Positions 1-64,000 of a stretch of DNA of 64,000 nucleotides are shown piece by piece. Both the position numbers and the translations under genes were made by a program. Each line of letters opens with the position of its first letter. Positions within the stretch are counted from its first letter, which is position 1. The stretch is from a virus, in IMG/VR virus record IMGVR_UViG_3300042542_004481, positions 1-64,000 of that record; one strand, written 5' to 3'. The notes under the pieces are model-generated. The model was not told the origin of the DNA. It ran no database searches and saw nothing but the letters and a program-made list of their open reading frames with translations.

Positions 1-79
1 ATCATCCTCCTACCTATCTCACATCTCTCACTCTCCGCTCAAACTTGCTAAAATCCAAAGAAAGTCATATATTTATCTC

Positions 80-382
80 ATGGCTAAGTCAACACGCAAC
101 ACAAACGCAGGTAAGTTCACCGGGACATCTGAGTCCTCTAAGTATTTTGCTAATAATCCTGAAGCTCGTCGTAAAAAGAACGAGTACAATAAGAAGTACC
201 ACGCTACAGAAGAGCGCAAAAACTACAGAGAACAACTCAATAAGGTCAATCGCCGAGATAATGATGCCGGTTATGGCGATAAATATGACCTAAGCCACAC
301 TCGCAACGGTAAACTAGTTAAAGAGTCTAGATCTACTAACCGTGCTCGTAACGGTAAAGGCGGTAAGTCGTCTAAGAAGTAA
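80..382 (+). CDS. Small basic phage protein
   Basis: This 100-residue protein is strongly basic and hydrophilic, with no membrane segment. It opens MAKSTRN and ends in a Lys/Arg/Gly-rich tail (RARNGKGGKSSKK). The segment DLSHTRNGKLVKESRSTNRARNG resembles, from memory, a small phage family with a 'D-SH..G.......NRARNG' signature whose function I do not know. The charge suggests nucleic-acid binding, which is inference only. The start at 80 follows an A/T-rich leader (ATATATTTATCTC) without a Shine-Dalgarno sequence, as is usual in Bacteroidota. A long RNA hairpin begins five bases after the stop codon. Confidence 0.75.
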   Translation: MAKSTRNTNAGKFTGTSESSKYFANNPEARRKKNEYNKKYHATEERKNYREQLNKVNRRDNDAGYGDKYDLSHTRNGKLVKESRSTNRARNGKGGKSSKK

Positions 383-386
383 CCCC

Positions 387-477
387 AGATCAATATATGC
401 AAACAATTTAGTCTCCAAGCGGAGGCTGACTGACACTTAAGTCTCAATCCGCGCTCTTTCTTTGCAGATATTGATCT
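387..477 (+). ncRNA. Folded RNA element closed by a 16-bp stem
   Basis: AGATCAATAT (387-396) is the exact reverse complement of 468-477, and TGCAAA (398-403) pairs with 461-466. Only an A397/G467 mismatch interrupts them, giving a 16-bp stem around 57 nt. Inside, GCGGA (419-423) can pair with TCCGC (448-452), and GACT/AGTC forms a small hairpin. No reading frame covers it. Paired ends with an internal mismatch recall free-standing small RNAs, Y RNAs included, but it could equally be a processing or stability element at the 3' end of the preceding mRNA. The structure is seen in the sequence; the role is not known. Confidence 0.6.
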
Positions 478-694
478 TATTTAGCTCCTCACAACCCCTT
501 TTTCGTTATAACTTTCTGATTTGATTGTGAGATTGTGAGATAGTTGAGTCGGTATGACTGAGCCACGCGATGTGGTTAGTCTATACAGCCATATCAGCTT
601 TTCACAACCCCTTCTTGTCAGGACACATATGCTTGACGGTCAGGACGTTGAGAAATGTGAGACACTAATGTTTAACCCTTAAAACCAAATCAAG
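478..694 (+). promoter_or_regulatory. Leader with repeated TTGTGA boxes and hairpin
   Basis: This non-coding stretch precedes the gene at 695. TCACAACCCCTT occurs at 489-500 and again at 602-613. Its inverse, TTGTGA, occurs twice in tandem as GATTGTGA at 523-530 and 531-538. The stretch 556-581 can fold (GACT/AGTC and CCAC/GTGG). GTCAGGAC is also repeated near 616 and 640. The arrangement looks like a binding-site cluster or RNA leader. No convincing Bacteroides -7/-33 promoter pair was identified. Confidence 0.35.
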
Positions 695-1078
695 ATGAAG
701 ATCAACTTGACCCGCTCTTATCGGAGCAAGAATGGCAATACAGTGTTTGTATATGCCGTAAGTGGAACCAACGAGCAACTTAAGCAATTTGCTGCAGCTC
801 AGGGTGATAACCACCGTGTAGATGAAGCAACAGGTACGCCGTTGTGGTTCACGACACGTTGTGTTGGCCAGAACGGCACGCTTATTATCACGAGCAACAA
901 TAAAGTTGTTCCTGATATGAGCCAGTACGACCAGGCTGACTCATTGGCTAAGCAGTATGGCGGTAACTTAGGCCAGGAGCTTGCTAAAGCCGCAGCTGAA
1001 AAGCTGATTGGCGCTGGTGCTCAGGCAGTTACACCTGCTACTACGCCAGTAGGAACACCCGGATTAGGCAAGCTCTAA
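695..1078 (+). CDS. Hypothetical protein with Ala/Gly-rich C-terminus
   Basis: The product has 127 residues. Residues 1-75 look like a compact beta-rich domain (NTVFVYAVSG, TPLWFTT, GTLIITSNN). The rest is an Ala-rich helix followed by a Pro/Thr/Gly tail (TPATTPVGTPGLGKL). I do not recognise the family. It has no signal peptide or membrane segment. It stands alone between a structured leader (478-694) and a strong intrinsic terminator at 1093-1126, so it is probably its own transcription unit. A small beta domain with a flexible tail would fit a single-stranded nucleic-acid binder, but no motif proves this. Confidence 0.75.
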   Translation: MKINLTRSYRSKNGNTVFVYAVSGTNEQLKQFAAAQGDNHRVDEATGTPLWFTTRCVGQNGTLIITSNNKVVPDMSQYDQADSLAKQYGGNLGQELAKAAAEKLIGAGAQAVTPATTPVGTPGLGKL

Positions 1079-1092
1079 TACGGGAGACATAT

Positions 1093-1126
1093 AAGGTGAC
1101 GGGAGCAATCCCGTTACCTTTTTTTT
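1093..1126 (+). terminator. Intrinsic terminator
   Basis: A 12-bp stem (AAGGTGACGGGA with its complement at 1109-1120, one G-U pair) with GCAA loop is followed by an unbroken T run. It closes the 695-1078 unit. Confidence 0.9.
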
Positions 1127-1206
1127 GTCATTAAGACAGTGGAAAACGCGATAGAAATCGCTCACGCTCTCTAAAAATCGGAGCTAACTTGTTGAAAGTC
1201 AGAGAG

Positions 1207-1239
1207 AAAGAGAGTGGGACTAAATCTCCCACCTCTTTT
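1207..1239 (+). terminator. Second hairpin with T tract
   Basis: AAAGAG-A-GTGGGA (1207-1219) pairs with TCCCACCTCTTT (1227-1238) as 12 bp with one bulged A, followed by TTTA. It lies in the gap 1127-1333, which has no gene. Just upstream, GCGAT/ATCGC forms a further small hairpin. It may be a backup terminator or a leader structure for the next gene. Confidence 0.55.
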
Positions 1240-1333
1240 ACTCTCTCTTACACACCACTCAAAATTACCCTCAGCTTAACCTCTACTCGAGTATATAGCT
1301 ACATAAACTTCACAGGTTTAAAATCAATGTCCT

Positions 1334-1561
1334 ATGCAACAGACAGATAACTTACAATCAGAAGATCCTAATCATCATATCTCTTATCTTAAAGACATAT
1401 ATACCCATCTTATGTATGCTCACCGATCACTACATGATCTTAAGACATACTATGTCCGCGGGCAGGTATATGATAAAGCTCAAGAGATATTCGATTTAGA
1501 AAAAGAAATCGGCCGCCTTAAAGATCAGGTAGATGAAATGATCCGGCCACTGCCATTCTAA
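1334..1561 (+). CDS. Small hypothetical helical protein
   Basis: This 75-residue protein is mostly helical and charged, with a probable short coiled coil (DKAQEIFDLEKEIGRLKDQVDEMI). It is free of Cys and has no signal or membrane segment. The family is not recognised. The start at 1334 is chosen because it follows a long A/C-rich leader and gives a complete frame. An intrinsic terminator follows 36 bases after the stop, so it appears to be a single-gene unit. Confidence 0.65.
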   Translation: MQQTDNLQSEDPNHHISYLKDIYTHLMYAHRSLHDLKTYYVRGQVYDKAQEIFDLEKEIGRLKDQVDEMIRPLPF

Positions 1562-1597
1562 AGTAAATCTATATCAATACCCATGAGATGTAGATAA

Positions 1598-1638
1598 GGG
1601 CAACGGCATCCGGAATACCACCGGGTGCCGACCCTTTT
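1598..1638 (+). terminator. Intrinsic terminator
   Basis: GGG-CAA-CGGCATCCGG pairs with CCGGGTGCCG-A-CCC (one G-U pair) around a 7-nt loop, followed by TTTT. It closes the 1334-1561 unit. Confidence 0.85.
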
Positions 1639-1938
1639 ACTAATGCACCACAACTCACGTAGATATAAAGACTTCTTAGTAAAGATTCTCTTACCTGATA
1701 CTAAATTTATCTTAGTAATAATGCAGGGACTAAGATGTGAAACTACCTGATTAACATAGGTTCTTAGGAACTAACGATATAGTAGTGATATTGTATCATT
1801 AAAATGTTAGTCAGCTCCCAAGGGTGAGCAGTTGTAACAGCACATTAAAAACATAGATACTATGAGTGGAAGGTGAGGTATCGGTTACAACTGAGTGCAG
1901 AGGGGTAAAACAATTGTCAACTCTAAAACCAACTCAAT
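1639..1938 (+). promoter_or_regulatory. Gene-free structured leader region
   Basis: About 300 bases carry no gene. CTTAGTAA is repeated about 36 bases apart. CAGTTGTAAC (1829-1838) is an exact inverted match to 1884-1893, and GATAC (1856-1860) pairs with 1878-1882 inside it, so 1829-1893 should fold into a nested hairpin. The leader ends in the A/C-rich stretch AAAACCAACTCAAT before the ATG at 1939. The region probably carries the promoter and 5' untranslated RNA of the next gene, although no clear promoter pair was seen. Confidence 0.4.
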
Positions 1939-2256
1939 ATGCCATCTTGCTTTCAACTTTTAGATAAGCAGTCTAATGAAGCTGTTTCTCTCAACAAACT
2001 TGATGAAGATATCTGTAAAGATGTTCTCAATGTCCCTGTACATGAAAAGAAATACGGCGGCGGATATGTAAAAGGCGCTTTCAATTGGTTTGATACCATC
2101 GGCTACCATATAGCAACAGGTATGCCACTCGGATCTCAAGAACTTAGAGATCACTACCTTAAATCTGATATATGGGCTGAAGAAGCACCTATAATCAGTA
2201 AGATTCTTGATTACCTGGAAGCACGCTATTATAGCCACAGCTTCTACGGTAGATAA
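1939..2256 (+). CDS. Hypothetical protein
   Basis: The product has 105 residues. It is mixed in composition with a Gly-rich turn (KKYGGGYVKGAFNWFD) and a helical C-terminal half ending HSFYGR. Family not recognised; no signal peptide, membrane segment or metal motif. It lies alone between the nested leader hairpin (1829-1893) and a very GC-rich hairpin (2270-2309), the same single-gene pattern as its neighbours. A long minus-strand frame over it (1960-2322) was judged a shadow because it has no leader and runs into the GC-rich hairpin. Confidence 0.65.
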   Translation: MPSCFQLLDKQSNEAVSLNKLDEDICKDVLNVPVHEKKYGGGYVKGAFNWFDTIGYHIATGMPLGSQELRDHYLKSDIWAEEAPIISKILDYLEARYYSHSFYGR

Positions 2257-2269
2257 TGTTTTTCGCAGG

Positions 2270-2309
2270 CCCCGGGGAGGAGACACAGAGGTAAGGCTGT
2301 GCCCCGGGG
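2270..2309 (+). other. Very stable GC hairpin
   Basis: CCCCGGGG at 2270-2277 pairs with the identical self-complementary octamer at 2302-2309. Inside, CACAG (2284-2288) pairs with CTGTG (2297-2301). No T run follows, so it is not a classic terminator. It may stabilise or punctuate the mRNA, or attenuate transcription ahead of the gene at 2370. Confidence 0.6.
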
Positions 2310-2369
2310 AGCTGTTCTCCATACTTAGCTATATCATCAACTCACAAATTAACTCAAACACTCTCTCAC

Positions 2370-3659
2370 ATGAAAACAGAAATCTTTGAAAAGATAGCCA
2401 AGGCAATTAGCGAGTATAAGCAAGAAGGATTAATCATATTTCAGGATAGTCCTAAATTATATAGCCTACACTCTCTGACAGAAACAGATGAGTATAAGCA
2501 CTATATGTTCTTTATGAGTAAATCCTATGGCTATGAAGAACAGCTTGAAAGGGCAAAGGCTAACCTCAAAAAGGATAGCAACGTCTCATCTTATGCACCT
2601 GCTCCTATTAAGCAGTTCATATCTCTCAAATACGATAAGGTTAAAGACAAGATATCTTTAGCCAGATACGAAGTAGGATATGGATATAGTCACCGGCAGA
2701 AAAGATATTACCCTCACCGGAAAAACCATCCTTTGTTATGCTATAGCAATCACCTGTATTCCTTTATCCCATTACCGAAAAGTATTGGAAGCGGGAAACT
2801 TATACGGATTGCTACGCCGAACAATACACCAGAAGATTTTGCCAAACTTATGGCCAAAGTAATCTATCCTGAGCTATCCTTAGAATACTATCAGTTCTCT
2901 AAGATACCTTTCAGATATCTGAACGGTACAGATAACCAGTTAGATGCTTATGAAAAGATGTCCGGAATAAAGATACCGCAGGCTCTCAAACGATTTGTTC
3001 CAGAATCAGTAATAGAACTGATCAGCGTTCTTAAGAATCCTAACGAGCTTAATACAATCTGTCAGTATCTCTCTAAATATCCAAACAATATCCAAGAGAG
3101 AAGCCATTATCATGGTGATATATTTTGGCAATATATATCTGATATGTTATTTCAGGATCGCGGAGAAAGTGATTGGTTGGTTAGAGATTGGGTAAATGAT
3201 CATCGCAGCCTAGGTCGTAAACTTAGCCTTAAGATATCATCCAAGAAAAGGATGATCGACGAGCACAATAAAATGAGCGTCGAAAGAATGGCTAAGAAAT
3301 CCCCTGAAATAAAGGTGGCCGGCATGTACAAGAATATGTTCAAGAGGTTCCCTATCCAGGGAGCAGAACTGATTCTTGAGAAGGAAAGATTGGTACAAGA
3401 ATCTGTAGAACAGAGACATTGCGTAGCAAGCTATGCCCATAAAATCAATGCGGGCCAGTGTGCTATCGTATCCATTCCCTATAACGGTGAACAATATACA
3501 TTGGAAGTTGCAATAGATTCTGACTCACATATGTATAACGCTCAGCTTAGAGGTAAATGTAATGTGTCTGCACCAGAAGAACTAAACAATAACCTTAATA
3601 AGTTCTTCGCAGAATTTGCAGGGAAACCTGTTCCATCTTGTCCGTCGCTTCCATTCTAA
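2370..3659 (+). CDS. PcfJ-like protein
   Basis: This 429-residue protein has a C-terminal half matching the PcfJ-like domain, named after a plasmid conjugation gene and common in phages and mobile elements. Key signs are the block EQRHCVASYAHKINAGQC at about residues 347-364, then an alternating strand with YTLEVAID and QLRGKCN. Conserved His-Cys and Gln-Leu-Arg-Gly positions are typical of the family. The N-terminal 300 residues are helical and not recognised. The biochemical role of PcfJ is unknown. It has its own leader (AACTCAAACACTCTCTCAC before the ATG), and a terminator-like hairpin follows at 3692-3737. Confidence 0.75.
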   Translation: MKTEIFEKIAKAISEYKQEGLIIFQDSPKLYSLHSLTETDEYKHYMFFMSKSYGYEEQLERAKANLKKDSNVSSYAPAPIKQFISLKYDKVKDKISLARYEVGYGYSHRQKRYYPHRKNHPLLCYSNHLYSFIPLPKSIGSGKLIRIATPNNTPEDFAKLMAKVIYPELSLEYYQFSKIPFRYLNGTDNQLDAYEKMSGIKIPQALKRFVPESVIELISVLKNPNELNTICQYLSKYPNNIQERSHYHGDIFWQYISDMLFQDRGESDWLVRDWVNDHRSLGRKLSLKISSKKRMIDEHNKMSVERMAKKSPEIKVAGMYKNMFKRFPIQGAELILEKERLVQESVEQRHCVASYAHKINAGQCAIVSIPYNGEQYTLEVAIDSDSHMYNAQLRGKCNVSAPEELNNNLNKFFAEFAGKPVPSCPSLPF

Positions 3660-3691
3660 GACCTGAGGTAGTCAGCATAGGACCACAGGTG

Positions 3692-3737
3692 AGGAACCTC
3701 GGCCGGTAATCATACCAGCCGGGGTCAACCTCTTTTC
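3692..3737 (+). terminator. Probable intrinsic terminator
   Basis: CGGC-C-GGT pairs with ACC-A-GCCG (3701-3722, one mismatch). An outer GAGG/CCTC pair (3692-3695 with 3730-3733) leads directly into TTTT. It closes the PcfJ-like gene. Confidence 0.55.
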
Positions 3738-3767
3738 AATCATTGTTTAACTCAAAACTTATATCAC

Positions 3768-4052
3768 ATGGAGACTGCTCAAAAATCTTTTAAGCTTGCA
3801 ATCGTAGACGAAACATCATCATCTTTAATAGAAGCTCTTGGTATGTCCCAAGAAAGAGCTCAAGAGCTAGGTACTAAAATCAGAAAAGTTTTCGTAGTTT
3901 CAGAAAAGATTACTCAAGCCGCAGATATTGTGACAGCAGATTGTCGTCACGAAAACGAGTTATTGTTTTGCTACTACTACATAGCAAAGCTGCAAGATCA
4001 AATGAATAATCCTATTGAGGCTTTGTTGAAAAAGATAGGCAATAAAGAATAA
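3768..4052 (+). CDS. Small hypothetical protein ending inside a ribozyme
   Basis: The product has 94 residues and is mostly helical, with no signal or membrane segment. Two Cys occur (ADCRHE, LLFCYYY). Family not recognised. The start at 3768 follows the leader TTAACTCAAAACTTATATCAC, which resembles the leader of the preceding gene. Its last stop-codon base (4052) is the first paired base of a hammerhead ribozyme. Self-cleavage would therefore trim this mRNA about 54 nt after the stop codon, leaving a cyclic-phosphate end. Confidence 0.65.
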   Translation: METAQKSFKLAIVDETSSSLIEALGMSQERAQELGTKIRKVFVVSEKITQAADIVTADCRHENELLFCYYYIAKLQDQMNNPIEALLKKIGNKE

Positions 4053-4112
4053 GTGTACTGATGAGTCTTTAAGAGACGAAACGCAAAGATTTTATATCTT
4101 TGCGTCTGCACT
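4052..4112 (+). ncRNA. Type I hammerhead ribozyme
   Basis: All invariant core positions are present: CUGAUGA at 4058-4064, GAA at 4078-4080 and a GUC cleavage triplet at 4104-4106. Stem I pairs 4052-4057 with 4107-4112 (6 bp, one G-U) and is the open stem. Stem II is GUCU/AGAC (4065-4068 with 4074-4077). Stem III starts with the A4081-U4105 pair and runs 10 bp to U4090-A4096. Cleavage is predicted after C4106. The element sits exactly between two reading frames. Hammerheads are known in phages and gut metagenomes; activity here is inferred from the perfect fit. Confidence 0.9.
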
Positions 4113-4114
4113 GC

Positions 4115-4306
4115 ATGAAGTTAGCCGGGTACACGCCATGCGAGCGAACCCTGCCAGATCACCGGATCTGTGATGACAGCTACCAGGTAGCTAATTCTAA
4201 ACCGGTAACAATTTTAACGGATGCTCGCAGCAATACCCTCTATCTAAAAACGAGAAGTGGCATCCCGACTAGAACTAAAGGATACATCAGCAAACTCTAT
4301 CTATAA
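4115..4306 (+). CDS. Possible 63-residue protein just after ribozyme
   Basis: An ATG at 4115, nine bases after the predicted ribozyme cleavage site, opens a 63-codon frame beginning MKLAGYTPCER and ending GYISKLYL. The composition is protein-like (basic, strands such as PVTILTD and NTLYLKT) and it has two Cys. Family not recognised. After cleavage its mRNA would have an 8-nt leader and a 5'-hydroxyl end. Alternatively the stretch is non-coding structured RNA: GCGAGC (4140-4145) can pair with GCTCGC near 4223, and two local hairpins (ATCAC/GTGAT, AGCTA/TAGCT) lie inside. Confidence 0.4.
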   Translation: MKLAGYTPCERTLPDHRICDDSYQVANSKPVTILTDARSNTLYLKTRSGIPTRTKGYISKLYL

Positions 4307-4322
4307 AACCGATAGGTGAACC

Positions 4323-4411
4323 GGGGAGACCTGCTGCAAAATAATTCGCGGTGGTACCGTATCCTGTAATGTTCTAAACCCGTCGCCTATGAAAGGGCGG
4401 CGGGTCTCCCC
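4323..4411 (+). ncRNA. Folded leader RNA upstream of Ro60-like gene
   Basis: GGGGAGACC (4323-4331) is the exact complement of 4403-4411. A second strong hairpin inside pairs CCCGTCGCC (4379-4387) with 4396-4404. The two share G4403-G4404, so they could be alternative folds or form one extended rod. Between them lies GGTGGTACCG (4350-4359), ten bases identical to the core of the T-box antiterminator consensus. No stem I or specifier loop was recognised, so a tRNA-sensing role is unproven. It could be a regulatory leader or an RNA partner of the next gene product. Confidence 0.5.
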
Positions 4412-4413
4412 AA

Positions 4414-4440
4414 AAATTTAAACCTGACAAATTTAAACCT
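4414..4440 (+). repeat. Tandem AAATTTAAACCT repeat in leader
   Basis: AAATTTAAACCT occurs at 4414-4425 and 4429-4440, three bases apart, ending eight bases before the ATG at 4449. It may be a translational leader or a protein-binding site. Confidence 0.5.
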
Positions 4441-4448
4441 ATCAACCT

Positions 4449-5834
4449 ATGAGCACTCTCGTGAACGCTATGCGCCAATATGATTCTACTACAGCCAACG
4501 GTGCTGTGACACACTCTACCTCACTCTCTCATCTTGTAGATATGTTCTTTCTAGCAGGTGCCAGCAGGAACATGTCTGAGATGGCCATCACTACGGTCTT
4601 CGAACGCGCTTATGCGGAAGATCCAAACATCGCAGCCAAGATTCTATTCTGGTCTCGTGATGCGCGTGGTGGTGCAGGTGAGCGCAGATTCTTCCACATC
4701 GTTATGAAGCATATCGCACAGACTCGTCCAGAGATCTTCGAGATGCTCATTATCCATACGCCAGAGTTTGGCTATTGGAAAGATGTATTCGCTATAGATA
4801 CGCCTAATCAGGATACCCTGAACTGGCTCTCTACGCAGCTAGAAGAATCTTCTAACCGTAATCTTCTTGCCAAATGGTTTCCACGTAAAGGGCCATGGTT
4901 TACAGCGATGCACAAGTATATGGGTATTACACCCAAAGACTTGCGCAAGAAGTTGGTAGCCATGACCAAGGTCGTAGAGACACAGATGTGCCAGAAGAAA
5001 TGGTCCGATGTAGAATATGACAAGGTTCCTTCGATTGCCATGAACCGCTACCGTAATGCTTTCTTTAAGCATGACCAAAAGCGTATGTCTTCTTTCATAG
5101 AAGATGTTAAGTCTGGCAAAGCGAAGATCAATGCCTCAGTATTGTTTCCTCACCAGTTGTATCAAGCAATTGCTCGAGGAGATAATGCCGATGCTGTAAC
5201 AGCACAGTGGAACGCCCTGCCGGATTACATGCAAGACAGCACAGAAAGGATTCTTCCTGTATGTGATGTCAGCGGTAGTATGAGCGGGCTTCCCATGGAC
5301 GTAAGTGTTTCTCTCGGGATCTATATCTCTGAGAGAAACAAAGGTATCTTCAAGGATGCCTTTATTACGTTTAGCCAATCCCCAGAGATGCACTACCTCA
5401 AGGGTAGTCTTCCTGAAAGGATGGTGCAGCTGAACAGCAGCGAGTGGGGTATGAATACCAACCTTGAATCTGTATTCAATCTTGTGCTTAACAGCGCTGT
5501 AAGAGAGAACATACCACAGACCGAGATGCCTACAAAGATCCTTATCATATCTGATATGGAGTTCGATGAGGCTTGCGGTACCGGAACAAACCTTGATGCA
5601 ATCAGATCTAAGTACCAGCAAGCTGGATACGAGATGCCTGAGATCATCTTCTGGAATGTGAACGGTAGATTGGGTAACTCTCCAGCGAATGTTAGCGACA
5701 AGGGGATCGGACTGGTATCTGGCTTCAGCCCATCGATTCTTAAATCTATCCTCAAGGGTAAGATTTATGGACCGAATCAGCTGATGTTGGATACGGTTAT
5801 GGTAGATCGCTACAAGGCTATACGCATTGACTAA
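4449..5834 (+). CDS. Ro60/DUF2828-like protein, TROVE-type helical domain plus vWA
   Basis: This 461-residue protein has an N-terminal alpha-helical repeat region of about 230 residues with RDARGGAGERR and the EFGYWKDVF signature of the DUF2828/TROVE-like class. A C-terminal von Willebrand A domain follows with an intact metal site, DVSGS (D273, S275, S277). Related Ro60 proteins form a ring that binds misfolded RNA and Y RNAs. By analogy this could bind a phage or host RNA, but RNA binding is inferred. Codons are richer in G and C than in neighbours, suggesting high expression. It follows a structured leader and a tandem repeat, and hairpins follow the stop. It could instead act only as a vWA scaffold. 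Confidence 0.7.
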   Translation: MSTLVNAMRQYDSTTANGAVTHSTSLSHLVDMFFLAGASRNMSEMAITTVFERAYAEDPNIAAKILFWSRDARGGAGERRFFHIVMKHIAQTRPEIFEMLIIHTPEFGYWKDVFAIDTPNQDTLNWLSTQLEESSNRNLLAKWFPRKGPWFTAMHKYMGITPKDLRKKLVAMTKVVETQMCQKKWSDVEYDKVPSIAMNRYRNAFFKHDQKRMSSFIEDVKSGKAKINASVLFPHQLYQAIARGDNADAVTAQWNALPDYMQDSTERILPVCDVSGSMSGLPMDVSVSLGIYISERNKGIFKDAFITFSQSPEMHYLKGSLPERMVQLNSSEWGMNTNLESVFNLVLNSAVRENIPQTEMPTKILIISDMEFDEACGTGTNLDAIRSKYQQAGYEMPEIIFWNVNGRLGNSPANVSDKGIGLVSGFSPSILKSILKGKIYGPNQLMLDTVMVDRYKAIRID

Positions 5835-5846
5835 GACTCGGGGGAA

Positions 5847-5885
5847 GCGGCAGGATTGATCATCCAACCTGGCAACAGAAGCCGC
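5847..5885 (+). other. Hairpin after Ro60-like gene
   Basis: GCGGC (5847-5851) pairs with GCCGC (5881-5885), enclosing GGAT/ATCC (5853-5856 with 5862-5865). It lies 13 bases after the stop of the vWA gene and before the terminator at 5900. Confidence 0.45.
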
Positions 5886-5899
5886 AATAGACACACGAA

Positions 5900-5930
5900 G
5901 GCTCGGGGAAACCCGGGCCTTTATATTTTA
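5900..5930 (+). terminator. Intrinsic terminator
   Basis: GGCTCGGG pairs with CCCGGGCC (one G-U) around a GAAA tetraloop, followed by a T-rich tract. It ends the Ro60-like transcription unit; the next ATG follows at 5936. Confidence 0.75.
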
Positions 5931-5935
5931 CCGCT

Positions 5936-6385
5936 ATGAAAGAAAAAGATAAAATCACAGTAGACATCACTAAGGATGAGATAACTCACTCGCTCTCTAA
6001 ATGTATAAAGCACGATAGTGCTAAGCTTTTGGCAGAAACCATTATTGGTATAGCGAGTACTACAGAAATCGGATTAGAGCTAATCTATAAGGCGATGCAA
6101 GGGTGGGAAAGAAAGTTTGATTTCAAAGTGGGGCAGAATATCCTTATCCCGATAGAAAACACCTATACGTGGAAGATGAATAAAGAAGCTACTAAGAACG
6201 ATCCTAAGTATTCAAAGGACGGTTATATCAAAGCTGTAATAACAGGTATAGACGCTTATGCCCGCGAATGCTATAGACTATCTTATAGTTATGTAGACGA
6301 CAAGGGAGAAGAACATACTCAAACAGACTATACATTAGACGGTAGAGTATTCTTATTACCAGACGATTTCCCGTTTAGCGAATAA
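5936..6385 (+). CDS. Hypothetical protein
   Basis: The product has 149 residues. The N-terminal 55 are helical (LSKCIKHDSAKLLAETIIGIA). The C-terminal part looks like a small beta barrel (KVGQNILIPIENTYTWKMN, YIKAVITGIDAYA, YRLSYSYVDDKGEEH). The gene lies between a terminator and a 106-base spacer. The family was not recognised. It contains no signal peptide. The layout, helices then a beta domain with conserved aromatic residues, would fit a small binding protein, but nothing specific can be claimed. Confidence 0.65.
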   Translation: MKEKDKITVDITKDEITHSLSKCIKHDSAKLLAETIIGIASTTEIGLELIYKAMQGWERKFDFKVGQNILIPIENTYTWKMNKEATKNDPKYSKDGYIKAVITGIDAYARECYRLSYSYVDDKGEEHTQTDYTLDGRVFLLPDDFPFSE

Positions 6386-6474
6386 CCCGCTCTCTCAATC
6401 TCAGAGAAAGATTTACTATCATCTTCCATTTCTCACAATCTGTCAACCAAACATCGTTGTATCCCAAAGAATTA

Positions 6475-6482
6475 TATATTTG
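6475..6482 (+). promoter_or_regulatory. Possible Bacteroides -7 box
   Basis: TATATTTG fits the TAnnTTTG -7 box and lies ten bases before the ATG at 6492. The upstream TTG (6457-6459) is at a poor spacing, so this is weak. If real, the mRNA would be nearly leaderless. Confidence 0.25.
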
Positions 6483-6491
6483 TGATGCGAC

Positions 6492-6770
6492 ATGATCTAT
6501 CAGTTACCAAACGGCAAAGTAATCCACATCACGGTAGAAGAATATCTTGATCTCACAGACCAAGACATCCAATATCTGATGAGCGTCAACGCCGGTAACC
6601 ATATCAACTCTCCGTGGCACGGCTCCGTCGTAAAGAAGGGCGTCATACGAGAACAAGAAGAAGATTCCTCTATAGATTACACACCTGAATCCGATGAACC
6701 TTTCATAGGACACGGTATAGAAGAACCAATAGAGGAAGAGTTTCCAGATATCACAGAAGAACAAGAATAA
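6492..6770 (+). CDS. Small acidic hypothetical protein
   Basis: This 92-residue protein has a very acidic C-terminal half (EPIEEEFPDITEEQE). The N-terminal part holds a short beta/helix unit (YQLPNGKVIHITVEEYLDLTDQDIQYLMS). Similar short acidic proteins occur in large phages, but I cannot name a family. Strong negative charge could mimic DNA, as in several host-inhibiting phage proteins, but this is speculation. An intrinsic terminator follows at 6802-6833. A minus-strand frame over it was rejected as a shadow rich in Phe and Val from reverse reading. Confidence 0.6.
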   Translation: MIYQLPNGKVIHITVEEYLDLTDQDIQYLMSVNAGNHINSPWHGSVVKKGVIREQEEDSSIDYTPESDEPFIGHGIEEPIEEEFPDITEEQE

Positions 6771-6801
6771 TCGTCGTTTCCTGACAACGACAACCAAGCG
6801 G

Positions 6802-6833
6802 AAGACCGGGCTAAAGAGCCACCGGTCTTTTTT
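6802..6833 (+). terminator. Intrinsic terminator
   Basis: AAGACCGG pairs exactly with CCGGTCTT, with a smaller GGCT/AGCC pair inside, followed by a T run. Confidence 0.9.
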
Positions 6834-6876
6834 GCTTTATATATCAACGGCTCTATTATCTCAAATACCAATAAAC

Positions 6877-7341
6877 ATGAACTCAAAAGTTAAAGTTAAT
6901 GCAGACGCTGCTGGGAACGTAATCGTTCCATCAAAAAACAATCCTGGATATGGTCATATCCGTGTAGAACAAATCCGTATGATTATCGATGAACGTGGTT
7001 TCGCTCGCAAGAAGACGGTGAGCTCATTGATCCCAGGTACAATCGAGGATCTGAAAGCTTTCGGATGGACAGCCGGACAAGAGGTAGATGGTAAGATTGT
7101 GGTGAAGGAACGCCTTACTCCGTTTAATACATCTGAGCCAGAGCGTGATTACAAAGTTGCAGGTGAAACCGGTGTAGTTTGTTGCCAGGACGGGCAACCG
7201 ATTTATCGTAAAGCGTTCTACACGTTGAACATGAATGCTTATGATGAGACCGTTGAGCACACTAACGGTGAAGACATCAAGGCAGCTTACGCAGAGCTTA
7301 TGGAAAAGAAGTCTACTGCTAAGACAGACTTGAGTCTGTAA
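6877..7341 (+). CDS. Hypothetical phage protein, possibly highly expressed
   Basis: The product has 154 residues, starting MNSKVKVNADAAGNVIVPSKNN. I chose 6877 over an upstream in-frame codon because it follows the A/C-rich leader ATACCAATAAAC. The protein is rich in short strands and turns, with three Cys or near-Cys positions (GVVCCQDGQPIYRKAFYTLN). Codons are biased toward CGT/CGC and GGT, as in the Ro60-like gene, which suggests strong expression. Family not recognised. The gene is flanked on both sides by strong terminators, so it is a single-gene unit. Confidence 0.65.
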   Translation: MNSKVKVNADAAGNVIVPSKNNPGYGHIRVEQIRMIIDERGFARKKTVSSLIPGTIEDLKAFGWTAGQEVDGKIVVKERLTPFNTSEPERDYKVAGETGVVCCQDGQPIYRKAFYTLNMNAYDETVEHTNGEDIKAAYAELMEKKSTAKTDLSL

Positions 7342-7368
7342 TCAGAGCTATTCTGATATAAAGAGGTT

Positions 7369-7410
7369 GGGGCATAAGGATGTAAGAATCCTTGTGTCCC
7401 CCCTTTTTTT
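7369..7410 (+). terminator. Intrinsic terminator
   Basis: GGGGCATAAGGAT pairs with ATCCTTGTGTCCCC (one bulge, one G-U), followed by a run of seven T. This is the last terminator of the left-end single-gene zone. Confidence 0.85.
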
Positions 7411-7459
7411 ACTTGTCGAAGAGACAGTTGTCTATCTTACTTTGTTAACTATACACCCT

Positions 7460-7948
7460 ATGAAAAACAAAAAGATTGCCGAGCCACATCTGAATAATGT
7501 GGAATATCAAGGTAAAATACCTACATATCAGGTAAACGCTCCGTCTTATAACGGAAAAATTTACCAAGCAGTAGAGATTACCCGTTTAACAAGTGAGCAA
7601 ATGTTCTTAGTCAACAGAGCTTTATATGGTCTCAGTGTATATACACAAAAAGAGATTTTGACTATGAAACCTGTCAAAAGAAAACGTATCTTAAAGGTCC
7701 ATAAGAAGACTGTCAGGATGCTTAATATTTGGAAACAGGAAATCATATTGACATGGTCAAATAGTTTTTTCAAAAAAGTTTTCCCTAATAGCCCAATCAC
7801 AACAGAATTATTAGGTGCATCTGAAATCGATCCTGATTTTAAGTGTACTATGAGTTTTAAAGAACTCGGGATAAACAAGAAACAACTTGTGTCAAAGCTT
7901 TTTGAAGAACGCATATTGCCACCAAATTTTTATCAACTAACATCTTAA
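7460..7948 (+). CDS. Hypothetical protein
   Basis: The product has 162 residues and a basic, helical C-terminal half (KPVKRKRILKVHKKTVRMLNIWKQEIILTWSN). The start MKNKKIAEPHL at 7460 follows an A/C-rich leader; an upstream in-frame codon would begin inside the terminator. It contains no membrane segment despite Phe/Leu-rich stretches. Family not recognised. It opens a tightly packed run of overlapping genes that continues to about 17 kb, so it is probably the first gene of an operon. Confidence 0.65.
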   Translation: MKNKKIAEPHLNNVEYQGKIPTYQVNAPSYNGKIYQAVEITRLTSEQMFLVNRALYGLSVYTQKEILTMKPVKRKRILKVHKKTVRMLNIWKQEIILTWSNSFFKKVFPNSPITTELLGASEIDPDFKCTMSFKELGINKKQLVSKLFEERILPPNFYQLTS

Positions 7949-7953
7949 GGACT

Positions 7954-8190
7954 ATGCAAGTAGAATTTTTAGTCAACGGTGGCGTATCGCTGCTGTTGAG
8001 TCCGGAAAACGAAATGGAGGAGGCCCTTATAAAACAGCTTATGAAACAACAGAACGATATCACAGAGATCCGTTCTAGTGTCATGGTGCTTAATAAAACT
8101 TTTAGGAATGGTATTCTTATAGGTAAGAAACATCTCCGTAAAGAAGAAGAGGAAACCGATGTCGATTCGACCGAAGAAAAAACCATGTGA
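7954..8190 (+). CDS. Small helical hypothetical protein
   Basis: This 78-residue protein has a central amphipathic helix or short coiled coil (MEEALIKQLMKQQNDITEIRSSV) and a very charged tail (RKEEEETDVDSTEEKTM). It begins five bases after the preceding stop and overlaps the next gene by 32 bases. Family not recognised; the arrangement suggests translational coupling. Confidence 0.6.
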   Translation: MQVEFLVNGGVSLLLSPENEMEEALIKQLMKQQNDITEIRSSVMVLNKTFRNGILIGKKHLRKEEEETDVDSTEEKTM

Positions 8191-8584
8191 TGGGTGTGGA
8201 GAATCCAGAGTAATCTGGAAAAACGATGGGGGTAAACGCTATTGTCAGAAATGCTGGAGTACTCATCTCGCAAAGAAGACCGTCGTAGTAAACCAACGAA
8301 AGGCGTTGCCCCCTCGTTCTCCCAAACGCATAAAGGATGATGCAGAGTACAGCAAGAAAAGAAAAGTTTTCTTGTTAGCTAATCCTATGTGCCAGGCTCA
8401 TTTACAAGGTATATGTACGCAACACTCTACAGATGTGCATCACAAAGCAGGCCGTACTGGAGATCTTTATCTCGATGAACAGTATTGGTTAGCCGCATGT
8501 AGATCATGTCATATGTGGATTGAAAATAACCCGAAGGAAGCCCGGGATTTGAGGCTATCCATATCAAGATTAACAAACAAATGA
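8159..8584 (+). CDS. HNH-like zinc nuclease
   Basis: This 141-residue protein has an N-terminal zinc ribbon with two Cys pairs (CDGC and CQKC, residues 10-37). A C-terminal beta-beta-alpha metal fold of the HNH class follows: MCQAHLQGIC, then VHHKAGR and WLAACRSCHMWIENNP. The VHH supplies the catalytic His pair, and the two Cys groups bind zinc structurally. HNH enzymes nick or cut DNA; phage ones act in packaging, homing or host DNA degradation. There is no terminase beside it, so packaging is unlikely. It overlaps both neighbours. Confidence 0.75.
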   Translation: MSIRPKKKPCDGCGESRVIWKNDGGKRYCQKCWSTHLAKKTVVVNQRKALPPRSPKRIKDDAEYSKKRKVFLLANPMCQAHLQGICTQHSTDVHHKAGRTGDLYLDEQYWLAACRSCHMWIENNPKEARDLRLSISRLTNK

Positions 8585-8772
8585 CAGGTGTAGTAAAGTT
8601 CTTTAAAGCAGATAAAGGATATGGTTTTATTATCAATGATGAGGACAAGAAAGAATATTTTGTACACTTCCGAGATTGCGCAGATCGCATCGAAGGAGGA
8701 TATAAAGTAAGCTTTAATCTCAAAGATGGTAAGAAAGGACCTATGGCTATTAACGTAATAATTATTGAATAA
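8581..8772 (+). CDS. Cold-shock domain protein
   Basis: This 63-residue protein is a single cold-shock OB fold. It carries VKFFKADKGYGFI (RNP1, KGYGFI at 12-17) and EYFVHF (RNP2, 25-30), the RNA/ssDNA-contacting aromatic strips. Such proteins melt RNA hairpins and can relieve transcription termination. In a genome with many intrinsic terminators and structured leaders that role is attractive but unproven. The start ATGA overlaps the preceding stop, and the stop overlaps the next start. The length is typical for the CspA family. Confidence 0.85.
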   Translation: MTGVVKFFKADKGYGFIINDEDKKEYFVHFRDCADRIEGGYKVSFNLKDGKKGPMAINVIIIE

Positions 8773-9170
8773 TGGAAGACAAGTTGGGAATAGCCGTAGT
8801 TAAAGAGGCTTGCAGACTTTGTGGAGCAGATGTTAACGATACTATTGTTATGAATACAAAGCTATCCAAAAAGAATGCTAAGAAAGTAGAAGAGCTTCAT
8901 GGTAAAGTAATCGGTTATGCTAAAGAGCCTTGTAAAGATTGCAAAGAAGCAATGACAAAAGGCTTACTTATGATTGGCGTAATAGAAGAAAAAACTGAAG
9001 ATGAAAATAACCCTTGGAGATCAGGCCATCAATGGGTTATAAAAAAAGAAAAAGCTGAAGAGTTATTTGGCGAAAACGTAGCTATACAAGGCGCAGTATT
9101 CGTAGATATCAAAGTAGCTAAACAAATGGGCCTACCTGTTTATGATTTAACACCGAAAGGATCAGCATGA
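8772..9170 (+). CDS. Hypothetical protein with two Cys pairs
   Basis: The product has 132 residues. CRLCG (residues 15-19) and CKDCKE (about 56-61) could bind one zinc as a ribbon. The rest is helical and charged, with WRSGHQWVIKKEKAEELFG and a C-terminal strand/helix. Family not recognised, although similar two-CxxC proteins are widespread in phages of diverse hosts. It overlaps the next gene by four bases (ATGA), a sign of coupled translation. A role in nucleic-acid binding is possible but not shown. Confidence 0.65.
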   Translation: MEDKLGIAVVKEACRLCGADVNDTIVMNTKLSKKNAKKVEELHGKVIGYAKEPCKDCKEAMTKGLLMIGVIEEKTEDENNPWRSGHQWVIKKEKAEELFGENVAIQGAVFVDIKVAKQMGLPVYDLTPKGSA

Positions 9171-9559
9171 AAACACTAAATTTTATAAAAGAAGAATGGG
9201 GAGGATGGTATATAGATCTTCCCGAATGGACCGGCAGTAAAGCAGATCTTGCTATGGTTGCTGGCGCAGATAAACTGTTGGATGTTCTTGCTAAGAAATC
9301 TAACAAAGTAAGTATGAATGTAGCACTCGCCCCAGTAGATGGATATCATCACTTAAAGCTTAAGAATCTTACACCAGATGCAGGTGGAGGGATGTATACT
9401 CCATCAGGAGATAAAAAGTATCCAGAAGAGATTTGGCTTTGTGATGTAACTAAATTTGTATTCGGAGGATACATGCCTACCGATATTTACTTTCAAAAAA
9501 TAACAAAGAAAGATCCATATGGAATCCAGAGATCTTATCAGATCGCGAGTACAAGATGA
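9167..9559 (+). CDS. DUF6717-like protein
   Basis: The product has 130 residues. The start (WGGWYIDLPEWTGSKADLAMVAGADKLLD) and later IWLCDVTKFVFGGYMPTDIYF follow the pattern I recall for DUF6717, a family of unknown function frequent in Bacteroidota and their phages. No catalytic motif is visible. It lies between a possible zinc-ribbon protein and an SF2 helicase, overlapping both, so the three are probably co-translated. Confidence 0.6.
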   Translation: MKTLNFIKEEWGGWYIDLPEWTGSKADLAMVAGADKLLDVLAKKSNKVSMNVALAPVDGYHHLKLKNLTPDAGGGMYTPSGDKKYPEEIWLCDVTKFVFGGYMPTDIYFQKITKKDPYGIQRSYQIASTR

Positions 9560-10616
9560 AGCACTAAAAACTGTATTGCCTCTTCATAGATGTGGCGTAG
9601 ATGTGTCGATGGGTGTTGGTAAAACACTCATCGGCCTGCGTCATATGGCGGAACACTATACTGATTATTGTAAGTTTCTTGTCGTAGCATCTAAGAAAAC
9701 TATTCTATCTGAATGGGTAAACGAAGCTAAGAAGCACGGGTTAGATCATCTCATACCTCATATTACTCTTTCAACTTATTTATCCTTGTCTAAACAAGAT
9801 AAAGATTATGACGTCGTCTATCTCGACGAGTGTCACAATCTCTTGTTTACACATGCAGAATGGTTAAGAGAATACAAGGGTAAGATACTTGGTCTAACTG
9901 GTACACCTCCTAAAGATGATCGGTCTGAAAAAGGCAAGATGGTAAATGCTTTCTGTCCTATCTGTTACAAATATGAAACAGATGATGCGGTAGATGATAA
10001 GATCCTTAATGACTATAGGATAATTGTTCATACACTTCCTCTGGACACAGCAAAAACAATGCTTGTAGAAAGTAAAGATAAGTCTTGGTATGCTTCAGAA
10101 AAAAACACTTATGATTATTGGTCACGCCGACTTGATGAGACTACTACAAAAAAAGCTCAGCAAATCATGAGTGTTATGCGTATGAAAGCTATGATGGAGT
10201 TCCCAAGCAAAGAGACTCTTGCTTTAAAACTATTTAGACAGATGTCGGACAAGTGTATACTATTTGCTAATACGCAAGAACAAGCAGATAGACTATGTCA
10301 ATACAGTTATCACAGTGGTAATTCTAACTCCGAAGAAAACTTACAAAAGTTTAAGAGTGGCGAAATAGATAAGCTCTCTGCTGTTCTTCAGCTAAACGAG
10401 GGAGTCAATATCCCTAATCTAAAATACGGTATCATACTACACGCATATGGTAATGAGCGCAAAGCATCTCAAAGAATCGGCCGATTACTCAGGCTTAATC
10501 CAGATGATGTAGCTACTGTTCATATCTTGTGTTATAGAGATACCGTAGATCAGAAGTGGGTAAAACAATCTCTTGAAAACTTTGATCAATCTAAAATTAT
10601 ATGGCAAAATAACTAG
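9519..10616 (+). CDS. SF2 DEAD/DEAH-type helicase
   Basis: This 365-residue protein has the superfamily 2 motifs in order. They are motif I MGVGKT (31-36), motif Ia VASKKT, motif II DECH (103-106), motif III LTGTPP, motif V LNEGVNIPNL and motif VI QRIGRLLR. It is compact, with no accessory domain, like phage UvsW/RadD-type branch or replication-restart helicases. The start at 9519 overlaps the preceding gene by 41 bases; no better start lies before motif I. Its stop (TAG, 10614-10616) is part of the tRNA-like element that follows, so transcription of the two is shared. Confidence 0.85.
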   Translation: MESRDLIRSRVQDEALKTVLPLHRCGVDVSMGVGKTLIGLRHMAEHYTDYCKFLVVASKKTILSEWVNEAKKHGLDHLIPHITLSTYLSLSKQDKDYDVVYLDECHNLLFTHAEWLREYKGKILGLTGTPPKDDRSEKGKMVNAFCPICYKYETDDAVDDKILNDYRIIVHTLPLDTAKTMLVESKDKSWYASEKNTYDYWSRRLDETTTKKAQQIMSVMRMKAMMEFPSKETLALKLFRQMSDKCILFANTQEQADRLCQYSYHSGNSNSEENLQKFKSGEIDKLSAVLQLNEGVNIPNLKYGIILHAYGNERKASQRIGRLLRLNPDDVATVHILCYRDTVDQKWVKQSLENFDQSKIIWQNN

Positions 10617-10781
10617 TTATTGTGGTGGAATGGTAGACACACCGTGTTGATGTACGGCTTTTGCTGCCCGGCAAATAATTAATGGCTTAACAGAGCGGGC
10701 TGTAGGGCAAGATCTAAAAGGCGAAGATCTGATAATATGAGTGACAGCCTCTGCAGGTTCGAGTCCTGTCAATAACTAGTT
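10611..10781 (+). repeat. 12-bp inverted repeat framing tRNA-like element
   Basis: AACTAGTTATTG at 10611-10622 is the exact inverse of CAATAACTAGTT at 10770-10781. Seven of the pairs are the acceptor stem of the tRNA-like element; five extend it outward. The left arm overlaps the helicase stop codon. Confidence 0.8.
10616..10777 (+). tRNA. tRNA-like element with abnormal anticodon and variable regions
   Basis: The acceptor stem is 7 bp (GTTATTG/CAATAAC). The D-arm is Leu-like (GTG, GAATGGTAGA, CAC) and the T-arm is good (GCAGG, TTCGAGT, CCTGT). The anticodon arm is irregular: CCGT/ACGG gives an 8-nt loop (GTTGATGT), or five pairs leave only six. Between it and the T-arm lie about 95 nt (10658-10752) that can form hairpins, including TTTGC/GCAAA, GGCTGT/ACAGCC and AGATCT/AGATCT. 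CCA is not encoded. It may be a tRNA with an insertion, a decoy, or a non-decoding RNA. No anticodon can be assigned safely. Confidence 0.55.
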
Positions 10782-10794
10782 AAATATTAATATC

Positions 10795-11067
10795 ATGAGT
10801 ATTTTAGCCCCAGAAAAAAAAGAAAAAGTGGAAAGCTCAACAGAAAAATCAAAGAACCTTGTGCTTATCAATGATGAGTACAACTCTTTCGATTTTGTTA
10901 TTAACTGTTTGATTCGCCACTGCGCACATAGTTCACAACAAGCTGAACAGTGTGCCCTTATTACGCACTACAAAGGTAAATGCGATGTAAAAAAAGGGTC
11001 TTTTAAGGATCTCGAGACCCCCTATTACGCTCTCTTATCGGAGGGTTTAACAGTAGAGATCCAATAA
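10795..11067 (+). CDS. clpS: ClpS-like N-degron adaptor
   Basis: This 90-residue protein matches the ClpS core. Residues 22-36 (LVLINDEYNSFDFVI) carry the Asn-Asp pair (N26, D27) that holds the substrate alpha-amine. ITHYKGKC carries the conserved His (H58), and GLTVEI closes the fold. In bacteria ClpS docks on ClpA or ClpC and delivers proteins with destabilising N-terminal residues to ClpP. A phage copy could redirect host proteolysis or block N-degron turnover. The N-terminal extension that drives ClpA hand-over is present (about 20 charged residues). It has its own A/T-rich leader after the tRNA-like element. Confidence 0.9.
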   Translation: MSILAPEKKEKVESSTEKSKNLVLINDEYNSFDFVINCLIRHCAHSSQQAEQCALITHYKGKCDVKKGSFKDLETPYYALLSEGLTVEIQ

Positions 11068-11085
11068 TGTTTAACAAATAAAAAT

Positions 11086-11454
11086 ATGGCAAAAAGAGGA
11101 AGACCTCGTAAATATCCAAAGATGGATGTTCGAGAAAACAAAACAACAGGATCATCAAATCCTTTTCAAATTGAAGACAATGTACCTTTAACAAAAAGAG
11201 GAGGCGGAAGCGAGCTTACTATTCAGTTTTTAGAAAAGCTTTTAGAACTGCCTGTAGATAATAAATCTGCTATTGTAATTACAACATCTATTATTCCTTC
11301 TAAAAGAGAAGCGGCTTCTCTTGTAAACGGAGTAAGACATGTTATAGGAAAGCTTCCGAAGAATGATCCTAGATCTAAAATTGCTATAGCTTCTAAATCT
11401 TTTAAAGATGCTAGAGGTTATTACGTATCCACCAGAGTATGGAGGCTTCAATAA
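11086..11454 (+). CDS. Small AT-hook protein
   Basis: The product has 122 residues. It begins MAKRGRPRKYP, a canonical AT-hook (core RGRP) that binds the minor groove of AT-rich DNA. The remainder is a compact helical/strand domain (ELTIQFLEKLLEL, SAIVITTSIIPSKREAASLVNG) of unknown family. The start follows AAATAAAAATATGG, typical of this genome. It overlaps the next gene by 16 bases. A DNA-binding role is supported by the hook alone. Confidence 0.65.
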   Translation: MAKRGRPRKYPKMDVRENKTTGSSNPFQIEDNVPLTKRGGGSELTIQFLEKLLELPVDNKSAIVITTSIIPSKREAASLVNGVRHVIGKLPKNDPRSKIAIASKSFKDARGYYVSTRVWRLQ

Positions 11455-11654
11455 AAGATTTACGTACAAAGATTGCTTTAGATGTGTTTCAAACTTTCCT
11501 GGTAGACGCTAATGTAAGAGACAAGATATACGATATTGACTTCCAGCTTATAGCTGATAGATCAGTCAAAGCGGCAGATTGTTTACTAAAAAGTTTATCT
11601 TTGAAAGATGTCGAAACTAAAAATAAAGCACGTAAAAAAGTGCGTAAACCATAG
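11439..11654 (+). CDS. Small basic helical protein
   Basis: This 71-residue protein is helical and charged, ending in KNKARKKVRKP. It overlaps the AT-hook gene by 16 bases, so the two are probably co-translated and may act together. Family not recognised. A perfect 8-bp hairpin follows at 11674. Confidence 0.55.
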   Translation: MEASIKDLRTKIALDVFQTFLVDANVRDKIYDIDFQLIADRSVKAADCLLKSLSLKDVETKNKARKKVRKP

Positions 11655-11673
11655 CTACAGAATGATTAGGGGC

Positions 11674-11693
11674 TCCAGTAGTCTTACTGGAGT
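11674..11693 (+). other. Perfect 8-bp hairpin
   Basis: CTCCAGTA pairs exactly with TACTGGAG around GTCT. No T run follows directly, so it may punctuate or stabilise mRNA rather than terminate it. Confidence 0.5.
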
Positions 11694-11747
11694 TCCTATC
11701 TGGATCTGTTCTAATTGTGGTCACAGTGTATTATCAAATTAAAAACC

Positions 11748-12038
11748 ATGGCGCTTACTTCTATTGAAATAAACTGGAAAGATAACTCTACTCGTCGTCT
11801 TCAGTTTTACACCGAACAACATGAAACAGGATTATATGTAGCCGTACAGATCTGTAACGAAGATTGGAAACCTGTAGGCGAAGCAGCTGAAACAACAGAT
11901 ACTAGAGAAGAATCAGTTTATCATAAAGAGCTTCGCTTTAGTGCTGCAGAAAAGGGAGAGTTTGTAGCTCAATATTCTACTAATCCCGAGTGGAATCCTG
12001 GTTATGTATCTGAAACAGAAAACGAAGATGCTGTTTAA
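11748..12038 (+). CDS. Hypothetical protein
   Basis: The product has 96 residues and is beta-rich in its first half (TSIEINWKDNSTRRLQFYTEQ, GLYVAVQICNEDWKPVG). The tail is acidic (TENEDAV). The ATG at 11748 after AAATTAAAAACC is preferred to an upstream TTG. It overlaps the next start by 11 bases. The family is not recognised. Confidence 0.6.
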   Translation: MALTSIEINWKDNSTRRLQFYTEQHETGLYVAVQICNEDWKPVGEAAETTDTREESVYHKELRFSAAEKGEFVAQYSTNPEWNPGYVSETENEDAV

Positions 12039-12330
12039 AGTAGTTTGTATTAACGATAGCAATAGACCTGATGGTATCCCTACGTCAAAGTGGGTAAAAA
12101 AAGGTGTTACTTATACCGTTATACAGGTTATGAAGATGCGTATGCAAGGTGGTATGTTAGGTTTTAAACTGGACGAGATAAATCTTGATCAGTATTTTCC
12201 TTACCAATACTTTGCAGCAAACAGATTTGCTGTAATTGTAGGTGACGGTAACTATTGGGCTCAACAAGAATTAGATCGATTATTGGAAGAAGCAAAGAAA
12301 GAAGCGGCAGAAGAACCAATAGCAACATGA
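12028..12330 (+). CDS. Hypothetical small beta protein
   Basis: The product has 100 residues. The start (MLFKVVCINDSNRPDGIP) and KWVKKGVTYTVIQVMKMRMQGGMLGFKLDEI look like an SH3-like or OB-like barrel, followed by a helical acidic tail. Short proteins of this look are frequent in phages of Bacteroidota. The start at 12028 overlaps the previous stop by a few bases, and its own stop overlaps the next ATG as ATGA. Confidence 0.6.
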   Translation: MLFKVVCINDSNRPDGIPTSKWVKKGVTYTVIQVMKMRMQGGMLGFKLDEINLDQYFPYQYFAANRFAVIVGDGNYWAQQELDRLLEEAKKEAAEEPIAT

Positions 12331-12791
12331 GCCAGTTCGAAGAAACATTATGTGAACCTCGTATTAAATACGAATGGTATTTGACGGGTCCTCAAGGGGC
12401 CCGTTATATTTTATATCCGATAAAAGACGTACACTCTGAGGAAGATGTGAATAGAGCTAAAACTTGGATTCACAAAAACCTAGATGTAGTAAGTCTTCAA
12501 GTTAGATGGGTCAAAGAAGACGATGATTTATCTATGCCGGAAAGATTACCTGACGAAGCGATTATATCTAATCTCAGACGAGAACTTGGAGCTAAAGAAG
12601 CTTATATCGAAGAGCTTGAGGAAAAGCTTAAAGAGAAAGAAGTCTCTCAGGATAGACAGCACCGCCAAGCTGTTAAGAAAGAAGACATGTATAAAAATCT
12701 TGAGAAGCAATTGAACAAGGCTAAGAAAGAGATTATTCGTTTGCACAAAGCAATATCAGATTGCGTAACTAGTAAAACTCAACAACGATGA
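12327..12791 (+). CDS. Coiled-coil protein
   Basis: The product has 154 residues. A short alpha/beta N-terminal domain (about 1-65) is followed by a long coiled coil from about 80 to 150, rich in Glu/Lys/Leu with heptad spacing. ATGA joins it to the gene before, and ATGA again joins it to the secreted lysin gene after. No signal peptide is present, so it is cytoplasmic. Family not recognised. Confidence 0.6.
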   Translation: MSQFEETLCEPRIKYEWYLTGPQGARYILYPIKDVHSEEDVNRAKTWIHKNLDVVSLQVRWVKEDDDLSMPERLPDEAIISNLRRELGAKEAYIEELEEKLKEKEVSQDRQHRQAVKKEDMYKNLEKQLNKAKKEIIRLHKAISDCVTSKTQQR

Positions 12792-13342
12792 AACAATTTA
12801 TTTTAGTACTAAGCAGCCTGCTATTATTATCATTTGCTCTCGCCCCGGATACTCAGAAGGTGGTTGATCATGCTAAATGGCAGACTACCCAGCAAGTTAC
12901 CTATGACGGAAGCTATAGAAAAATTGGCTATCCTAACGGGGATGTTCCAGCTAATATAGGTGTATGTACAGATGTTATAATCCGTGCCTATCGATCTATA
13001 AACCAGGATCTACAAAAGCTAATGCATCAAGATATAGTAGCTAATCCTAAAGCATACAAGATCATTAAAGCAGATAGAAACATTGATCACCGACGCGTGC
13101 GTAATATGAAACGCTTTCTAAAACGCAAGGGAGCGGAGCTAGCAATCAGTGATCCTTATCTGCCTGGTGATATTGTATTTTGGAACATAGCTGTTGGTCA
13201 TGTAGGCATCGTAGTAGATGTAAAGGTGCCGGGTACAGATCGCTACTACATAGTACACAACATAGGAGCTGGTCCAAAGATGGAAGACTTTCTATACAGT
13301 GCTACAATAGTAGGACACTACCGATGGTGGCCAACAAAATAA
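12788..13342 (+). CDS. Secreted DUF1287 (papain-like) cell-wall hydrolase, probable endolysin
   Basis: This 184-residue protein has a signal peptide (MKQFILVLSSLLLLSFALA) and then a DUF1287 domain. This includes GVCTDVIIRAYR with Cys60 as the likely nucleophile, DRNIDHRRVRN, PGDIVFWN, GHVGIVVD with His138, and VHNIGAGPKMEDFLYS. It ends in GHYRWW. These are the conserved points of that NlpC/P60-related family, which is thought to cleave peptide bonds in cell-wall peptides. Export by the host Sec system would make it a secreted endolysin. Tandem tRNA-like elements follow directly. The presumed spanins lie 7 kb away on the other strand. Confidence 0.85.
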   Translation: MKQFILVLSSLLLLSFALAPDTQKVVDHAKWQTTQQVTYDGSYRKIGYPNGDVPANIGVCTDVIIRAYRSINQDLQKLMHQDIVANPKAYKIIKADRNIDHRRVRNMKRFLKRKGAELAISDPYLPGDIVFWNIAVGHVGIVVDVKVPGTDRYYIVHNIGAGPKMEDFLYSATIVGHYRWWPTK

Positions 13343-13350
13343 TAACAATT

Positions 13351-13414
13351 AACCACGTAGCACCTTACTTGTGTGATAGCTGTGATAATGTGGGTTCAAC
13401 TCCCTCCGTGGTTA
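13351..13414 (+). tRNA. Truncated tRNA-like element
   Basis: A perfect 7-bp acceptor stem (AACCACG/CGTGGTT) and a T-arm with canonical TTC loop (GTGGG, TTCAACT, CCCTC, one mismatch) are present. Only 32 nt lie between acceptor and T-stem, about nine fewer than needed. GCAC/GTGT can form one arm with loop CTTACTT. A segment CTGTGAT looks like a His anticodon loop but has no matching stem. It is best called a shortened or decayed tRNA-like element until tested. Confidence 0.45.
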
Positions 13415-13420
13415 CTAAAT

Positions 13421-13526
13421 AGTCAGGTGGCGGAATTGGTAGACGCTATTACCCTAAATAGTTACTGCGATGAGTGGGGTAAACTCTGGGAGATGTAACA
13501 TACAGGTTCGAATCCTGTCCTGACTA
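13421..13526 (+). tRNA. Leu-like tRNA element with long variable arm
   Basis: A 7-bp acceptor stem (AGTCAGG/CCTGACT), a textbook Leu-type D-arm (GCGGAATTGGTAGACGC) and a perfect T-arm (ACAGG, TTCGAAT, CCTGT) are present. The anticodon arm is irregular: CTATT/AATAG leaves six loop bases, or TTACC/GGTAA needs a 17-nt insertion. A long arm follows with GTTAC/GTAAC enclosing GAGT/ACTC. CTA rather than CCA follows the acceptor. It may be a class II tRNA with a nonstandard anticodon or an inserted element. The anticodon is unassigned. Confidence 0.6.
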
Positions 13527-13528
13527 CT

Positions 13529-13738
13529 ATGGAAATAGTAACAAACCACAAAGGTATAGAGCTTAGAGTTGGTGATAAGATCATAATCATATCTGATAAA
13601 CTAGGAGATAGATCTCTAAGTACTGTAACCCTGGGGGAAGTACTAACCATAACAGGTTTTTCAGATGATGGAAAAATTCTGTATCACAATAACTCTTTAG
13701 CCTTACCGGTAAACAGTAATCTTTATGAGAAATCATAG
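13529..13738 (+). CDS. Small SH3-like hypothetical protein
   Basis: This 69-residue protein appears all-beta: GIELRVGDKIIIISDKLGD, STVTLGEVLTITGFSDDGKILYHN. Its pattern resembles a small KOW/SH3 barrel of unknown role. It starts three bases after the tRNA-like element and overlaps the following small membrane gene by 14 bases. Confidence 0.6.
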   Translation: MEIVTNHKGIELRVGDKIIIISDKLGDRSLSTVTLGEVLTITGFSDDGKILYHNNSLALPVNSNLYEKS

Positions 13739-13823
13739 TAGGCGAAGTACGCACGCCTTAGTTGTTGCGTACATGGCACTGATACTAGCAGGTATCTGCC
13801 TCTTTATAACTATGGTAAAATAG
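13725..13823 (+). CDS. Very small single-pass membrane protein
   Basis: A 32-codon frame, MRNHSRRSTH followed by a hydrophobic stretch of about 20 residues (ALVVAYMALILAG and on) and a final Lys. A positively charged N-terminus before one membrane helix predicts the N-terminus inside. It overlaps the previous stop by 14 bases and ends four bases before the radical-SAM gene, so it fills the gap exactly. It could be a membrane-active peptide; function unknown. Confidence 0.5.
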   Translation: MRNHSRRSTHALVVAYMALILAGICLFITMVK

Positions 13824-13827
13824 ATTT

Positions 13828-14685
13828 ATGGTAGAAAAAGTAACTAGAAAGTCTATGGTCATAAGGCCCAGTGGTAGAAGCACGGACTTTATTAGTCCAA
13901 GCTTTGGCCACGGGTGCTTAGGTTTTAACTGTAGTTACTGCTACATGAAAAGGTATAAACCTACAGGTTTAACAGTAGCAACCAATACAGAAGACATACT
14001 TACAGCTATCGATCATCACGCCTGGTTTGCTACAGTAGACAAGCCTAATCAAACACACGAGGAGTTTGTTACCTATGATATCTCTTGCAATGAAGACTTC
14101 GCTTTACATCTGAAGTATCACGATTGGAAAAAGATCTTTGATTTTTTTAAGACTCACCCTATAGCAATGGGGAGCTTTGCTACTAAGTATGTAAACCCAA
14201 AGCTGTTAGACTATGATCCAGAAAAAAAGATCAGGATCAGATTTAGTCTTATGCCGGATAAGTACTCCCGGATACTTGAGCCTAATACCTCACCCATAGA
14301 TCTAAGGATTAAAAGTATAGACCAATTTGTAAAGACCGGATACGAAGTACACATCAACTTTAGTCCTGTTATTGTAACAGATGACTGGTTAGTAGAGTAT
14401 GAAGAACTGTTTAGACAAGTGGCTGCCGGGGTAGAAAATAAGAAAGAGGTAAAGGCCGAGGTTATCTTTCTTACTCATAATGAGGATAAGCACAAACATA
14501 ATCTAAACTTCGGTCTAGGAGGTGAGGATCTTTTGTGGCAACCGGATATCCAAGAGTCAAAAATATCTCAGTATGGTGGAGAAAACATAAGATATAAACA
14601 CGATCTTAAAGCTTCTTTTATTAAGCAGTGGACGGATCTTCACGATGAGGTAATCCCTTGGAACACTATACGATACATCTTCTAG
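13828..14685 (+). CDS. Radical-SAM protein, spore-photoproduct-lyase-like
   Basis: This 285-residue protein has three Cys (C30, C35, C38) in GHGCLGFNCSYCYMKRY, a Cx4Cx2C cluster-binding motif followed by Tyr as in radical-SAM enzymes. The body alternates strands and helices as expected for the TIM-like barrel. It includes MGSFATKYVNPKLLDYDPEKK and RIRFSLMPDKYSRILEP, which recall the spore photoproduct lyase branch that repairs thymine dimers. It may repair or modify DNA bases, but the substrate cannot be read from sequence. The AlkB-like gene follows 22 bases later, suggesting a joint DNA repair or modification unit. Confidence 0.75.
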   Translation: MVEKVTRKSMVIRPSGRSTDFISPSFGHGCLGFNCSYCYMKRYKPTGLTVATNTEDILTAIDHHAWFATVDKPNQTHEEFVTYDISCNEDFALHLKYHDWKKIFDFFKTHPIAMGSFATKYVNPKLLDYDPEKKIRIRFSLMPDKYSRILEPNTSPIDLRIKSIDQFVKTGYEVHINFSPVIVTDDWLVEYEELFRQVAAGVENKKEVKAEVIFLTHNEDKHKHNLNFGLGGEDLLWQPDIQESKISQYGGENIRYKHDLKASFIKQWTDLHDEVIPWNTIRYIF

Positions 14686-14707
14686 ATATATTGTATATTT
14701 ATATTCC

Positions 14708-15178
14708 ATGATTGAGATAATAGAAAACTTTGTAGATGAGGACTTTGAAAAAGCTATAATAAGTATGGCAAAAAAAGCTCCTAAGAATACAGTTAAAGGG
14801 CGAAGCAAGATTATGCGCTGGGGATCTGATATCTACAGAGATAAAGATAACCTTAGTTTACAAATACCTGAAATATTCTTACCTCTTAAGGATAAAATCC
14901 TTTTCAACAACGCTCAGATAAACCAGTATAACGTAGGAGATTATGCTCAATGGCATATAGACGATCCGAAGATGGGAGAAACTATCCATATAATAAGTCT
15001 TCTATCAGATTGTAAGATTCGATTTAGGAAAGATGATACCGATCTTTTAATAGAAGAGCACACCCTACCCCGATTTTCTTACATGAAATTTTATGGCGAA
15101 AAAAGATGGAAATGGAAACACTCTGTCTTTGCCGATAAACCTCGTTATTCTGTAGTACTAAGAAACATGACTCTATGA
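14708..15178 (+). CDS. AlkB-like Fe(II)/2-oxoglutarate dioxygenase
   Basis: The product has 156 residues. The double-stranded beta-helix core shows INQYNVGDYAQWHIDD (metal ligands H83 and D85), a distal His in RWKWKHSV (H138), and RYSVVLRN supplying the Arg that binds 2-oxoglutarate. This is the AlkB order and spacing, in a short single-domain form. AlkB enzymes oxidatively remove alkyl groups from DNA or RNA bases. It directly follows the radical-SAM gene and shares a four-base overlap with the next gene. A nucleotide-modifying rather than repair role remains possible. Confidence 0.8.
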   Translation: MIEIIENFVDEDFEKAIISMAKKAPKNTVKGRSKIMRWGSDIYRDKDNLSLQIPEIFLPLKDKILFNNAQINQYNVGDYAQWHIDDPKMGETIHIISLLSDCKIRFRKDDTDLLIEEHTLPRFSYMKFYGEKRWKWKHSVFADKPRYSVVLRNMTL

Positions 15179-15378
15179 CTGTTATACACGAGATTCAACA
15201 AGTGATTTGGGTAGATACACCTTTGGGTCATGGCTGCGCTTTATTTCTTATAGACTACGGTCCTCATGAAAATACTGTATGGGTAGTAGCCCTTCAGAAA
15301 ACAAGAGAAGTAAAACACTTTAATAGCAACCAGGTAAAGGTATGTTACAACCACACATTTGATATTAACAATGAATAG
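15175..15378 (+). CDS. Small beta-rich hypothetical protein
   Basis: The product has 67 residues with strands VIWVDTPLGHGCALFLIDYG and TVWVVALQ. The pattern is that of a short barrel similar to small phage proteins of unknown function. ATGA couples it to the AlkB-like gene, and its stop overlaps the next start (ATGAATAG). Confidence 0.6.
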   Translation: MTVIHEIQQVIWVDTPLGHGCALFLIDYGPHENTVWVVALQKTREVKHFNSNQVKVCYNHTFDINNE

Positions 15379-15724
15379 TATAGAAAAGTATCATGAGATC
15401 ATAGATGAGCATGGTACATGGGAAAATTATCTGGCCTATATTAAACAGATAAACAAATCAAAAAAGAAAAAGATGGAAGTAAATCTTAAAGATCTATGCC
15501 GGCAAAAGGAAACTCTTAAGTACATTGCTAGTGTTCTAAGAGAACAATCTATACTAAAAGGCTTAGCGAAAAAGTTGGAAAAGACTGTAGACTTTTACGA
15601 CGATATCGAAAGAGATCTCGAGCTCGGCGGAGAATGCATAATAGAACTAGATAAGCCTCGCTTAGAAGCTATCGAAGAAAGAAACAAAATGTTACAGTTC
15701 CTAAATCAAAGCGACGACCTATGA
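15371..15724 (+). CDS. Helical hypothetical protein
   Basis: This 117-residue protein is almost entirely helical and charged (KEKLAKKLEKTVDFYDDIERDLELGG), probably a helical bundle or coiled coil. The ATG at 15371 overlaps the preceding stop and is preferred to an upstream TTG. Its end overlaps the next start. Family not recognised. Confidence 0.6.
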   Translation: MNSIEKYHEIIDEHGTWENYLAYIKQINKSKKKKMEVNLKDLCRQKETLKYIASVLREQSILKGLAKKLEKTVDFYDDIERDLELGGECIIELDKPRLEAIEERNKMLQFLNQSDDL

Positions 15725-16038
15725 TCTATATCAAAGAAGACTTAGATAAAAGAAACAATGCTATCACAGCATTTATGGGAGGGCCAAAGTATCTTAAAGA
15801 GAAACACTTTTCCGATCTTATGGATGAAGAGTTTGAGCTCATAGGTCTAGAGGATCTACGCTTTCACAAATCCTGGGACTGGCTCATACCGGTATGGTCT
15901 AAGGTAAGATTTAAGCTTTCACCTATGGCCGTGATCGGAGCGATTACCTACATCGATGAAAACAAAATAGAAGATCTGTACGAGTTGCTGTCTAATACCT
16001 GTATAAACTGGTGTAAAGAAAACAATATCAAGCTATGA
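15721..16038 (+). CDS. Small hypothetical phage protein
   Basis: The product has 105 residues: a helical N-terminus and a middle segment DLRFHKSWDWLIPVWSKVRFKL. A C-terminal helix follows (IEDLYELLSNTCINWCKENN). Proteins with the 'HxSWDWLIPVW.KI' pattern recur in Bacteroidota phages without assigned function. It overlaps the neighbours by four bases on each side. Confidence 0.65.
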   Translation: MIYIKEDLDKRNNAITAFMGGPKYLKEKHFSDLMDEEFELIGLEDLRFHKSWDWLIPVWSKVRFKLSPMAVIGAITYIDENKIEDLYELLSNTCINWCKENNIKL

Positions 16039-16445
16039 GTGACCACAAGAAAATGATCTACCACGGCAAGTTTATAGCTCACACCGATGGTAGCATATCC
16101 CCATTGGCTGCTTCTGACAATGAGAGGTTTAAACTATTCAAAGAAAACCTTCAGCCGGATCAGACCATAGAGGTGTTTATGGACTCGGATTTAGATAACG
16201 GGACAGTAGCTCAACTAGCTAAGATCCATGCATGTATAAGAGAACTAGCCAAGGATACTGGTTATAGTTTTGAAGACATGAAGCTTGAGGTCAAGAGACA
16301 AGCAGGCTTATGTGTAAAGAAGAATCTTGGAGGAGAAGTGTTTATGGTATGTAAATCATTTGCTGATTGCTCCAAGGATGAACTAGCCCTAGCTATTGAA
16401 GCTATCTTACAGATAGGGGATACAGTGGGCATAAACTTTAGATAA
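16035..16445 (+). CDS. Hypothetical protein, NinB-like C-terminus
   Basis: The product has 136 residues. The C-terminal half (TGYSFEDMKLEVKRQAGL, then KSFADCSKDELALAIEAILQIGDTVGI) resembles the end of NinB/YbcN-type phage recombination proteins that bind single-stranded DNA. The N-terminal half does not show the expected pattern clearly, so the assignment is tentative. It is coupled to the preceding gene by a four-base overlap. Confidence 0.5.
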   Translation: MSDHKKMIYHGKFIAHTDGSISPLAASDNERFKLFKENLQPDQTIEVFMDSDLDNGTVAQLAKIHACIRELAKDTGYSFEDMKLEVKRQAGLCVKKNLGGEVFMVCKSFADCSKDELALAIEAILQIGDTVGINFR

Positions 16446-16446
16446 G

Positions 16447-17013
16447 ATGACACACAAAATAATAACCACAGAAAACTATCTACTTGTTGTAGATGATTCA
16501 GAGATTAAATATAAAACTTGGTATCTTGATGATGCTAAACAAGTTAGACAATGTGTAGTTTTAGATACTGACTATTGGAAATCAAGGAAAGATTACAAAA
16601 AAATCATAGCGCACTTACCACTGAACAACTCACCAATACTTGAAGGTGTTGACTTGCTTCCACCACTTGAAGATGAGGTTGAGAAGTTGGCTGATGAATT
16701 TAAAAATTCATATAAAAAGGTTGGTGTTACTGATTATGAAGTTTCATCATTTACTATAGGGTATAACAAAGCCAAAGAGAAATATAAGTACACAGAAGAG
16801 CATATTCTTGATGCTTGGGAATTAGGAGCTTCAGAAGGACTGCCATTAACAAGGGAAAAAAAGAATAATTTAATTAAGCACCTACAACAACCAAAGATGC
16901 CTGTTGGGTTTGAGTGTGAGATGGATTATGTGCCATCAACATTTAATATTTGGGAAAAAACAATAATCAACTCACAAGGTCTTACTCAATGGGTAGGAGA
17001 ATATATTTATTAA
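16447..17013 (+). CDS. Hypothetical protein, possibly acquired
   Basis: The product has 188 residues. The N-terminal 60 are beta-rich (KIITTENYLLVVDDSEIKYKTWYLDD), then an acidic helical part with LADEFKNSYK and AWELGASEGLPLTREKKNNLIKHL. From memory the middle resembles short proteins common in phages and conjugative elements of Bacteroides. It uses more TTG, GTT and AAA codons than neighbours, which may indicate a separate origin. It is convergent with the gene at 17010-17315, with the stops overlapping. Confidence 0.6.
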   Translation: MTHKIITTENYLLVVDDSEIKYKTWYLDDAKQVRQCVVLDTDYWKSRKDYKKIIAHLPLNNSPILEGVDLLPPLEDEVEKLADEFKNSYKKVGVTDYEVSSFTIGYNKAKEKYKYTEEHILDAWELGASEGLPLTREKKNNLIKHLQQPKMPVGFECEMDYVPSTFNIWEKTIINSQGLTQWVGEYIY

Positions 17014-17315
17014 GAAAGGCCTTCCTGAACATTAGCCGGGATCTCTACCTCTTCCATCTTTGTAGCACCTTGTTCTTTGGCTGAAGATTCAATCTCTAAC
17101 ATCAGGATGGTAAGAGTCTGGATATGATATTCAAACTCGTTCTCTGCCTGTTTTTTTTCCTTAAGCTTTTGCATGGCAGCTACTAGTTCTTCCTGAGATT
17201 TACTTTGGGAATAGTGTATAGTAAGCTGCTGAAGACGGGCATAGAAATGACCCGGGATCTCAATAGTTATCTTAGCGTCGAAAGGAATAGTCTCGATTGA
17301 TTGTTTGTTTGTCAT
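17010..17315 (-). CDS. Small helical hypothetical protein on the opposite strand
   Basis: The product has 101 residues. The N-terminal strand DAKITIEIPGHFYARLQQLTIHY leads into long helices (EELVAAMQKLKEKKQ, YHIQTLTILMLEIESSAKEQ), so it is probably an oligomeric helical protein. No plus-strand gene covers this stretch, and a 43-base divergent spacer with an inverted repeat separates it from the uracil-DNA glycosylase gene. Both points support a real gene. A small regulator of the divergent spacer would fit, but no DNA-binding fold is evident. Confidence 0.65.
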   Translation of the reverse strand: MTNKQSIETIPFDAKITIEIPGHFYARLQQLTIHYSQSKSQEELVAAMQKLKEKKQAENEFEYHIQTLTILMLEIESSAKEQGATKMEEVEIPANVQEGLS

Positions 17316-17381
17316 GGCGCTAAAGTAAAAACAAATCTTAAACTTTACAAGTGTAAAAATGAGTAACCCAACAAGTGTAAA
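17316..17381 (+). promoter_or_regulatory. Divergent control site with palindrome and repeated box
   Basis: TTTACA-AG-TGTAAA (17344-17357) is a perfect two-fold site abutting the ATG at 17359. Its right half, CAAGTGTAAA (17348-17357), recurs at 17372-17381, 24 bases on and inside the glycosylase reading frame. It lies between two divergent genes and is a good operator candidate. Confidence 0.45.
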
Positions 17382-18078
17382 CTTAGAAGAAGTACAGCTT
17401 AAACTTTATGAAAGACTCAAGCCATCAGGCTGGGCAGATAAGCTTAAAGGATTTCTTCTTAGTGATGATTTTAAAAAGATTCTGGAGACATTAGCAGACG
17501 AAGTGAGAAACAACCAGCGATTTACTCCCCAGATTAAACAACTCTTCAGAGCATTTGAAGAGTGTCCCTATAGCGAACTAAAGGTAGTTATGGTAGGGCA
17601 AGATCCTTATCCTTACCCGGGCGTAGCCGATGGGATAGCTTTTTCTTGTGCCAATGACGGCCGAGTGCAAGCTTCTTTACGGTATATGTTCAAAGAGATA
17701 GAAGATACTGTCTATCCTATGGAAGGATACGAATGGAACCCGGATCTGGCTAGATGGTCAAATCAGGGTATCCTAATAATCAATACGTCTTTAACAACAA
17801 CTATTAACAAGATAGGTCAACACTATGCCTTATGGCAACCCTTTATTGCATATGTACTTGACATCCTGGCCTTTAATAATCCGGGTTTAGTCTACGTGTT
17901 TATGGGTAAGAAAGCTCAAGAGTGGATGAAGTCTATACCAGATAACAACTGGAAGATAGCTTGCAATCATCCTGCCTCGGCAGCTCATGCTCAATCAGAA
18001 ACATGGGACTCCGGTGACATGTTCAATAAGGTAAAGGACCTGGTCAAAAAACATTATGCCTATGAAATCAAATGGTAA
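17359..18078 (+). CDS. ung: Uracil-DNA glycosylase, family 1
   Basis: This 239-residue protein has the water-activating motif GQDPYPYPG (D82) and ADGIAFS. The C-terminal HPASAAHAQ (H204) corresponds to the HPSPLSA loop of Ung. It removes uracil from DNA, so the phage genome is unlikely to contain uracil in place of thymine. The length is normal for the family. The following Dda-like helicase overlaps the end by 23 bases, so repair and replication genes are co-translated. Confidence 0.92.
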   Translation: MSNPTSVNLEEVQLKLYERLKPSGWADKLKGFLLSDDFKKILETLADEVRNNQRFTPQIKQLFRAFEECPYSELKVVMVGQDPYPYPGVADGIAFSCANDGRVQASLRYMFKEIEDTVYPMEGYEWNPDLARWSNQGILIINTSLTTTINKIGQHYALWQPFIAYVLDILAFNNPGLVYVFMGKKAQEWMKSIPDNNWKIACNHPASAAHAQSETWDSGDMFNKVKDLVKKHYAYEIKW

Positions 18079-19759
18079 TAGCAACAAGAAGATGTCTCCA
18101 TCAGAAGTAAGCGACTGGATGCATAAATCTAGGGTGGCTCCTTTATGGAAAAAGAGAACCGCTGAGTATCTGAAGAGAAAACTTATTACCATGGATCAGA
18201 TGTTGACCTTGAATAAGATGATTGACTCTAAAGATCCTGACAGCCGTAATCTTTTCTTAGAGGTGGTTGCTCAGATCCTTAAAGAGAATCTAGTAATAGG
18301 TCTAAACGATGGGCAGAAAAAAGCCTTTGAGCAGATTACAGATTATACCAGTTTACCCTTCCCTGGATTTTTAGATGAAGGAGCTGAGGCTTTTCCTCAA
18401 GGCTTCGTACTAAAAGGTTACGCCGGTACCGGTAAGACATTCTTAATAAAGCGTGTTATAGAATACATATGTAACACGGACACCAATGCTAAAATTGCTA
18501 TCGGTGCTCCAACAAACAAAGCTGTACAGGTTTTGTATAAGAGCTCTGGAGCAAATGCTACTGGTCATAAAGGGTATGTCTTTGAAGATATCTTTGATAA
18601 GAATGCTCGGATTGTGTACAGTACTATTCACAAACTCTTAGGTTTAAAAGAAACCATAACGGATAAAGGTGAGCAATTATTTCTAGAAGATTCTATGAAT
18701 GATAGCGAGCTTAGTAAGTTTAGTTATCTTATCGTAGATGAGGTATCTATGTTGGACGATGATCTTTGCAAAAAGATTATGCAATACTCTGACAGAATAA
18801 AGATCATATTTATGGGTGATCCTGCTCAGATTCCTCCGGTAAAAAGAAAAGATGCTCTTCCTCTAAAGAATCCTCAAGATCACTCTTATAGATTCTTGTA
18901 TGGAGAGCTTACGGAAATTATGCGTCAGCAAGGAGAACATCCTATAGTAGATGCATCCTTTGCTATAAGAACAAGTCTCCATGATCCGGAACCTTTGACT
19001 GATATTAAAACACAGCTCAATGATAAGGGTCATGGGATAATCAGAATCAATCTCTCTACAGAGAAAGACAAGATCAAACCGATACTAAAACAGTACTTCG
19101 ATACGCCAGAGTTTGCTGAAAACAATGACCACATGCGAGTAATCGCCTGGAAAAATGCTACAGTAGAATACATAAACAGCGTAGTAAGGGAACTGATCTA
19201 TGGTAAAAATCCTGAAAGGTTTATTGTAGGCGAAAAGCTAATAGCTAAGAAACCTATATCTGAAAAACTAAAATCGGATAAAGATCATAGTTGGGATTAT
19301 TGGAAAGTAGTATACCCTACTTCAGAAGAACTAACCGTAGAAGAAGTATGTGAAGATTATATTACTATTCAAGAAGGAGACTTTAAGCTTAAAGCAAAAG
19401 TATATGAGCTAGATGTTAGCTCGGTAAATGTGTTCACAGGATCTGTGATAAGCCGGTATATAAATGTAATCCATGAAGATAGCGAGATTGCTTATAAGAA
19501 TCTCTTAGAAAAAGCCAGACAAAAAGCTATGTCTACAAAAAAAGGTATAGACTGGGTAATCTATTTCAATCTTATGAAGTGGTCAGCTGAAGTGATGTAT
19601 GGATATGCTATTACTGCTCACAAATCTCAAGGATCAACATACAAGAATGTCATGATCATGGAATCTGACGTAGATGCTAACAATAAAATAGTGGAAAGAA
19701 ACCGGATAAAGTATACAGCTTATTCCAGAGCAACAGACGTACTCTTTGTGGTAAAGTAA
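18056..19759 (+). CDS. SF1B DNA helicase, Dda/RecD-like
   Basis: The product has 567 residues. It carries a Q motif LNDGQKKAF (83-91), Walker A GYAGTGKT (121-128), Walker B LIVDEVSML and motif III GDPAQIPPV. The C-terminal motifs V/VI are AITAHKSQGSTY and YTAYSRAT. This is the order of 5'-3' Dda/RecD2-type helicases that remodel replication forks and displace proteins. The start at 18056 overlaps the glycosylase end; 18062 is an alternative. It meets a convergent minus-strand pair with no spacer. Confidence 0.9.
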   Translation: MPMKSNGNSNKKMSPSEVSDWMHKSRVAPLWKKRTAEYLKRKLITMDQMLTLNKMIDSKDPDSRNLFLEVVAQILKENLVIGLNDGQKKAFEQITDYTSLPFPGFLDEGAEAFPQGFVLKGYAGTGKTFLIKRVIEYICNTDTNAKIAIGAPTNKAVQVLYKSSGANATGHKGYVFEDIFDKNARIVYSTIHKLLGLKETITDKGEQLFLEDSMNDSELSKFSYLIVDEVSMLDDDLCKKIMQYSDRIKIIFMGDPAQIPPVKRKDALPLKNPQDHSYRFLYGELTEIMRQQGEHPIVDASFAIRTSLHDPEPLTDIKTQLNDKGHGIIRINLSTEKDKIKPILKQYFDTPEFAENNDHMRVIAWKNATVEYINSVVRELIYGKNPERFIVGEKLIAKKPISEKLKSDKDHSWDYWKVVYPTSEELTVEEVCEDYITIQEGDFKLKAKVYELDVSSVNVFTGSVISRYINVIHEDSEIAYKNLLEKARQKAMSTKKGIDWVIYFNLMKWSAEVMYGYAITAHKSQGSTYKNVMIMESDVDANNKIVERNRIKYTAYSRATDVLFVVK

Positions 19760-20170
19760 TCAGTGCACTATAAAGTAGGCAAGGGATGCTCCTAGTACGA
19801 TGCTAGAAGATAACCAGCCGATCTTTAACCAGCGCTTTTGGTTATTAGCCACAGAGAGTTTCTCTGTTAAGTCTGCTATGTCTTGTTCTTTAATCTTAAT
19901 GATGCGATCTTTAATAGCAGACTGAGTGTTGAGCATCGCGATCTCGCGATCTTTTTCTTTGACAAGGCTATCTCTGTTATCTAATTTAGCATTGGCTACG
20001 GACAATAAAGTATCGCAGGCTCTCCCTTCTACAATGCTGGCGGCAATGTAGCGTAACTCTGTTAAGCCGTAACACTTAACGGTATCTGGACTTGTACTTC
20101 CAGTTTGCGCGTATAATGGAGTCCAGCTCATCAGGAGAAGCGTCAGAAAGAATAAACTTGATTTTATCAC
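19760..20170 (-). CDS. Secreted/membrane coiled-coil protein, possible outer spanin partner
   Basis: The product has 136 residues: a signal peptide (MIKSSLFFLTLLLMSWTPLYA), then a short domain with two Cys (VKCYG, GRACD). A long coiled coil and a C-terminal membrane segment (IGWLSSSIVLGASLAYFIV) follow. It overlaps the upstream membrane-anchored coiled-coil gene by 95 bases, the nested arrangement typical of two-component spanins that fuse the cell membranes at lysis. It lacks an obvious lipobox, so the exact topology is unsure. Confidence 0.5.
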   Translation of the reverse strand: MIKSSLFFLTLLLMSWTPLYAQTGSTSPDTVKCYGLTELRYIAASIVEGRACDTLLSVANAKLDNRDSLVKEKDREIAMLNTQSAIKDRIIKIKEQDIADLTEKLSVANNQKRWLKIGWLSSSIVLGASLAYFIVH

Positions 20171-20402
20171 GTGTTCTATAAATTATAGGTGTCTCAATAT
20201 TCTTTAAGCTATCGTAAGATTTCTCAAGCTTGTTTTGCAAAACTTTGCTAGAATCTATACGACGTTGCAATATAAGCAAAGAATCTCTTAAGAGCTTTTC
20301 ATCTTTAGAAGGATCTGGCTTGTTAGACTTTTCAAAAAATATAAAAAGCAACAGACCTATGATGCTACAAACTAAAACGAGTATGAGAAACTTTTCTTTC
20401 AT
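20076..20402 (-). CDS. N-anchored coiled-coil protein, probable i-spanin
   Basis: The product has 108 residues from ATG at 20402. A membrane helix right at the N-terminus (MKEKFLILVLVCSIIGLLLFIFF) precedes a periplasmic coiled coil rich in Asp/Lys/Leu. It ends in SPDELDSIIRANW, like the C-termini of Rz-type inner spanins. I chose 20402 over 20444 because the membrane helix should start the protein. It overlaps the next gene in another frame, as Rz/Rz1 pairs do. Expression is from the divergent region at 20403-20547. Confidence 0.55.
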   Translation of the reverse strand: MKEKFLILVLVCSIIGLLLFIFFEKSNKPDPSKDEKLLRDSLLILQRRIDSSKVLQNKLEKSYDSLKNIETPIIYRTRDKIKFILSDASPDELDSIIRANWKYKSRYR

Positions 20403-20547
20403 AGTTTTATTTGTAGCGATATTCCCGTGGGAAAAGATCGACAAGGGAATAATCGCTACCTTGCTGGCCCTATTTACCAGATTTGTCGATCAGGAGACTA
20501 GGTATTCTAGTATACTAAAAAAAGATTAAACCACCAAAAAAAGTAAT
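20403..20547 (+). promoter_or_regulatory. Divergent control region with interlocked inverted repeats
   Basis: GTAGCGATATTCCC (20413-20426) is inverted at 20445-20459 with one extra A. GATCGACAA (20436-20444), which lies in its loop, is inverted exactly at 20483-20491. The two stems interlock, so as RNA they would form a pseudoknot or two competing folds. The region separates the minus-strand lysis pair from the plus-strand DnaA-like gene. It could hold both promoters, an operator, or a replication-initiation site. Confidence 0.4.
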
Positions 20548-21036
20548 ATGGCTATTATAAATAATGTGGAAAGCGAAGCGAAAGGAATGATTGCAATCTT
20601 TAAAAAAGATTTCTTTGAAAAGTTTGGGGTATATCCAGACGTATACTACAATCTTATACCAGATGAACCAAGAAAATCAGTAAGCTTAAAAGCTTTTGAA
20701 GAGCTTGTAAATCAAGTATACGAAAGTGTTTTCCCAAATAGCTGTTATGAAGGAGGTATTCGGAGTAGGAAAAGGAAGAGAGAAATAGTAATCTTTAGAC
20801 AACTATTCTTTAGCCTGGCTCAGGAAATGGGATTTGGCCCAAGTTATCTGGGTTGCTTTTTAAATTTTGATCATGCTACAGTAATACACTCTAGAAAAGC
20901 TATAAGAAATCTTCTAGATTCAAACGATAGAGATACAGTTCTTTACCATAACCTTGTAAAAGATGCCTTTAAAAAAAGATTTAGCCCTGATGGAAATGTT
21001 TTCCAAAATATCGGAAGCCGGGCTGACACCGAATGA
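20548..21036 (+). CDS. DnaA domain-IV-like DNA-binding protein
   Basis: The product has 162 residues. The C-terminal half holds KREIVIFRQLFFSLAQEMGF, then FDHATVIHSRKAI, matching the DnaA signature in which a DHxTVxHA helix-turn-helix reads the DnaA box. The ATPase domains of DnaA are absent. It could recognise phage or host DnaA boxes and mark an origin, or compete with host DnaA. The DnaB-like helicase lies less than 1 kb downstream, which supports a replication role. It follows the repeat-rich region 20403-20547. Confidence 0.75.
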   Translation: MAIINNVESEAKGMIAIFKKDFFEKFGVYPDVYYNLIPDEPRKSVSLKAFEELVNQVYESVFPNSCYEGGIRSRKRKREIVIFRQLFFSLAQEMGFGPSYLGCFLNFDHATVIHSRKAIRNLLDSNDRDTVLYHNLVKDAFKKRFSPDGNVFQNIGSRADTE

Positions 21037-21571
21037 GTTTTATTTGTTGTGCTGCATGCGAGAAAACGTTGGAGCACAGCATATCAATATCCATCAAGAC
21101 CTAAGGACTCTACAGGAGAAAGATTGGATTGCTGAAAACATGATGCTTCAACCTAAAGCTATGAGCCTTCTTGCTGTAGTAGATAGTTTCTTTAAGGTTC
21201 ATAAGAAGAAGACAAGTACTCAACTACTAGGCAAAGAGTTTACCGATAACATGGTTAAGTACAACGAGTTATTCCCGAAGAAGAAAGCGGGTAGCGGAAA
21301 GTATATGCGCTCTAGTATAAAAAATATAGAGACAGCTTTTCGATGGTTTTTTGAGAACCATGATTATACATGGGATGTCATCATAGAAGCCACAACAAAA
21401 TATCTCTTACAACAAGAGGTAGAAAACTACAAGTTTACCCGGACATCTGTATATTTTATACGCAAGCATGATAAGGGTATTGTGGGATCAGATTTAGCAG
21501 ACTGGTGCGAGATTACAAAGTCCGGAGAAGATCCTGATGAAAGCAAAATATTTACAGAAAAGGTAGTGTAA
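20990..21571 (+). CDS. Possible replication accessory protein
   Basis: This product of about 194 residues starts MEMFSKISEAGLTPNEFYLLCCMRE, a segment like a winged-helix N-terminus. It is mostly helical afterwards (YMRSSIKNIETAFRWFFENHDY, then a long helix to VYFIRKHDKG). It overlaps the DnaA-like gene by 47 bases in a different frame and precedes the DnaB-like helicase. Its place between an origin-binding candidate and a helicase is where helicase loaders sit in many phages, but no loader motif is seen. Function unknown. Confidence 0.6.
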   Translation: MEMFSKISEAGLTPNEFYLLCCMRENVGAQHINIHQDLRTLQEKDWIAENMMLQPKAMSLLAVVDSFFKVHKKKTSTQLLGKEFTDNMVKYNELFPKKKAGSGKYMRSSIKNIETAFRWFFENHDYTWDVIIEATTKYLLQQEVENYKFTRTSVYFIRKHDKGIVGSDLADWCEITKSGEDPDESKIFTEKVV

Positions 21572-21618
21572 CACTCTGATAATCAAAGAGATTATTATTT
21601 CACAAAATACTTTTCATA

Positions 21619-21650
21619 TTTGTTTTTAGAAGGTTGTTTTATTACGTTTG
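21619..21650 (+). promoter_or_regulatory. Bacteroides-type promoter
   Basis: TTTG (21619-21622), 20 nt, TACGTTTG (21643-21650) fits the Bacteroides -33/-7 consensus TTTG/TAnnTTTG. Transcription would start near 21656, about 75 bases before the DnaB-like ATG at 21732. It suggests that host RNA polymerase transcribes the replication operon. Confidence 0.65.
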
Positions 21651-21731
21651 CTAAGGGAAATAATCAAATATTTACTGTGATGCCTAAAGTGTATTTATGA
21701 TACGCTAAGGGCATTGTCGCCACTAAAAAAA

Positions 21732-22748
21732 ATGAGTGAGTCTAATTACAGAAAAAGAAGCTGGAAACCTCAGAAGGATGCCTATCAACAGGCTCTAGAT
21801 TACATGATGGGGCGGAAGGAAGGTACAATTACGAGTATAAAGACTCCATGGCCCAAGTTCAATGATGCTACCGCCGACGGCATCGAGTGGAACTCTACAA
21901 CAGTAATTGCTGCAAGACCGGCTACAGGTAAAACTCTAATCAAAGATCAGATAGTTAGAGATGCTTTTGATCTCAATCCTGATACAAAGTTTAGAGTACT
22001 TGAGTTTAGCCTGGAAATGGTAGGCAGAGTATCATCGATGAGATCTTTCTCAGCATTTATTGGAAGACCTTATAAGTATTTGTGTAGTGCTGATGGTGTA
22101 TTGTCAAACGAAGATTTGGCAGTTTGCTACGACTATGCAAAGAAAATGGTTCAGTTACCGATAGATGTAATCGATGAGCCTTGTACTGTCAACGAGTTTA
22201 GGCAAACTATTGCCGAGTATATGGACGCCTATTCTATTGAAAAGAAAGATAAGGATGGCAAAGTCCATAGAGAATACACAAAAACAATTATCACCCTTGA
22301 CCACTCACTTCTACTTAAAAAAGCACCCTTTGAGAAAGACAAACTTGATACTCTATTTGCACTCGGAGAAGCACTCACAGATCTTAAACGTAAATACCCG
22401 ATAGCGTTTATAGTCCTAAGCCAACTCAATCGTGATATCGATAGACCCGAAAGAAACGAAGATGGAAAATATGGTAATCATATTTTAGAATCTGATATCT
22501 ATGGTGCAGATGCTTTACTTCAACATGCTGATACCCTGATTGGGGTAAACCGTCCTGCTAAACAGAAGATAAGATTCTATGGTGTAGAGAGATATGTTAT
22601 AGAGGATATGTCGGTACTGGTCTTTCACTTTATCAAAGCTCGTAATGGAGATACCCGAATGTCTTTTATGCGAGCAGAGTTTGATAAGATGAGGGTATCA
22701 GAGATGCCCACCCCAGCAACTCAAGAACGTAAACTAACAGTAAAGTAA
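21732..22748 (+). CDS. DnaB-like replicative helicase (C-terminal domain form)
   Basis: The product has 338 residues from MSESNYRKRSW; an upstream TTG in frame is less likely. It carries Walker A ARPATGKT (61-68), strand ITLDHSLLL, and FIVLSQLNRDIDRPER with the Arg-rich loop. A C-terminal motif YGADALLQHADTLIGVNRP completes the DnaB ATPase signature. The N-terminal collar domain of bacterial DnaB is missing, as in many phage versions. It would unwind DNA 5'-3' at the phage fork. A good promoter lies upstream, and the primase follows four genes later. Confidence 0.88.
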   Translation: MSESNYRKRSWKPQKDAYQQALDYMMGRKEGTITSIKTPWPKFNDATADGIEWNSTTVIAARPATGKTLIKDQIVRDAFDLNPDTKFRVLEFSLEMVGRVSSMRSFSAFIGRPYKYLCSADGVLSNEDLAVCYDYAKKMVQLPIDVIDEPCTVNEFRQTIAEYMDAYSIEKKDKDGKVHREYTKTIITLDHSLLLKKAPFEKDKLDTLFALGEALTDLKRKYPIAFIVLSQLNRDIDRPERNEDGKYGNHILESDIYGADALLQHADTLIGVNRPAKQKIRFYGVERYVIEDMSVLVFHFIKARNGDTRMSFMRAEFDKMRVSEMPTPATQERKLTVK

Positions 22749-22749
22749 A

Positions 22750-23298
22750 ATGAGTATTTCAACAGTAGAAAAACCAGAAGACAAAAGGGAAAAGCTTCGC
22801 ATGTTGCGAGAGTTTCACAAACCAACCTTCGATGCTCTTGGAGTGCATGAGCCTTTGTTCATACCGAAGCTGGCTTATAAGCCACCGGGATGGGCAGAGA
22901 AAGCTATCGCATTCTTTGCTAGTGAAATCGGTAGAGGAATGGACATCTATGTAGAGTTTACAGAATCGGATTACAGTCCTATGGATCCAGATAGACGCCT
23001 ATACAAATGGCGTTATAATCCTAACTATAGGGAAGAGTATGAGATTCAAGAGACTAATACATCGATAAGGTATTTTATACCGGTATCAGAATTGATTCTG
23101 ATAAAGTCCAACTCCGCAGATATTCTAGTCGAAGAGCACGCTAAAGGAAGCATCGAACTTAAAGCCGATGTTTCTTTGATTAGTGATGAAGACGTAAAGC
23201 TCACTGATGCTACAATTCGGGATCTTGCCGCGGTGCTTCTAAAGAAGCCTGTGAGCAAGAAGAAGTGGTTAAATGACTTAATCAATAAATCAGTATGA
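22750..23298 (+). CDS. Hypothetical replication-operon protein
   Basis: The product has 182 residues. It starts MSISTVEKPEDKREKLRMLREFHKP; the middle has PPGWAEKAIAFFASEIGRGMDIYVEF and beta strands RYFIPVSELILI. Family not recognised. It sits two bases after the DnaB-like gene and overlaps the Sak4-like gene by four bases, so it is co-translated with replication and recombination proteins. No signal or membrane segment. Confidence 0.65.
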   Translation: MSISTVEKPEDKREKLRMLREFHKPTFDALGVHEPLFIPKLAYKPPGWAEKAIAFFASEIGRGMDIYVEFTESDYSPMDPDRRLYKWRYNPNYREEYEIQETNTSIRYFIPVSELILIKSNSADILVEEHAKGSIELKADVSLISDEDVKLTDATIRDLAAVLLKKPVSKKKWLNDLINKSV

Positions 23299-24047
23299 GC
23301 GAAAAGACAAAGATTGTACTGCCTACAAAGAAAGTAGAAGCAGCACAGAAAAGCCCGAAGAATCTTATTGTATTTTCTAAGCCTAAAGTAGGCAAGACTA
23401 GTCTGTTTGCGCAGCTAGATGACTGTCTTATCTTGGACTTGGAGCACGGAACAGACTATGTTGATGCGATGAAGATCAAGGCTAGTTCTGTAGAGGATAT
23501 CAAAGAAATAGGCGAAGCTATTATAGAACAGGGAAAACCATACAAGTATATCGCAGTAGATACTATTACTGCGCTAGAAGAGATGTGTATTCCTTACGCT
23601 GAGCTTATATATTCTCGAACCTCTATGGGTAAGAACTGGTACTCTAAGCTTAAACCAGAGTATGGATCAATCTTAAATATGCCTAACGGCGCAGGATATC
23701 CATACTTAAGAGAAGCTTTTACCAAGATCATTGAGTATATCAAGACCTGGGCACCTAGAGTTATCCTGATTGGACATATCAAAGATGTAATGTTAGAAAA
23801 GGCAGGAGCTGATTTTAACAGTATGGATCTTGATCTGACAGGTAAACTTAAGAGAATAACAAGCTCGCAGTCTGATGCAATCGGTTATCTTTACAGAAAG
23901 GGTAACCAGAATATCCTTAGTTTCAAAACTACAGATGAAGTATCTTGTGGTGCAAGACCCGAACACTTGCGCAATAAGGAAATCGTCATCTCTGAAATGA
24001 CCGATAAAGGTTTGGTTACAAACTGGGATAAAGTATATATCGATTAA
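23295..24047 (+). CDS. Sak4-like RecA-fold recombinase ATPase
   Basis: This 250-residue protein has Walker A SKPKVGKTS (28-36), then LILDLEHGTDYVD and YIAVDTITALEEM (Walker B). Later come VILIGHIKD and a conserved C-terminal SFKTTDEVSCGARPEHL. This is the AAA_24/Sak4 class of phage single-strand annealing or strand-exchange ATPases. Such proteins usually work with an adjacent SSB, and here the next gene fits that role. A RecE-like nuclease further on would supply the resected ends. Confidence 0.8.
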   Translation: MSEKTKIVLPTKKVEAAQKSPKNLIVFSKPKVGKTSLFAQLDDCLILDLEHGTDYVDAMKIKASSVEDIKEIGEAIIEQGKPYKYIAVDTITALEEMCIPYAELIYSRTSMGKNWYSKLKPEYGSILNMPNGAGYPYLREAFTKIIEYIKTWAPRVILIGHIKDVMLEKAGADFNSMDLDLTGKLKRITSSQSDAIGYLYRKGNQNILSFKTTDEVSCGARPEHLRNKEIVISEMTDKGLVTNWDKVYID

Positions 24048-24065
24048 CCATCAACATAAAATAAC

Positions 24066-24749
24066 ATGCTTAGTACAAAAGATGTAAAAGCTGGAGGCGG
24101 GTCCTCTTTGCCTAAGATTATCCAACCAGGTAATCACAAAGTAAAAATTAATAAGGTAGAGCTTGAAGATTTCAAATTCAAGCCGGGCGCTGTTCACCTT
24201 ATCCTTCATGTAGAAGGAGAAGATCTTGGTGCTGATTTCCAAGGTTTCTTCATCAACAAAGACGACGAGTCTCTCGGTCGATATAAAGGTCAAGTTGCAA
24301 GACTTAAAGCAACTGAATGGGCTTTTGCTGATGGTCAGACAAAAAGCGGTATCGAAGTAAGCCGAGATATGGACGTGCTGAGATTTCTAAAGAATCTGTG
24401 TCTTGAACTTAATAGTCTTAAGTGGTTTGAAGATCAAGATGGCAAGCACAGCACCATACAATCTTTGGTAGAAGCTTTCAATAATGATAAGCCTTTCAAA
24501 GATAAGTGGCTGAACGTTTGTATCGGAGGTAAGGAATATACAAACAAAGAAGGCTATACAAGCTATGATTTGTTCTTACCTAAATTTAGCAAATCAGGTG
24601 TACCTTTTGAAGGTGTAGGAAAAGCTAAGAACCGTGTAATGGTTTTTAAAGAATCCGAACACATCAAGAAGAAAGCCGTAGAAAATGTCAGCGGTTTTGG
24701 TGCAGAAGGTGGCAATGAAGGAGCTGTAGACTCAGCTTTCAAGCTATAA
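24066..24749 (+). CDS. Probable single-stranded DNA-binding protein
   Basis: The product has 227 residues. It is beta-rich with NHKVKINKVELEDFKFKPG and VHLILHVEGEDLGADFQGF. Its C-terminal region is Gly-rich and acidic, with a hydrophobic final tail (GGNEGAVDSAFKL), a layout typical of phage SSBs. It directly follows the Sak4-like ATPase, which in related phages requires its own SSB. No OB-fold signature is certain, so function comes from shape and position. An intrinsic terminator follows. Confidence 0.6.
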   Translation: MLSTKDVKAGGGSSLPKIIQPGNHKVKINKVELEDFKFKPGAVHLILHVEGEDLGADFQGFFINKDDESLGRYKGQVARLKATEWAFADGQTKSGIEVSRDMDVLRFLKNLCLELNSLKWFEDQDGKHSTIQSLVEAFNNDKPFKDKWLNVCIGGKEYTNKEGYTSYDLFLPKFSKSGVPFEGVGKAKNRVMVFKESEHIKKKAVENVSGFGAEGGNEGAVDSAFKL

Positions 24750-24765
24750 GTAAAAACCAATAATG

Positions 24766-24794
24766 AAGGGGAGGGCGAGAGCTCTCCCCTTTTT
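24766..24794 (+). terminator. Intrinsic terminator
   Basis: AAGGGGAG pairs exactly with CTCCCCTT around a 10-nt loop and is followed by T. It separates the DnaB/Sak4/SSB operon from the primase operon. Confidence 0.9.
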
Positions 24795-24799
24795 ATATT

Positions 24800-25792
24800 A
24801 TGCTACGTACAAAATCTCTCATATCGCAACTTGCAGATATCCCAAGAGAATGGGTATTTGAATACTACTTAAAGCTGGAAGAAAAACTTACAGGACAAGA
24901 TATAAAGATGACCTCGGTATTTAATCCCGGGGAAAAGAATCCATCTATGTTTGTCTATTACGCTAAGAGCGCTGCAGCTTATAAGTTCAAAGATTTTTCT
25001 TCACAAGATAAATCTGGAGATGGTGTAACTCTTGTACAAATTATGTTTAATCTCACCACAAGAGGTGAGGCTGCTCATAAAATTATTCAAGACTATAACC
25101 AATGGATGCTTACAAATAGTGAAGACTATGCTCTTCGCGAGTTTAAGATCCGGAGTAAATACAAGGTAACAGAGTTTACCGCACGTGGCTGGAATACCTT
25201 AGATAAAAACTATTGGACAAAGTATGGTATAACCTCGAAGATACTTGAGTATTATAACGTAACTCCTTTAGAGGAATATAAAATGACTAAGGAAGAAGAG
25301 GGAGAAACAAAAGAGCTAGTGATCAAAGGTCAATATATCTATGGTTATTTCAGAGAAGATGGAACTCTATATAAAATCTATCAGCCTAAAGTAACAGACA
25401 ATAAGTTTATCAAGGTCAAGGAATATATCCAAGGCACAGATCAACTTACTTATTCTAAAGAGTATCTGGTAATATGTAGTTCTCTAAAGGACATGATGTC
25501 TCTTAACAGATTAGGCTTTAGTAATATTGAATCTGTTGCGCCGGATAGTGAGAACACTCTTATCAGTGAAAATGTCATTGCTTCTTACAAGAGTAAATAT
25601 AAAGGGGTATGTACTCTTTTTGATAACGATCCTGCTGGTATAAAATCTATGGAGAAGTACAAAGAAAGATATGATATCCCGTCTGCTCATTTACCAATGA
25701 GTAAAGATCTATCTGATTCTGTAAAGGATTACGGTATCGAAAAGGTAAGAGAAGAGCTGATCCCTTTACTACGTAAAACACTTAAAATTTAA
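24800..25792 (+). CDS. DnaG-type primase with TOPRIM domain
   Basis: The product has 330 residues. The N-terminal part has FNPGEKNPSMFVYYA and YKFKDFSS, as in primases lacking the zinc finger. The TOPRIM fold follows with YLVICSSLKDMMSLNRLG and TLFDNDPAG (D275 and D277). The usual acidic residue of the first TOPRIM motif (often EG or SLKD) reads SSLKD here, a variation I believe is common in phages of Bacteroidota. It would lay primers for the family-B polymerase encoded 9 kb downstream. Confidence 0.85.
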   Translation: MLRTKSLISQLADIPREWVFEYYLKLEEKLTGQDIKMTSVFNPGEKNPSMFVYYAKSAAAYKFKDFSSQDKSGDGVTLVQIMFNLTTRGEAAHKIIQDYNQWMLTNSEDYALREFKIRSKYKVTEFTARGWNTLDKNYWTKYGITSKILEYYNVTPLEEYKMTKEEEGETKELVIKGQYIYGYFREDGTLYKIYQPKVTDNKFIKVKEYIQGTDQLTYSKEYLVICSSLKDMMSLNRLGFSNIESVAPDSENTLISENVIASYKSKYKGVCTLFDNDPAGIKSMEKYKERYDIPSAHLPMSKDLSDSVKDYGIEKVREELIPLLRKTLKI

Positions 25793-25797
25793 AAGAC

Positions 25798-25974
25798 ATG
25801 TACAAAGTACAAGGAGAGCTTCTTCTTTCTTGCAAAAGAGCTACAGAAAGACTGATAGACTTACTAATAGACGAGCTAAGGAGGCACCCTTCTGAAAAGA
25901 AAAAGCTCTTAAAAGAATTGTCTAAAGCTCAAAATATTTTAGAAGAGCTTAAACGTTACAATCTTGAATCATGA
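25798..25974 (+). CDS. Small helical protein
   Basis: A 58-codon frame starting MYKVQGELLLSCKRATERL. It is fully helical and basic (KKKLLKELSKAQNILEELKRYN). It fits exactly between primase and RuvC-like genes, five bases after one stop and with an ATGA overlap into the next, which argues that it is real. Family unknown. Confidence 0.6.
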   Translation: MYKVQGELLLSCKRATERLIDLLIDELRRHPSEKKKLLKELSKAQNILEELKRYNLES

Positions 25975-26477
25975 GTAAGATATATATCGGTATAGATATC
26001 GGTAAATCTGGAGCTATTGCAGTAATGTATGATGACAAGATTGTCACCTATAACATGCCTAAGATAGCCAACGAGCTAGATTACCATGAGTTGAACAGAC
26101 TGCTTAGAACTTTTTGTAGCAATAGTGAAAAGCCTCATGTAGTATTCGAAAAGCTAGGAGTAATCTTCGGCTCAGGTAAATCTACAGCGTTTTCTATGGG
26201 TCATCAGTCAGGTGCGGTAGAAATGGCTTGCGTAGCTAATAACATCCCTTACACAAAAGTAAGAGCTGTCGATTGGCAGAAGCAAATGTTTCAAGGCGTA
26301 CAAGAAATAACCAAGACAGGATCTTCTAAGAAAGATACTAAGGCTATGGCTTTGGTAGCAATCAAAAGAATATTCCCTAACCTAAAACTCACCTTTGGAG
26401 ATAGAGCTTCTAAACCACACGATGGTCTAGTAGATGCTGTACTAATGGCAGAATATGCAAGAAGAAATAATTTATGA
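25971..26477 (+). CDS. RuvC-like Holliday-junction nuclease
   Basis: The product has 168 residues. The RNase H fold has IGIDIGKSGAIAV (D9), VVFEKLG for the second acidic ligand, KTRAVDWQK-like KVRAVDWQKQMF, and KPHDGLVDAVLMAEYA for the last Asp pair. This matches phage RuvC proteins, which resolve branched DNA before packaging. It is slightly short but complete. It overlaps the neighbours by four bases on both sides. Confidence 0.85.
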   Translation: MSKIYIGIDIGKSGAIAVMYDDKIVTYNMPKIANELDYHELNRLLRTFCSNSEKPHVVFEKLGVIFGSGKSTAFSMGHQSGAVEMACVANNIPYTKVRAVDWQKQMFQGVQEITKTGSSKKDTKAMALVAIKRIFPNLKLTFGDRASKPHDGLVDAVLMAEYARRNNL

Positions 26478-26899
26478 ATCAACAAAAAAAAACTCTTACT
26501 CTAGGACAGGTTCTGCATTTGAAAGATAGAGGTGTAGAACAAATAATCATCAGATATTCCGGTGGAGGTGACAGTGGTCAGATTGATGAAACAACATATT
26601 CTGGACAAAGAATAGGAGAAGACCGGAGTGCCAAGGCTTTATCTATCTCAACAGAAGTGGATATTAAAATAGAATCCGTAGGATATGATCTTCTCGAAAA
26701 TATAGGTGACTGGTATAATAATGACGGAGGTCAAGGTACTATAGTGATTAGTGTAGCAGATCTTTACTACGAGATAAACGCAGAATATAATCCTGAACAA
26801 GAAGGAGAATACGACGAAGAAAAAGAAGAATGGATTCCTGCTGATACTCAACCTGATCCTTGGGAAGAATATTACGAAGGACACTTAGAAAAAGAATAA
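26474..26899 (+). CDS. Hypothetical protein with acidic tail
   Basis: The product has 141 residues. The first half is strand-rich with IIIRYSGGGDSGQIDETTYSG; the second is very acidic (EQEGEYDEEKEEW, WEEYYEGHLEKE). The 'RYSGGGDSGQID' block is a recurring segment in phage proteins of unknown function that I have no name for. It is coupled to the RuvC-like gene. Confidence 0.65.
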   Translation: MNQQKKTLTLGQVLHLKDRGVEQIIIRYSGGGDSGQIDETTYSGQRIGEDRSAKALSISTEVDIKIESVGYDLLENIGDWYNNDGGQGTIVISVADLYYEINAEYNPEQEGEYDEEKEEWIPADTQPDPWEEYYEGHLEKE

Positions 26900-26900
26900 C

Positions 26901-27242
26901 ATGGCACATCCTATTCAACATGCTGTATCAAGCGCTAAGAAATTTGGCGGTACACCCAGCGACTATTTACATATCCATGAGTGGTTCGATGCAACTAAAG
27001 CTTGGGTAGGACATAGCGCGCATAGAATATTTCGTCATCACTCTGAAGGAATCTTTGAGTGTGAAAAAGTATTTGGTGCAAGTTTTAAAAACAGTGAGGG
27101 AAAAACAGTATACACTCGTTATGTTGGTGAGCAACATGTACGGGAAGATTGCAATGGGCATATCCCTTGTGCAAAAGAATGGCTAGATAATTTCAAAGAG
27201 CCGAAAGAGTGGATGCTTAAAACACAGAAAATAGAAGACTGA
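26901..27242 (+). CDS. DUF6915-like protein
   Basis: The product has 113 residues. It shows HPIQHAVSSAKKFGG, DYLHIHEWFDATKA, HRIFRHHSEGIFECEKVFG and EQHVREDCNGHIP. This is the His-rich pattern of DUF6915, a family of unknown function in phages and bacteria. Several conserved His, Asp and Glu suggest a metal site and possibly hydrolase activity, which is inference. It precedes a small helical gene with a one-base overlap. Confidence 0.75.
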   Translation: MAHPIQHAVSSAKKFGGTPSDYLHIHEWFDATKAWVGHSAHRIFRHHSEGIFECEKVFGASFKNSEGKTVYTRYVGEQHVREDCNGHIPCAKEWLDNFKEPKEWMLKTQKIED

Positions 27243-27652
27243 TGAAGACCAAAGAACAATACGACTACAATGCTCTATACAAAATGCTAGGATCTCAAGA
27301 TGAAGAGTCTTATGTCCTAGGATTACAGTGTATAGAACATATGGATACAAAAGCAAACCTGGCAAGTATATTGCTTTTGTATAAAGCTTTTCCCGATAAA
27401 GGTATGTGGGGTGTACACGCCCCTATCACATTTGATAAGATAAAGAAGTTTCTAAATATAAACTCTTCTGAAAACTTCATTATTACTTATAGAGATATAA
27501 TGAGGATAATGAGGGATCAAATGGTAGAAAAAGATCAAGTAGAGATTTTCCTAAAGGAAGTTACTAGTATGGTAAAACATACTTTAGTAACCTATGGCTT
27601 TGATTTTATAGAAGATGTCACTCTTGTACTTAAAAATAATAACGATGAGTAG
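27242..27652 (+). CDS. Hypothetical helical protein
   Basis: The product has 136 residues, helical with segments YDYNALYKMLGSQDEESYVLGLQCIEHM. It may form HEAT-like helical hairpins. Family not recognised. Its stop overlaps the start of the VWA metallopeptidase-like gene, and its position just upstream of the VWA/AAA pair suggests a possible partner of that system. Confidence 0.6.
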   Translation: MKTKEQYDYNALYKMLGSQDEESYVLGLQCIEHMDTKANLASILLLYKAFPDKGMWGVHAPITFDKIKKFLNINSSENFIITYRDIMRIMRDQMVEKDQVEIFLKEVTSMVKHTLVTYGFDFIEDVTLVLKNNNDE

Positions 27653-28871
27653 TAAACTAAATGACGAGCTTGCAAAAGTCTGTAAAGACCTGATCCTAGA
27701 AGATCCTTTTTATGGTAGTTTCCTGATGATGCTAGATAAACAGTTTAGCGAAAAGGTTCCTACAGCTGGAGTATCTATACAGGGTATTGCATACAAGCTT
27801 TATATGAACGAGGAGTTTTGGAAATCTTTAAGCCTCGATCATCGTAAAGGATTGCTTAAGCACGAGTTGCTTCACATAGCACTGTTTCACCTGACAGAGT
27901 TTAAAGATCTTAATCTTAGAAACAAAGACATAGCAAATATCGCTATGGATCTGGAGATTAATCAGTATATTAAAAAAGATCTTTTGCCCGAAGGAGGACA
28001 GACTCTTGACTTATATCCTGAACTAAATCTTAAAGAAAAAGCTGGTACCCACTATTATTTTGACGAGCTTACCAAAGCTTCTCAAAATCCTGGTACCTGT
28101 CCTAATCTAGATAAGATGCTTGAAGCTTCGAATCAAGGGCTTAGTATATGTGTTGTAGAGGGAGATGGCTCAGGCCAAGAGATTGAGGTACAAGTGCCTG
28201 ATCACTCTACCTGGAATGATTCTGATAATATCGATGAGGCTACTAAAAAGCTAATTGATAATCATCTTAAGAACATCCTCAACGAGGTAGCGGATCAGAT
28301 AAAGAAGTCTCGCGGAACTGTTCCTGGAGAAATTGCAGGGATACTTGATAAAATAAATATTGAAGAGCCTCCCAAGTTTGATTGGCGAGGATATCTGCGT
28401 AGGTATGCTGGAGGATCTGTAAAGACCTATACCAAGAAGACCAGACGCAAATACAATAAGAGATTTGAAGAAAACCCTGGTTTGAAGATTAAGCAGAAGA
28501 AACATATTCTTGTTGCTTTGGATACTTCAGGATCGGTAAGCAACGAAGAGCTTAAAGAGTTTATGCAGGAAATCCACCACATCTATAAAACAGGTTCCGA
28601 TGTAACGGTTGCTCACGCAGACGCTGCTATACAAAAGATCCATCCTTATAATCCTAAGGATGAGTATAAGATCTATGGTAGAGGCGGAACAAGTTTTGAT
28701 CCTGTTGTGGATTATTATGTTGAAAACAAAAGAAAGTATACCTGTCTAATTTATTTGACAGATGGTGAAGCCCCGGCACCAGATGCCCGGGTCAATAAAG
28801 TATTATGGGTGCTGTCCTCTAAATCAAATATGACAGATCACCTTCCAGGACAAACAATCAAGCTTAACTAA
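27645..28871 (+). CDS. VWA domain metallopeptidase-like protein
   Basis: This 408-residue protein starts at 27645, overlapping the stop before it. The N-terminal half has a zincin motif KHELLHIALFH (HELLH, 73-77). The C-terminal half is a VWA-like domain with HILVALDTSGSVSNEE (D293, S295, S297) and GGTSFDP. This is the arrangement of the putative metallopeptidase family DUF2201. In bacteria such proteins pair with MoxR-type AAA ATPases as remodelling machines, and here that ATPase starts one base later. The target in the host or virion is unknown. Confidence 0.82.
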   Translation: MSSKLNDELAKVCKDLILEDPFYGSFLMMLDKQFSEKVPTAGVSIQGIAYKLYMNEEFWKSLSLDHRKGLLKHELLHIALFHLTEFKDLNLRNKDIANIAMDLEINQYIKKDLLPEGGQTLDLYPELNLKEKAGTHYYFDELTKASQNPGTCPNLDKMLEASNQGLSICVVEGDGSGQEIEVQVPDHSTWNDSDNIDEATKKLIDNHLKNILNEVADQIKKSRGTVPGEIAGILDKINIEEPPKFDWRGYLRRYAGGSVKTYTKKTRRKYNKRFEENPGLKIKQKKHILVALDTSGSVSNEELKEFMQEIHHIYKTGSDVTVAHADAAIQKIHPYNPKDEYKIYGRGGTSFDPVVDYYVENKRKYTCLIYLTDGEAPAPDARVNKVLWVLSSKSNMTDHLPGQTIKLN

Positions 28872-28872
28872 T

Positions 28873-30366
28873 ATGGGAAACAAAAACAATCAGGTAAACC
28901 TGAACATCGACGAACTTAAAGGATTTGTTCGTCACATTGTTGATAACAATCGCCATCTACAGGCTCAGGGTAAAAATCCCGTAGCTGTAGAAGTTGTCGG
29001 TGAATCCGGCATCGGTAAGACCAGTTCTATCTTGCAGCTGGCAAACGAGCTAAGTGTAAACATGGTAAAGTTAAACTTAGCCCAAATCGAGGAGCTAGGT
29101 GATCTTGTAGGTTTTCCTGTAAGACAGTTTCAACTCTGTAAAGAGGGCAGTGTGGTTAAGCCGGCTGCAGTAAAGTCTGCAAAGACTGAGACCCGTATGG
29201 TTAAAAAGCTTGTTCCTCAAGAAGTCACTCGTGTTGAAAAGCAGATGGTAGAGGAGTTCGATGTAACAGAGACCAAGAAGCAGGTTCTAGAAGGTGGCCG
29301 CTTTGTTACTAAGGTTATTGAAACCAAGGTACCAAAGATGGTAGAGAAAGACGTAGAGGTTACTGTTACAGAGATGGTTGAAGTTGAGGTAGAGGAGACT
29401 GTAGTAGTTAGTGAAGAGGTAGGAATTGCGGATGTAGTATCTGATGGGGAGTGTATCTGGGCTGATGAGCAGGCTGTAGAAGAGTATCTAAAACGAGGCT
29501 ATCAGTTTACAGGACAGAAGCGCATGTCTTATTGTCCACCGGAATGGATTGCGGATAAACAAGGCGGTGGTTTCCTGATTCTTGATGACTGGAACCGTGC
29601 TGATATTCGCTTTATCCAAGCTGTGATGGAACTGGTAGATCGTCAGGAGTACATCTCTTGGAAGCTTCCTAAGGATTGGCACATTATCCTGACCGCTAAC
29701 CCGGACAATGGAGAGTATCTTGTACAATCGATTGACAATGCTCAGCGCACACGTTTTATTAGTGTAAACCTGAAGTATGATATCGATGTATGGGCACGTT
29801 GGGCAGAGTCTGCTCAGATTGATTCTCGTTGTATCAACTTCATGTTGATGCATCCGGAGCTTATGGATGAGGCGTCGAGCGGGATCAATGCTCGTTCTGT
29901 GACAAACTTCTTTAACTCTATCAGTAGTATTGAAGAGTTTGAGAAACAGCTTCCTCTTATCCAGATGATTGGTGAAGGTTCAGTAGGACCTGAGTTTACC
30001 ACTATGTTTACCACGTTTATCCACGGACGCTTCGATAAGCTAATTGATCCTAAGACAGTGCTCACTCACGATAATGAGGCGTATGTTATAGGAGAGCTTC
30101 GCGGTTGTATCGGCCGAGATGGAAACTATCGTCCAGATATTGCTAGTATCATGGGCCGTCGTATCACTAACTACAGCTTAACTTTTGCTGAGAAAAACAG
30201 TGTTGAGACGAAGCACATTGAAAGACTAGTTCGTCTTGTTACAGACGAAGATACCTTTATGAATGACATTAAATATGTCATGGTTAAACAGCTCATCAAC
30301 GGAAACAAACAGAAGTTCCAGAAGATGCTGACTAACCCGGAGGTTATCCGAATGGCAACTAAGTAA
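28873..30366 (+). CDS. MoxR-like AAA+ ATPase with unusual charged insertion
   Basis: The product has 497 residues. It has Walker A GESGIGKT (43-50), Walker B FLILDDWNRAD (D238, D239), sensor 1 LTANP and the arginine-finger region AQRTRF. Between Walker A and B lies a Val/Glu/Lys-rich run (about residues 96-190) with repeated 'VEKxMVE', 'VTE' and 'KVP' units, absent from ordinary MoxR proteins and perhaps a beta or coiled insertion. Codons are GC-richer than the neighbours, suggesting strong expression. It forms a pair with the VWA gene directly upstream and ends at an intrinsic terminator. Confidence 0.85.
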   Translation: MGNKNNQVNLNIDELKGFVRHIVDNNRHLQAQGKNPVAVEVVGESGIGKTSSILQLANELSVNMVKLNLAQIEELGDLVGFPVRQFQLCKEGSVVKPAAVKSAKTETRMVKKLVPQEVTRVEKQMVEEFDVTETKKQVLEGGRFVTKVIETKVPKMVEKDVEVTVTEMVEVEVEETVVVSEEVGIADVVSDGECIWADEQAVEEYLKRGYQFTGQKRMSYCPPEWIADKQGGGFLILDDWNRADIRFIQAVMELVDRQEYISWKLPKDWHIILTANPDNGEYLVQSIDNAQRTRFISVNLKYDIDVWARWAESAQIDSRCINFMLMHPELMDEASSGINARSVTNFFNSISSIEEFEKQLPLIQMIGEGSVGPEFTTMFTTFIHGRFDKLIDPKTVLTHDNEAYVIGELRGCIGRDGNYRPDIASIMGRRITNYSLTFAEKNSVETKHIERLVRLVTDEDTFMNDIKYVMVKQLINGNKQKFQKMLTNPEVIRMATK

Positions 30367-30372
30367 TAACAT

Positions 30373-30401
30373 AAGGGGTCAGATTTTTCTGGCCCCTTTT
30401 A
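30373..30401 (+). terminator. Intrinsic terminator
   Basis: AAGGGGTCAG pairs with CTGGCCCCTT (one G-U) around a short loop, followed by TT and T-rich sequence. It ends the VWA/MoxR operon. Confidence 0.9.
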
Positions 30402-30412
30402 TTTTAACCATT

Positions 30413-31516
30413 ATGCTAAGAGAAGTATTCAAAAAACAGATTGTATTATTAAGCTCGCCTAATGAACCTTTAGTGTTTGCAACAAGGCTGGCTATAGATT
30501 ATAAAGATCTGAATGAGGACGCTATAGATGATTTGCTAAGCCCTCAAGATAGCTATGATTTCAAAGAAAAAGAGAAAGTATTCTTTTTGCCTGGATGCAC
30601 TATTGCTAGATTTAAGACTAATAATTATTTTAAATCTATAGGTGTAAGTTTAACTAAAAACAGCAAATCTGCCGACGTTGTTATAGTAGGTGAAGAAACA
30701 GGAAAAAGTATTCTTAAAAAAGATGTTGACCATTATAGTTGCTCCTTAGAATATCTTGAAGAATACATAGAAAAAAAGTATTCTATAGGAGATCCCGAAA
30801 GTCTTGAAATAAAAAACATTCTTGAATCAGACGATTGTTATCCTTATTTTATATTTAAAGATTATAATGTATATAGAGAATGGAACAATTATAAAACGGT
30901 AGCAACTCTTGTTGTAAAAAGTTGGATAACCGAGGAAAAAAGACTCAGAGATATTGAAGATGCTATACTTGAAGGAAAGATTATTGTTAAAGAATCTTTT
31001 CTTATGGATAAGTGTAATCAAACAGTAATGACAGAGGAGATGTATGAGGAAACAAGAAAGATATTTGAGTCTGCTGATAAAAACAATCATGTACTAGCTC
31101 TTGAGCTGATGGCAAATTGCAATTATCAAAAGTCTGCTATGTATCTTTTGATGTTATTTAAAGAGTTTAGATCTGCAATATATAATACATCAGAGTCGCG
31201 GCACGTAAACTTTAGCAGCTTGTGCACTTTCTTCGATCTTGAATTAGGTAACTGGATAGATTTTGATGATGTAGTAAAGAAGCTCATTGAGAAAAACTGT
31301 ATTACAAAGGAGGATTATAAAAAGTTAATAACTTTAGCTAAGGCAGAATTTGGAGATAATCTAGGTAGTGAATACTTTCGCTATTCCGATATCGAGCCTA
31401 CAGAGACATTTATCAATGCTCTAGAAGAAGCCGAACAAAAAGCACTCAAGATTTCTACTCAAAGTCCTATTCAAGCTGAGACTCAAGAATCTATTATCTC
31501 AGAAGAACATGAGTGA
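30413..31516 (+). CDS. Hypothetical protein
   Basis: The product has 367 residues. The N-terminal 110 have strands FFLPGCTIARFKTNNYFKSIGV and SADVVIVGEE, reminiscent of a small alpha/beta (possibly BRCT-like) fold. The rest is helical, ending in a charged low-complexity tail (ISTQSPIQAETQESIISEEHE). It is very AT-rich. It overlaps the RecE-like nuclease gene by eight bases. I do not recognise the family; similar large unknowns occur in crAss-like replication operons. Confidence 0.65.
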   Translation: MLREVFKKQIVLLSSPNEPLVFATRLAIDYKDLNEDAIDDLLSPQDSYDFKEKEKVFFLPGCTIARFKTNNYFKSIGVSLTKNSKSADVVIVGEETGKSILKKDVDHYSCSLEYLEEYIEKKYSIGDPESLEIKNILESDDCYPYFIFKDYNVYREWNNYKTVATLVVKSWITEEKRLRDIEDAILEGKIIVKESFLMDKCNQTVMTEEMYEETRKIFESADKNNHVLALELMANCNYQKSAMYLLMLFKEFRSAIYNTSESRHVNFSSLCTFFDLELGNWIDFDDVVKKLIEKNCITKEDYKKLITLAKAEFGDNLGSEYFRYSDIEPTETFINALEEAEQKALKISTQSPIQAETQESIISEEHE

Positions 31517-32534
31517 TAACAACGCTTTAGAACTAGAGTTCTACGCAGACAAATTTTATTTTAGTTACGGCAGCTTAAACAAGCTAGTCTATTCACCTCA
31601 GCTCTTTTATAAGGATTATGTCCTTAAACAAAGAGAGCAGGAGGCCACGCCAGCAACACTGCAAGGCAAACTCATCCATTGTCTTATATTAGACAAAGAT
31701 GCGTTTGACAAACAGTTTGTGTTGTTACCCGGGAATATGCCCAGTGATAACCCTAAGAAAGTAGTAGATCAAATATTTAATCACTGGTCGGAGCAAGTCG
31801 CTCTAGGTCAAGAGGTTAATATGAACGCTACACTTGATGACTATGGGGATATGATTTTAGATATCCTTAAAGAAATCAACCTTCATCAGTCCCTCAAAAC
31901 CGATCAACAAAGACTCGAGAAGATGCTCACTGAAAGTAATAAAGAATACTTCTCCTTCTTGATTACTGCAAAAGGTAAGGACATCGTAGATATCCCGACC
32001 CTAGAGTATTGTAACGAAATCGCAGAGCTACTCAAACAGCACTCAGAAGTCACTCAGCTTCTTGGTATAGATAACCAAGATGAAAACGTACAGGTGTTTA
32101 ACGAGCTACCGATACAGACAGAAACTGTGGATGGATACAGCTTCGGGCTAAAGGGTATCATAGACAATGTAAGTGTTGATTTTGGGAACAAGACAATCCG
32201 TATAAATGATCTCAAGACAACAAGTAAATGTCTAACAGATTTTCCTGAAACCGTAGACTTCTTCAAGCTATGGCTGCAAGCGGTCCTGTATAAACGTATG
32301 GTGGTCCAAGAGTTTCTTGTGAATAATAACATGGATCCCGAAGAGTGGAAGATAACCTTTAGCTTTATAGTAGTAGATAAATACAAACAGATCTATTGCT
32401 ATGAAGTATCTAAGGAAACCATGCAGAAGTGGGAAGAAGATCTCAAAGAGTATCTTAAACTTGCTGAGTGGCATTATTCCGAGAGACGCTACGATTTACC
32501 ATACAAACTCGCTCAAGGTAAAGTACTTCTTTAA
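31509..32534 (+). CDS. PD-(D/E)XK exonuclease, RecE/ExoVIII-like
   Basis: The product has 341 residues. It starts with YGSLNKLVYSPQLFY, then TLQGKLIHCLILDKDAF (the His-containing motif of RecE/RecB nucleases). GIIDNV and INDLKTTSK follow, with D234 and K236 forming the PD-(D/E)XK core. WLQAVLYKRMV provides the final Gln/Tyr helix. Such enzymes degrade one strand of linear DNA to expose 3' ends for annealing. With the Sak4-like ATPase and SSB it completes a recombination set. Confidence 0.85.
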   Translation: MSDNNALELEFYADKFYFSYGSLNKLVYSPQLFYKDYVLKQREQEATPATLQGKLIHCLILDKDAFDKQFVLLPGNMPSDNPKKVVDQIFNHWSEQVALGQEVNMNATLDDYGDMILDILKEINLHQSLKTDQQRLEKMLTESNKEYFSFLITAKGKDIVDIPTLEYCNEIAELLKQHSEVTQLLGIDNQDENVQVFNELPIQTETVDGYSFGLKGIIDNVSVDFGNKTIRINDLKTTSKCLTDFPETVDFFKLWLQAVLYKRMVVQEFLVNNNMDPEEWKITFSFIVVDKYKQIYCYEVSKETMQKWEEDLKEYLKLAEWHYSERRYDLPYKLAQGKVLL

Positions 32535-32543
32535 CAATCCTTT

Positions 32544-33128
32544 ATGTCTAAACTAGATTCCTTGTATAAGGATTATGTCCAGAAGAGCAGGATATTTTTG
32601 TATCCCATGCTGGACATAAAACGTGGTGTAAGCGTCACGCCTATTCAGACTTATATAGGGTGGAAAGAACAGTATAGTTTCCAATCTGAGAAACTTATAT
32701 GTGTTTATCACCTTCGTAAGGATGAAGAATTTAGGCTATTCGAGAAACAGAGACTGATGGGTCACCCATTATTCTATGATTTCAAAATGACAGATGACGA
32801 CAAGGGGGTGTATGTTTTTGATTTTAGCAAACATCGACACGACTGGGACAATTTCCTTAAAGGAAAATATTCAAAGCTTAGTCCGGATCTTAAGAAAAAG
32901 ATCCGGGCTTTCTTTGGTAGTGCTAATCTAGGTTACATAGACAGCTTTCTTTATCCCGAAAGATACTTCAAGTTATATGCGGAGTTGCTTACAACTCAGA
33001 GAGAAGATGAAGGGAAGATGCTTGGTATTTTAAGAGAGGTAGGAGAGCTATGCTCTAAACCTGATATGGAGCAGGAGCTCCTAATCGCAACAGTAAAAGA
33101 TTTGCATATCAATCCTAAAAGTGTTTAA
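32544..33128 (+). CDS. Hypothetical protein
   Basis: The product has 194 residues. The first 110 are mixed alpha/beta (FLYPMLDIKRGVSVTPIQTYIGW, KGVYVFDFSKHRHDWDNFL); the rest is helical (KKKIRAFFGSANLGYIDSFLYPERYFKLYAELL). Similar architecture recurs in Bacteroidota phages, but I cannot name a family. It lies in the recombination/replication operon. Confidence 0.65.
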   Translation: MSKLDSLYKDYVQKSRIFLYPMLDIKRGVSVTPIQTYIGWKEQYSFQSEKLICVYHLRKDEEFRLFEKQRLMGHPLFYDFKMTDDDKGVYVFDFSKHRHDWDNFLKGKYSKLSPDLKKKIRAFFGSANLGYIDSFLYPERYFKLYAELLTTQREDEGKMLGILREVGELCSKPDMEQELLIATVKDLHINPKSV

Positions 33129-33153
33129 TTTGTCGAAACCAACTATTACAACC

Positions 33154-33570
33154 ATGTCACAGAAATCAATGATGTTAATCACATCTTCATGGATGGAGCG
33201 TAAGACGTTCCGTCTCATGCCTATTACAACAGATTGCCCATACTCAGAAGGTATTTATGATCCGTCAGACAAAGTACTTGTTCTGGTAAGTAAGAATACT
33301 AAAGAGAGCTTCCACATGTTGGCAAAGCTTGATGAGCAAGGTGATCCACAAAAATTGAAAAGACCTCGCGCTAACGGTAAACCATACCCAGAAGAGCGTC
33401 GGTCACTGGAGACATTTCAAGAACACTATATTACAGAGACAAAAGAGATTGAAGCAATTATCAATATGTTTGCTCACAATGCTGAAGACTTTGATTATAA
33501 GTCTTATATGGCATCTACTGGCCCAATCATGACGCCAGAAAAGCCGGCTATTGAAATTGTAGGCCGATAA
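33154..33570 (+). CDS. Hypothetical protein, family unknown
   Basis: The product has 138 residues. ATG at 33154 is preferred because the frame upstream overlaps the preceding gene. The N-terminal beta strands MLITSSWMERKTFRLMPIT and KVLVLVSKNTKESFHML are followed by a Lys/Arg-rich loop and a helix. It is GC-richer than its neighbours, with an A/C-rich leader and its own terminator, like the abundant proteins of the left end. Function unknown; its expression level is probably high. Confidence 0.65.
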   Translation: MSQKSMMLITSSWMERKTFRLMPITTDCPYSEGIYDPSDKVLVLVSKNTKESFHMLAKLDEQGDPQKLKRPRANGKPYPEERRSLETFQEHYITETKEIEAIINMFAHNAEDFDYKSYMASTGPIMTPEKPAIEIVGR

Positions 33571-33591
33571 TATAATTTAGTAATCATGGAA

Positions 33592-33616
33592 AAGCACGGG
33601 ATGACCGTGCTTTTTC
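33592..33616 (+). terminator. Intrinsic terminator
   Basis: AAGCACGG pairs exactly with CCGTGCTT around GATGA, followed by TTT. Confidence 0.88.
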
Positions 33617-33653
33617 TATCTCAGGGGGAACGGCTTAACCGAACAATTACGCT

Positions 33654-35567
33654 ATGAGCATGACTAGTCATTGGGTCATGGACTATGAGACCTTAAGCAA
33701 CTGCTTTATTGCGGTGTTTGAACACTATCAAAATACAGAAAGAAGGATCTTCATAGTACATGAGAAAATAAATCATCTCAAAGAGCTTATAGCTTTTTTG
33801 GAGAAGAATAGTAAGAACAAGGAGTGGCACATTTCCTTTAATGGTCTAGCCTTTGACGCGCAGATTACTGAGTACATCCTAAGAGAAAAGGATATCTTAT
33901 TAGAATCTAGCGCTCACGATGTAGCTGCAGCTCTGTATCAGAGAGCTCAGGATATCATATCCAGGCAGGACCGAGGAGAGTTTCCAGAGTTTAGCGAGAG
34001 AGATTTGAAGATAAAACAGGTAGATGTATTCAAGCTAAATCACTGGGACAATCCGGCCAAAAGATCCTCTCTGAAGTGGATTCAGTATAGTGTAGACTGG
34101 GACAATATTCAGGAGATGCCTATACATCATAGTACAGCGATCACCTCTGTTAAACAAATAAACACGGTGATCGATTATTGTATAAATGACGTGAGGAGTA
34201 CTAAGGAGATTATGCGACTCAGCTCTGAACAGATAAATCTGCGGGCGACTCTTACAGGCGAATATAATATCACCCTGTATAGTGCATCAGAACCACGGAT
34301 TTCAAAAGAGCTATTCTTATTGTTTTTGAGTAAAAGTACTGGCATACCGAAGTATGAGTTAAAGCAAATGAGGACGCGTAGGGATAGGATTGTAGTAAAG
34401 GATATCCTCTTGCCTTACATCGACTTTAAAACACCAGAGTTTAAAAAGCTACAAGAAGCTTATCGTAATCTTACGATTAATCCTTCAAGTATAAAAGGAG
34501 CTTTCAAATATGTAGCAATGCATAAAGGTGTTAAAACAGAATATGGCTTAGGTGGTTTGCATGGTGCCGCTAATAGTGGGGTATATGAGTCTACTGAAGA
34601 TATGATAATCATGACTTCAGATGTGACAAGTTTCTATCCTAATCTGGCTATCAGAAATGGTTGGTCGCCGGCACACTTACCTAAGGAAGAGTTCTGTAGA
34701 TTGTATGAATGGTTCTTTGAGGAAAGAAAAAAGATACCTAAAAAAGATCCCAAGAACTATGTTTATAAGATTATACTCAATGCAACATATGGTTTGTCAA
34801 TAGAGCCTAACTCGTTTTTATATGATCCGCAGTTCGGGATGCAGATCACTATTAATGGGCAAATGCTATTGACGATGTTGTATGAGATGCTGTCAGAAGG
34901 TATACCTGGATCAATCCCGCTAATGCAGAATACAGATGGTTTGGAGATGATGATACCTGCAGGAGCTGAGGAAAAGTACATGGAGATTTGTGCAGAATGG
35001 GAGAGGATAACTAAGCTTCAACTTGAACATGATCAGTATAAGAAACTCATATTGGCGGATGTGAATAATTATATTGCCGTGTACAAGAATGGGAAGACGA
35101 AGTGTAAAGGCAGATTTGAGTTTGAGGGACTAGCCTTGCATAAAAACAAGAGCCAGCTCATTATACGCAAAGCAGTCTTTAACTATTTCGTAAACAACGT
35201 CCCTCCGGAAAGATATCTTTTAGAAAACAGAAACATCTTTGATTATTGCGCCGGCGTAAAGATCAAGGGTGACTGGGGGTTTAAGCAAACATGTGTGAAG
35301 AACGGTGAGGTTACTTATGAAGATTTGCAAAACACTATCCGATATTATGTATCCAACGGAGGATGTAAGATCATTAAGGTACACAAGTCTGACGGTAGAC
35401 AAATACAATTAGAGGCTGGTCCATGGATGCAGACTGTATTTAATAAAAACGTCAAGAAGAAGTGGGAAGAGTATGATGTGAATGACGATTATTATCTAGA
35501 GTATATCTATCGAGAGATAGCAAGCGTAGTTCCTAAAAAATCACAACAACTTAATCTTTTTGAATAA
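33654..35567 (+). CDS. Family-B DNA polymerase
   Basis: The product has 637 residues. Exonuclease motifs are VMDYETLSN (ExoI), ISFNGLAFDAQI (ExoII) and YCINDVRS (ExoIII). Polymerase motif A is SDVTSFYPNLA (D323), motif B KIILNATYGLS (K372) and motif C NTDGLEM (D428). The first acid of the usual DTD in motif C is Asn, a change I have seen in many phage family-B enzymes. It is short, so accessory domains are minimal. It replicates the phage genome with proofreading. The leader is A/C-rich and follows a terminator. Confidence 0.92.
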   Translation: MSMTSHWVMDYETLSNCFIAVFEHYQNTERRIFIVHEKINHLKELIAFLEKNSKNKEWHISFNGLAFDAQITEYILREKDILLESSAHDVAAALYQRAQDIISRQDRGEFPEFSERDLKIKQVDVFKLNHWDNPAKRSSLKWIQYSVDWDNIQEMPIHHSTAITSVKQINTVIDYCINDVRSTKEIMRLSSEQINLRATLTGEYNITLYSASEPRISKELFLLFLSKSTGIPKYELKQMRTRRDRIVVKDILLPYIDFKTPEFKKLQEAYRNLTINPSSIKGAFKYVAMHKGVKTEYGLGGLHGAANSGVYESTEDMIIMTSDVTSFYPNLAIRNGWSPAHLPKEEFCRLYEWFFEERKKIPKKDPKNYVYKIILNATYGLSIEPNSFLYDPQFGMQITINGQMLLTMLYEMLSEGIPGSIPLMQNTDGLEMMIPAGAEEKYMEICAEWERITKLQLEHDQYKKLILADVNNYIAVYKNGKTKCKGRFEFEGLALHKNKSQLIIRKAVFNYFVNNVPPERYLLENRNIFDYCAGVKIKGDWGFKQTCVKNGEVTYEDLQNTIRYYVSNGGCKIIKVHKSDGRQIQLEAGPWMQTVFNKNVKKKWEEYDVNDDYYLEYIYREIASVVPKKSQQLNLFE

Positions 35568-36397
35568 TGCCAAAAAAAGCTGGTGTTACAACAAAAGAAA
35601 TGCTTAAGCAAGCACCGCTTCCTATGGCGACTTCTAGTTACACAGTCATATCACATGATTTTGTAATGAGTAGCGTAGAGGCGGAGCTAGCTAAAGCAAA
35701 TCTAGAAATAGAGCGAGAGCTTTATAAGATGTCCAGTAATGGTCAAATAGCATCTGGAGTATTACACCTAAATGCCGGTGATGATCAAGAGATGCGAATG
35801 ATGTTTGCTTGGGCTAATTCGTATGATAAATCGATGCGCTTTAAATGTGCTATCGGTGGCTACCTTACTAAATCAGGTAGCATTGTAGTTTCTGGTAACA
35901 TGGGAACCTGGGGTAGAAAACACACAGGTACCGCTGATCAAGAAACGTTACAAACAATCACTCATCAGATTGAATCAGCAAATGTGTATTATAGTCAGTT
36001 GCTCAAAGACAAAGAGAACATGAAGAATGTTCTTCTTACTGAAAGAGAAAGAGCAGCAGGGCTTGGAGTAATATACTTTGAACATGGGCTGCTCAATACC
36101 GAGCAGACTATGATTATTAAAGACCAGATGAAAAAGCCGAGTTATGATTATAACTGTGATAAAGATAGTTTGTGGGCACTTTATTGCAACGTAATCTATT
36201 CTCTACAAAAGTCTCATCCTAAGACTTGGTTGGATCAACAAAGGCTTATTCACTTTTTCTTATGTGATCATTTTAATATCGAGTCCTCTGTACAGCCTTT
36301 ACCTAAGGTAAAACAACCTGAAGTAACTGGTGGATATCAGATGACAATTGACGATGTGATCGCAGAAGAGGAGGCAAATAATCAGATTCAAATGTGA
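35567..36397 (+). CDS. Hypothetical protein, partly DUF932-like
   Basis: The product has 276 residues, beginning directly after the polymerase stop. The segment MRMMFAWANSYDKSMRFKCAIGGY, then GTWGRKHTG, recalls the DUF932 phage/plasmid family that acts near replication genes. The match is partial. The rest is helical, and the C-terminus is acidic (TIDDVIAEEEANN). Function unknown. A terminator follows at 36431. Confidence 0.55.
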   Translation: MPKKAGVTTKEMLKQAPLPMATSSYTVISHDFVMSSVEAELAKANLEIERELYKMSSNGQIASGVLHLNAGDDQEMRMMFAWANSYDKSMRFKCAIGGYLTKSGSIVVSGNMGTWGRKHTGTADQETLQTITHQIESANVYYSQLLKDKENMKNVLLTERERAAGLGVIYFEHGLLNTEQTMIIKDQMKKPSYDYNCDKDSLWALYCNVIYSLQKSHPKTWLDQQRLIHFFLCDHFNIESSVQPLPKVKQPEVTGGYQMTIDDVIAEEEANNQIQM

Positions 36398-36430
36398 AAG
36401 ATTTAAAAGAGAAATATAAAAACTATGAGA

Positions 36431-36480
36431 GGAAGAACACCCTTAGAGGGTGGCTCTTCCACTTGTGGCTTGTTTTTTTA
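36431..36480 (+). terminator. Intrinsic terminator
   Basis: GGAAGA/TCTTCC with CACCC/GGGTG inside forms a two-part stem, followed after 12 bases by a run of seven T. It ends the polymerase unit. Confidence 0.7.
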
Positions 36481-36502
36481 TCTATAATAACCCACAAAAA
36501 CA

Positions 36503-37180
36503 ATGGAAACAATTGAAAAGTATCCTCTCCCAAATAACAGAGAACTTAAGATTTTTTATGACGAATCTCCAGAGTCTCCTAGAAGTTGGGATAATCTGGG
36601 TACAATGATATGTGTTCATCGGTGCTACGATTTAGGAGATGTTCAAGCAGATAGTCACCTGCAAATGCTTCAGGAAATGGCTGACGATATGGGCATTACT
36701 CGTATCATAGAAGACATGGATCTCTATGAGGAGATCTACACTGATCCAGATAAACTACAAGAGTGGCTTAATTCTCGTGAAGACTGGGTTTGTCTACCTT
36801 TATATCTGTATGATCACAGTGGCATAACAATCAGCACATCATCTTTTAGCTGCAGATGGGATTCCGGCCAGGTTGGTTATATCTTTTGTCCTACATCGAA
36901 AATCCTTGAAGAATACAAAGACGTTTCACCAGAGACTTTAGAAAAAGTATCACAGGTATTAGAGGGTGAAGTAGAAGTCTATGACCAGTATCTTACTGGA
37001 GATGTCTATGGTTTTTCCGTTGTAAAGAAAAATATGTGTGACCACGGTCATATCCACGAGGATATAGAAGATTCTTGCTGGGGATTTTTTGGCAGCAATA
37101 TTAAAGAAAACGGTATCTTAGACCACTTATCTGAAGAAGACACAGACTTTATATTTAAGAAAGATGCAACAACAGCTTGA
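36503..37180 (+). CDS. Conserved phage protein of unknown function
   Basis: The product has 225 residues. It contains CLPLYLYDHSGITISTS, SCRWDSGQVGYIFCPTSK, and a C-terminal acidic segment. The 'YDHSG..........WDSGQVG' signature is widespread in phages and mobile elements of many hosts, but I know no function. It overlaps the MazG-like gene by 17 bases. The long alpha/beta pattern with conserved Asp, His and Ser would fit an enzyme. Confidence 0.75.
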   Translation: METIEKYPLPNNRELKIFYDESPESPRSWDNLGTMICVHRCYDLGDVQADSHLQMLQEMADDMGITRIIEDMDLYEEIYTDPDKLQEWLNSREDWVCLPLYLYDHSGITISTSSFSCRWDSGQVGYIFCPTSKILEEYKDVSPETLEKVSQVLEGEVEVYDQYLTGDVYGFSVVKKNMCDHGHIHEDIEDSCWGFFGSNIKENGILDHLSEEDTDFIFKKDATTA

Positions 37181-37547
37181 ATCAGTAGAACAATTTCACA
37201 ATGCTTTTGAGATAGAAAACGAACATTCTCCAACGCTTGCTCCTGAAGATACTTTTATCTTAAGGCACAAGCTTATGAAAGAAGAAAACGATGAATATCT
37301 AGAAGCTTGTTGGAACGGAGATCTTGCCGAGGTAGCAGATGCTCTAGGAGATCAGCTCTACATCTTGTGTGGTACTATTCTTAAACACGGTCTTCAACAC
37401 AAAATAGAAGAAGTGTTTGCAGAGATCCATAGATCTAACATGAGCAAGATGGGAATGGATGGTAAACCGGTTAGACGAGAAGACGGAAAGATCATGAAGG
37501 GACCCGGATACACACCACCAGATATCGAGTTTATTCTTATGAAATAA
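37164..37547 (+). CDS. MazG-like nucleotide pyrophosphohydrolase
   Basis: The product has 127 residues. The helical core has LMKEENDEYLEACWNGD and EVADALGDQLYILCG, the two ExxE/ExxD metal-binding pairs of the all-alpha NTP pyrophosphohydrolase superfamily (MazG or PRA-PH like). Phage versions hydrolyse (d)NTPs or ppGpp-related nucleotides, adjusting the nucleotide pool. The C-terminus has a short extension ending EFILMK. It is the last gene of the plus-strand block and ends at a bidirectional terminator. Confidence 0.85.
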   Translation: MQQQLESVEQFHNAFEIENEHSPTLAPEDTFILRHKLMKEENDEYLEACWNGDLAEVADALGDQLYILCGTILKHGLQHKIEEVFAEIHRSNMSKMGMDGKPVRREDGKIMKGPGYTPPDIEFILMK

Positions 37548-37550
37548 AAG

Positions 37551-37580
37551 AAGGGGAGCTTAGCTCCCCCTTTTTTTTCC
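37551..37580 (+). terminator. Bidirectional terminator between converging blocks
   Basis: GGGGAGC-TTA-GCTCCCC is flanked by AAAAG on the left and a run of eight T on the right, so it can end transcription from both directions. The two gene blocks converge here. Confidence 0.85.
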
Positions 37581-37600
37581 TAGTCGTTCTGACACAGAGT

Positions 37601-40600
37601 TTATTGTGAACTACTTGAACTTGCCAAGGTTGGATTGTTTTTGGTAGCTGTTATAGGGTCTAATGTACCACCGGTAAATCCGACAGACTTCCAGAAACTT
37701 GTCCAAAGCTTAGAGCCTCCTTCTTTTTGCCACTCGTATGGGCCGGAGTCTTTCTGATATCTAGCATACTGATTACCGGTAGCTTCCATATAAGCAAGCT
37801 CAATCATCTCTTTATAAGTCTTCAACGTAGCGCCGAAACTTAAAGAGCTTGCATCAGTGAAAGTCTCATAATAGTTATCTAAACCAAATCCAGGGTATGG
37901 TACAAACGCTTCGTTTTCTGCTCTAACCTGAAGGGCCATAAGAATAGCATGGTTGGTAAGCCATCCTCCAGCATTCCAAGGATGCTCGGGATCTTCAGGA
38001 GAAAGACCAAAGAAAGGCAAGTTACCGCTACGCTGACGCATCTTTTCATATCTATCTGGATCTGTAGGATCAAATCCTAACATTGGAACTAGGACACTAA
38101 GAATAGCCAATAGACCAATTATCTCTACTACGGTTTTCTTCCAAGCAGCATGCTCTTCCGGAGTCATGTGAGCCCAGTTCTCTGTACCGTATTTAAAAGT
38201 ACGAGAGAGCATCTTAAGAGTTGTAACATAGTAACCCTCTTGCATATCGCCTAAACCGGGATTGTATCTACCTCGCTTAGGCCCAAACATGTTTCCACTA
38301 AAGGCCCAACGATTAATAAACATCGGGGTAAAGTAACGCTTAAGAAAGGCAATCATTCTATAAGCCAGATAGCGCGCTGCTTCCGGTTGATCAAACTTAT
38401 CATAGGCACCGTTAAGGTTCATCTGTACTGTATGGAACCTATTACGGAAAGCCTTATAAAGCAGATTGTCAATCTTAATTTCTTTTCCGGTTTTAAAAGA
38501 CTGGCCTTTGATAGATTGTTGGAGATCCTCTTTAGTCATATTAAACTTCTTGGCAAGAGATTCTAGTGTATCGCCATCCTCTAGTGTATAGTTAGTAGGC
38601 ATGTTACTATAACGAACATCTATACCATCTTTAAGTTTAAGTTGACCGTCCACCTGTTCCCAAGCTTCCATATAATTAATCTCTTTACCATCACGTGTAA
38701 TCTTCTTTTTATACATCATGCCGGCAAAGAGCTGCAGTGCAGCTTCATCTTCTGTCCACTTTCTAAAATTGGTCAGATAGCTGAAGTTAGCTACATCATG
38801 CAAGAAAGTACGAGATAAAGATTCAGGGAGCTTAGTTTCTGCTCTACCGCGAATAGCATCAAATGAATCTGCTATTTGCATATTCAAAGGCTTAGGTCCG
38901 CGAGCATAAGTATTAAAGGAAACCTGAGACATTGTATTAAATGCCCAGCCTTCTCCTTTAGCCATAGAAATAGGATCTATATCTATACCTCCTGCAGACA
39001 TAATCATGCCTTGGTATTTAGCACCTAAAACGTTTTTTATAGCGCTAGGAAAATTAAGGGCGAAGAAAGCAAGAGAGCTTCTGCTAAGCATCATCTTTGT
39101 AACATTCTGTAAGAAAGGCATACCCGCTGTCCAACCCACATCTGTAATACCCTCAAACTCTCTTTCTATAAAATTATTAACCGCATACTGCCTTACATAT
39201 TTACCCTTCTTATTTAAGTAAGTCATGATCCCTCTATGCATAAAGTTGAACTTGTTGATCTTGTTCATCTCTTTAGCAAAGTTATCCGGGTTGTTAAGAG
39301 TAGATTGTAAAGCTCTAGCTACAGGATTAATTTCAATAAGCTTCTTCTGACGCTCTGCTGAGAACATGTAACGCATCAGAGATTGGTTTACATCCGGAGA
39401 CACGTCGTTGATATCCAAATCGTAAAGACCTGTGATAGGTACACTAGCTACCTCATTATCAAACATGTCTGCACGAACAAGCATAGCATCGTCTTCCCAA
39501 GCGTAACCCTCACCTTTTTCATCTTTAGCTTTACGGAAGAAGTTTTTAAAACGTTCTATCATAAGCTGAAGAATAGGGAAGTTATCTTCACCAACATCGC
39601 CTGCTATAGCGGATAGCTTCTTAGTACGGAGAACCTCTAGAGCATTTTTTCTATATCTAGGAATATCAAGATAGAGTCGGCTTCTATATGACAATCCTTC
39701 TTGATTCCGGAGATGATGCTCCTTCATCTTTTCAAGGATAGCATAGTGCTTAGGATCTGTACTCTGCATATTCAAATAGTCCTGATCTATATAAGGGCTA
39801 TTTGGTATGTCCAGTCGAGGTAGGAAGTTCCCCTGGTTATCTACAGTATTGCCTATGATTCTTTCAGTACGATACTGAGGCTTTACAACACGGCTATAGT
39901 ATTTCATTGCCGGCAAACCTTTTATAGTATAAGATCTGCCATCTGCGCGTGTTACTACAGTCTTCTCATAAAAATCTTCATTAACCGGACGGGTTACATT
40001 CCACACATATATTCTTTGCCATACAGGTTTCTTTGCACCAAGCTCCTGATCATATACTTCTTTCTGGATATGGTTAGCATAGAACCAAGCATCGAACTCT
40101 GCGCTCTGACCAAGAAGAGAATTAATCACGTTACCCTGCAAGATTAGATCTGCAGATTCAGATGTGATGTTATTAGTATTCATGATTCTCATCATCTGAG
40201 CTGTATCAAGTTTGCTCAGCTGATTATTCATGATCAGGCAGTAATAAGTGGTGGCCTCTTTTTTACGTAAGCCATCAAGCTTAGCAAATGAAGCAAAGAG
40301 TTTTTCTTTTTGAAGTTTACTAAGACCTGTATTATCAGACTTGTTTCTAAGATTATTAAAGTCGGATTGTTCTGCAGCACTAAGAGGTACCTTGTTATTG
40401 ATCTGGTCCCAGTAGTAACTGTAACGAGAAGCTTCATCTTCGTTTAATCCGGACAGATTAGCAAACCCTTTCATCATCTCATTGAGAAGCTCTTGCTGCT
40501 GTTTGATAAACTCTATACCTTTTTGGGTAAAGTTCATACCATTAGGCTGACCGTCATCATCACGGTTACCTGCAACAAGATCCATAATCTTAGAGTAAGT

Positions 40601-43600
40601 CTCTGAGATTGCATACTTCTTCTTAGTAGAATCAGGAAGCTTGCTCATAATCGATTCTATATCCGCCATGATACTGCGGATCTCATCGAAGTATTCTTTC
40701 TTTATAGCGACGCGGCTATTCTTGCGCACCCATCTTGAAAACTCTCTTTCATATGCTGGGCTACCTGGAGCAAATCTTTGAGCAAGTTCTTGCTCAAACT
40801 GAGCCATGGAGTTTTCAAACAAACCTGTGCGAGGCTTCCATTCAAAATAAGACTCGCCGGTATCTGGATCTTTTGAAGCTTCGCGATATTCTTTTAAGAG
40901 AACAGCGATCTCTTTATCCAGACCAGTCTTCATCTTACCGTTAGCGTCTACTAAAGAAAAGAGCTGGTGATATTGTCTCCAGAGATCATCCATCTTATCT
41001 GAAGTCTGAAGCTCGTCTAATTGAGAAGTATTAGAATTGGTAATCTCACCCATCAGTTCAAACAGACGGTCTTTAAGATATGCCGCTTCTAAGCCAACAT
41101 CAACTTGCTTACCATTAATAGTTACAACGCGATATCCTTGCTCAAGCATATAATCTCGAGCATAGACCTTAGCTTGGTATTCTTGGTGAAAGTAATCTCT
41201 AAGAAGTTTTTTACGATCAGCGATAGCTTGAATAAGAGCTTTGTAAGTCTCATCGGTATTATGCTGGGAGTACTCTTTATGAGCTTCGTCTACTTTATAA
41301 CGTGCGCGATCTAGATCAATCCGCCAGTTTTTATGAGCACTCTTCAGTGTCCAGACATCTCTTTCTTCCCACTCACCTTTTTCATTGATACGACCTATCT
41401 TTTCTACACGAGCTACTCTTTCTATAAGAGCGTTCACATTAGCTCCGCTATAACCTGCAGCTTTAAGTAAAGGGGCCATGTCTCGGGCATAGTCATTAAA
41501 CTTGCCCATAGCCTTGTTCATTACATCAGACATCTGATTCTTGACATAAAGAGCAAAGCCTCCTACAACAGGATCGGCACTATACATGTAACCTTCAAAG
41601 AAAGCATTAAAGACGTTACCGTCCTTAAGCTCACCCTTAAGAGCTTTCTCAATTTTTTGCTCAGTGATTTGAGCGCCATCTAAAGATTTTTTATCAAGAG
41701 CCGCTAGGCGCTTGTTCTGTTCAAACGTGCTCTTACCCTGATCCTTTAAACTTTGAAGAGTATCTCTCTCATCGTTTTCTACTTGGGTAAGACCAGTGTA
41801 TTCAACCATCCAAGAATCAATGAGCTTTGGTGAAGCGTTTCTATCCTTAAGACGTTGGATGATACCTTTATAGCGCTTATCGATGTTCTCAGCCATAGGC
41901 ATGAGCTGGCTATAGATAACATCCCGGCTACCTCTTTCGTAGATATCCTTAGTATATTTCTGGGTCCCTTTGATATTACCATCGATACTAGTAACAAGAG
42001 AATACAAAGGATTACTAGTAGGTACACCAGCCTCATTCATAGTCTTGATAACCTCTGCAATATATTTGGACCAGTAGTCTAGTAAGTAGTTGTAATAGAC
42101 CGCTTTGTGCATGTTGTCAATGTTGTCCTTATCCTTAGATAGTTCTAACATGTGACCACGAATCTTATCCGTCATGTTCTGCAACCGGAAGAAGGTGTTA
42201 ACCATCGCGGTAGCATGCGCTTTATTATATTCAACCTCGTCTCGCTTCTGGCGTAGTTTATCTTCAAGAGGTTTAGCAAACTTCGAAAGATTGCGCTTCA
42301 TCTCTTGTAAGTCGCCACGCTTAAACTCATCAGCAAGCAGGGAAGCAATCTCTTCATAATTACGGTTACGAGAAACAGCATCGATTTGCTTTAACGCGAT
42401 GTCGTGAGCTCTAACGGTAAGACCAATAAGTTCAGGCTTACTGATACGCAGTAGATCAGTAACATACTGGTTAGTATCTCGGATATAAGCTACGGTGTCG
42501 ATATCCTCGAGGGCTTCATCAGCTATCTCGAAGACCTGACCTTCCTTAAGCATATTAACAAGATCTACAATATTAGTATTAGGAGTAAGCTTAGAGGCAT
42601 TAATACTCTTACCAAAGAACTGACGTAGCATTTGACGTAGAGCAAACATCAAATCTTTAAGGACAGAAGCAAAGCTATCAGATTTAGCTTCACCACGCTG
42701 TTCCATTCCGGACGCGGCAGTAAGTGTTCTTACTATCATCTCCTCAGCAAACAGCGGGTCTGTCTCGCTAAGTTCCGGATAATCAATCTTCATCTGCCTG
42801 TACAAGGCCAATCCCTCAGGTGTCTTCAGTAAATCCCGGTAGATCTTATTAAACATCTCCCGGTTCTGGTAATACAGACTTCTTACAAAAGGGTGAGAGA
42901 ACTCATGGAACATATCTCCCATGGTTACTCTGTCTCCTACAAAGTATACTGTGTCTCCTATGAAGAAAGCTTTCTCTCCGTTCCAAGGATTTGTCTTGTT
43001 CTTCGTAATCTCTGCTGCTTCAGCCGCATCGATAAACTCATACTTGATAGCGTTCTGGCCTACCATAAACTGATTAGCCAGGGCTTTTGCATAAAGCTTG
43101 TTGGCCAGGTTACGTAATAGAGCTTTTAGGCCGGATATCCCTTTAGTGTTGCTTGTTGTTTCCGGAGTAACAGATATAGACGCCCTCATAGGTTCTATAG
43201 CAACTGTGGCTAAAGACGTGTCTGTACTTTCTGCAAACTCTTGTATAGAATCTGGTGTACGGTCTAGCTGAAAAACAGGCTGATTGACATTAAGGCTTGA
43301 TCGATACCAGGTAGGAACTATCATTGAGTGTCCTCTATCTCCTACTTTAACAGTAGAGTATCTACCAAAGGTTCTAGCAAACATTAGGTTATAGATCCTT
43401 TCTCTTTCTTCTCCAGAATCTCTTATAGATGATGATCCGCTAGCAGGAGTAAACTCAATACCTGCGTAGTCAGCATCTGCAAAAAGAGAAGAAACCGTAT
43501 CTATTACGCGCCCCATTACTTCCAGAACCCGGTTGGGCATATCGATCACTGCTTTAAGATCTTGAATGTCTCTAAGAACCCCGTGATTATTTGCTATCTC

Positions 43601-45565
43601 GGAAGCTTTGGCATAATCTTTATTTTTAATAGCTTTATACCAGTCTTTATATCTGGTTCCTGTAATACCATCTCCTGGTAAAATCAAAGCTTTTCCATTA
43701 CTAACCTCTACTACACCATAACGATTATAGTTATATGAAACAATAGATCTAGCTTTTACATTATCTTCAGTTGCTGGAACTATCCATTCCGCATCACCAA
43801 AAGAAAATTTATCAGATCTAAAATTTGTCTTAATTAGTCCGTTTGGCTGAAGAGTCCCATCTACATCTATATCTTCTGTAGTTTCTTGGCCTGTAGCCGG
43901 ATCTATATATTTTAATGTAAAGGTTGCCTCTCTATAAGCCTTAGTATTTCTTTTATTTTCTTCAAGCTTAGCAACTTCATCAAATATAGCATCTGAAAGA
44001 TTATCATAATTACTAGTTCTATACTGAGGAGTCTTGCGTGTAGTATACGAAAAAAGTTGTCCTCCAACAGGAGCCATCTGAGCTACAAAGAGAGGTCTTA
44101 AAAAATGACCAGGATCTTTTAATATATTACCAAGTTGTGCATCTGGACTCACGCCGTAAGTATTAGGATCATAACCTCTTCTGTTACCTAACATCCTTTC
44201 ATTAAGATCACTTACAAAGCTAGCAATAGCAGATCTAATGCTGCCTTCAGTACTAGTGGCAAAGTTGTTATATAGTCTAAATCTTGCATGGTTATTGAAA
44301 AAAGTTTGTAAAATAATCTTTACATATCTTAAACGAGGCTCATCTAAAATCTGTTCATATTCTTCAAACGTAAGAGGTCTACCTAAGAGAGTTTTTTTCT
44401 CTTTAATCTTTTGATAAACATACTTTAAACCTGTTTCAATCTTAGGAGTAGTCATGTTAGGCGCTATTCCTGCGTCTACATAGTTTCTATACCAAAGAAG
44501 AGCCTCTTGTACTTTCTTTAAAGCTTCTTCTTGAGCTGTTGTAAGATAAAAGAAATTTTCTCCTAGCTGCACAAGCTTTACATCGTTGGAATCCATCTGG
44601 TTATATAAAGATGTAAGCTCTAAAATCTTATTATTGATTTTTTCTATTTCAGGTTTAGCAGGACTTAACTCTCCTGATTTTACTGCAATATTAGGATTAG
44701 CAAGAATAATAGCTAAGTCATCAAGAGAAGCATCCGGAGAAATATTAATAGCGTCAATATTTTGAACACCTCCCAACAACATATTTTTAATTGTTTCCCA
44801 AATCTTTCTTAAAGCTTTAGATAAGCTTTGAAGGGTTTTATCCCTACTTACGTGGTCATCTTTAAACTCGCCATTATCGTCATAAAACTCTGCAGCAAAC
44901 CTACCCATCATTTCTACCATCAACTCTTCTATCTGGTACACTTCTGCAGCTTCCCTTTGCTTATCATTAAGTCCTTCAGGAATAGGATAAAGAGCTTCTA
45001 TAATAGCAAACTCTTCTTTGTACTTAGCCTTAACTCGATACTTAGTAACTTTTTCTCCAGGCCTTACCTCTTCTGTATAAGAATCAAACATCTTATTAAG
45101 AAGGCCGAAGTAGAGTCTGGTATTTTCGGCCTTAACCATATTGAGAAGCACGTGGCCAAACTCATGTAAAGGAGTGTCTTTGCTAGCCTTTGCTCCATTG
45201 ATTATAATTGTAGGCTTGCCTCCTACAGCTCTAGGGTCTGTAGAAGGTACCAATACTCCCTTAAAGTTCTCATTAGGAAGATTCTCTATCTTATAAGCAT
45301 AGCCCGGAAACTTAGCAGTAAGTGTTTCTGCCAGCTTTTTTAAAGCATTTAGATCTGCCGGAGGAATACTATTCTGAGTTCTTTCTAGCTGATACTGATG
45401 AGCCGGATAGATAGAAGTAAGTACACCTTCTGACTGAAGCTTGCTTTTTACTTCGGAAGGAGTACGTATTTCGCCACCAGTTTGTAGGTAGTCTCTGTAT
45501 GCCTGAAAGGGACCTACCTCTTTTACGAGGAGATCCCATTCTGGACCAATAGGGCATGCTTGCAT
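37601..45565 (-). CDS. Giant virion-type protein with two zincin modules and LysM
   Basis: The product has 2654 residues. HEFGH (134-138) and HEFSH (887-891) are two zinc-metallopeptidase sites, each followed by an acidic helix and a helix pattern ending '..ml..lfG'. The middle is long helical coiled coil. Near the C-terminus is a LysM-like unit (YTLEDGDTLESLAKKF, about 2326-2368) that could bind peptidoglycan, and a membrane helix (about 2478-2498, EIIGLLAILSVLVPML). In crAss-like phages the corresponding giant genes encode capsid cargo that is ejected with the DNA. It starts five bases after the RNA-polymerase gene ends, so they form one operon. Confidence 0.75.
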   Translation of the reverse strand: MQACPIGPEWDLLVKEVGPFQAYRDYLQTGGEIRTPSEVKSKLQSEGVLTSIYPAHQYQLERTQNSIPPADLNALKKLAETLTAKFPGYAYKIENLPNENFKGVLVPSTDPRAVGGKPTIIINGAKASKDTPLHEFGHVLLNMVKAENTRLYFGLLNKMFDSYTEEVRPGEKVTKYRVKAKYKEEFAIIEALYPIPEGLNDKQREAAEVYQIEELMVEMMGRFAAEFYDDNGEFKDDHVSRDKTLQSLSKALRKIWETIKNMLLGGVQNIDAINISPDASLDDLAIILANPNIAVKSGELSPAKPEIEKINNKILELTSLYNQMDSNDVKLVQLGENFFYLTTAQEEALKKVQEALLWYRNYVDAGIAPNMTTPKIETGLKYVYQKIKEKKTLLGRPLTFEEYEQILDEPRLRYVKIILQTFFNNHARFRLYNNFATSTEGSIRSAIASFVSDLNERMLGNRRGYDPNTYGVSPDAQLGNILKDPGHFLRPLFVAQMAPVGGQLFSYTTRKTPQYRTSNYDNLSDAIFDEVAKLEENKRNTKAYREATFTLKYIDPATGQETTEDIDVDGTLQPNGLIKTNFRSDKFSFGDAEWIVPATEDNVKARSIVSYNYNRYGVVEVSNGKALILPGDGITGTRYKDWYKAIKNKDYAKASEIANNHGVLRDIQDLKAVIDMPNRVLEVMGRVIDTVSSLFADADYAGIEFTPASGSSSIRDSGEERERIYNLMFARTFGRYSTVKVGDRGHSMIVPTWYRSSLNVNQPVFQLDRTPDSIQEFAESTDTSLATVAIEPMRASISVTPETTSNTKGISGLKALLRNLANKLYAKALANQFMVGQNAIKYEFIDAAEAAEITKNKTNPWNGEKAFFIGDTVYFVGDRVTMGDMFHEFSHPFVRSLYYQNREMFNKIYRDLLKTPEGLALYRQMKIDYPELSETDPLFAEEMIVRTLTAASGMEQRGEAKSDSFASVLKDLMFALRQMLRQFFGKSINASKLTPNTNIVDLVNMLKEGQVFEIADEALEDIDTVAYIRDTNQYVTDLLRISKPELIGLTVRAHDIALKQIDAVSRNRNYEEIASLLADEFKRGDLQEMKRNLSKFAKPLEDKLRQKRDEVEYNKAHATAMVNTFFRLQNMTDKIRGHMLELSKDKDNIDNMHKAVYYNYLLDYWSKYIAEVIKTMNEAGVPTSNPLYSLVTSIDGNIKGTQKYTKDIYERGSRDVIYSQLMPMAENIDKRYKGIIQRLKDRNASPKLIDSWMVEYTGLTQVENDERDTLQSLKDQGKSTFEQNKRLAALDKKSLDGAQITEQKIEKALKGELKDGNVFNAFFEGYMYSADPVVGGFALYVKNQMSDVMNKAMGKFNDYARDMAPLLKAAGYSGANVNALIERVARVEKIGRINEKGEWEERDVWTLKSAHKNWRIDLDRARYKVDEAHKEYSQHNTDETYKALIQAIADRKKLLRDYFHQEYQAKVYARDYMLEQGYRVVTINGKQVDVGLEAAYLKDRLFELMGEITNSNTSQLDELQTSDKMDDLWRQYHQLFSLVDANGKMKTGLDKEIAVLLKEYREASKDPDTGESYFEWKPRTGLFENSMAQFEQELAQRFAPGSPAYEREFSRWVRKNSRVAIKKEYFDEIRSIMADIESIMSKLPDSTKKKYAISETYSKIMDLVAGNRDDDGQPNGMNFTQKGIEFIKQQQELLNEMMKGFANLSGLNEDEASRYSYYWDQINNKVPLSAAEQSDFNNLRNKSDNTGLSKLQKEKLFASFAKLDGLRKKEATTYYCLIMNNQLSKLDTAQMMRIMNTNNITSESADLILQGNVINSLLGQSAEFDAWFYANHIQKEVYDQELGAKKPVWQRIYVWNVTRPVNEDFYEKTVVTRADGRSYTIKGLPAMKYYSRVVKPQYRTERIIGNTVDNQGNFLPRLDIPNSPYIDQDYLNMQSTDPKHYAILEKMKEHHLRNQEGLSYRSRLYLDIPRYRKNALEVLRTKKLSAIAGDVGEDNFPILQLMIERFKNFFRKAKDEKGEGYAWEDDAMLVRADMFDNEVASVPITGLYDLDINDVSPDVNQSLMRYMFSAERQKKLIEINPVARALQSTLNNPDNFAKEMNKINKFNFMHRGIMTYLNKKGKYVRQYAVNNFIEREFEGITDVGWTAGMPFLQNVTKMMLSRSSLAFFALNFPSAIKNVLGAKYQGMIMSAGGIDIDPISMAKGEGWAFNTMSQVSFNTYARGPKPLNMQIADSFDAIRGRAETKLPESLSRTFLHDVANFSYLTNFRKWTEDEAALQLFAGMMYKKKITRDGKEINYMEAWEQVDGQLKLKDGIDVRYSNMPTNYTLEDGDTLESLAKKFNMTKEDLQQSIKGQSFKTGKEIKIDNLLYKAFRNRFHTVQMNLNGAYDKFDQPEAARYLAYRMIAFLKRYFTPMFINRWAFSGNMFGPKRGRYNPGLGDMQEGYYVTTLKMLSRTFKYGTENWAHMTPEEHAAWKKTVVEIIGLLAILSVLVPMLGFDPTDPDRYEKMRQRSGNLPFFGLSPEDPEHPWNAGGWLTNHAILMALQVRAENEAFVPYPGFGLDNYYETFTDASSLSFGATLKTYKEMIELAYMEATGNQYARYQKDSGPYEWQKEGGSKLWTSFWKSVGFTGGTLDPITATKNNPTLASSSSSQ

Positions 45566-45570
45566 CTTGA

Positions 45571-48500
45571 TTATCTATAACAGTTTAACATAAATTCTCT
45601 TACGTCATCGTCTGTAATAGGCTGTAACTCTTGCAGGGTCTTTTTACCCTGTGTTGTAAGGTCATAGCCTGGGTTTACATACCCAAATTCTTTATACAGT
45701 CTCTCAGACAAATATAAGAAAGTTTGCTCGGCACGGGCTCGTATATCCTTGTATTTAGGATCTATAAAATTACCTATCCATTCTTGCCCATATCCTGAAC
45801 TATTGAAGACTAGTTTCATCCCACGCTCAGCTTCAGCTTTAAGAGAATCTATAGCATCATCAATCTTTTGTTTCATGAATGGTGCTATAGTACCGTTAAT
45901 GTCTTTTACTGCAGAGTTTTCTGTAACGCTGTAGACAGTATAAGTAGGTAACCCAAACTTGTTAGAGATAGGCAGGCCTCGGAAGTTTCTATCCTGCAAT
46001 AATCTTTGAGGAAAGGTAAGAGGAACCGCCTGGAAAGCATCGTTAAAAACAAAGATGCTATCCGGATTCTCTGCAGCCATTGCTGTAGCTACATCAAGAT
46101 TGATCATAGAGCTACTCATAACCGTAACCCCGTCTTCATTAGTGCCAATAAGCGTTTTTGCTTCTTCAGCATAAGGTCTAGGAGAATACTCTTTTACGCC
46201 TTCTTTATGAAGTTTATAAGTCTCATCTAAACTAAAGTCCTGAGAATAGTAGTCCTTAAAGCGCTTTCTAGTCTTAGATCTACTGCTCAGACTGTTCTGA
46301 GACAAGAACTTTTCATAGAAAAAGTCTAGAGCCAAAGGATTAAGTTTTTCAGTGTACTCCTTTATAGGACGCTCCATAAGTCTGATAAAGAGATCCTGAG
46401 GCATAGCTCTATTAATAGAGAACATAGACTTAGTACTCATACCGGACTGTAAGAATCCTACAAGAGGAAGCATAGCAAAGAACTCGCTAACCATTTGATT
46501 AGCCATAGGGTCTTCCAGTTTTTTAACTGTAGGATCGGCTAGAGAAACTACGTTTTCGTAATAGAGATTGAGCTTGTCAGGATCATCTAACTTAGACTTA
46601 AGGACAACGTTGTTTACACCGCCTCCAGAGTTAGGTACAAGAGCTTCGATAATACTGAACTGTTCAGCAAGCTCTTTACCGTAGTTCTCTTTAATCATTA
46701 CAAGTTTATCAGCAAAGCTAAGCTCACCTTTAAAAATCTTGTCTGTGTTAAAGATGTTCTCTAAAGCTTTTTCCTTGAGAAACTCCTCATAGCTCAAAGT
46801 TTTAAGCCTGCTAGCAAAAGCCTCATCCGTTTCTCCCTGTTTACGTTTAGTATTCGACTTAACATTACCAGCAATCCAAGCATATTCTGCGCTTTTTTCT
46901 ACATCAGAAAGCTTAGGATAAAGACTTCTTAAATATTCTCTTTCGAAAACATAGTGGAAATACTCTTCTTTAGAACTGAATGTTGTAATAGGAAGCTTAG
47001 CTAAACCTAGCTCTTCATACTCTGCCTTATTGTAAAGCTGGCCAGCATACTGACGATCTAAAGATCTTCTGTCGTAATAAGCTTTACCGTCTTTAAAGAA
47101 GACACCTATAGAAAGACTCTTAATCTTCTCAGCTTCATTAAGCTTAGAAGCCATAATGTCCTCTACAGCTTCCCCTTTGTAATGAGTAAGCTTACCTATA
47201 TTAAAGTTCTTGAGAGTATTTTGGAAAATAAAGTTTACTAGGTCGTTGCGTAACTCATTAGAAAAAACTTCAGCATCACCGAAGGTTGCATTAACATCAT
47301 CAGCGATATTAGAAGCGAGCTTTTCAGCTAACCAATCATTTAGAACCTTACTGTTACGAAGAGGGAAGAGATCTTTCCAAATCTCTAATTGGAAAGGCTG
47401 CACATAAAAGCTTCCTATGATGGTTTCTTTTAAGATATCATCTACAAGGTGTTCAGGTAAACGACCATTTTCTCTAAGTTTTTGCAGCATCAAAGTTCTG
47501 TTCTGCGCATCGAACAAACTATCAGACTTAGAGGTATCAAAGTTCATACTCATCTTGACATCTCTAACTGCAGTAGCCATTTCCTCAATCTGTATAAAGT
47601 GCAAGAATGCTGCTTTTTGTACATCTGAGTATTTAGGTTCTTCTCCTTTTTCTAAAGCTTCTGCATGATCTTCTATTTCTTTTTTAAGATCTGCTTCAGA
47701 AAACTCATTAGTTGCGCCAAGAGTTCTATCAAGAAAATCTTCGGTCTTCTTGTAGAAGACTGCTTTTTTATTTACATCCCGAGCATTAAGATTAAGATCC
47801 TCTAAGAAGTTAAATCGACCATCAGAAAGTATTTTAGAACGAGCTTCTACTCGGAACATCATTGCTCCTTTTTCTGGAGCTGTTCCCATCATGTCTCCAA
47901 AAGTACTCTTAGCTCTACGCTGAGCTTCTACATATTCTCTAACAATAGGTTGAGAAGCAAGGTATACAGCTGTTTTAAAAGGTACACCGGCCTGAACCAT
48001 AAAGAGAAGAATAGGTGCAATCTCTTTATTACCTTGAATGTTAAAGATCCATGCATCTTTTGCAATGTCTACCCAACCATTAATAAGCTGGGATATCACA
48101 TCAGAAATACGGTTACCATCTTTAGCCATGATATGACTCAAAGAGATAGCCTGCTGACCATTAATATCTAAAGTATTATGAGGAACACGAAGAGTCTGGA
48201 CAACATCAAAAGTTTGTTTACTACCTCGTTTGGTAGGGACTTTAGCTACCGGTAATAGATAAGCTCCTATTCGGTTAAAGATGCTGTTGAAAGTATTATC
48301 TACGGCACCCAGACCAAGAGTTTGTTTACCAATGTTATTTGAACTATGCTTATACTGGTTGTAACCTATTTCAAATATTCTTGTTCCAGCAATCTGACCA
48401 GGAATTTCACCAAGCTCTGCAGCATCCTCTGCTGAAAGTTCTCCCGAAAGTCTTTGTTTAGGATTATACTGAGTGACTTTAGAAGCAAGCTCGTCTGCAA

Positions 48501-51500
48501 GAGGCTTAACAATATCTGTACCGTTAGGCTTAATCAGAGTAGCAAAGTTATCTTCAAGCTCAAGGATCTCTTTAATGTTCCAGATGAGATCATTCTCAAC
48601 GGCTTTTGTACCATTGAGCTTACGAGCAAAATCTTCTTTAGAAGAAATCTTACCTTCTTCTCTAAGAATATCTGCAAGCTCCGCATCCAGATTTTCAGCA
48701 GTGTCTCCAAATATGCTAAATAAAAGACTATTAAAAGGTGCAAGATCTTCAAGAGAACCTGTAACAGGTGATACTTCTGTAAGAGCTCTTTCTTTTTCTA
48801 CATAGTATCTTTCATATTGAGCATAGAGTTTATCTACTTCTTGCTTAGTACGCTGCCTAGCCATAGTTATTCTACGAGATCCGTCTTCTTGGATCTCCGT
48901 AGTATATGATGGCATCATCACTGTAAGCTTATCAATGTCAAAGTCAGATCCCGATTTAGCAACAATCTCTGCCGGCGGCACTATGATATTACCAGCTTCT
49001 TCTGGTAAGAACTCATACACCTCCATAAACTCCATAGAGTTAAGACCCTGAACTGGAATACGCACACCGACCATCGTAATCATGCGCCGGTGATCCGCTG
49101 TATTTAACCACTCTTCATCTTGAAGCAAAGTGTTAAGCTTATCTACGGTACCTATTCTATTACCTTCTTTGTCGCGAAGATTAAGTAGTTTCTTAAACTG
49201 CCCTTGCATTGCAACTTTTACTTTCATAGCTGCAGTTGTACCGTCAGCTTTTTTATGATAAGTAGGAAGATCGTTTGTACCCCATCTCTTTCTCTGCTCA
49301 TCTGTAGGATTAGTATAATCTCTACCAGTAGAAGAGGCTGTTTCAAATCCAGCACCAGATACTTGAATAAGAGCCTCACCGTTTACTTTCTGCTTAATCA
49401 GTCGACGAGTAACAATAGAGTTAAGCATCTTCTCAATCTTCTCTGCAGACAGAGACATTGAAAAGTCATGCTTAATCTTATTTCCGCCATAGCCAAGATC
49501 TACAAAATCAATCTCGTGATCCGCCATCTCCTGACGAGTCATCTCTTTTCTTACAAACTCTAAAAGATTTTTCAGGCTACCTTCTGGTTTGCCATTAACC
49601 ATCTTCCAGTTCATCTCATCCAAAAGCTCTAGCTTCTTAAGCTCAGTAAGCTTCTGAACATTGCTCTCATACTTTTTATAAAGCTTGTATTTAGGAGATT
49701 CTCTTTCTCTAGCTTCTTCTGTTCTGAGGGCTTTCCATAGAGCTCGACGCTGATTGATATTTTTTACATCTTTGCGGAAATCTACAGGCACTCCTCCTTC
49801 AATAAGACCATCTTCAATAAGCTTTCGTAACTGAGTAGAGAAAGTAACCTTCTCTTTAAACTCCGGTGCAATCTCAAGCTGGTTCTTCAGATAATTTAAG
49901 AAGATTGTGTTTTTAGTAAAGGTTTCTTCAGAAATCTGGCGATCTCCATCAGAAGAATAAAGCTTATCATATACTGGATCAAAAGATGTAAAGCCATCTT
50001 TTTCTTTCTTCTTAGCCTCCTTAGTAATGGTACCTACTTTAGAACCTGATTGGAATAAAGCATAGTCAATGTTTTCATTGACCATCTTATCGTGTAGATC
50101 TTCAAGCTTGGTACCTTTGATTACTGTAGGTACAAGAGGAAATAAAGAAAACTTGTGGAACGCCGTAATAGGCAATCCTTCAGTATCGAGCGGTCCAAAA
50201 TACTGCAGCTTTTGAGGAGGGAAGAATTGAGTAAGTGTTCTATGATCGATATCTTGACCATTTATAATCTTCTGGTACATCTCCTCTTGCTGATCACTCC
50301 ACTTACCTTCTAGGTTAAGAAGTATTCTATAAGAGTCAAAAGTTATCCAACCTTGAGCATCTCCTTCATTCATCTTCTGGTACGCATATATCAAGCCTCC
50401 TTCAATAGGATCTGATACAGTACCAAGTTTGGTAATATTACCATCTTTATCTCTTTCCGCTCCAAGTACTTTAGCTTCTGCTTCCTGACGACTAACATTA
50501 GTACGAGCCATCTCATCTTTAATAAGAGCATCAGCATACTGACTAAAATATGTAGAACGGATTTCATTATCCCTTACAACAGCTGTGTTCATACGACCAT
50601 CAAAAGGATAGTCTTCTTGTTTTTCTGGGAATCTCTTTTTACGATATCCTCGGCCAAGAACTCCATTTACATAGTCCATAGCCAAAGAATCTGTACGATA
50701 AATTGTACCGGTAGAACCTACACCTGCGTTACGTTTATGGAACTCCTCTTTCTTCATGTTATAAAGAGCAGGATCACCATAGATAACAGATACAGATTCC
50801 ATATTGTGAATCCAACTGTTTATTACGAAAGATTTAACCAGGGCATTTTCTTGAGCTCCTGTTTTAAGATTATCAGACCCAAGATTTTCATTTCGGATTT
50901 GACCACTAAGTTTTGTCAAGACGCTTTTACCGACCAAAAGCTTACCATCGATACCTCTAGCATTCTTAAACATATCCATTACACGAGCCGTCTCTTTGTT
51001 AAAGTACTGAATCACATCAGTCTTCATCGCATTACGAAGAGCTCTTGCGTCTTCTGTATTCTGCTTAAGATACGTATCTAGGTCTTGATCTAGTTTAAGC
51101 AAAGCTTTCTTAGTATCTATAGTTAATACATCAGAAAAAGCTACAAATCCTCTACCGTTGGTCAGATACTTAAAGTCAAAATCTGTTGCACCGTCCTTGG
51201 CCATTTTACGGAGCTGTCTTATACGAGCATGCTCTGCATTGATATAACCAAGCATATAGTTGCTAAACATATTCTCATCTCCTTCACTATAACCAAGAGA
51301 CTGATTGTTATCATTTTTCAGATCTCTGAGCAACTGAATAGTAGGAACATACGCTGTAGCAAGTTGTCCAGCTTTTGTAGAAACTTTAGGATTGTATATA
51401 CGACTTACAAATACAGAAAAAGATGTTCCCTTATCAGCATGTCTCATAAGCTCCGGAGAACCTCTTAATATACTTAAGTGTAGGTCCATCAAAAGCTTTG

Positions 51501-54500
51501 TAACTACATCGGCCTTGGCAGAAGAAATACCTTTTTCATTTTCAAACTCACCATTTTTTTCTACAGCAACACCGCTAAGATTTTCTAATACAAACTTTAC
51601 AGGTTGTCCTTTAGGATCTAATCTTTTCTTTCCTATAATATTTCCTTCTCCATCAAGATCCTCCATATCAAATATGGAATTAAGCCATACAGAAGACTTA
51701 GCCCACGGGTTTCTCTTTACATCAAGATGTCTCATCCACGGTAAGTTGATAAGCTCTTGATAAGTAGATACATCGTTAACAGCATTGACCATAATAGTCA
51801 AAGAGTTATTCAAGGTATGTTCAAACTGAGTATTACCCTCAGCATTTGTAACCATGAAGTTTCCTCTGAGATCTGAGTATTTAGCTTCAGCTTCAAGAAT
51901 CTTATTCCAGTTTTGGCCTTCACCTTCTAGTTCAGGATATGTAACATCTCTGCCGTTATCATCTTTACCTTGAAAAGAAGGATACTTTTCTTTAAGATGA
52001 GAAAGTCTAGTAATCTTTACAGCGGGTTTACCCGAATTATCTCTTCTCTTATTAAGCTTACTAATTACATACCAAAAAGGTTTTGCATCAAACTGTTCAT
52101 CAAGAAGAGCATTTTCAATGTCAAGATTATCTTCCTCTAGTAAGAATCCGATATCTCTTAAAAAAGCTAACTGTTCTTTAGCTCCTGTAGGCGCTTTAGG
52201 GTAAGCTTTAATTACCTCAGCCATGTCCAGATAGTTTACACCATTTTTATCCGGTTTTATAAACCTAGTTTTAGCTGAAGCAAAGTAATGTTCCCAATCT
52301 GTAGCAACCCGTTTTATATTACCAGAAGATTGTCCAATCTTAATCTCGTATCTCCAGTTTTCAAAATTGAGAGCTTTACCTTCTTTATTTACATTAACAA
52401 TCTCTACACCAGCTTGTACAAGAGGTACACGAGATTTATTAAAAGTTTGCCAGAAGTTTGTCCAAAGATGCCATTCTGTTGTACCCGTTGTATCCACAGG
52501 GCCCATCTTATCCATAAGCTGAGCCATAGGGAAATCTTTGTTGTTCTTTCTGTATTCAGCTAACTTAGCAAACATAGTCTCAATGTTTAGAGTGTTTTGC
52601 AAAAGCTTTGCTGTAGCATTCCATACCCGGTCAAACGATTCAAGCTGAGGAACACCTGCTTTTTTCTTTACACCGTTTTCCTCATACTCATATTCTGTGC
52701 CAGGCATATATACCGGCTGACCGTTCTTGTCTACTTTGTGTAGACTACGCATTAAGAATAGAATCTCGGTACTCGCCATCTCTTGGTGAGAAAGCTCGTT
52801 ACCTCCCTTATCATATCCTTCTCTTCCTTTAGACCAAAGATCTTCTTCTTTAGTAACATCCTCATCAAAGAAACCTTCTTTTGTTTCAGGTTCAAGAACC
52901 TGAGACTTAAGCATATGATAAGCAATAACGCTGCGAGTATCCTCTCCTTTTTTAGGACGGTTCTCAAGAAGATTATCAACATTACCAAAGTTGTCAATGA
53001 ACCAATCTAGGCGCTGAACTTGTTTGGTAAGACTGTTTTTTACAACGTCTTCTGTAGCAGCATCCAACTTTGCCTTAAGAGCATTTCTAGTATTGATAGA
53101 TCTTTCTAGAACATGCTGATAAGCAAGTTTGAGACCTGCTTTTTTCTTAAGAAGAGTGCTGGTCCATTTATATGATATATTTCCTGATGATCTTTTGTTC
53201 TTAGAAAATTCATCTACAAACTCTGACATCAAAGAATCAGTCAACTCTACAAGATATCTAGAGTCTTCATAGCTCAAAGATTTTACAGAAGCATCTTCTT
53301 TGATAGCCATCATACCTTTTTCTAGTACTCCGAAAGTAGCGTTGTCTTCAGAGAATGTGTATTCGCTAAGATTTCCTACACGGAGTTTTTCATATAAAGT
53401 ATGAATAGTACGAAGAGCTTTAGAGTCTGCTACAACTTCGTCATAAGTAAGGTCGCCGAACAAAGCTTTTAAGAAATCAAGTATCTTCTGGAAGATAGTC
53501 TTCTTAACAGGCTGCGCAATATCTGCTTTTCCACCTTTGAGCATCCACTTACGAAAATCTTCAGCTAGATACTCTTCAAGCTGCTTTTCATCAGCATCAG
53601 AGAATTTAACAGTGTTTCCTTTGTAATCTACAAAGGATCCAGACATTTTACCAGCTTCTGCATACAAAGCTTTTTTCTGAGCAGGAGAAAGAAAAGCTTG
53701 AGTAAATCCATGCCATGCTTCGTGGTAGAGATCTGAGTAATCAGATCCTCTATACAAAGTAATACCTTGCATAGACCATGTAGCTACCGCACGACGATTT
53801 TTTGAGTTAACCATGGTAAACATGGCCTCAAAAGGAAAGTATTTACTAAGAGGATGATTTTCGTACCACTTACGGGCAGCCTCGATTTGAGCTTCAGTAG
53901 CTTTTAACTCATCTTTCTTTACATCTATGCCCTTATCAAGTTCTGGATTATTCATCGCATCTCGTAGAGCACTTGTCTGTACAGGAGGCACAGTAGCATC
54001 CGTAGTAGTAGATGTAGCAACTGGTGTTTCTACACGAGGTTCAACTCTCGGATTAATCTTTTCCATCGTAGAACTAGTAGGCTCAAATGATAGATAGGCA
54101 TTAAGACGGAAGAGCTGGCGCTGAGCGTTTAAAGGATAGTGTATGGTAAAGTTTTCTTTTATGTAATCGTTATATGGTTTTTCTGTTTGATTAACCATGA
54201 AACGATCGCCTTCTCTAGCAATAGAAAGATCAGAGAAATTTCTATTTAATAAATCGGCTTTGACGTTACCTTTAGGATACTGTACACTGTAATAAAGACC
54301 TGTAGCTGTATTATAAAAAATATCGCCAGGTTTTGTAAACTTAGATCTAGTTTGCGGATCATAAAAGTTTGTACCAGAAATAGCTTTACGCTTTTGAAAA
54401 TCTGTAACACTATTAGAATCCAAAGGTTTAGCTTGAACCTGAAGATTAGAAAGATAATTTTTTATTTCAGTCCTAGCTGTTTGACCCATGAGCTCGTTTT

Positions 54501-56106
54501 CAGCGAGCTCTTGAGCTGTAGGCGCAACTTCTCTATTGACAAAGTCTCCTTGTTGATTTTTATAAAGAGTAGGAAGAGATTGGTATATTACATTACCCAT
54601 CAACTTCACAGTAAAAGAACCATCTTCATTAGAGTAAACATCCAGACCTTCTTGTCTGGTCATGAAATACTGATTGATATAATCGATTCTTTTTTGAACA
54701 CTTACTTTAACAGTATCTCCAACACTATTCTTCTCTACAAGATCTTGAGTCATAAGGTTTGCCAAAAGATCTACCATATTGGGAGAGTCTTTTATTACAG
54801 GTCTCTCTAGCTCAATTTTTAATCCAGGTAACTGTTTTGTAGTAAATACAACTCTTCCTAAATCAACCACGCCTCCTTCTGTTTTAGCAGATTCAAATCT
54901 GATATTTTCACCTGCAAAATCAATAGAAGAAAGACGAGTAAAAGTATTAAAGTCCCAGTCAGCATAACCCATGCTTCCTCCCGTAATATCCATAAGAAGC
55001 ATCTCATCAGGATTATCCTTAAGAGCTTTACGAAGTTTCTGAACAAGCTCAAGATCTTTTATAATCTGTGCACGAGCTTCCTCTTTTGAAATTCTTTTCT
55101 GTCTAGCTAAAGCATCTATGCGACTGTAATCATCTGCTGTACCTGGTGTAACTGCTCTATACGGTTGCAGATTACCTTGCGCATCAAAGTTTCCAGAATA
55201 GAGTTGTCTGAAATAATAGTAACGAGGTGTTCCGTTTGGATCATACTCACCGTTATCATTAAAAAAAATAGGCTGACCGTATTTATCTGTTAGGACAAGT
55301 ACAGGCTCATTGGAATCATAGTTACTAGGCTTGTTTGCCTCTGCAGGTTGAAGATCTCTACTTAAGACTTTAGATCTGTCAATCTGATTAATAGGCATCA
55401 AGCGTAACTTTACGCCAGGCATACCTGGAACAATCTCTATCTTATTCGCATCTCTATCTACAACCGGAGAAAATAGTTTAGTTAAAACATCTCTAATTGT
55501 TTTAAAGAAAGGAACAAGAACAGGATTAGGCACATTGTAGTTTGGATCACCCTTTTTATCAGAAATAGCTTCTTGCGTTCTTGTAGCCATAATAGTAGGC
55601 TTAGCCGCATTAAACTGTTTCTTAGAAGAAGATGTCCTTAAATCAGGATCAGGTACCGGTTGATTAGCAGAAACAGATGGTGTTACGGGAGGGGCTTGAA
55701 CCGGAGGCTCTTGAGTCTGTTGTTGCAAACTCTCGTTCATATTACGAACATCACCGACGATATTAGCTGCTATACCTAAAGTAGTTTTAACAGCTTCCAG
55801 ACCTGTTTCCTCATTTCCAAAATCTCTTACCATCCGAGCTATTTCATCAAAGCTCACGTTTTTATCCATCAAAGCCATCTTGACATTTCTGTCAGCACTG
55901 GCTATCTGATCAATATAAAGAGGAGCCAGAGCCGCATATGTAAGAGCAAGATCTGAGTTCTGCGTCTTCTCTAAGACACGGTTATAGACAGAAGTAGCAT
56001 ACTCCTTTACACTGAAAGGAGTATTTTGCTCTGTTATGTCTAGTAAGTTCTTCGCAACCTTTTTTCGGAACTTTCGCTGTTGTTCTGTTGTTAATACGCA
56101 AATCAT
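45571..56106 (-). CDS. Giant virion RNA polymerase polypeptide with zincin domain
   Basis: The product has 3511 residues. The catalytic loop SGSDFDIDKLTVMMP (D2388, D2390, D2392) follows GVRIPVQGLNSMEFMEVYEF, in the position of the RNAP beta'-like double-psi barrel with DxDxD. A Lys-bearing block KVKVAMQGQFKKLLNL upstream may be the partner barrel. The N-terminal third holds a zincin site HEAWH (795-799). Known crAss-like enzymes of this type are about 2200 residues and act from within the virion; this one is far longer, probably through fused cargo or protease regions. The C-terminus has a segment like phage 'FVFxD...GIPTK' proteins. The flanking giant genes are one and five bases away. Confidence 0.85.
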   Translation of the reverse strand: MICVLTTEQQRKFRKKVAKNLLDITEQNTPFSVKEYATSVYNRVLEKTQNSDLALTYAALAPLYIDQIASADRNVKMALMDKNVSFDEIARMVRDFGNEETGLEAVKTTLGIAANIVGDVRNMNESLQQQTQEPPVQAPPVTPSVSANQPVPDPDLRTSSSKKQFNAAKPTIMATRTQEAISDKKGDPNYNVPNPVLVPFFKTIRDVLTKLFSPVVDRDANKIEIVPGMPGVKLRLMPINQIDRSKVLSRDLQPAEANKPSNYDSNEPVLVLTDKYGQPIFFNDNGEYDPNGTPRYYYFRQLYSGNFDAQGNLQPYRAVTPGTADDYSRIDALARQKRISKEEARAQIIKDLELVQKLRKALKDNPDEMLLMDITGGSMGYADWDFNTFTRLSSIDFAGENIRFESAKTEGGVVDLGRVVFTTKQLPGLKIELERPVIKDSPNMVDLLANLMTQDLVEKNSVGDTVKVSVQKRIDYINQYFMTRQEGLDVYSNEDGSFTVKLMGNVIYQSLPTLYKNQQGDFVNREVAPTAQELAENELMGQTARTEIKNYLSNLQVQAKPLDSNSVTDFQKRKAISGTNFYDPQTRSKFTKPGDIFYNTATGLYYSVQYPKGNVKADLLNRNFSDLSIAREGDRFMVNQTEKPYNDYIKENFTIHYPLNAQRQLFRLNAYLSFEPTSSTMEKINPRVEPRVETPVATSTTTDATVPPVQTSALRDAMNNPELDKGIDVKKDELKATEAQIEAARKWYENHPLSKYFPFEAMFTMVNSKNRRAVATWSMQGITLYRGSDYSDLYHEAWHGFTQAFLSPAQKKALYAEAGKMSGSFVDYKGNTVKFSDADEKQLEEYLAEDFRKWMLKGGKADIAQPVKKTIFQKILDFLKALFGDLTYDEVVADSKALRTIHTLYEKLRVGNLSEYTFSEDNATFGVLEKGMMAIKEDASVKSLSYEDSRYLVELTDSLMSEFVDEFSKNKRSSGNISYKWTSTLLKKKAGLKLAYQHVLERSINTRNALKAKLDAATEDVVKNSLTKQVQRLDWFIDNFGNVDNLLENRPKKGEDTRSVIAYHMLKSQVLEPETKEGFFDEDVTKEEDLWSKGREGYDKGGNELSHQEMASTEILFLMRSLHKVDKNGQPVYMPGTEYEYEENGVKKKAGVPQLESFDRVWNATAKLLQNTLNIETMFAKLAEYRKNNKDFPMAQLMDKMGPVDTTGTTEWHLWTNFWQTFNKSRVPLVQAGVEIVNVNKEGKALNFENWRYEIKIGQSSGNIKRVATDWEHYFASAKTRFIKPDKNGVNYLDMAEVIKAYPKAPTGAKEQLAFLRDIGFLLEEDNLDIENALLDEQFDAKPFWYVISKLNKRRDNSGKPAVKITRLSHLKEKYPSFQGKDDNGRDVTYPELEGEGQNWNKILEAEAKYSDLRGNFMVTNAEGNTQFEHTLNNSLTIMVNAVNDVSTYQELINLPWMRHLDVKRNPWAKSSVWLNSIFDMEDLDGEGNIIGKKRLDPKGQPVKFVLENLSGVAVEKNGEFENEKGISSAKADVVTKLLMDLHLSILRGSPELMRHADKGTSFSVFVSRIYNPKVSTKAGQLATAYVPTIQLLRDLKNDNNQSLGYSEGDENMFSNYMLGYINAEHARIRQLRKMAKDGATDFDFKYLTNGRGFVAFSDVLTIDTKKALLKLDQDLDTYLKQNTEDARALRNAMKTDVIQYFNKETARVMDMFKNARGIDGKLLVGKSVLTKLSGQIRNENLGSDNLKTGAQENALVKSFVINSWIHNMESVSVIYGDPALYNMKKEEFHKRNAGVGSTGTIYRTDSLAMDYVNGVLGRGYRKKRFPEKQEDYPFDGRMNTAVVRDNEIRSTYFSQYADALIKDEMARTNVSRQEAEAKVLGAERDKDGNITKLGTVSDPIEGGLIYAYQKMNEGDAQGWITFDSYRILLNLEGKWSDQQEEMYQKIINGQDIDHRTLTQFFPPQKLQYFGPLDTEGLPITAFHKFSLFPLVPTVIKGTKLEDLHDKMVNENIDYALFQSGSKVGTITKEAKKKEKDGFTSFDPVYDKLYSSDGDRQISEETFTKNTIFLNYLKNQLEIAPEFKEKVTFSTQLRKLIEDGLIEGGVPVDFRKDVKNINQRRALWKALRTEEARERESPKYKLYKKYESNVQKLTELKKLELLDEMNWKMVNGKPEGSLKNLLEFVRKEMTRQEMADHEIDFVDLGYGGNKIKHDFSMSLSAEKIEKMLNSIVTRRLIKQKVNGEALIQVSGAGFETASSTGRDYTNPTDEQRKRWGTNDLPTYHKKADGTTAAMKVKVAMQGQFKKLLNLRDKEGNRIGTVDKLNTLLQDEEWLNTADHRRMITMVGVRIPVQGLNSMEFMEVYEFLPEEAGNIIVPPAEIVAKSGSDFDIDKLTVMMPSYTTEIQEDGSRRITMARQRTKQEVDKLYAQYERYYVEKERALTEVSPVTGSLEDLAPFNSLLFSIFGDTAENLDAELADILREEGKISSKEDFARKLNGTKAVENDLIWNIKEILELEDNFATLIKPNGTDIVKPLADELASKVTQYNPKQRLSGELSAEDAAELGEIPGQIAGTRIFEIGYNQYKHSSNNIGKQTLGLGAVDNTFNSIFNRIGAYLLPVAKVPTKRGSKQTFDVVQTLRVPHNTLDINGQQAISLSHIMAKDGNRISDVISQLINGWVDIAKDAWIFNIQGNKEIAPILLFMVQAGVPFKTAVYLASQPIVREYVEAQRRAKSTFGDMMGTAPEKGAMMFRVEARSKILSDGRFNFLEDLNLNARDVNKKAVFYKKTEDFLDRTLGATNEFSEADLKKEIEDHAEALEKGEEPKYSDVQKAAFLHFIQIEEMATAVRDVKMSMNFDTSKSDSLFDAQNRTLMLQKLRENGRLPEHLVDDILKETIIGSFYVQPFQLEIWKDLFPLRNSKVLNDWLAEKLASNIADDVNATFGDAEVFSNELRNDLVNFIFQNTLKNFNIGKLTHYKGEAVEDIMASKLNEAEKIKSLSIGVFFKDGKAYYDRRSLDRQYAGQLYNKAEYEELGLAKLPITTFSSKEEYFHYVFEREYLRSLYPKLSDVEKSAEYAWIAGNVKSNTKRKQGETDEAFASRLKTLSYEEFLKEKALENIFNTDKIFKGELSFADKLVMIKENYGKELAEQFSIIEALVPNSGGGVNNVVLKSKLDDPDKLNLYYENVVSLADPTVKKLEDPMANQMVSEFFAMLPLVGFLQSGMSTKSMFSINRAMPQDLFIRLMERPIKEYTEKLNPLALDFFYEKFLSQNSLSSRSKTRKRFKDYYSQDFSLDETYKLHKEGVKEYSPRPYAEEAKTLIGTNEDGVTVMSSSMINLDVATAMAAENPDSIFVFNDAFQAVPLTFPQRLLQDRNFRGLPISNKFGLPTYTVYSVTENSAVKDINGTIAPFMKQKIDDAIDSLKAEAERGMKLVFNSSGYGQEWIGNFIDPKYKDIRARAEQTFLYLSERLYKEFGYVNPGYDLTTQGKKTLQELQPITDDDVREFMLNCYR

Positions 56107-56107
56107 C

Positions 56108-59100
56108 TTATTGGCATCCTAAAGAGTTATCAAAATCATCTTCTATCTCAGCTGTAACAGCTGTACGAGCATCCTCAAGATCCTCGGTAATAGTATCTGT
56201 AGTATTCAGCTCAACCGCGTCATTAATAACTTGTACAGCGGCTGCTTGACTTTCAGGATCTACTGGAGGGATTACGTCAAATTGTTCCACAAATGGTTGG
56301 TCTTTATATAAGATTTTTTCTTTGACTTTGTCAGCTTTAACTGTAAAGACTCTTCCTCCGGGCTGACCGTAAGGACGAAGATATAAAGTATTATTTTCTT
56401 TTTTAACAACAACTACTCTAGATCCATTTTTCATGATCAAGCTTGTGTTTTCTTCAATATCCTCATACTTGATATCTCGGGCTAGCTGTTGTTTTCTTTG
56501 TTCAATAAGGCTTTCCAATCTGGAAACATCTGCTACACTTATCTCATCTTCGTAAATCGCTATAGAGATGGCGCTTTCCGCAGCGTCTAACTCAGACTTG
56601 CTTTCCGCATCAGCAATCATTTGCTCAAGCTCCTGCATGGTAGCTTGGTACAACATCTGAGATTGTTCTTCAGCGGCTCTTCTAGCGGATTCCTCCGCCA
56701 TACGCTTACTTTCAGCAAGCTGTTCAGCAGAAATATCATTATCAATAAGATATTGAGCTTCCGACTTAGTCATCCGGTTTACCTGATTCCAGTTGTAACC
56801 CAGATCTGAAACAAGCTGTTTCTTCTGCTGGTATTCAGCAGGTGTAGTATCTTCTACTGCAGCAGCCTCAGCACCATCTACAACTTCTTGAGTTGCAACC
56901 GGCTGAGCTTGAGGAACTGGTCCCAGTTTACTACGCCAGTATGCAGACTCTCTTTCCGAGAGATCTGTAATGTCTTGCGGAGTAAGAGACGCCATATCAT
57001 AGCCTAATCTATTGAGATAGTTTTTAGCATCTATCTTACCAGAGATAAAATCAAGAGCATGTTTAGCTGCAGTTTTAGCATCCGCAACAGCTCTTTGTTT
57101 TTCGGCTCCTCTGGCTTTTTGAATACCCTCTTCTGTAATACCTTCTGATGAAGCAATGTAATCTTCTTCAGTAACAGCATTGATAATCTCAGTTTCTTTT
57201 TCAGGAGTAACTTCTACTATACCGGTAGGGACAGCAGGAGCAGGGGTAGCTGTTGTAAGAGGAGCCCCTGTTGGTGTACCATAAGGTGTAGTCGGAGTAA
57301 ATGTTGCTGCTGTAGGAGCAGGAGTCGGTTGAGGAGCAACTTTTGTTCTATTGTATTCATTAAGAATCCTTTGTACTTCTCCGCTGCCCATCTGCAGATA
57401 CTGTCTAAATTCTGGGCTATTTGCTACCTCGTCATCTGTTTTAGAAGCAACGTTTTGATCCGGCCACTGTTCTGCAGTAAGGCTATCAGCCCCTGTACGA
57501 TCTTTAACAAAATTTCTATAAGACTGCACAAGAGCTGGCAATACACCCGCCGATCTGTATTGTTCAATACTTGATCCAGGATTAAGCGTAGCTCCTGCTG
57601 TAGGTCCGGTAGACGGTCTGCGACGACCAGGACGTATCTTTTCTCCAACTCTTTCTGGCTGAGCCACGCTCTGACCATGGATAGTTTCGATGTAGGATGT
57701 AGCAATATTAAGAGCTTCCTTAAGGAGAGTATTATCCTTTGTTACTCCAAGAATCTGCGACAGCATATACTGAAGCATATTCAAAAACTCTTTCCAAACA
57801 GTTTTGCCTGTAGTTTCGTATTCTATTGTATCAAGCCATGCCGCAAACCTAGGATTTGTAAACATCTCAGCAAGAAACTCATGTTCATTTTTAAGACCAT
57901 AGAAAGGTTTTGATACAGCATAACCATATACCATTTCATCAGAAGGACGATTAGTCTCATACTCTTTGATAGCTCTATCCATAAGCTTTTTAATAGCCGC
58001 TTTGAACTGAGGGTTTTTATCTAGTTCAAAGCTGGTAATCTCATGGATAAGCTCATGAAGAAAAACTGTTTCAATAGCTTTTGAATCTCCTCTATAGTCT
58101 GAAGAAAAATATCTAGGATCTATAAAGGTTCCTGTTTTACCATCAGCACTATATTGAAAGTATCCGCCTAGGCTAAGCTTCTTAAAGGTTATTACACTCT
58201 CCTTAGATACAATACCTAAAAGACGTCTAGCAAGAGCTTTTTCCCGGTAAGTAGAATACTTACTATCGATTATTTTTTGTAAAATATCTCTAGTTTTAAC
58301 TTTAGTTTCTACAGAAGGGTCAAGATTAAAGCCATATTCTTTGGCAAGATCCTCATATGTTCTGACGTCACCTTTGATTTTATTACGGGTTTGTCCAGAA
58401 AACATAAGAGCATCCATCCGCATCTCTTCTTCGGGTATAGGCTTCTCTGTAAATCGAACTCCTTGTGCAGCTTCATACTTTTCAAATAGATCAAGGATCT
58501 TTTTATAAGTATCAGATTCAAAAGGAACCATTTCTTTTTCGCCGGCAATGTAGTAGAAAACAGAAGGTATCTTTTCTTCAAGGATAGCTTCCATACCTTT
58601 TTCATCTACAAATACTCCCATCTCATAAAGCTTTGAGAAAAGCTGGCTCTTATGCATACCTGCTAAGAACTTCTTATAGCTTTCTTCAATCTTAGCTTTA
58701 TTTTGACGCTTAAGTTCTCCAGCAAGTTGAGCAATACGACTAGCGTATTCTGTAAACTTACTAGGATTGTGCAGGATGTCAACAGCTGCTGCATAAGACT
58801 CTCGGTCAACTCCTAAAGCATAGTAATCTTTGAGCTTCATAAAAGACTCATCAATACCAGCATCTATTGCTACTTCACCTTTAGCTCTAGAAATATATTT
58901 GACAAATTCTCTATAGTTGTCGTAAAGGTTCTGTGTAGCACTAGTTAGTATATCCTCTTCTCTTTCTCCCTCAAGTATTTCTAAACTGCTTACCTTACCG
59001 ATAAGACCGCCGTTTTCATCATAAGCTTTGCCCTTTTTAATCTTAGCAACAACAGCTTCCCGGCCTTTTTTATTCTTGACTTTTGTACCTTGTTTTACTT

Positions 59101-61723
59101 TAGCTCCTTTTTCGACAGATCTCTGTTCTTCGCTAACAACTCCTGTTTGATTAGCTTTATCTATCTCAACGGCTTTTTTATACTCGTCGATAGCGTCTCT
59201 GTATTTTTCAAGAACATCTAATCTACCCTGCAGCTCATCCGCTTTCTTTTGAGATTCTTCATCTCCTTCACGGTAAACTTCAATAAGACCTTTTTCATTT
59301 TTGGCTTTATTACCTTTAAGAGACTCTATTTCTACATCAAGAGTATTAGTATTAAGAGCCATCATGTATTCAGAAGCTATACTTTCAGCAACTGGCTTAT
59401 TTGCAATAAGCTCATCCATAACACTCTTCATACGACCAGTTGTTCTGAAAAAGTCGTAGCTAGATTTTACAGCAGCTTTTTTAGCTTCTTCCCATCCTAC
59501 CCAAGCGTTATATTCTCTTTCATACCCTTCAGGATCAGTCTTACGGTTATAGCTTTTTGGATCAAAAGGATTACCGTATTTCTCTTCAGTTTCAGTAAAC
59601 ATCTTCTCGACCATATCAGCTTTCTTAAGGAAAGAATCTAAGCGAGATTGATATTCATTGCTTACTTCTTGATCAGTGCCCTCCATTGGACCAAAGGCTT
59701 CTTGTAAACCTTTAGCATCAAGACCTTTCATATCCTTAATTTGATCTCTTATAAGATCTAGTTTTCCGAAACGAATAAGAGTATGAAGATGTTGAGATAC
59801 ACTATCGTCTGTAATAGTGTAATAAGAACGCTTGTCATTGGCCTCATTGGCCATATCAGCTTCTCGCTGATTGGTAATCTGAGATACTGTGTTTTCAGTA
59901 ATAGCATCCCAGAAACCGTTATTCTCAGTAGCAGCGTTAAGAGCATCTACAATACTCTTTGTGTTTTTTTCTTGACTATCCCTCCACTGTTTATAATCTT
60001 CCGGTTTAGTCCACTTATGAAACTGTTCTGGTACAATATCGAACATTAGCTTCTGAGGAAACTTGGCCATAGAGCCCATAAAGTATCCTGAAGAAAAAGT
60101 TTCAACAGCTCTTCCTGGATCAATATTTTTCATATGATCATAAAAAGATCCAAATACAGATCTTGAACCTGTAGTATAGAAGTTATGGAAACGATCTTTA
60201 TAATAATCAGTCATGGTATTTTGTACCACGTCCTGATATACTTCTTGAAGACCTTCTGTAATATTGGCTTTGCTATAGTTTACAAAAGAACCTAAGGCGT
60301 TATTGAGAAGATTTTTAGGTCGATATGTAGCGCCTGTAGTAAGAGTTTTCCAAGTACCTTTCCATCCATCATCTACAACGCTCCAGGCAGCTTTACCTGC
60401 TTTTCTTAAAGCTTCATCGTATACTAGTTTACCTTTAATACCTTTTTCAAGTTCTTCTCTAAAAGCAGACATCGGTTTCCAACCTCTGAGAGCTTTATCA
60501 AAAACTATCTTATTAGATATCCAAAGAGCAGGAAGGTTCCAATAGAAAGCTTGTCGACCGGCATTACCGGCTTCTTCATAGATTCTTTTTAAATCTTCTT
60601 CTCCAGGAAGCTTTCCGTTGTTTTTCTTATAGTACTCATCTATAAGACTATCTCTTACATCTAGTTCTGTACTTCCTCCTTCTAGTTTGGATTCGGATAC
60701 TATTGCTGTATAAGCTCGAGCATCGCGATAGAAAGCTCCAAATGTTTTAGAGGCTCCGGCCCAACTAAGAGCTTTTTCAAAAGCTTTAGGACTTTTAGCA
60801 AGCTCTGTTCCATACTTAAATGTTTCTGGAAGAATCGCTTTTCCTATACCGCTAATACCCTTGCCTCCGTATGTTTTAGCAAACTTCCAAAAATCATTTG
60901 CTTTATCTGCTTTTTTAAGCCAGTCATATGTGGTAGTGATACCTTTTTGTACATCTTTGAACTTATCGTAAAGATTAAGAGCTTTTTTAATGTTTCTACC
61001 AGCTTGTGTGGCCGCTGCAGCCCAACTTGCTCCTGCAGTCTCTGGAGCTAAAAGAGTAGACGCCCCCCAAATAACAATTTCTTCTGAGGCCATCTCGGCA
61101 AGAATACCTCCTGTATAACCAAAGTCTACAGTCATATTATTAATCCAAGATCCTAGCCCTCCTTTGCTGTCATGACCTATAGCGTGCCATCGAGCCATTT
61201 CTTTAGCCGATGTAATATTAGGATCATTCCAATCCCTCCAAGTATTCCAAGGAAGCATATCTGTATATGCAGACTGAGCAAGATTCAAACTAGAGGTCAA
61301 ACTTCGACTATATCTCTCTAGCCAACTAGATTCTTTATTATAAAGCGATTCATTATCTCTGAAAGGAGTAAAGCCATACTTTTTATAAACACTAGGCAAA
61401 GCTGCATACTTCTTAAAGTTTGCTCCATCATAATCAGAGTTATAAGCTTTTACTTTAGAATAGTACGTAGGGTTATTAGCCCAAGTTCCAGCTGTTCTAC
61501 CAAGTTCTCTTAATCTTTCGGCACCTGCTTGAGACGAGGAAACACTTACCTGTTTTTGAGTAGGTATCATGTTTGTACTCATCACTCCCACAGGATATGA
61601 CCGAGGAGGATCTGGAACTTTTATATCAGTGATATCTAAACTTCTAGGATCTACTAACCCTGCCGATACATCAAGTTGTATGTTAGAAGTAGGAGCATCT
61701 AAAGGATTAACCGGTTCTGCCAT
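56108..61723 (-). CDS. Giant virion-type protein with zincin and SH3-like units
   Basis: The product has 1871 residues. HELIH (1223-1227) with downstream EFLAEMFTNPRFAAW is a zincin metallopeptidase site of the same kind as in the two neighbours. Two short beta units (KVKNKKGREAVVAKI and LIMKNGSRVVVVKKE) resemble SH3 barrels. Between about 1390 and 1560 the sequence is Pro/Thr/Ala-rich linker. The N-terminal 300 include Ala-rich helices. It abuts the polymerase gene (one base) and is five bases from the gene above. Most likely virion cargo or an ejection protein; the substrate of the protease is unknown. Confidence 0.7.
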   Translation of the reverse strand: MAEPVNPLDAPTSNIQLDVSAGLVDPRSLDITDIKVPDPPRSYPVGVMSTNMIPTQKQVSVSSSQAGAERLRELGRTAGTWANNPTYYSKVKAYNSDYDGANFKKYAALPSVYKKYGFTPFRDNESLYNKESSWLERYSRSLTSSLNLAQSAYTDMLPWNTWRDWNDPNITSAKEMARWHAIGHDSKGGLGSWINNMTVDFGYTGGILAEMASEEIVIWGASTLLAPETAGASWAAAATQAGRNIKKALNLYDKFKDVQKGITTTYDWLKKADKANDFWKFAKTYGGKGISGIGKAILPETFKYGTELAKSPKAFEKALSWAGASKTFGAFYRDARAYTAIVSESKLEGGSTELDVRDSLIDEYYKKNNGKLPGEEDLKRIYEEAGNAGRQAFYWNLPALWISNKIVFDKALRGWKPMSAFREELEKGIKGKLVYDEALRKAGKAAWSVVDDGWKGTWKTLTTGATYRPKNLLNNALGSFVNYSKANITEGLQEVYQDVVQNTMTDYYKDRFHNFYTTGSRSVFGSFYDHMKNIDPGRAVETFSSGYFMGSMAKFPQKLMFDIVPEQFHKWTKPEDYKQWRDSQEKNTKSIVDALNAATENNGFWDAITENTVSQITNQREADMANEANDKRSYYTITDDSVSQHLHTLIRFGKLDLIRDQIKDMKGLDAKGLQEAFGPMEGTDQEVSNEYQSRLDSFLKKADMVEKMFTETEEKYGNPFDPKSYNRKTDPEGYEREYNAWVGWEEAKKAAVKSSYDFFRTTGRMKSVMDELIANKPVAESIASEYMMALNTNTLDVEIESLKGNKAKNEKGLIEVYREGDEESQKKADELQGRLDVLEKYRDAIDEYKKAVEIDKANQTGVVSEEQRSVEKGAKVKQGTKVKNKKGREAVVAKIKKGKAYDENGGLIGKVSSLEILEGEREEDILTSATQNLYDNYREFVKYISRAKGEVAIDAGIDESFMKLKDYYALGVDRESYAAAVDILHNPSKFTEYASRIAQLAGELKRQNKAKIEESYKKFLAGMHKSQLFSKLYEMGVFVDEKGMEAILEEKIPSVFYYIAGEKEMVPFESDTYKKILDLFEKYEAAQGVRFTEKPIPEEEMRMDALMFSGQTRNKIKGDVRTYEDLAKEYGFNLDPSVETKVKTRDILQKIIDSKYSTYREKALARRLLGIVSKESVITFKKLSLGGYFQYSADGKTGTFIDPRYFSSDYRGDSKAIETVFLHELIHEITSFELDKNPQFKAAIKKLMDRAIKEYETNRPSDEMVYGYAVSKPFYGLKNEHEFLAEMFTNPRFAAWLDTIEYETTGKTVWKEFLNMLQYMLSQILGVTKDNTLLKEALNIATSYIETIHGQSVAQPERVGEKIRPGRRRPSTGPTAGATLNPGSSIEQYRSAGVLPALVQSYRNFVKDRTGADSLTAEQWPDQNVASKTDDEVANSPEFRQYLQMGSGEVQRILNEYNRTKVAPQPTPAPTAATFTPTTPYGTPTGAPLTTATPAPAVPTGIVEVTPEKETEIINAVTEEDYIASSEGITEEGIQKARGAEKQRAVADAKTAAKHALDFISGKIDAKNYLNRLGYDMASLTPQDITDLSERESAYWRSKLGPVPQAQPVATQEVVDGAEAAAVEDTTPAEYQQKKQLVSDLGYNWNQVNRMTKSEAQYLIDNDISAEQLAESKRMAEESARRAAEEQSQMLYQATMQELEQMIADAESKSELDAAESAISIAIYEDEISVADVSRLESLIEQRKQQLARDIKYEDIEENTSLIMKNGSRVVVVKKENNTLYLRPYGQPGGRVFTVKADKVKEKILYKDQPFVEQFDVIPPVDPESQAAAVQVINDAVELNTTDTITEDLEDARTAVTAEIEDDFDNSLGCQ

Positions 61724-61728
61724 GATTA

Positions 61729-64000
61729 TTACTGAGCTGGGGTGTTATATAAAATCTGATTAGGATCTCCTTTATACTGTTGAGCGGCATTAGTCAAAGT
61801 AGTTCTATTAAGCATAGCATTGATATCAAGATTTTGACTAAATCTTGTATAAAGATCGCCAAGATCTAACGTAAGGTCATGATAGGTAGGTTCAGCGGCT
61901 CGTGAAATATTATTACCATTATCATCGTACTCGATAAGATTCATATCTAACCGATACATGTTTGTTTCTTTTGTTATAGTAATATTACCAGCCATAGGGT
62001 TTTCTATTTTAAGCTTCCCTGTATTTTCCATAATAAAATCATACTCGTCATATACACTTCTTCTTAGATAGTCACTTTGCATTTTATCCTTAGGCATGTA
62101 TACAACAATCCCTTCATCAGCGTATCTGTCATCATCAATAAGCTTATCGCTTTTACCTTGAGCTGAACGATATTGCTTACCCCAAGCTTTACTAGGAACA
62201 ATTCTAAAAGCCATAGTTTTTTCATCACCTGCGGCTATAGGTACAATATCAAATCCTCCGGCAACTCTATCTTCATTTATCGGTAAACCTTCTTTTGAAA
62301 GTCTTCCACCTAAAGGAAAATCTTTTATTACTTGGTCTAATATGTCTCTAGCTCCAGCATCATTGTCTTCACCATCTCTATATCTTTCACCTGTATTTTC
62401 AATGTTACCGTAATAGATTTTTGCCTCATCTCTCAATGTGTTATAGTTCTGAATCATATCCATAAAATCCATATTGGATTGAGAATACTCAGGACTTACT
62501 CCAGAATCTATGACTCCGGAATATCCATGAGCGGCGTCATCTGTAGCTTTTAATCCTTTTGGATTTGTCCAAGAAGCTCCTTTATCTGAATAAGCTTGTC
62601 TCCACATAGCATAGCCTTGCTTATATTCTTTTACAACAGCATCATATGACATTTCTTCTACAGTACCTAATTGACTAAGAGCTTGAAGACTTGGATTAAT
62701 ATACTCTCCTGCTTTTACAAAGGCTTTAGTTAATCCTCCAAAAGGTGTTGCTACCGCTTGAGCATTTAATGAAACATCACGAGCTTCTCTAGCAAGAACC
62801 ATTGCGTTATGCTCCTGATAACCTCTAGGATTACTCTTTTTAAAATTATTTACTCTTTCTGTAGCAATCTTTTTTAATTTCTCATCTAGTGTTTTATTTG
62901 TAGCAGGGTCATCTGCTACAAAACCATCAACATTAGAGGTATCGTAAACTTCTTTAAACACTTTAAAAGAGCGATCCATCTCATTCCAATCGTCTTCATC
63001 TTCTGTATTTTGTTTTTGACTAAGATCCGCTTGAGCAAGAGTGATAGCTAGCTCAGATTGTTTTTTAGAAAAGTCGGTATGAGCCTCTACAAATTGATCA
63101 CTAAGCTTAAAGTCTTTCTCGTATTTAGATAACGTAGTACGAGTATCTTCTGTCACCCAAGAATTATTAAGCCATCCTGAACCGTTTGTAGGATCAAATT
63201 GTGTTTTAGTATTAGCGTAGAGCTGATTAAGAATTGCAGGATCGTCTAATAGCTTTTCAAAATCTTCAACAGCTTTTTTATCTCCGGTAATAAGAGCTTG
63301 AGGGTTTATGCCGTACTTGTTTTTCTTACCTATCGTACCGTAAGTTACATCACTTAGGTCATATGGTGTTATTTTGCCTGAGGCACCGCCTAAGATATTG
63401 TAAGTTACTTGATTTAATGCATCTAAAGAAGCTCCTGCTTTAGGGTTATTTTGGTTTACTTGATGAGCTTGTTGAATAGCACGAATACCCTCTAAAACAT
63501 ATTGTTTAGCTGAACTATTTTTTCTATCAAGAAGAGCATTTCTTTGAGAAACGTTATCCTTATAAGCTTTGTTCTGATCAACAAGTGTTGTAGCTGTTCC
63601 TCCAAAATCTTTAGGAGTGTAGGTAGTTAATTTTTTTGCAAGTTCTGCCTCAGCTCTTTTTTTCTCTTCTTCTTCTATTCTTTTAAGCTCATACTTTTGA
63701 TACATATCGGTTCCCCAAACGTATCGTCTTTGACCAGTTTCAGGATCTATTTCAACGTAACCTTCTTTTTCTCTAGCTCTTTGTAATTGGAAAGCTTGAG
63801 CTTTAGCCTGGACAGCATAAGGGTTTTCTTTAATAGTAACTTCTTGGTTCAGTCTAGCATAGCCTTCTGCTACGTTGTAGGTAGTTTCTCTGAGCATATT
63901 AAAGCCCATCACCGAATCAAAATTATCTACAGCAAAGCGAACATTATCCCGGTTTATGCCTAAAGCTTTTAAATTGTTATCAGCATCGTCATATACCTGT
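61729..64000 (-). CDS. Large virion-type protein, N-terminus outside window
   Basis: The frame is open from 61729 to the right edge at 64000, so at least 757 residues are present and the start lies beyond the window. It is charged and mostly helical (GYARLNQEVTIKENPYAVQAKAQAFQ, a possible coiled coil near KKRAEAELAKKL) with a beta-rich C-terminal domain. No catalytic motif was seen. It heads the visible part of the giant-protein operon, and by position it is likely a structural or ejected protein. Confidence 0.65.
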   Translation of the reverse strand, partial: QVYDDADNNLKALGINRDNVRFAVDNFDSVMGFNMLRETTYNVAEGYARLNQEVTIKENPYAVQAKAQAFQLQRAREKEGYVEIDPETGQRRYVWGTDMYQKYELKRIEEEEKKRAEAELAKKLTTYTPKDFGGTATTLVDQNKAYKDNVSQRNALLDRKNSSAKQYVLEGIRAIQQAHQVNQNNPKAGASLDALNQVTYNILGGASGKITPYDLSDVTYGTIGKKNKYGINPQALITGDKKAVEDFEKLLDDPAILNQLYANTKTQFDPTNGSGWLNNSWVTEDTRTTLSKYEKDFKLSDQFVEAHTDFSKKQSELAITLAQADLSQKQNTEDEDDWNEMDRSFKVFKEVYDTSNVDGFVADDPATNKTLDEKLKKIATERVNNFKKSNPRGYQEHNAMVLAREARDVSLNAQAVATPFGGLTKAFVKAGEYINPSLQALSQLGTVEEMSYDAVVKEYKQGYAMWRQAYSDKGASWTNPKGLKATDDAAHGYSGVIDSGVSPEYSQSNMDFMDMIQNYNTLRDEAKIYYGNIENTGERYRDGEDNDAGARDILDQVIKDFPLGGRLSKEGLPINEDRVAGGFDIVPIAAGDEKTMAFRIVPSKAWGKQYRSAQGKSDKLIDDDRYADEGIVVYMPKDKMQSDYLRRSVYDEYDFIMENTGKLKIENPMAGNITITKETNMYRLDMNLIEYDDNGNNISRAAEPTYHDLTLDLGDLYTRFSQNLDINAMLNRTTLTNAAQQYKGDPNQILYNTPAQ

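What the first reader, a model, noticed from the sequence alone, without database searches (positions are those of the whole stretch)
4052..4112. Complete type I hammerhead ribozyme between two phage genes
Seen directly: every invariant core base is present, three stems pair (6, 4-5 and 10 bp), and the GUC site would cut after C4106. Stem I begins at the last base of a stop codon, and the cut lies nine bases before the next ATG. The ribozyme therefore seems built to split a two-gene transcript. That would give the upstream mRNA a cyclic-phosphate 3' end and the downstream RNA a 5'-OH end.
Basis: partly seen in the sequence, partly recalled or inferred. Interest (0 to 1): 0.92.

Follow-up and report, generated by a model that had tools for sequence, protein, structure and literature searches.

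The report
Self-cutting RNA before phage Ro60-like gene
A phage carries a genuine self-cutting RNA (a hammerhead ribozyme) between a small gene and a folded RNA leading into a Ro60-like RNA-binding protein gene, and related phages use a different ribozyme (pistol) to cut at the same place, so it is the 5' end being made, not the ribozyme type, that evolution seems to keep.

Summary
The hammerhead at 4052-4112 is real: complete core, three stems, predicted cut after C4106. No such motif arose in 150 shuffles of the window. It is conserved with compensatory changes in three other phage loci; a fifth copy looks damaged.

The "two genes" reading is half right. The RNA after the cut is not a gene starting at the next ATG: in relatives that frame stops after 10-15 codons, or the ATG is ACG. 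It is a structured leader (4107-about 4192), then two modules carrying CAGCA, one with a covarying pseudoknot, then ORF 4449-5834, which folds like the RNA-binding protein Ro60.

In ten other phage records the same leader (UGCANUGCAYGARGUU plus hairpin) is preceded at the equivalent position by a pistol ribozyme, an unrelated class. One of these phages also has the Ro60-like gene; at least six have a GOLLD-like RNA upstream.

Most likely the ribozyme cuts a longer transcript to give a structured leader or Y-RNA-like RNA a defined 5'-OH end. Cleavage and function are inferred, not tested. The hammerhead is a known kind; the interchangeable ribozyme-leader cassette appears undescribed in the literature I could search.

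The parts
3768..4052 (+). Upstream ORF, 94 aa, function unknown; its TAA ends at the first base of stem I
   Evidence: relatives in L071 and near L074 and L001; no PHROG
4052..4112 (+). Type I hammerhead ribozyme (stem I 4052-4057/4107-4112, stem II 4065-4068/4074-4077, stem III 4081-4090/4096-4105)
4106..4107 (+). Predicted cleavage site, C4106|U4107
   Evidence: Sequence against the hammerhead consensus (N-U-H before the cut); cleavage not tested
4107..4192 (+). Leader of the downstream RNA: UGCACUGCAUGAAGUU, hairpin H1 4125-4153, H2 4155-4170, H3 4178-4192. Shared with pistol loci
   Evidence: Alignment A4 of 11 loci; H1 covariation
4219..4265 (+). CAGCA module 1: helix 4219-4225/4259-4265, CAGCA 4228-4232
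4271..4411 (+). CAGCA module 2: outer helix 4271-4275/4371-4375, helix 4279-4285/4359-4365, CAGCA 4288-4292, pseudoknot 4323-4330 with 4404-4411
   Evidence: pseudoknot strands differ but stay complementary in eight loci
4449..5834 (+). Ro60/TROVE-like RNA-binding protein, 461 aa (DUF2828 + DUF7788, PHROG 850)

Best explanation
A self-cleaving type I hammerhead sits at the junction between a small upstream gene and a structured RNA that runs into a Ro60-like gene. As the transcript is made, the hammerhead folds and cuts after C4106. The upstream RNA then ends in the ribozyme with a 2',3'-cyclic phosphate; the downstream RNA begins 5'-OH-UGCACUGCAUGAAGUU followed by hairpins. That RNA carries two CAGCA modules, which I read as Y-RNA-like binding sites for the Ro60-like protein, and then the message for that protein. 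What is selected is the defined 5'-OH end on the folded leader, because in related phages an unrelated ribozyme, pistol, makes the equivalent end. The likely benefit is release of the leader or Y-like RNA from its neighbours and resistance to 5'-end-dependent decay. Shown: motif, conservation, covariation, leader, protein fold, pistol swap. Inferred: cleavage, co-transcription, Ro60 binding, effect on stability.
For: Complete motif, absent from shuffles. Conserved in L007, L024 and L071 with double-sided changes in all three stems. The leader after the cut is shared by hammerhead and pistol loci, and its H1 hairpin covaries: 98% paired, 12 compensatory cells, 0 of 500 shuffles as high. Pistol directly before the leader in ten records, seven above the Rfam gathering score. 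Pistol is known to leave a 2',3'-cyclic phosphate and a 5'-OH at a G-U step (PMC4604425). Ro60-like fold: Foldseek top three are TROVE or Ro60 structures, VIA-align Z 19.2 to 1yvp over 398 residues. CAGCA modules are about 12 times denser within 1 kb of this gene than elsewhere in 16 phage loci not used to define them. The pseudoknot covaries in eight loci.
Against: Rfam hammerhead models score below gathering. No cleavage, transcription or binding data. Only four intact hammerhead copies were found, several loci are near-duplicates, and all are metagenomic contigs. The first five bases after the cut are part of a stem in both ribozymes, so their sharing is partly a ribozyme constraint. Nine of ten pistol records lack the Ro60-like gene, so Ro60 cannot be the whole reason. 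No Rfam Y RNA model matches.
Confidence: 0.62

Rival explanations
1. The ribozyme is active, but the downstream RNA is only the 5' untranslated leader of the Ro60-like mRNA, not an independent Y-like RNA. Cutting uncouples that mRNA from upstream genes, and the CAGCA hairpins let the Ro60-like protein control its own message.
For: The modules end about 40 bases before the ORF and precede it in all hammerhead loci. No terminator or second ribozyme between modules and ORF was seen in the sequence. In pistol loci the same leader is followed directly by other ORFs.
Against: Some loci have several modules, and in other phages they lie after the gene (L067, L064), which fits separate small RNAs better.
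Confidence: 0.3
2. The ribozyme plus leader is a mobile or hitch-hiking cassette that spreads between phage intergenic sites and has no special tie to Ro60.
For: The leader is preceded by different genes or RNAs and, in pistol loci, followed by different ORFs; nine of ten pistol records lack the Ro60-like gene. Homing endonuclease ORFs lie near some copies (L007, L072).
Against: All five hammerhead loci and one pistol locus lead into the Ro60-like gene with the same module order.
Confidence: 0.2
3. The two ends made by cleavage are re-joined by a ligase, giving a circular or spliced RNA.
For: Cyclic phosphate and 5'-OH ends are RtcB substrates, and cellular Ro60 genes can neighbour rtcBA (established knowledge; RtcB operon PMC7790460).
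Against: No RtcB or RNA_ligase family gene in this record or nine relatives (records may be incomplete). No second ribozyme found on the other side of the RNA.
Confidence: 0.04
4. The stretch is conserved as a promoter: stem III contains TATCTTTG (4095-4102), a Bacteroidota-type -7 box TAnnTTTG, placed to start transcription near U4107.
For: L007 has TATCTTTG and L024 TATATTTG at the same place.
Against: No -33 element; TAnnTTTG is not enriched in the window (43 against 61 expected) and is absent before the leader in pistol loci; L071 lacks it. It does not explain the core or the covariation.
Confidence: 0.03

Closest known systems
Bacterial and phage hammerhead ribozymes (PMC3088659), including HHphage 13 nt before a start codon in haloviruses HF1/HF2
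   Same: Same core, three-way junction, type I topology, intergenic position in a phage
   Different: Here the product is a conserved structured leader before a Ro60-like gene, and another ribozyme class can stand in its place
Rfam RAGATH-1-hammerhead (RF03152)
   Same: Best-scoring Rfam model for the window (32.6 bits) and L007 (35.5 bits)
   Different: Below the gathering score of 56.3; the model's 5' hairpin is not formed here
Pistol ribozyme (RF02679; PMC4604425)
   Same: Occurs directly before the same leader in ten related records and yields the same end chemistry; pistol was originally found near genes that neighbour hammerhead and twister ribozymes
   Different: A different fold; not present in the window itself
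Theta (HDV-like) ribozymes next to tRNAs in gut phages (PMC10879173)
   Same: Small phage ribozyme proposed to process a phage RNA
   Different: Different ribozyme; it sets tRNA 3' ends, whereas here the 5' end of a structured leader is set
Ro60/Y RNA systems of bacteria and phages
   Same: Ro60-fold protein beside small repeated structured RNAs; Ro-like genes are annotated in mycobacteriophages. Phage Y RNAs near Ro60 have been reported (from memory; paper not held)
   Different: No Rfam Y RNA match, no tRNA-like domain shown; ribozyme processing of the RNA not found described

Membership tests
Hammerhead ribozyme, type I | Core CUGANGA...GAA and UH cleavage site | tested here: met
Hammerhead ribozyme, type I | Three stems around the core, with stem I open | tested here: met
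Hammerhead ribozyme, type I | Self-cleavage after C17 | not testable with these tools
   Needs in vitro transcription
Hammerhead ribozyme, type I | Loop-loop contact between stems I and II for fast cleavage | not tested
   Not modelled
Rfam RAGATH-1-hammerhead (RF03152) | Score at or above the gathering cut-off | tested here: not met
   32.6 against 56.3 bits; not filed in this family
Rfam Hammerhead_3 (RF00008) | Score at or above the gathering cut-off | tested here: not met
   24.6 against 48.5 bits; the topology is type I
Rfam Hammerhead_1 (RF00163) | Score at or above the gathering cut-off | tested here: not met
   No gathering-level hit of any hammerhead model in the window; not listed, where overlaps within a clan are removed, so its score is unknown
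Ro60/TROVE protein (ORF 4449-5834) | Helical-repeat ring plus von Willebrand A domain fold | tested here: met
   (Z 19.2 to 1yvp, 398 residues aligned)
Ro60/TROVE protein (ORF 4449-5834) | Sequence match to the Pfam TROVE model | tested here: not met
   Only DUF2828 and DUF7788 listed; described as Ro60-like, not as a TROVE family member
Y RNA (4219-4411) | Match to an Rfam Y RNA model | tested here: not met
   No such family at E up to 5
Y RNA (4219-4411) | Binding by the neighbouring Ro60 protein | not testable with these tools
   Module enrichment near the gene is indirect
GOLLD RNA | Match to RF02032 in this record | tested here: not met
   No match in G000; sub-gathering matches only in pistol relatives

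The most novel reading that the evidence does not exclude
Phages use interchangeable self-cleaving ribozymes (hammerhead or pistol) as a dedicated device to put a 5'-OH end on a conserved leader (UGCANUGCAYGARGUU plus hairpins). The leader acts as a cap-like element protecting Ro60-associated RNAs and messages, and the ribozymes split arrays of phage noncoding RNAs, such as GOLLD, from what follows.
Probability: 0.35. Interest if true: 0.85.

Novelty: new variant of a known kind. Interest (0 to 1): 0.66.

Why it matters
The role of most bacterial and phage hammerheads is an open question. Here two unrelated ribozyme classes mark the same site before the same RNA leader, which is strong comparative evidence that making that 5' end is the purpose. 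It links small ribozymes to the phage Ro60 system and, in pistol relatives, to GOLLD RNA. It also gives direct tests: map 5'-OH ends, swap the ribozymes, or inactivate the cut and measure the downstream RNA.

Tried and rejected
ATG at 4115 as a gene start: rejected, the frame is not conserved.

RtcB or RNA-ligase re-joining: no such gene in these records.

Rfam identity for the downstream RNA: no family at E up to 5 in 3600-4500 apart from the ribozyme and a weak minus-strand snoRNA match.

Bacteroidota promoter reading of stem III: weak.

Leader hairpin in bacterial and archaeal genomes: ten exact pattern matches, judged chance because no ribozyme precedes them.

Chance pattern hits discarded: L017, L019, L021, L023, L025, L026, L028, L031, L033, L038, L040-L042, L048, L049, L069, L070. 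L022 and L027 are hammerheads of other phages in another context.

A general tie between Ro60-like genes and ribozymes: no ribozyme at gathering level near this gene in nine INPHARED phages or L013, so the link is limited to this phage group.

crAss-like identity guessed from the giant ORFs: DFDGD motif not found and DNA polymerase matches mixed; host and group left open.

Full report
What is there. The window is 64 kb of a 77,222-base IMG/VR virus record. At 4052-4112 lies a complete hammerhead: stem I AGUGUA/UGCACU, CUGAUGA, stem II GUCU/AGAC, GAA, a 10-bp stem III, and C4106 as the cleavage base. The predicted fold is exactly this structure. A motif search with loose stem limits finds it once in the window and never in 150 dinucleotide shuffles. 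Rfam does not call it at gathering; the closest model is RAGATH-1-hammerhead, 32.6 bits against 56.3. The score alone would leave doubt, so relatives were needed.

Conservation. Relatives of the downstream protein were fetched and pattern scans made. Three other phage contigs carry an intact hammerhead at the same place: L007, L024 and L071. L072 carries a copy with an extra U before stem II, and a homing-endonuclease-like ORF ends inside its CUGAUGA; it does not fold as a hammerhead. Among window, L007 and L024 all three helices show double-sided compensatory changes. With L071 added, stem I stays 100% paired while every sliding control falls to 50% or less. L071 also keeps a relative of the 94-aa upstream gene.

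What follows the cut. The ATG at 4115 is not a gene start: the frame stops after 10-15 codons in relatives, or the ATG is ACG. The RNA starts UGCACUGCAUGAAGUU, then has a hairpin (H1) whose pairs covary across 11 loci (98% paired, 12 compensatory cells, 0 of 500 shuffles as high), then two further hairpins. Next come two modules of one design: a 7-bp helix, two bases, CAGCA, a loop and the closing strand. Within the second module a strand GGGGAGAC can pair with GUCUCCCC beyond the module, a pseudoknot. In eight loci these strands differ in sequence and remain complementary. ORF 4449-5834 follows. Pfam gives DUF2828 and DUF7788, PHROG 850 is 'RNA-binding protein', and the AlphaFold2 model (mean pLDDT 84) matches Ro60 over 398 residues at Z 19.2, above every single-domain von Willebrand match. 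At least 680 phage records encode such a protein. In 16 phage loci not used to define the module, CAGCA modules are about 12 times denser within 1 kb of this gene than further away (18 in 32 kb against 6 in 131 kb; antisense 3 and 2). This supports a Y-RNA-like role, but no Rfam Y RNA model matches.

The ribozyme swap. Searching for the leader itself gave the most informative result. In L003, which has the same Ro60-like gene and modules, the leader is preceded not by a hammerhead but by a pistol ribozyme (42.8 bits, gathering 34.5). The same holds in nine more records: L029, L030, L034, L037, L039 and L043 above gathering; L032, L035 and L047 below it (33.9, 33.9 and 28.9 bits). Pistol leaves a 2',3'-cyclic phosphate and a 5'-OH by attack of a G on the following U (PMC4604425). 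The sequence reads GG|UGCACUGCAUGAAGUU in pistol loci and GUC|UGCACUGCAUGAAGUU in the window. The first five bases belong to a stem in both ribozymes, so their match is partly a ribozyme constraint; L071 has GUC|GGCAAUGCACGAAGUU instead. The next eleven bases and H1 belong to neither ribozyme (apart from the first of them in hammerhead stem I). The two catalysts are structurally unrelated, so what the phages share is the position of the cut and the leader behind it. Some contigs are near-duplicates (L030/L039, L032/L035), so independent cases are fewer than the counts.

Context. The upstream neighbour varies: a protein gene ending at or near the ribozyme (window, L071, L003, L034, L047), a GOLLD-like RNA (several pistol loci), or another structured RNA element (L007, L043). 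The downstream neighbour is the Ro60-like gene for all hammerhead cases and L003, but other ORFs in the remaining pistol loci. This fits a ribozyme that separates a structured-leader transcript from whatever precedes it.

Mechanism and limits. I think the ribozyme cleaves co-transcriptionally, ending the upstream RNA and giving the downstream RNA a 5'-OH on a folded leader. This probably slows 5'-end-dependent decay and frees the Y-like part to bind the Ro60-like protein. Co-transcription, cleavage, binding and stability are inferred. No RtcB or RNA ligase gene was found, so re-joining is not favoured. A promoter reading of stem III is weak.

Novelty. Hammerheads and pistols in phages are known (PMC3088659, PMC4604425), theta ribozymes next to phage tRNAs are known (PMC10879173), and so are phage Ro60-like proteins (PMC7824862). 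I found no description of a shared leader with interchangeable ribozymes, nor of a ribozyme serving a Ro60 locus. The library is incomplete: the 2015 and 2017 Weinberg papers and the 2020 bacterial Ro60/Y RNA review are not held, so prior description cannot be excluded.

Noticed in passing
L029:3926-4325, L030:3518-3916, L034:641-1036, L037:2320-2717, L039:1646-2044, L043:37-436: GOLLD-like RNA (E 1e-20 to 1e-32, below the Rfam gathering score) just upstream of the pistol ribozyme, in some loci only a few bases away; the ribozyme may separate GOLLD from the following transcript.
   Followed up: partly
L003:3625-3725, L007:3485-3590, L024:930-1080 (minus), L043:445-600; also L002, L005, L034: A recurring three-way-junction-like element (TGCACCA...CTCA..CCAAGGGTGAGCAGTTGTAAT...ATTACAACTGAGTGCAGAGG), placed before the hammerhead in L007, between GOLLD and pistol in L043 and L034, and after the modules in L024. 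No Rfam match seen.
   Followed up: no
L062:1619-1870, L067:6482-6730, L063:4712-4900, L064:6542: Tandem CAGCA helix modules beside Ro60-like genes of Aeromonas, Mycobacterium, Listeria and Staphylococcus phages; possibly phage Y RNAs.
   Followed up: partly
L072:555-611: A homing-endonuclease-like ORF ends at the TGA inside the CUGAUGA core of this hammerhead copy, whose stem II side looks rebuilt; it may have lost activity.
   Followed up: partly
L072:2250 onwards (record G019 about 44333-45289): The Ro60-like ORF is split by an apparent group I intron that carries its own ORF; the protein resumes after it.
   Followed up: no
window 3660-3735: Structured intergenic stretch before the 94-aa gene, with a CAGCA flanked by a 7-bp helix (CTGAGGT/ACCTCGG); possibly a third module.
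   Followed up: no
window 37601-61723, minus strand: Three giant ORFs of 2654, 3511 and 1871 aa; the two largest have no convincing PHROG match, the third was not scanned.
   Followed up: partly
window 13421-13526: A tRNA that Rfam finds only with a long insertion and that ARAGORN misses.
   Followed up: no
L022:5909-5967 (minus), L027:5584-5640 and about 6715: Hammerheads of other phages without this leader; L027 has two about 1.1 kb apart, and L022's lies just before a purine-rich, ribosome-site-like stretch.
   Followed up: no
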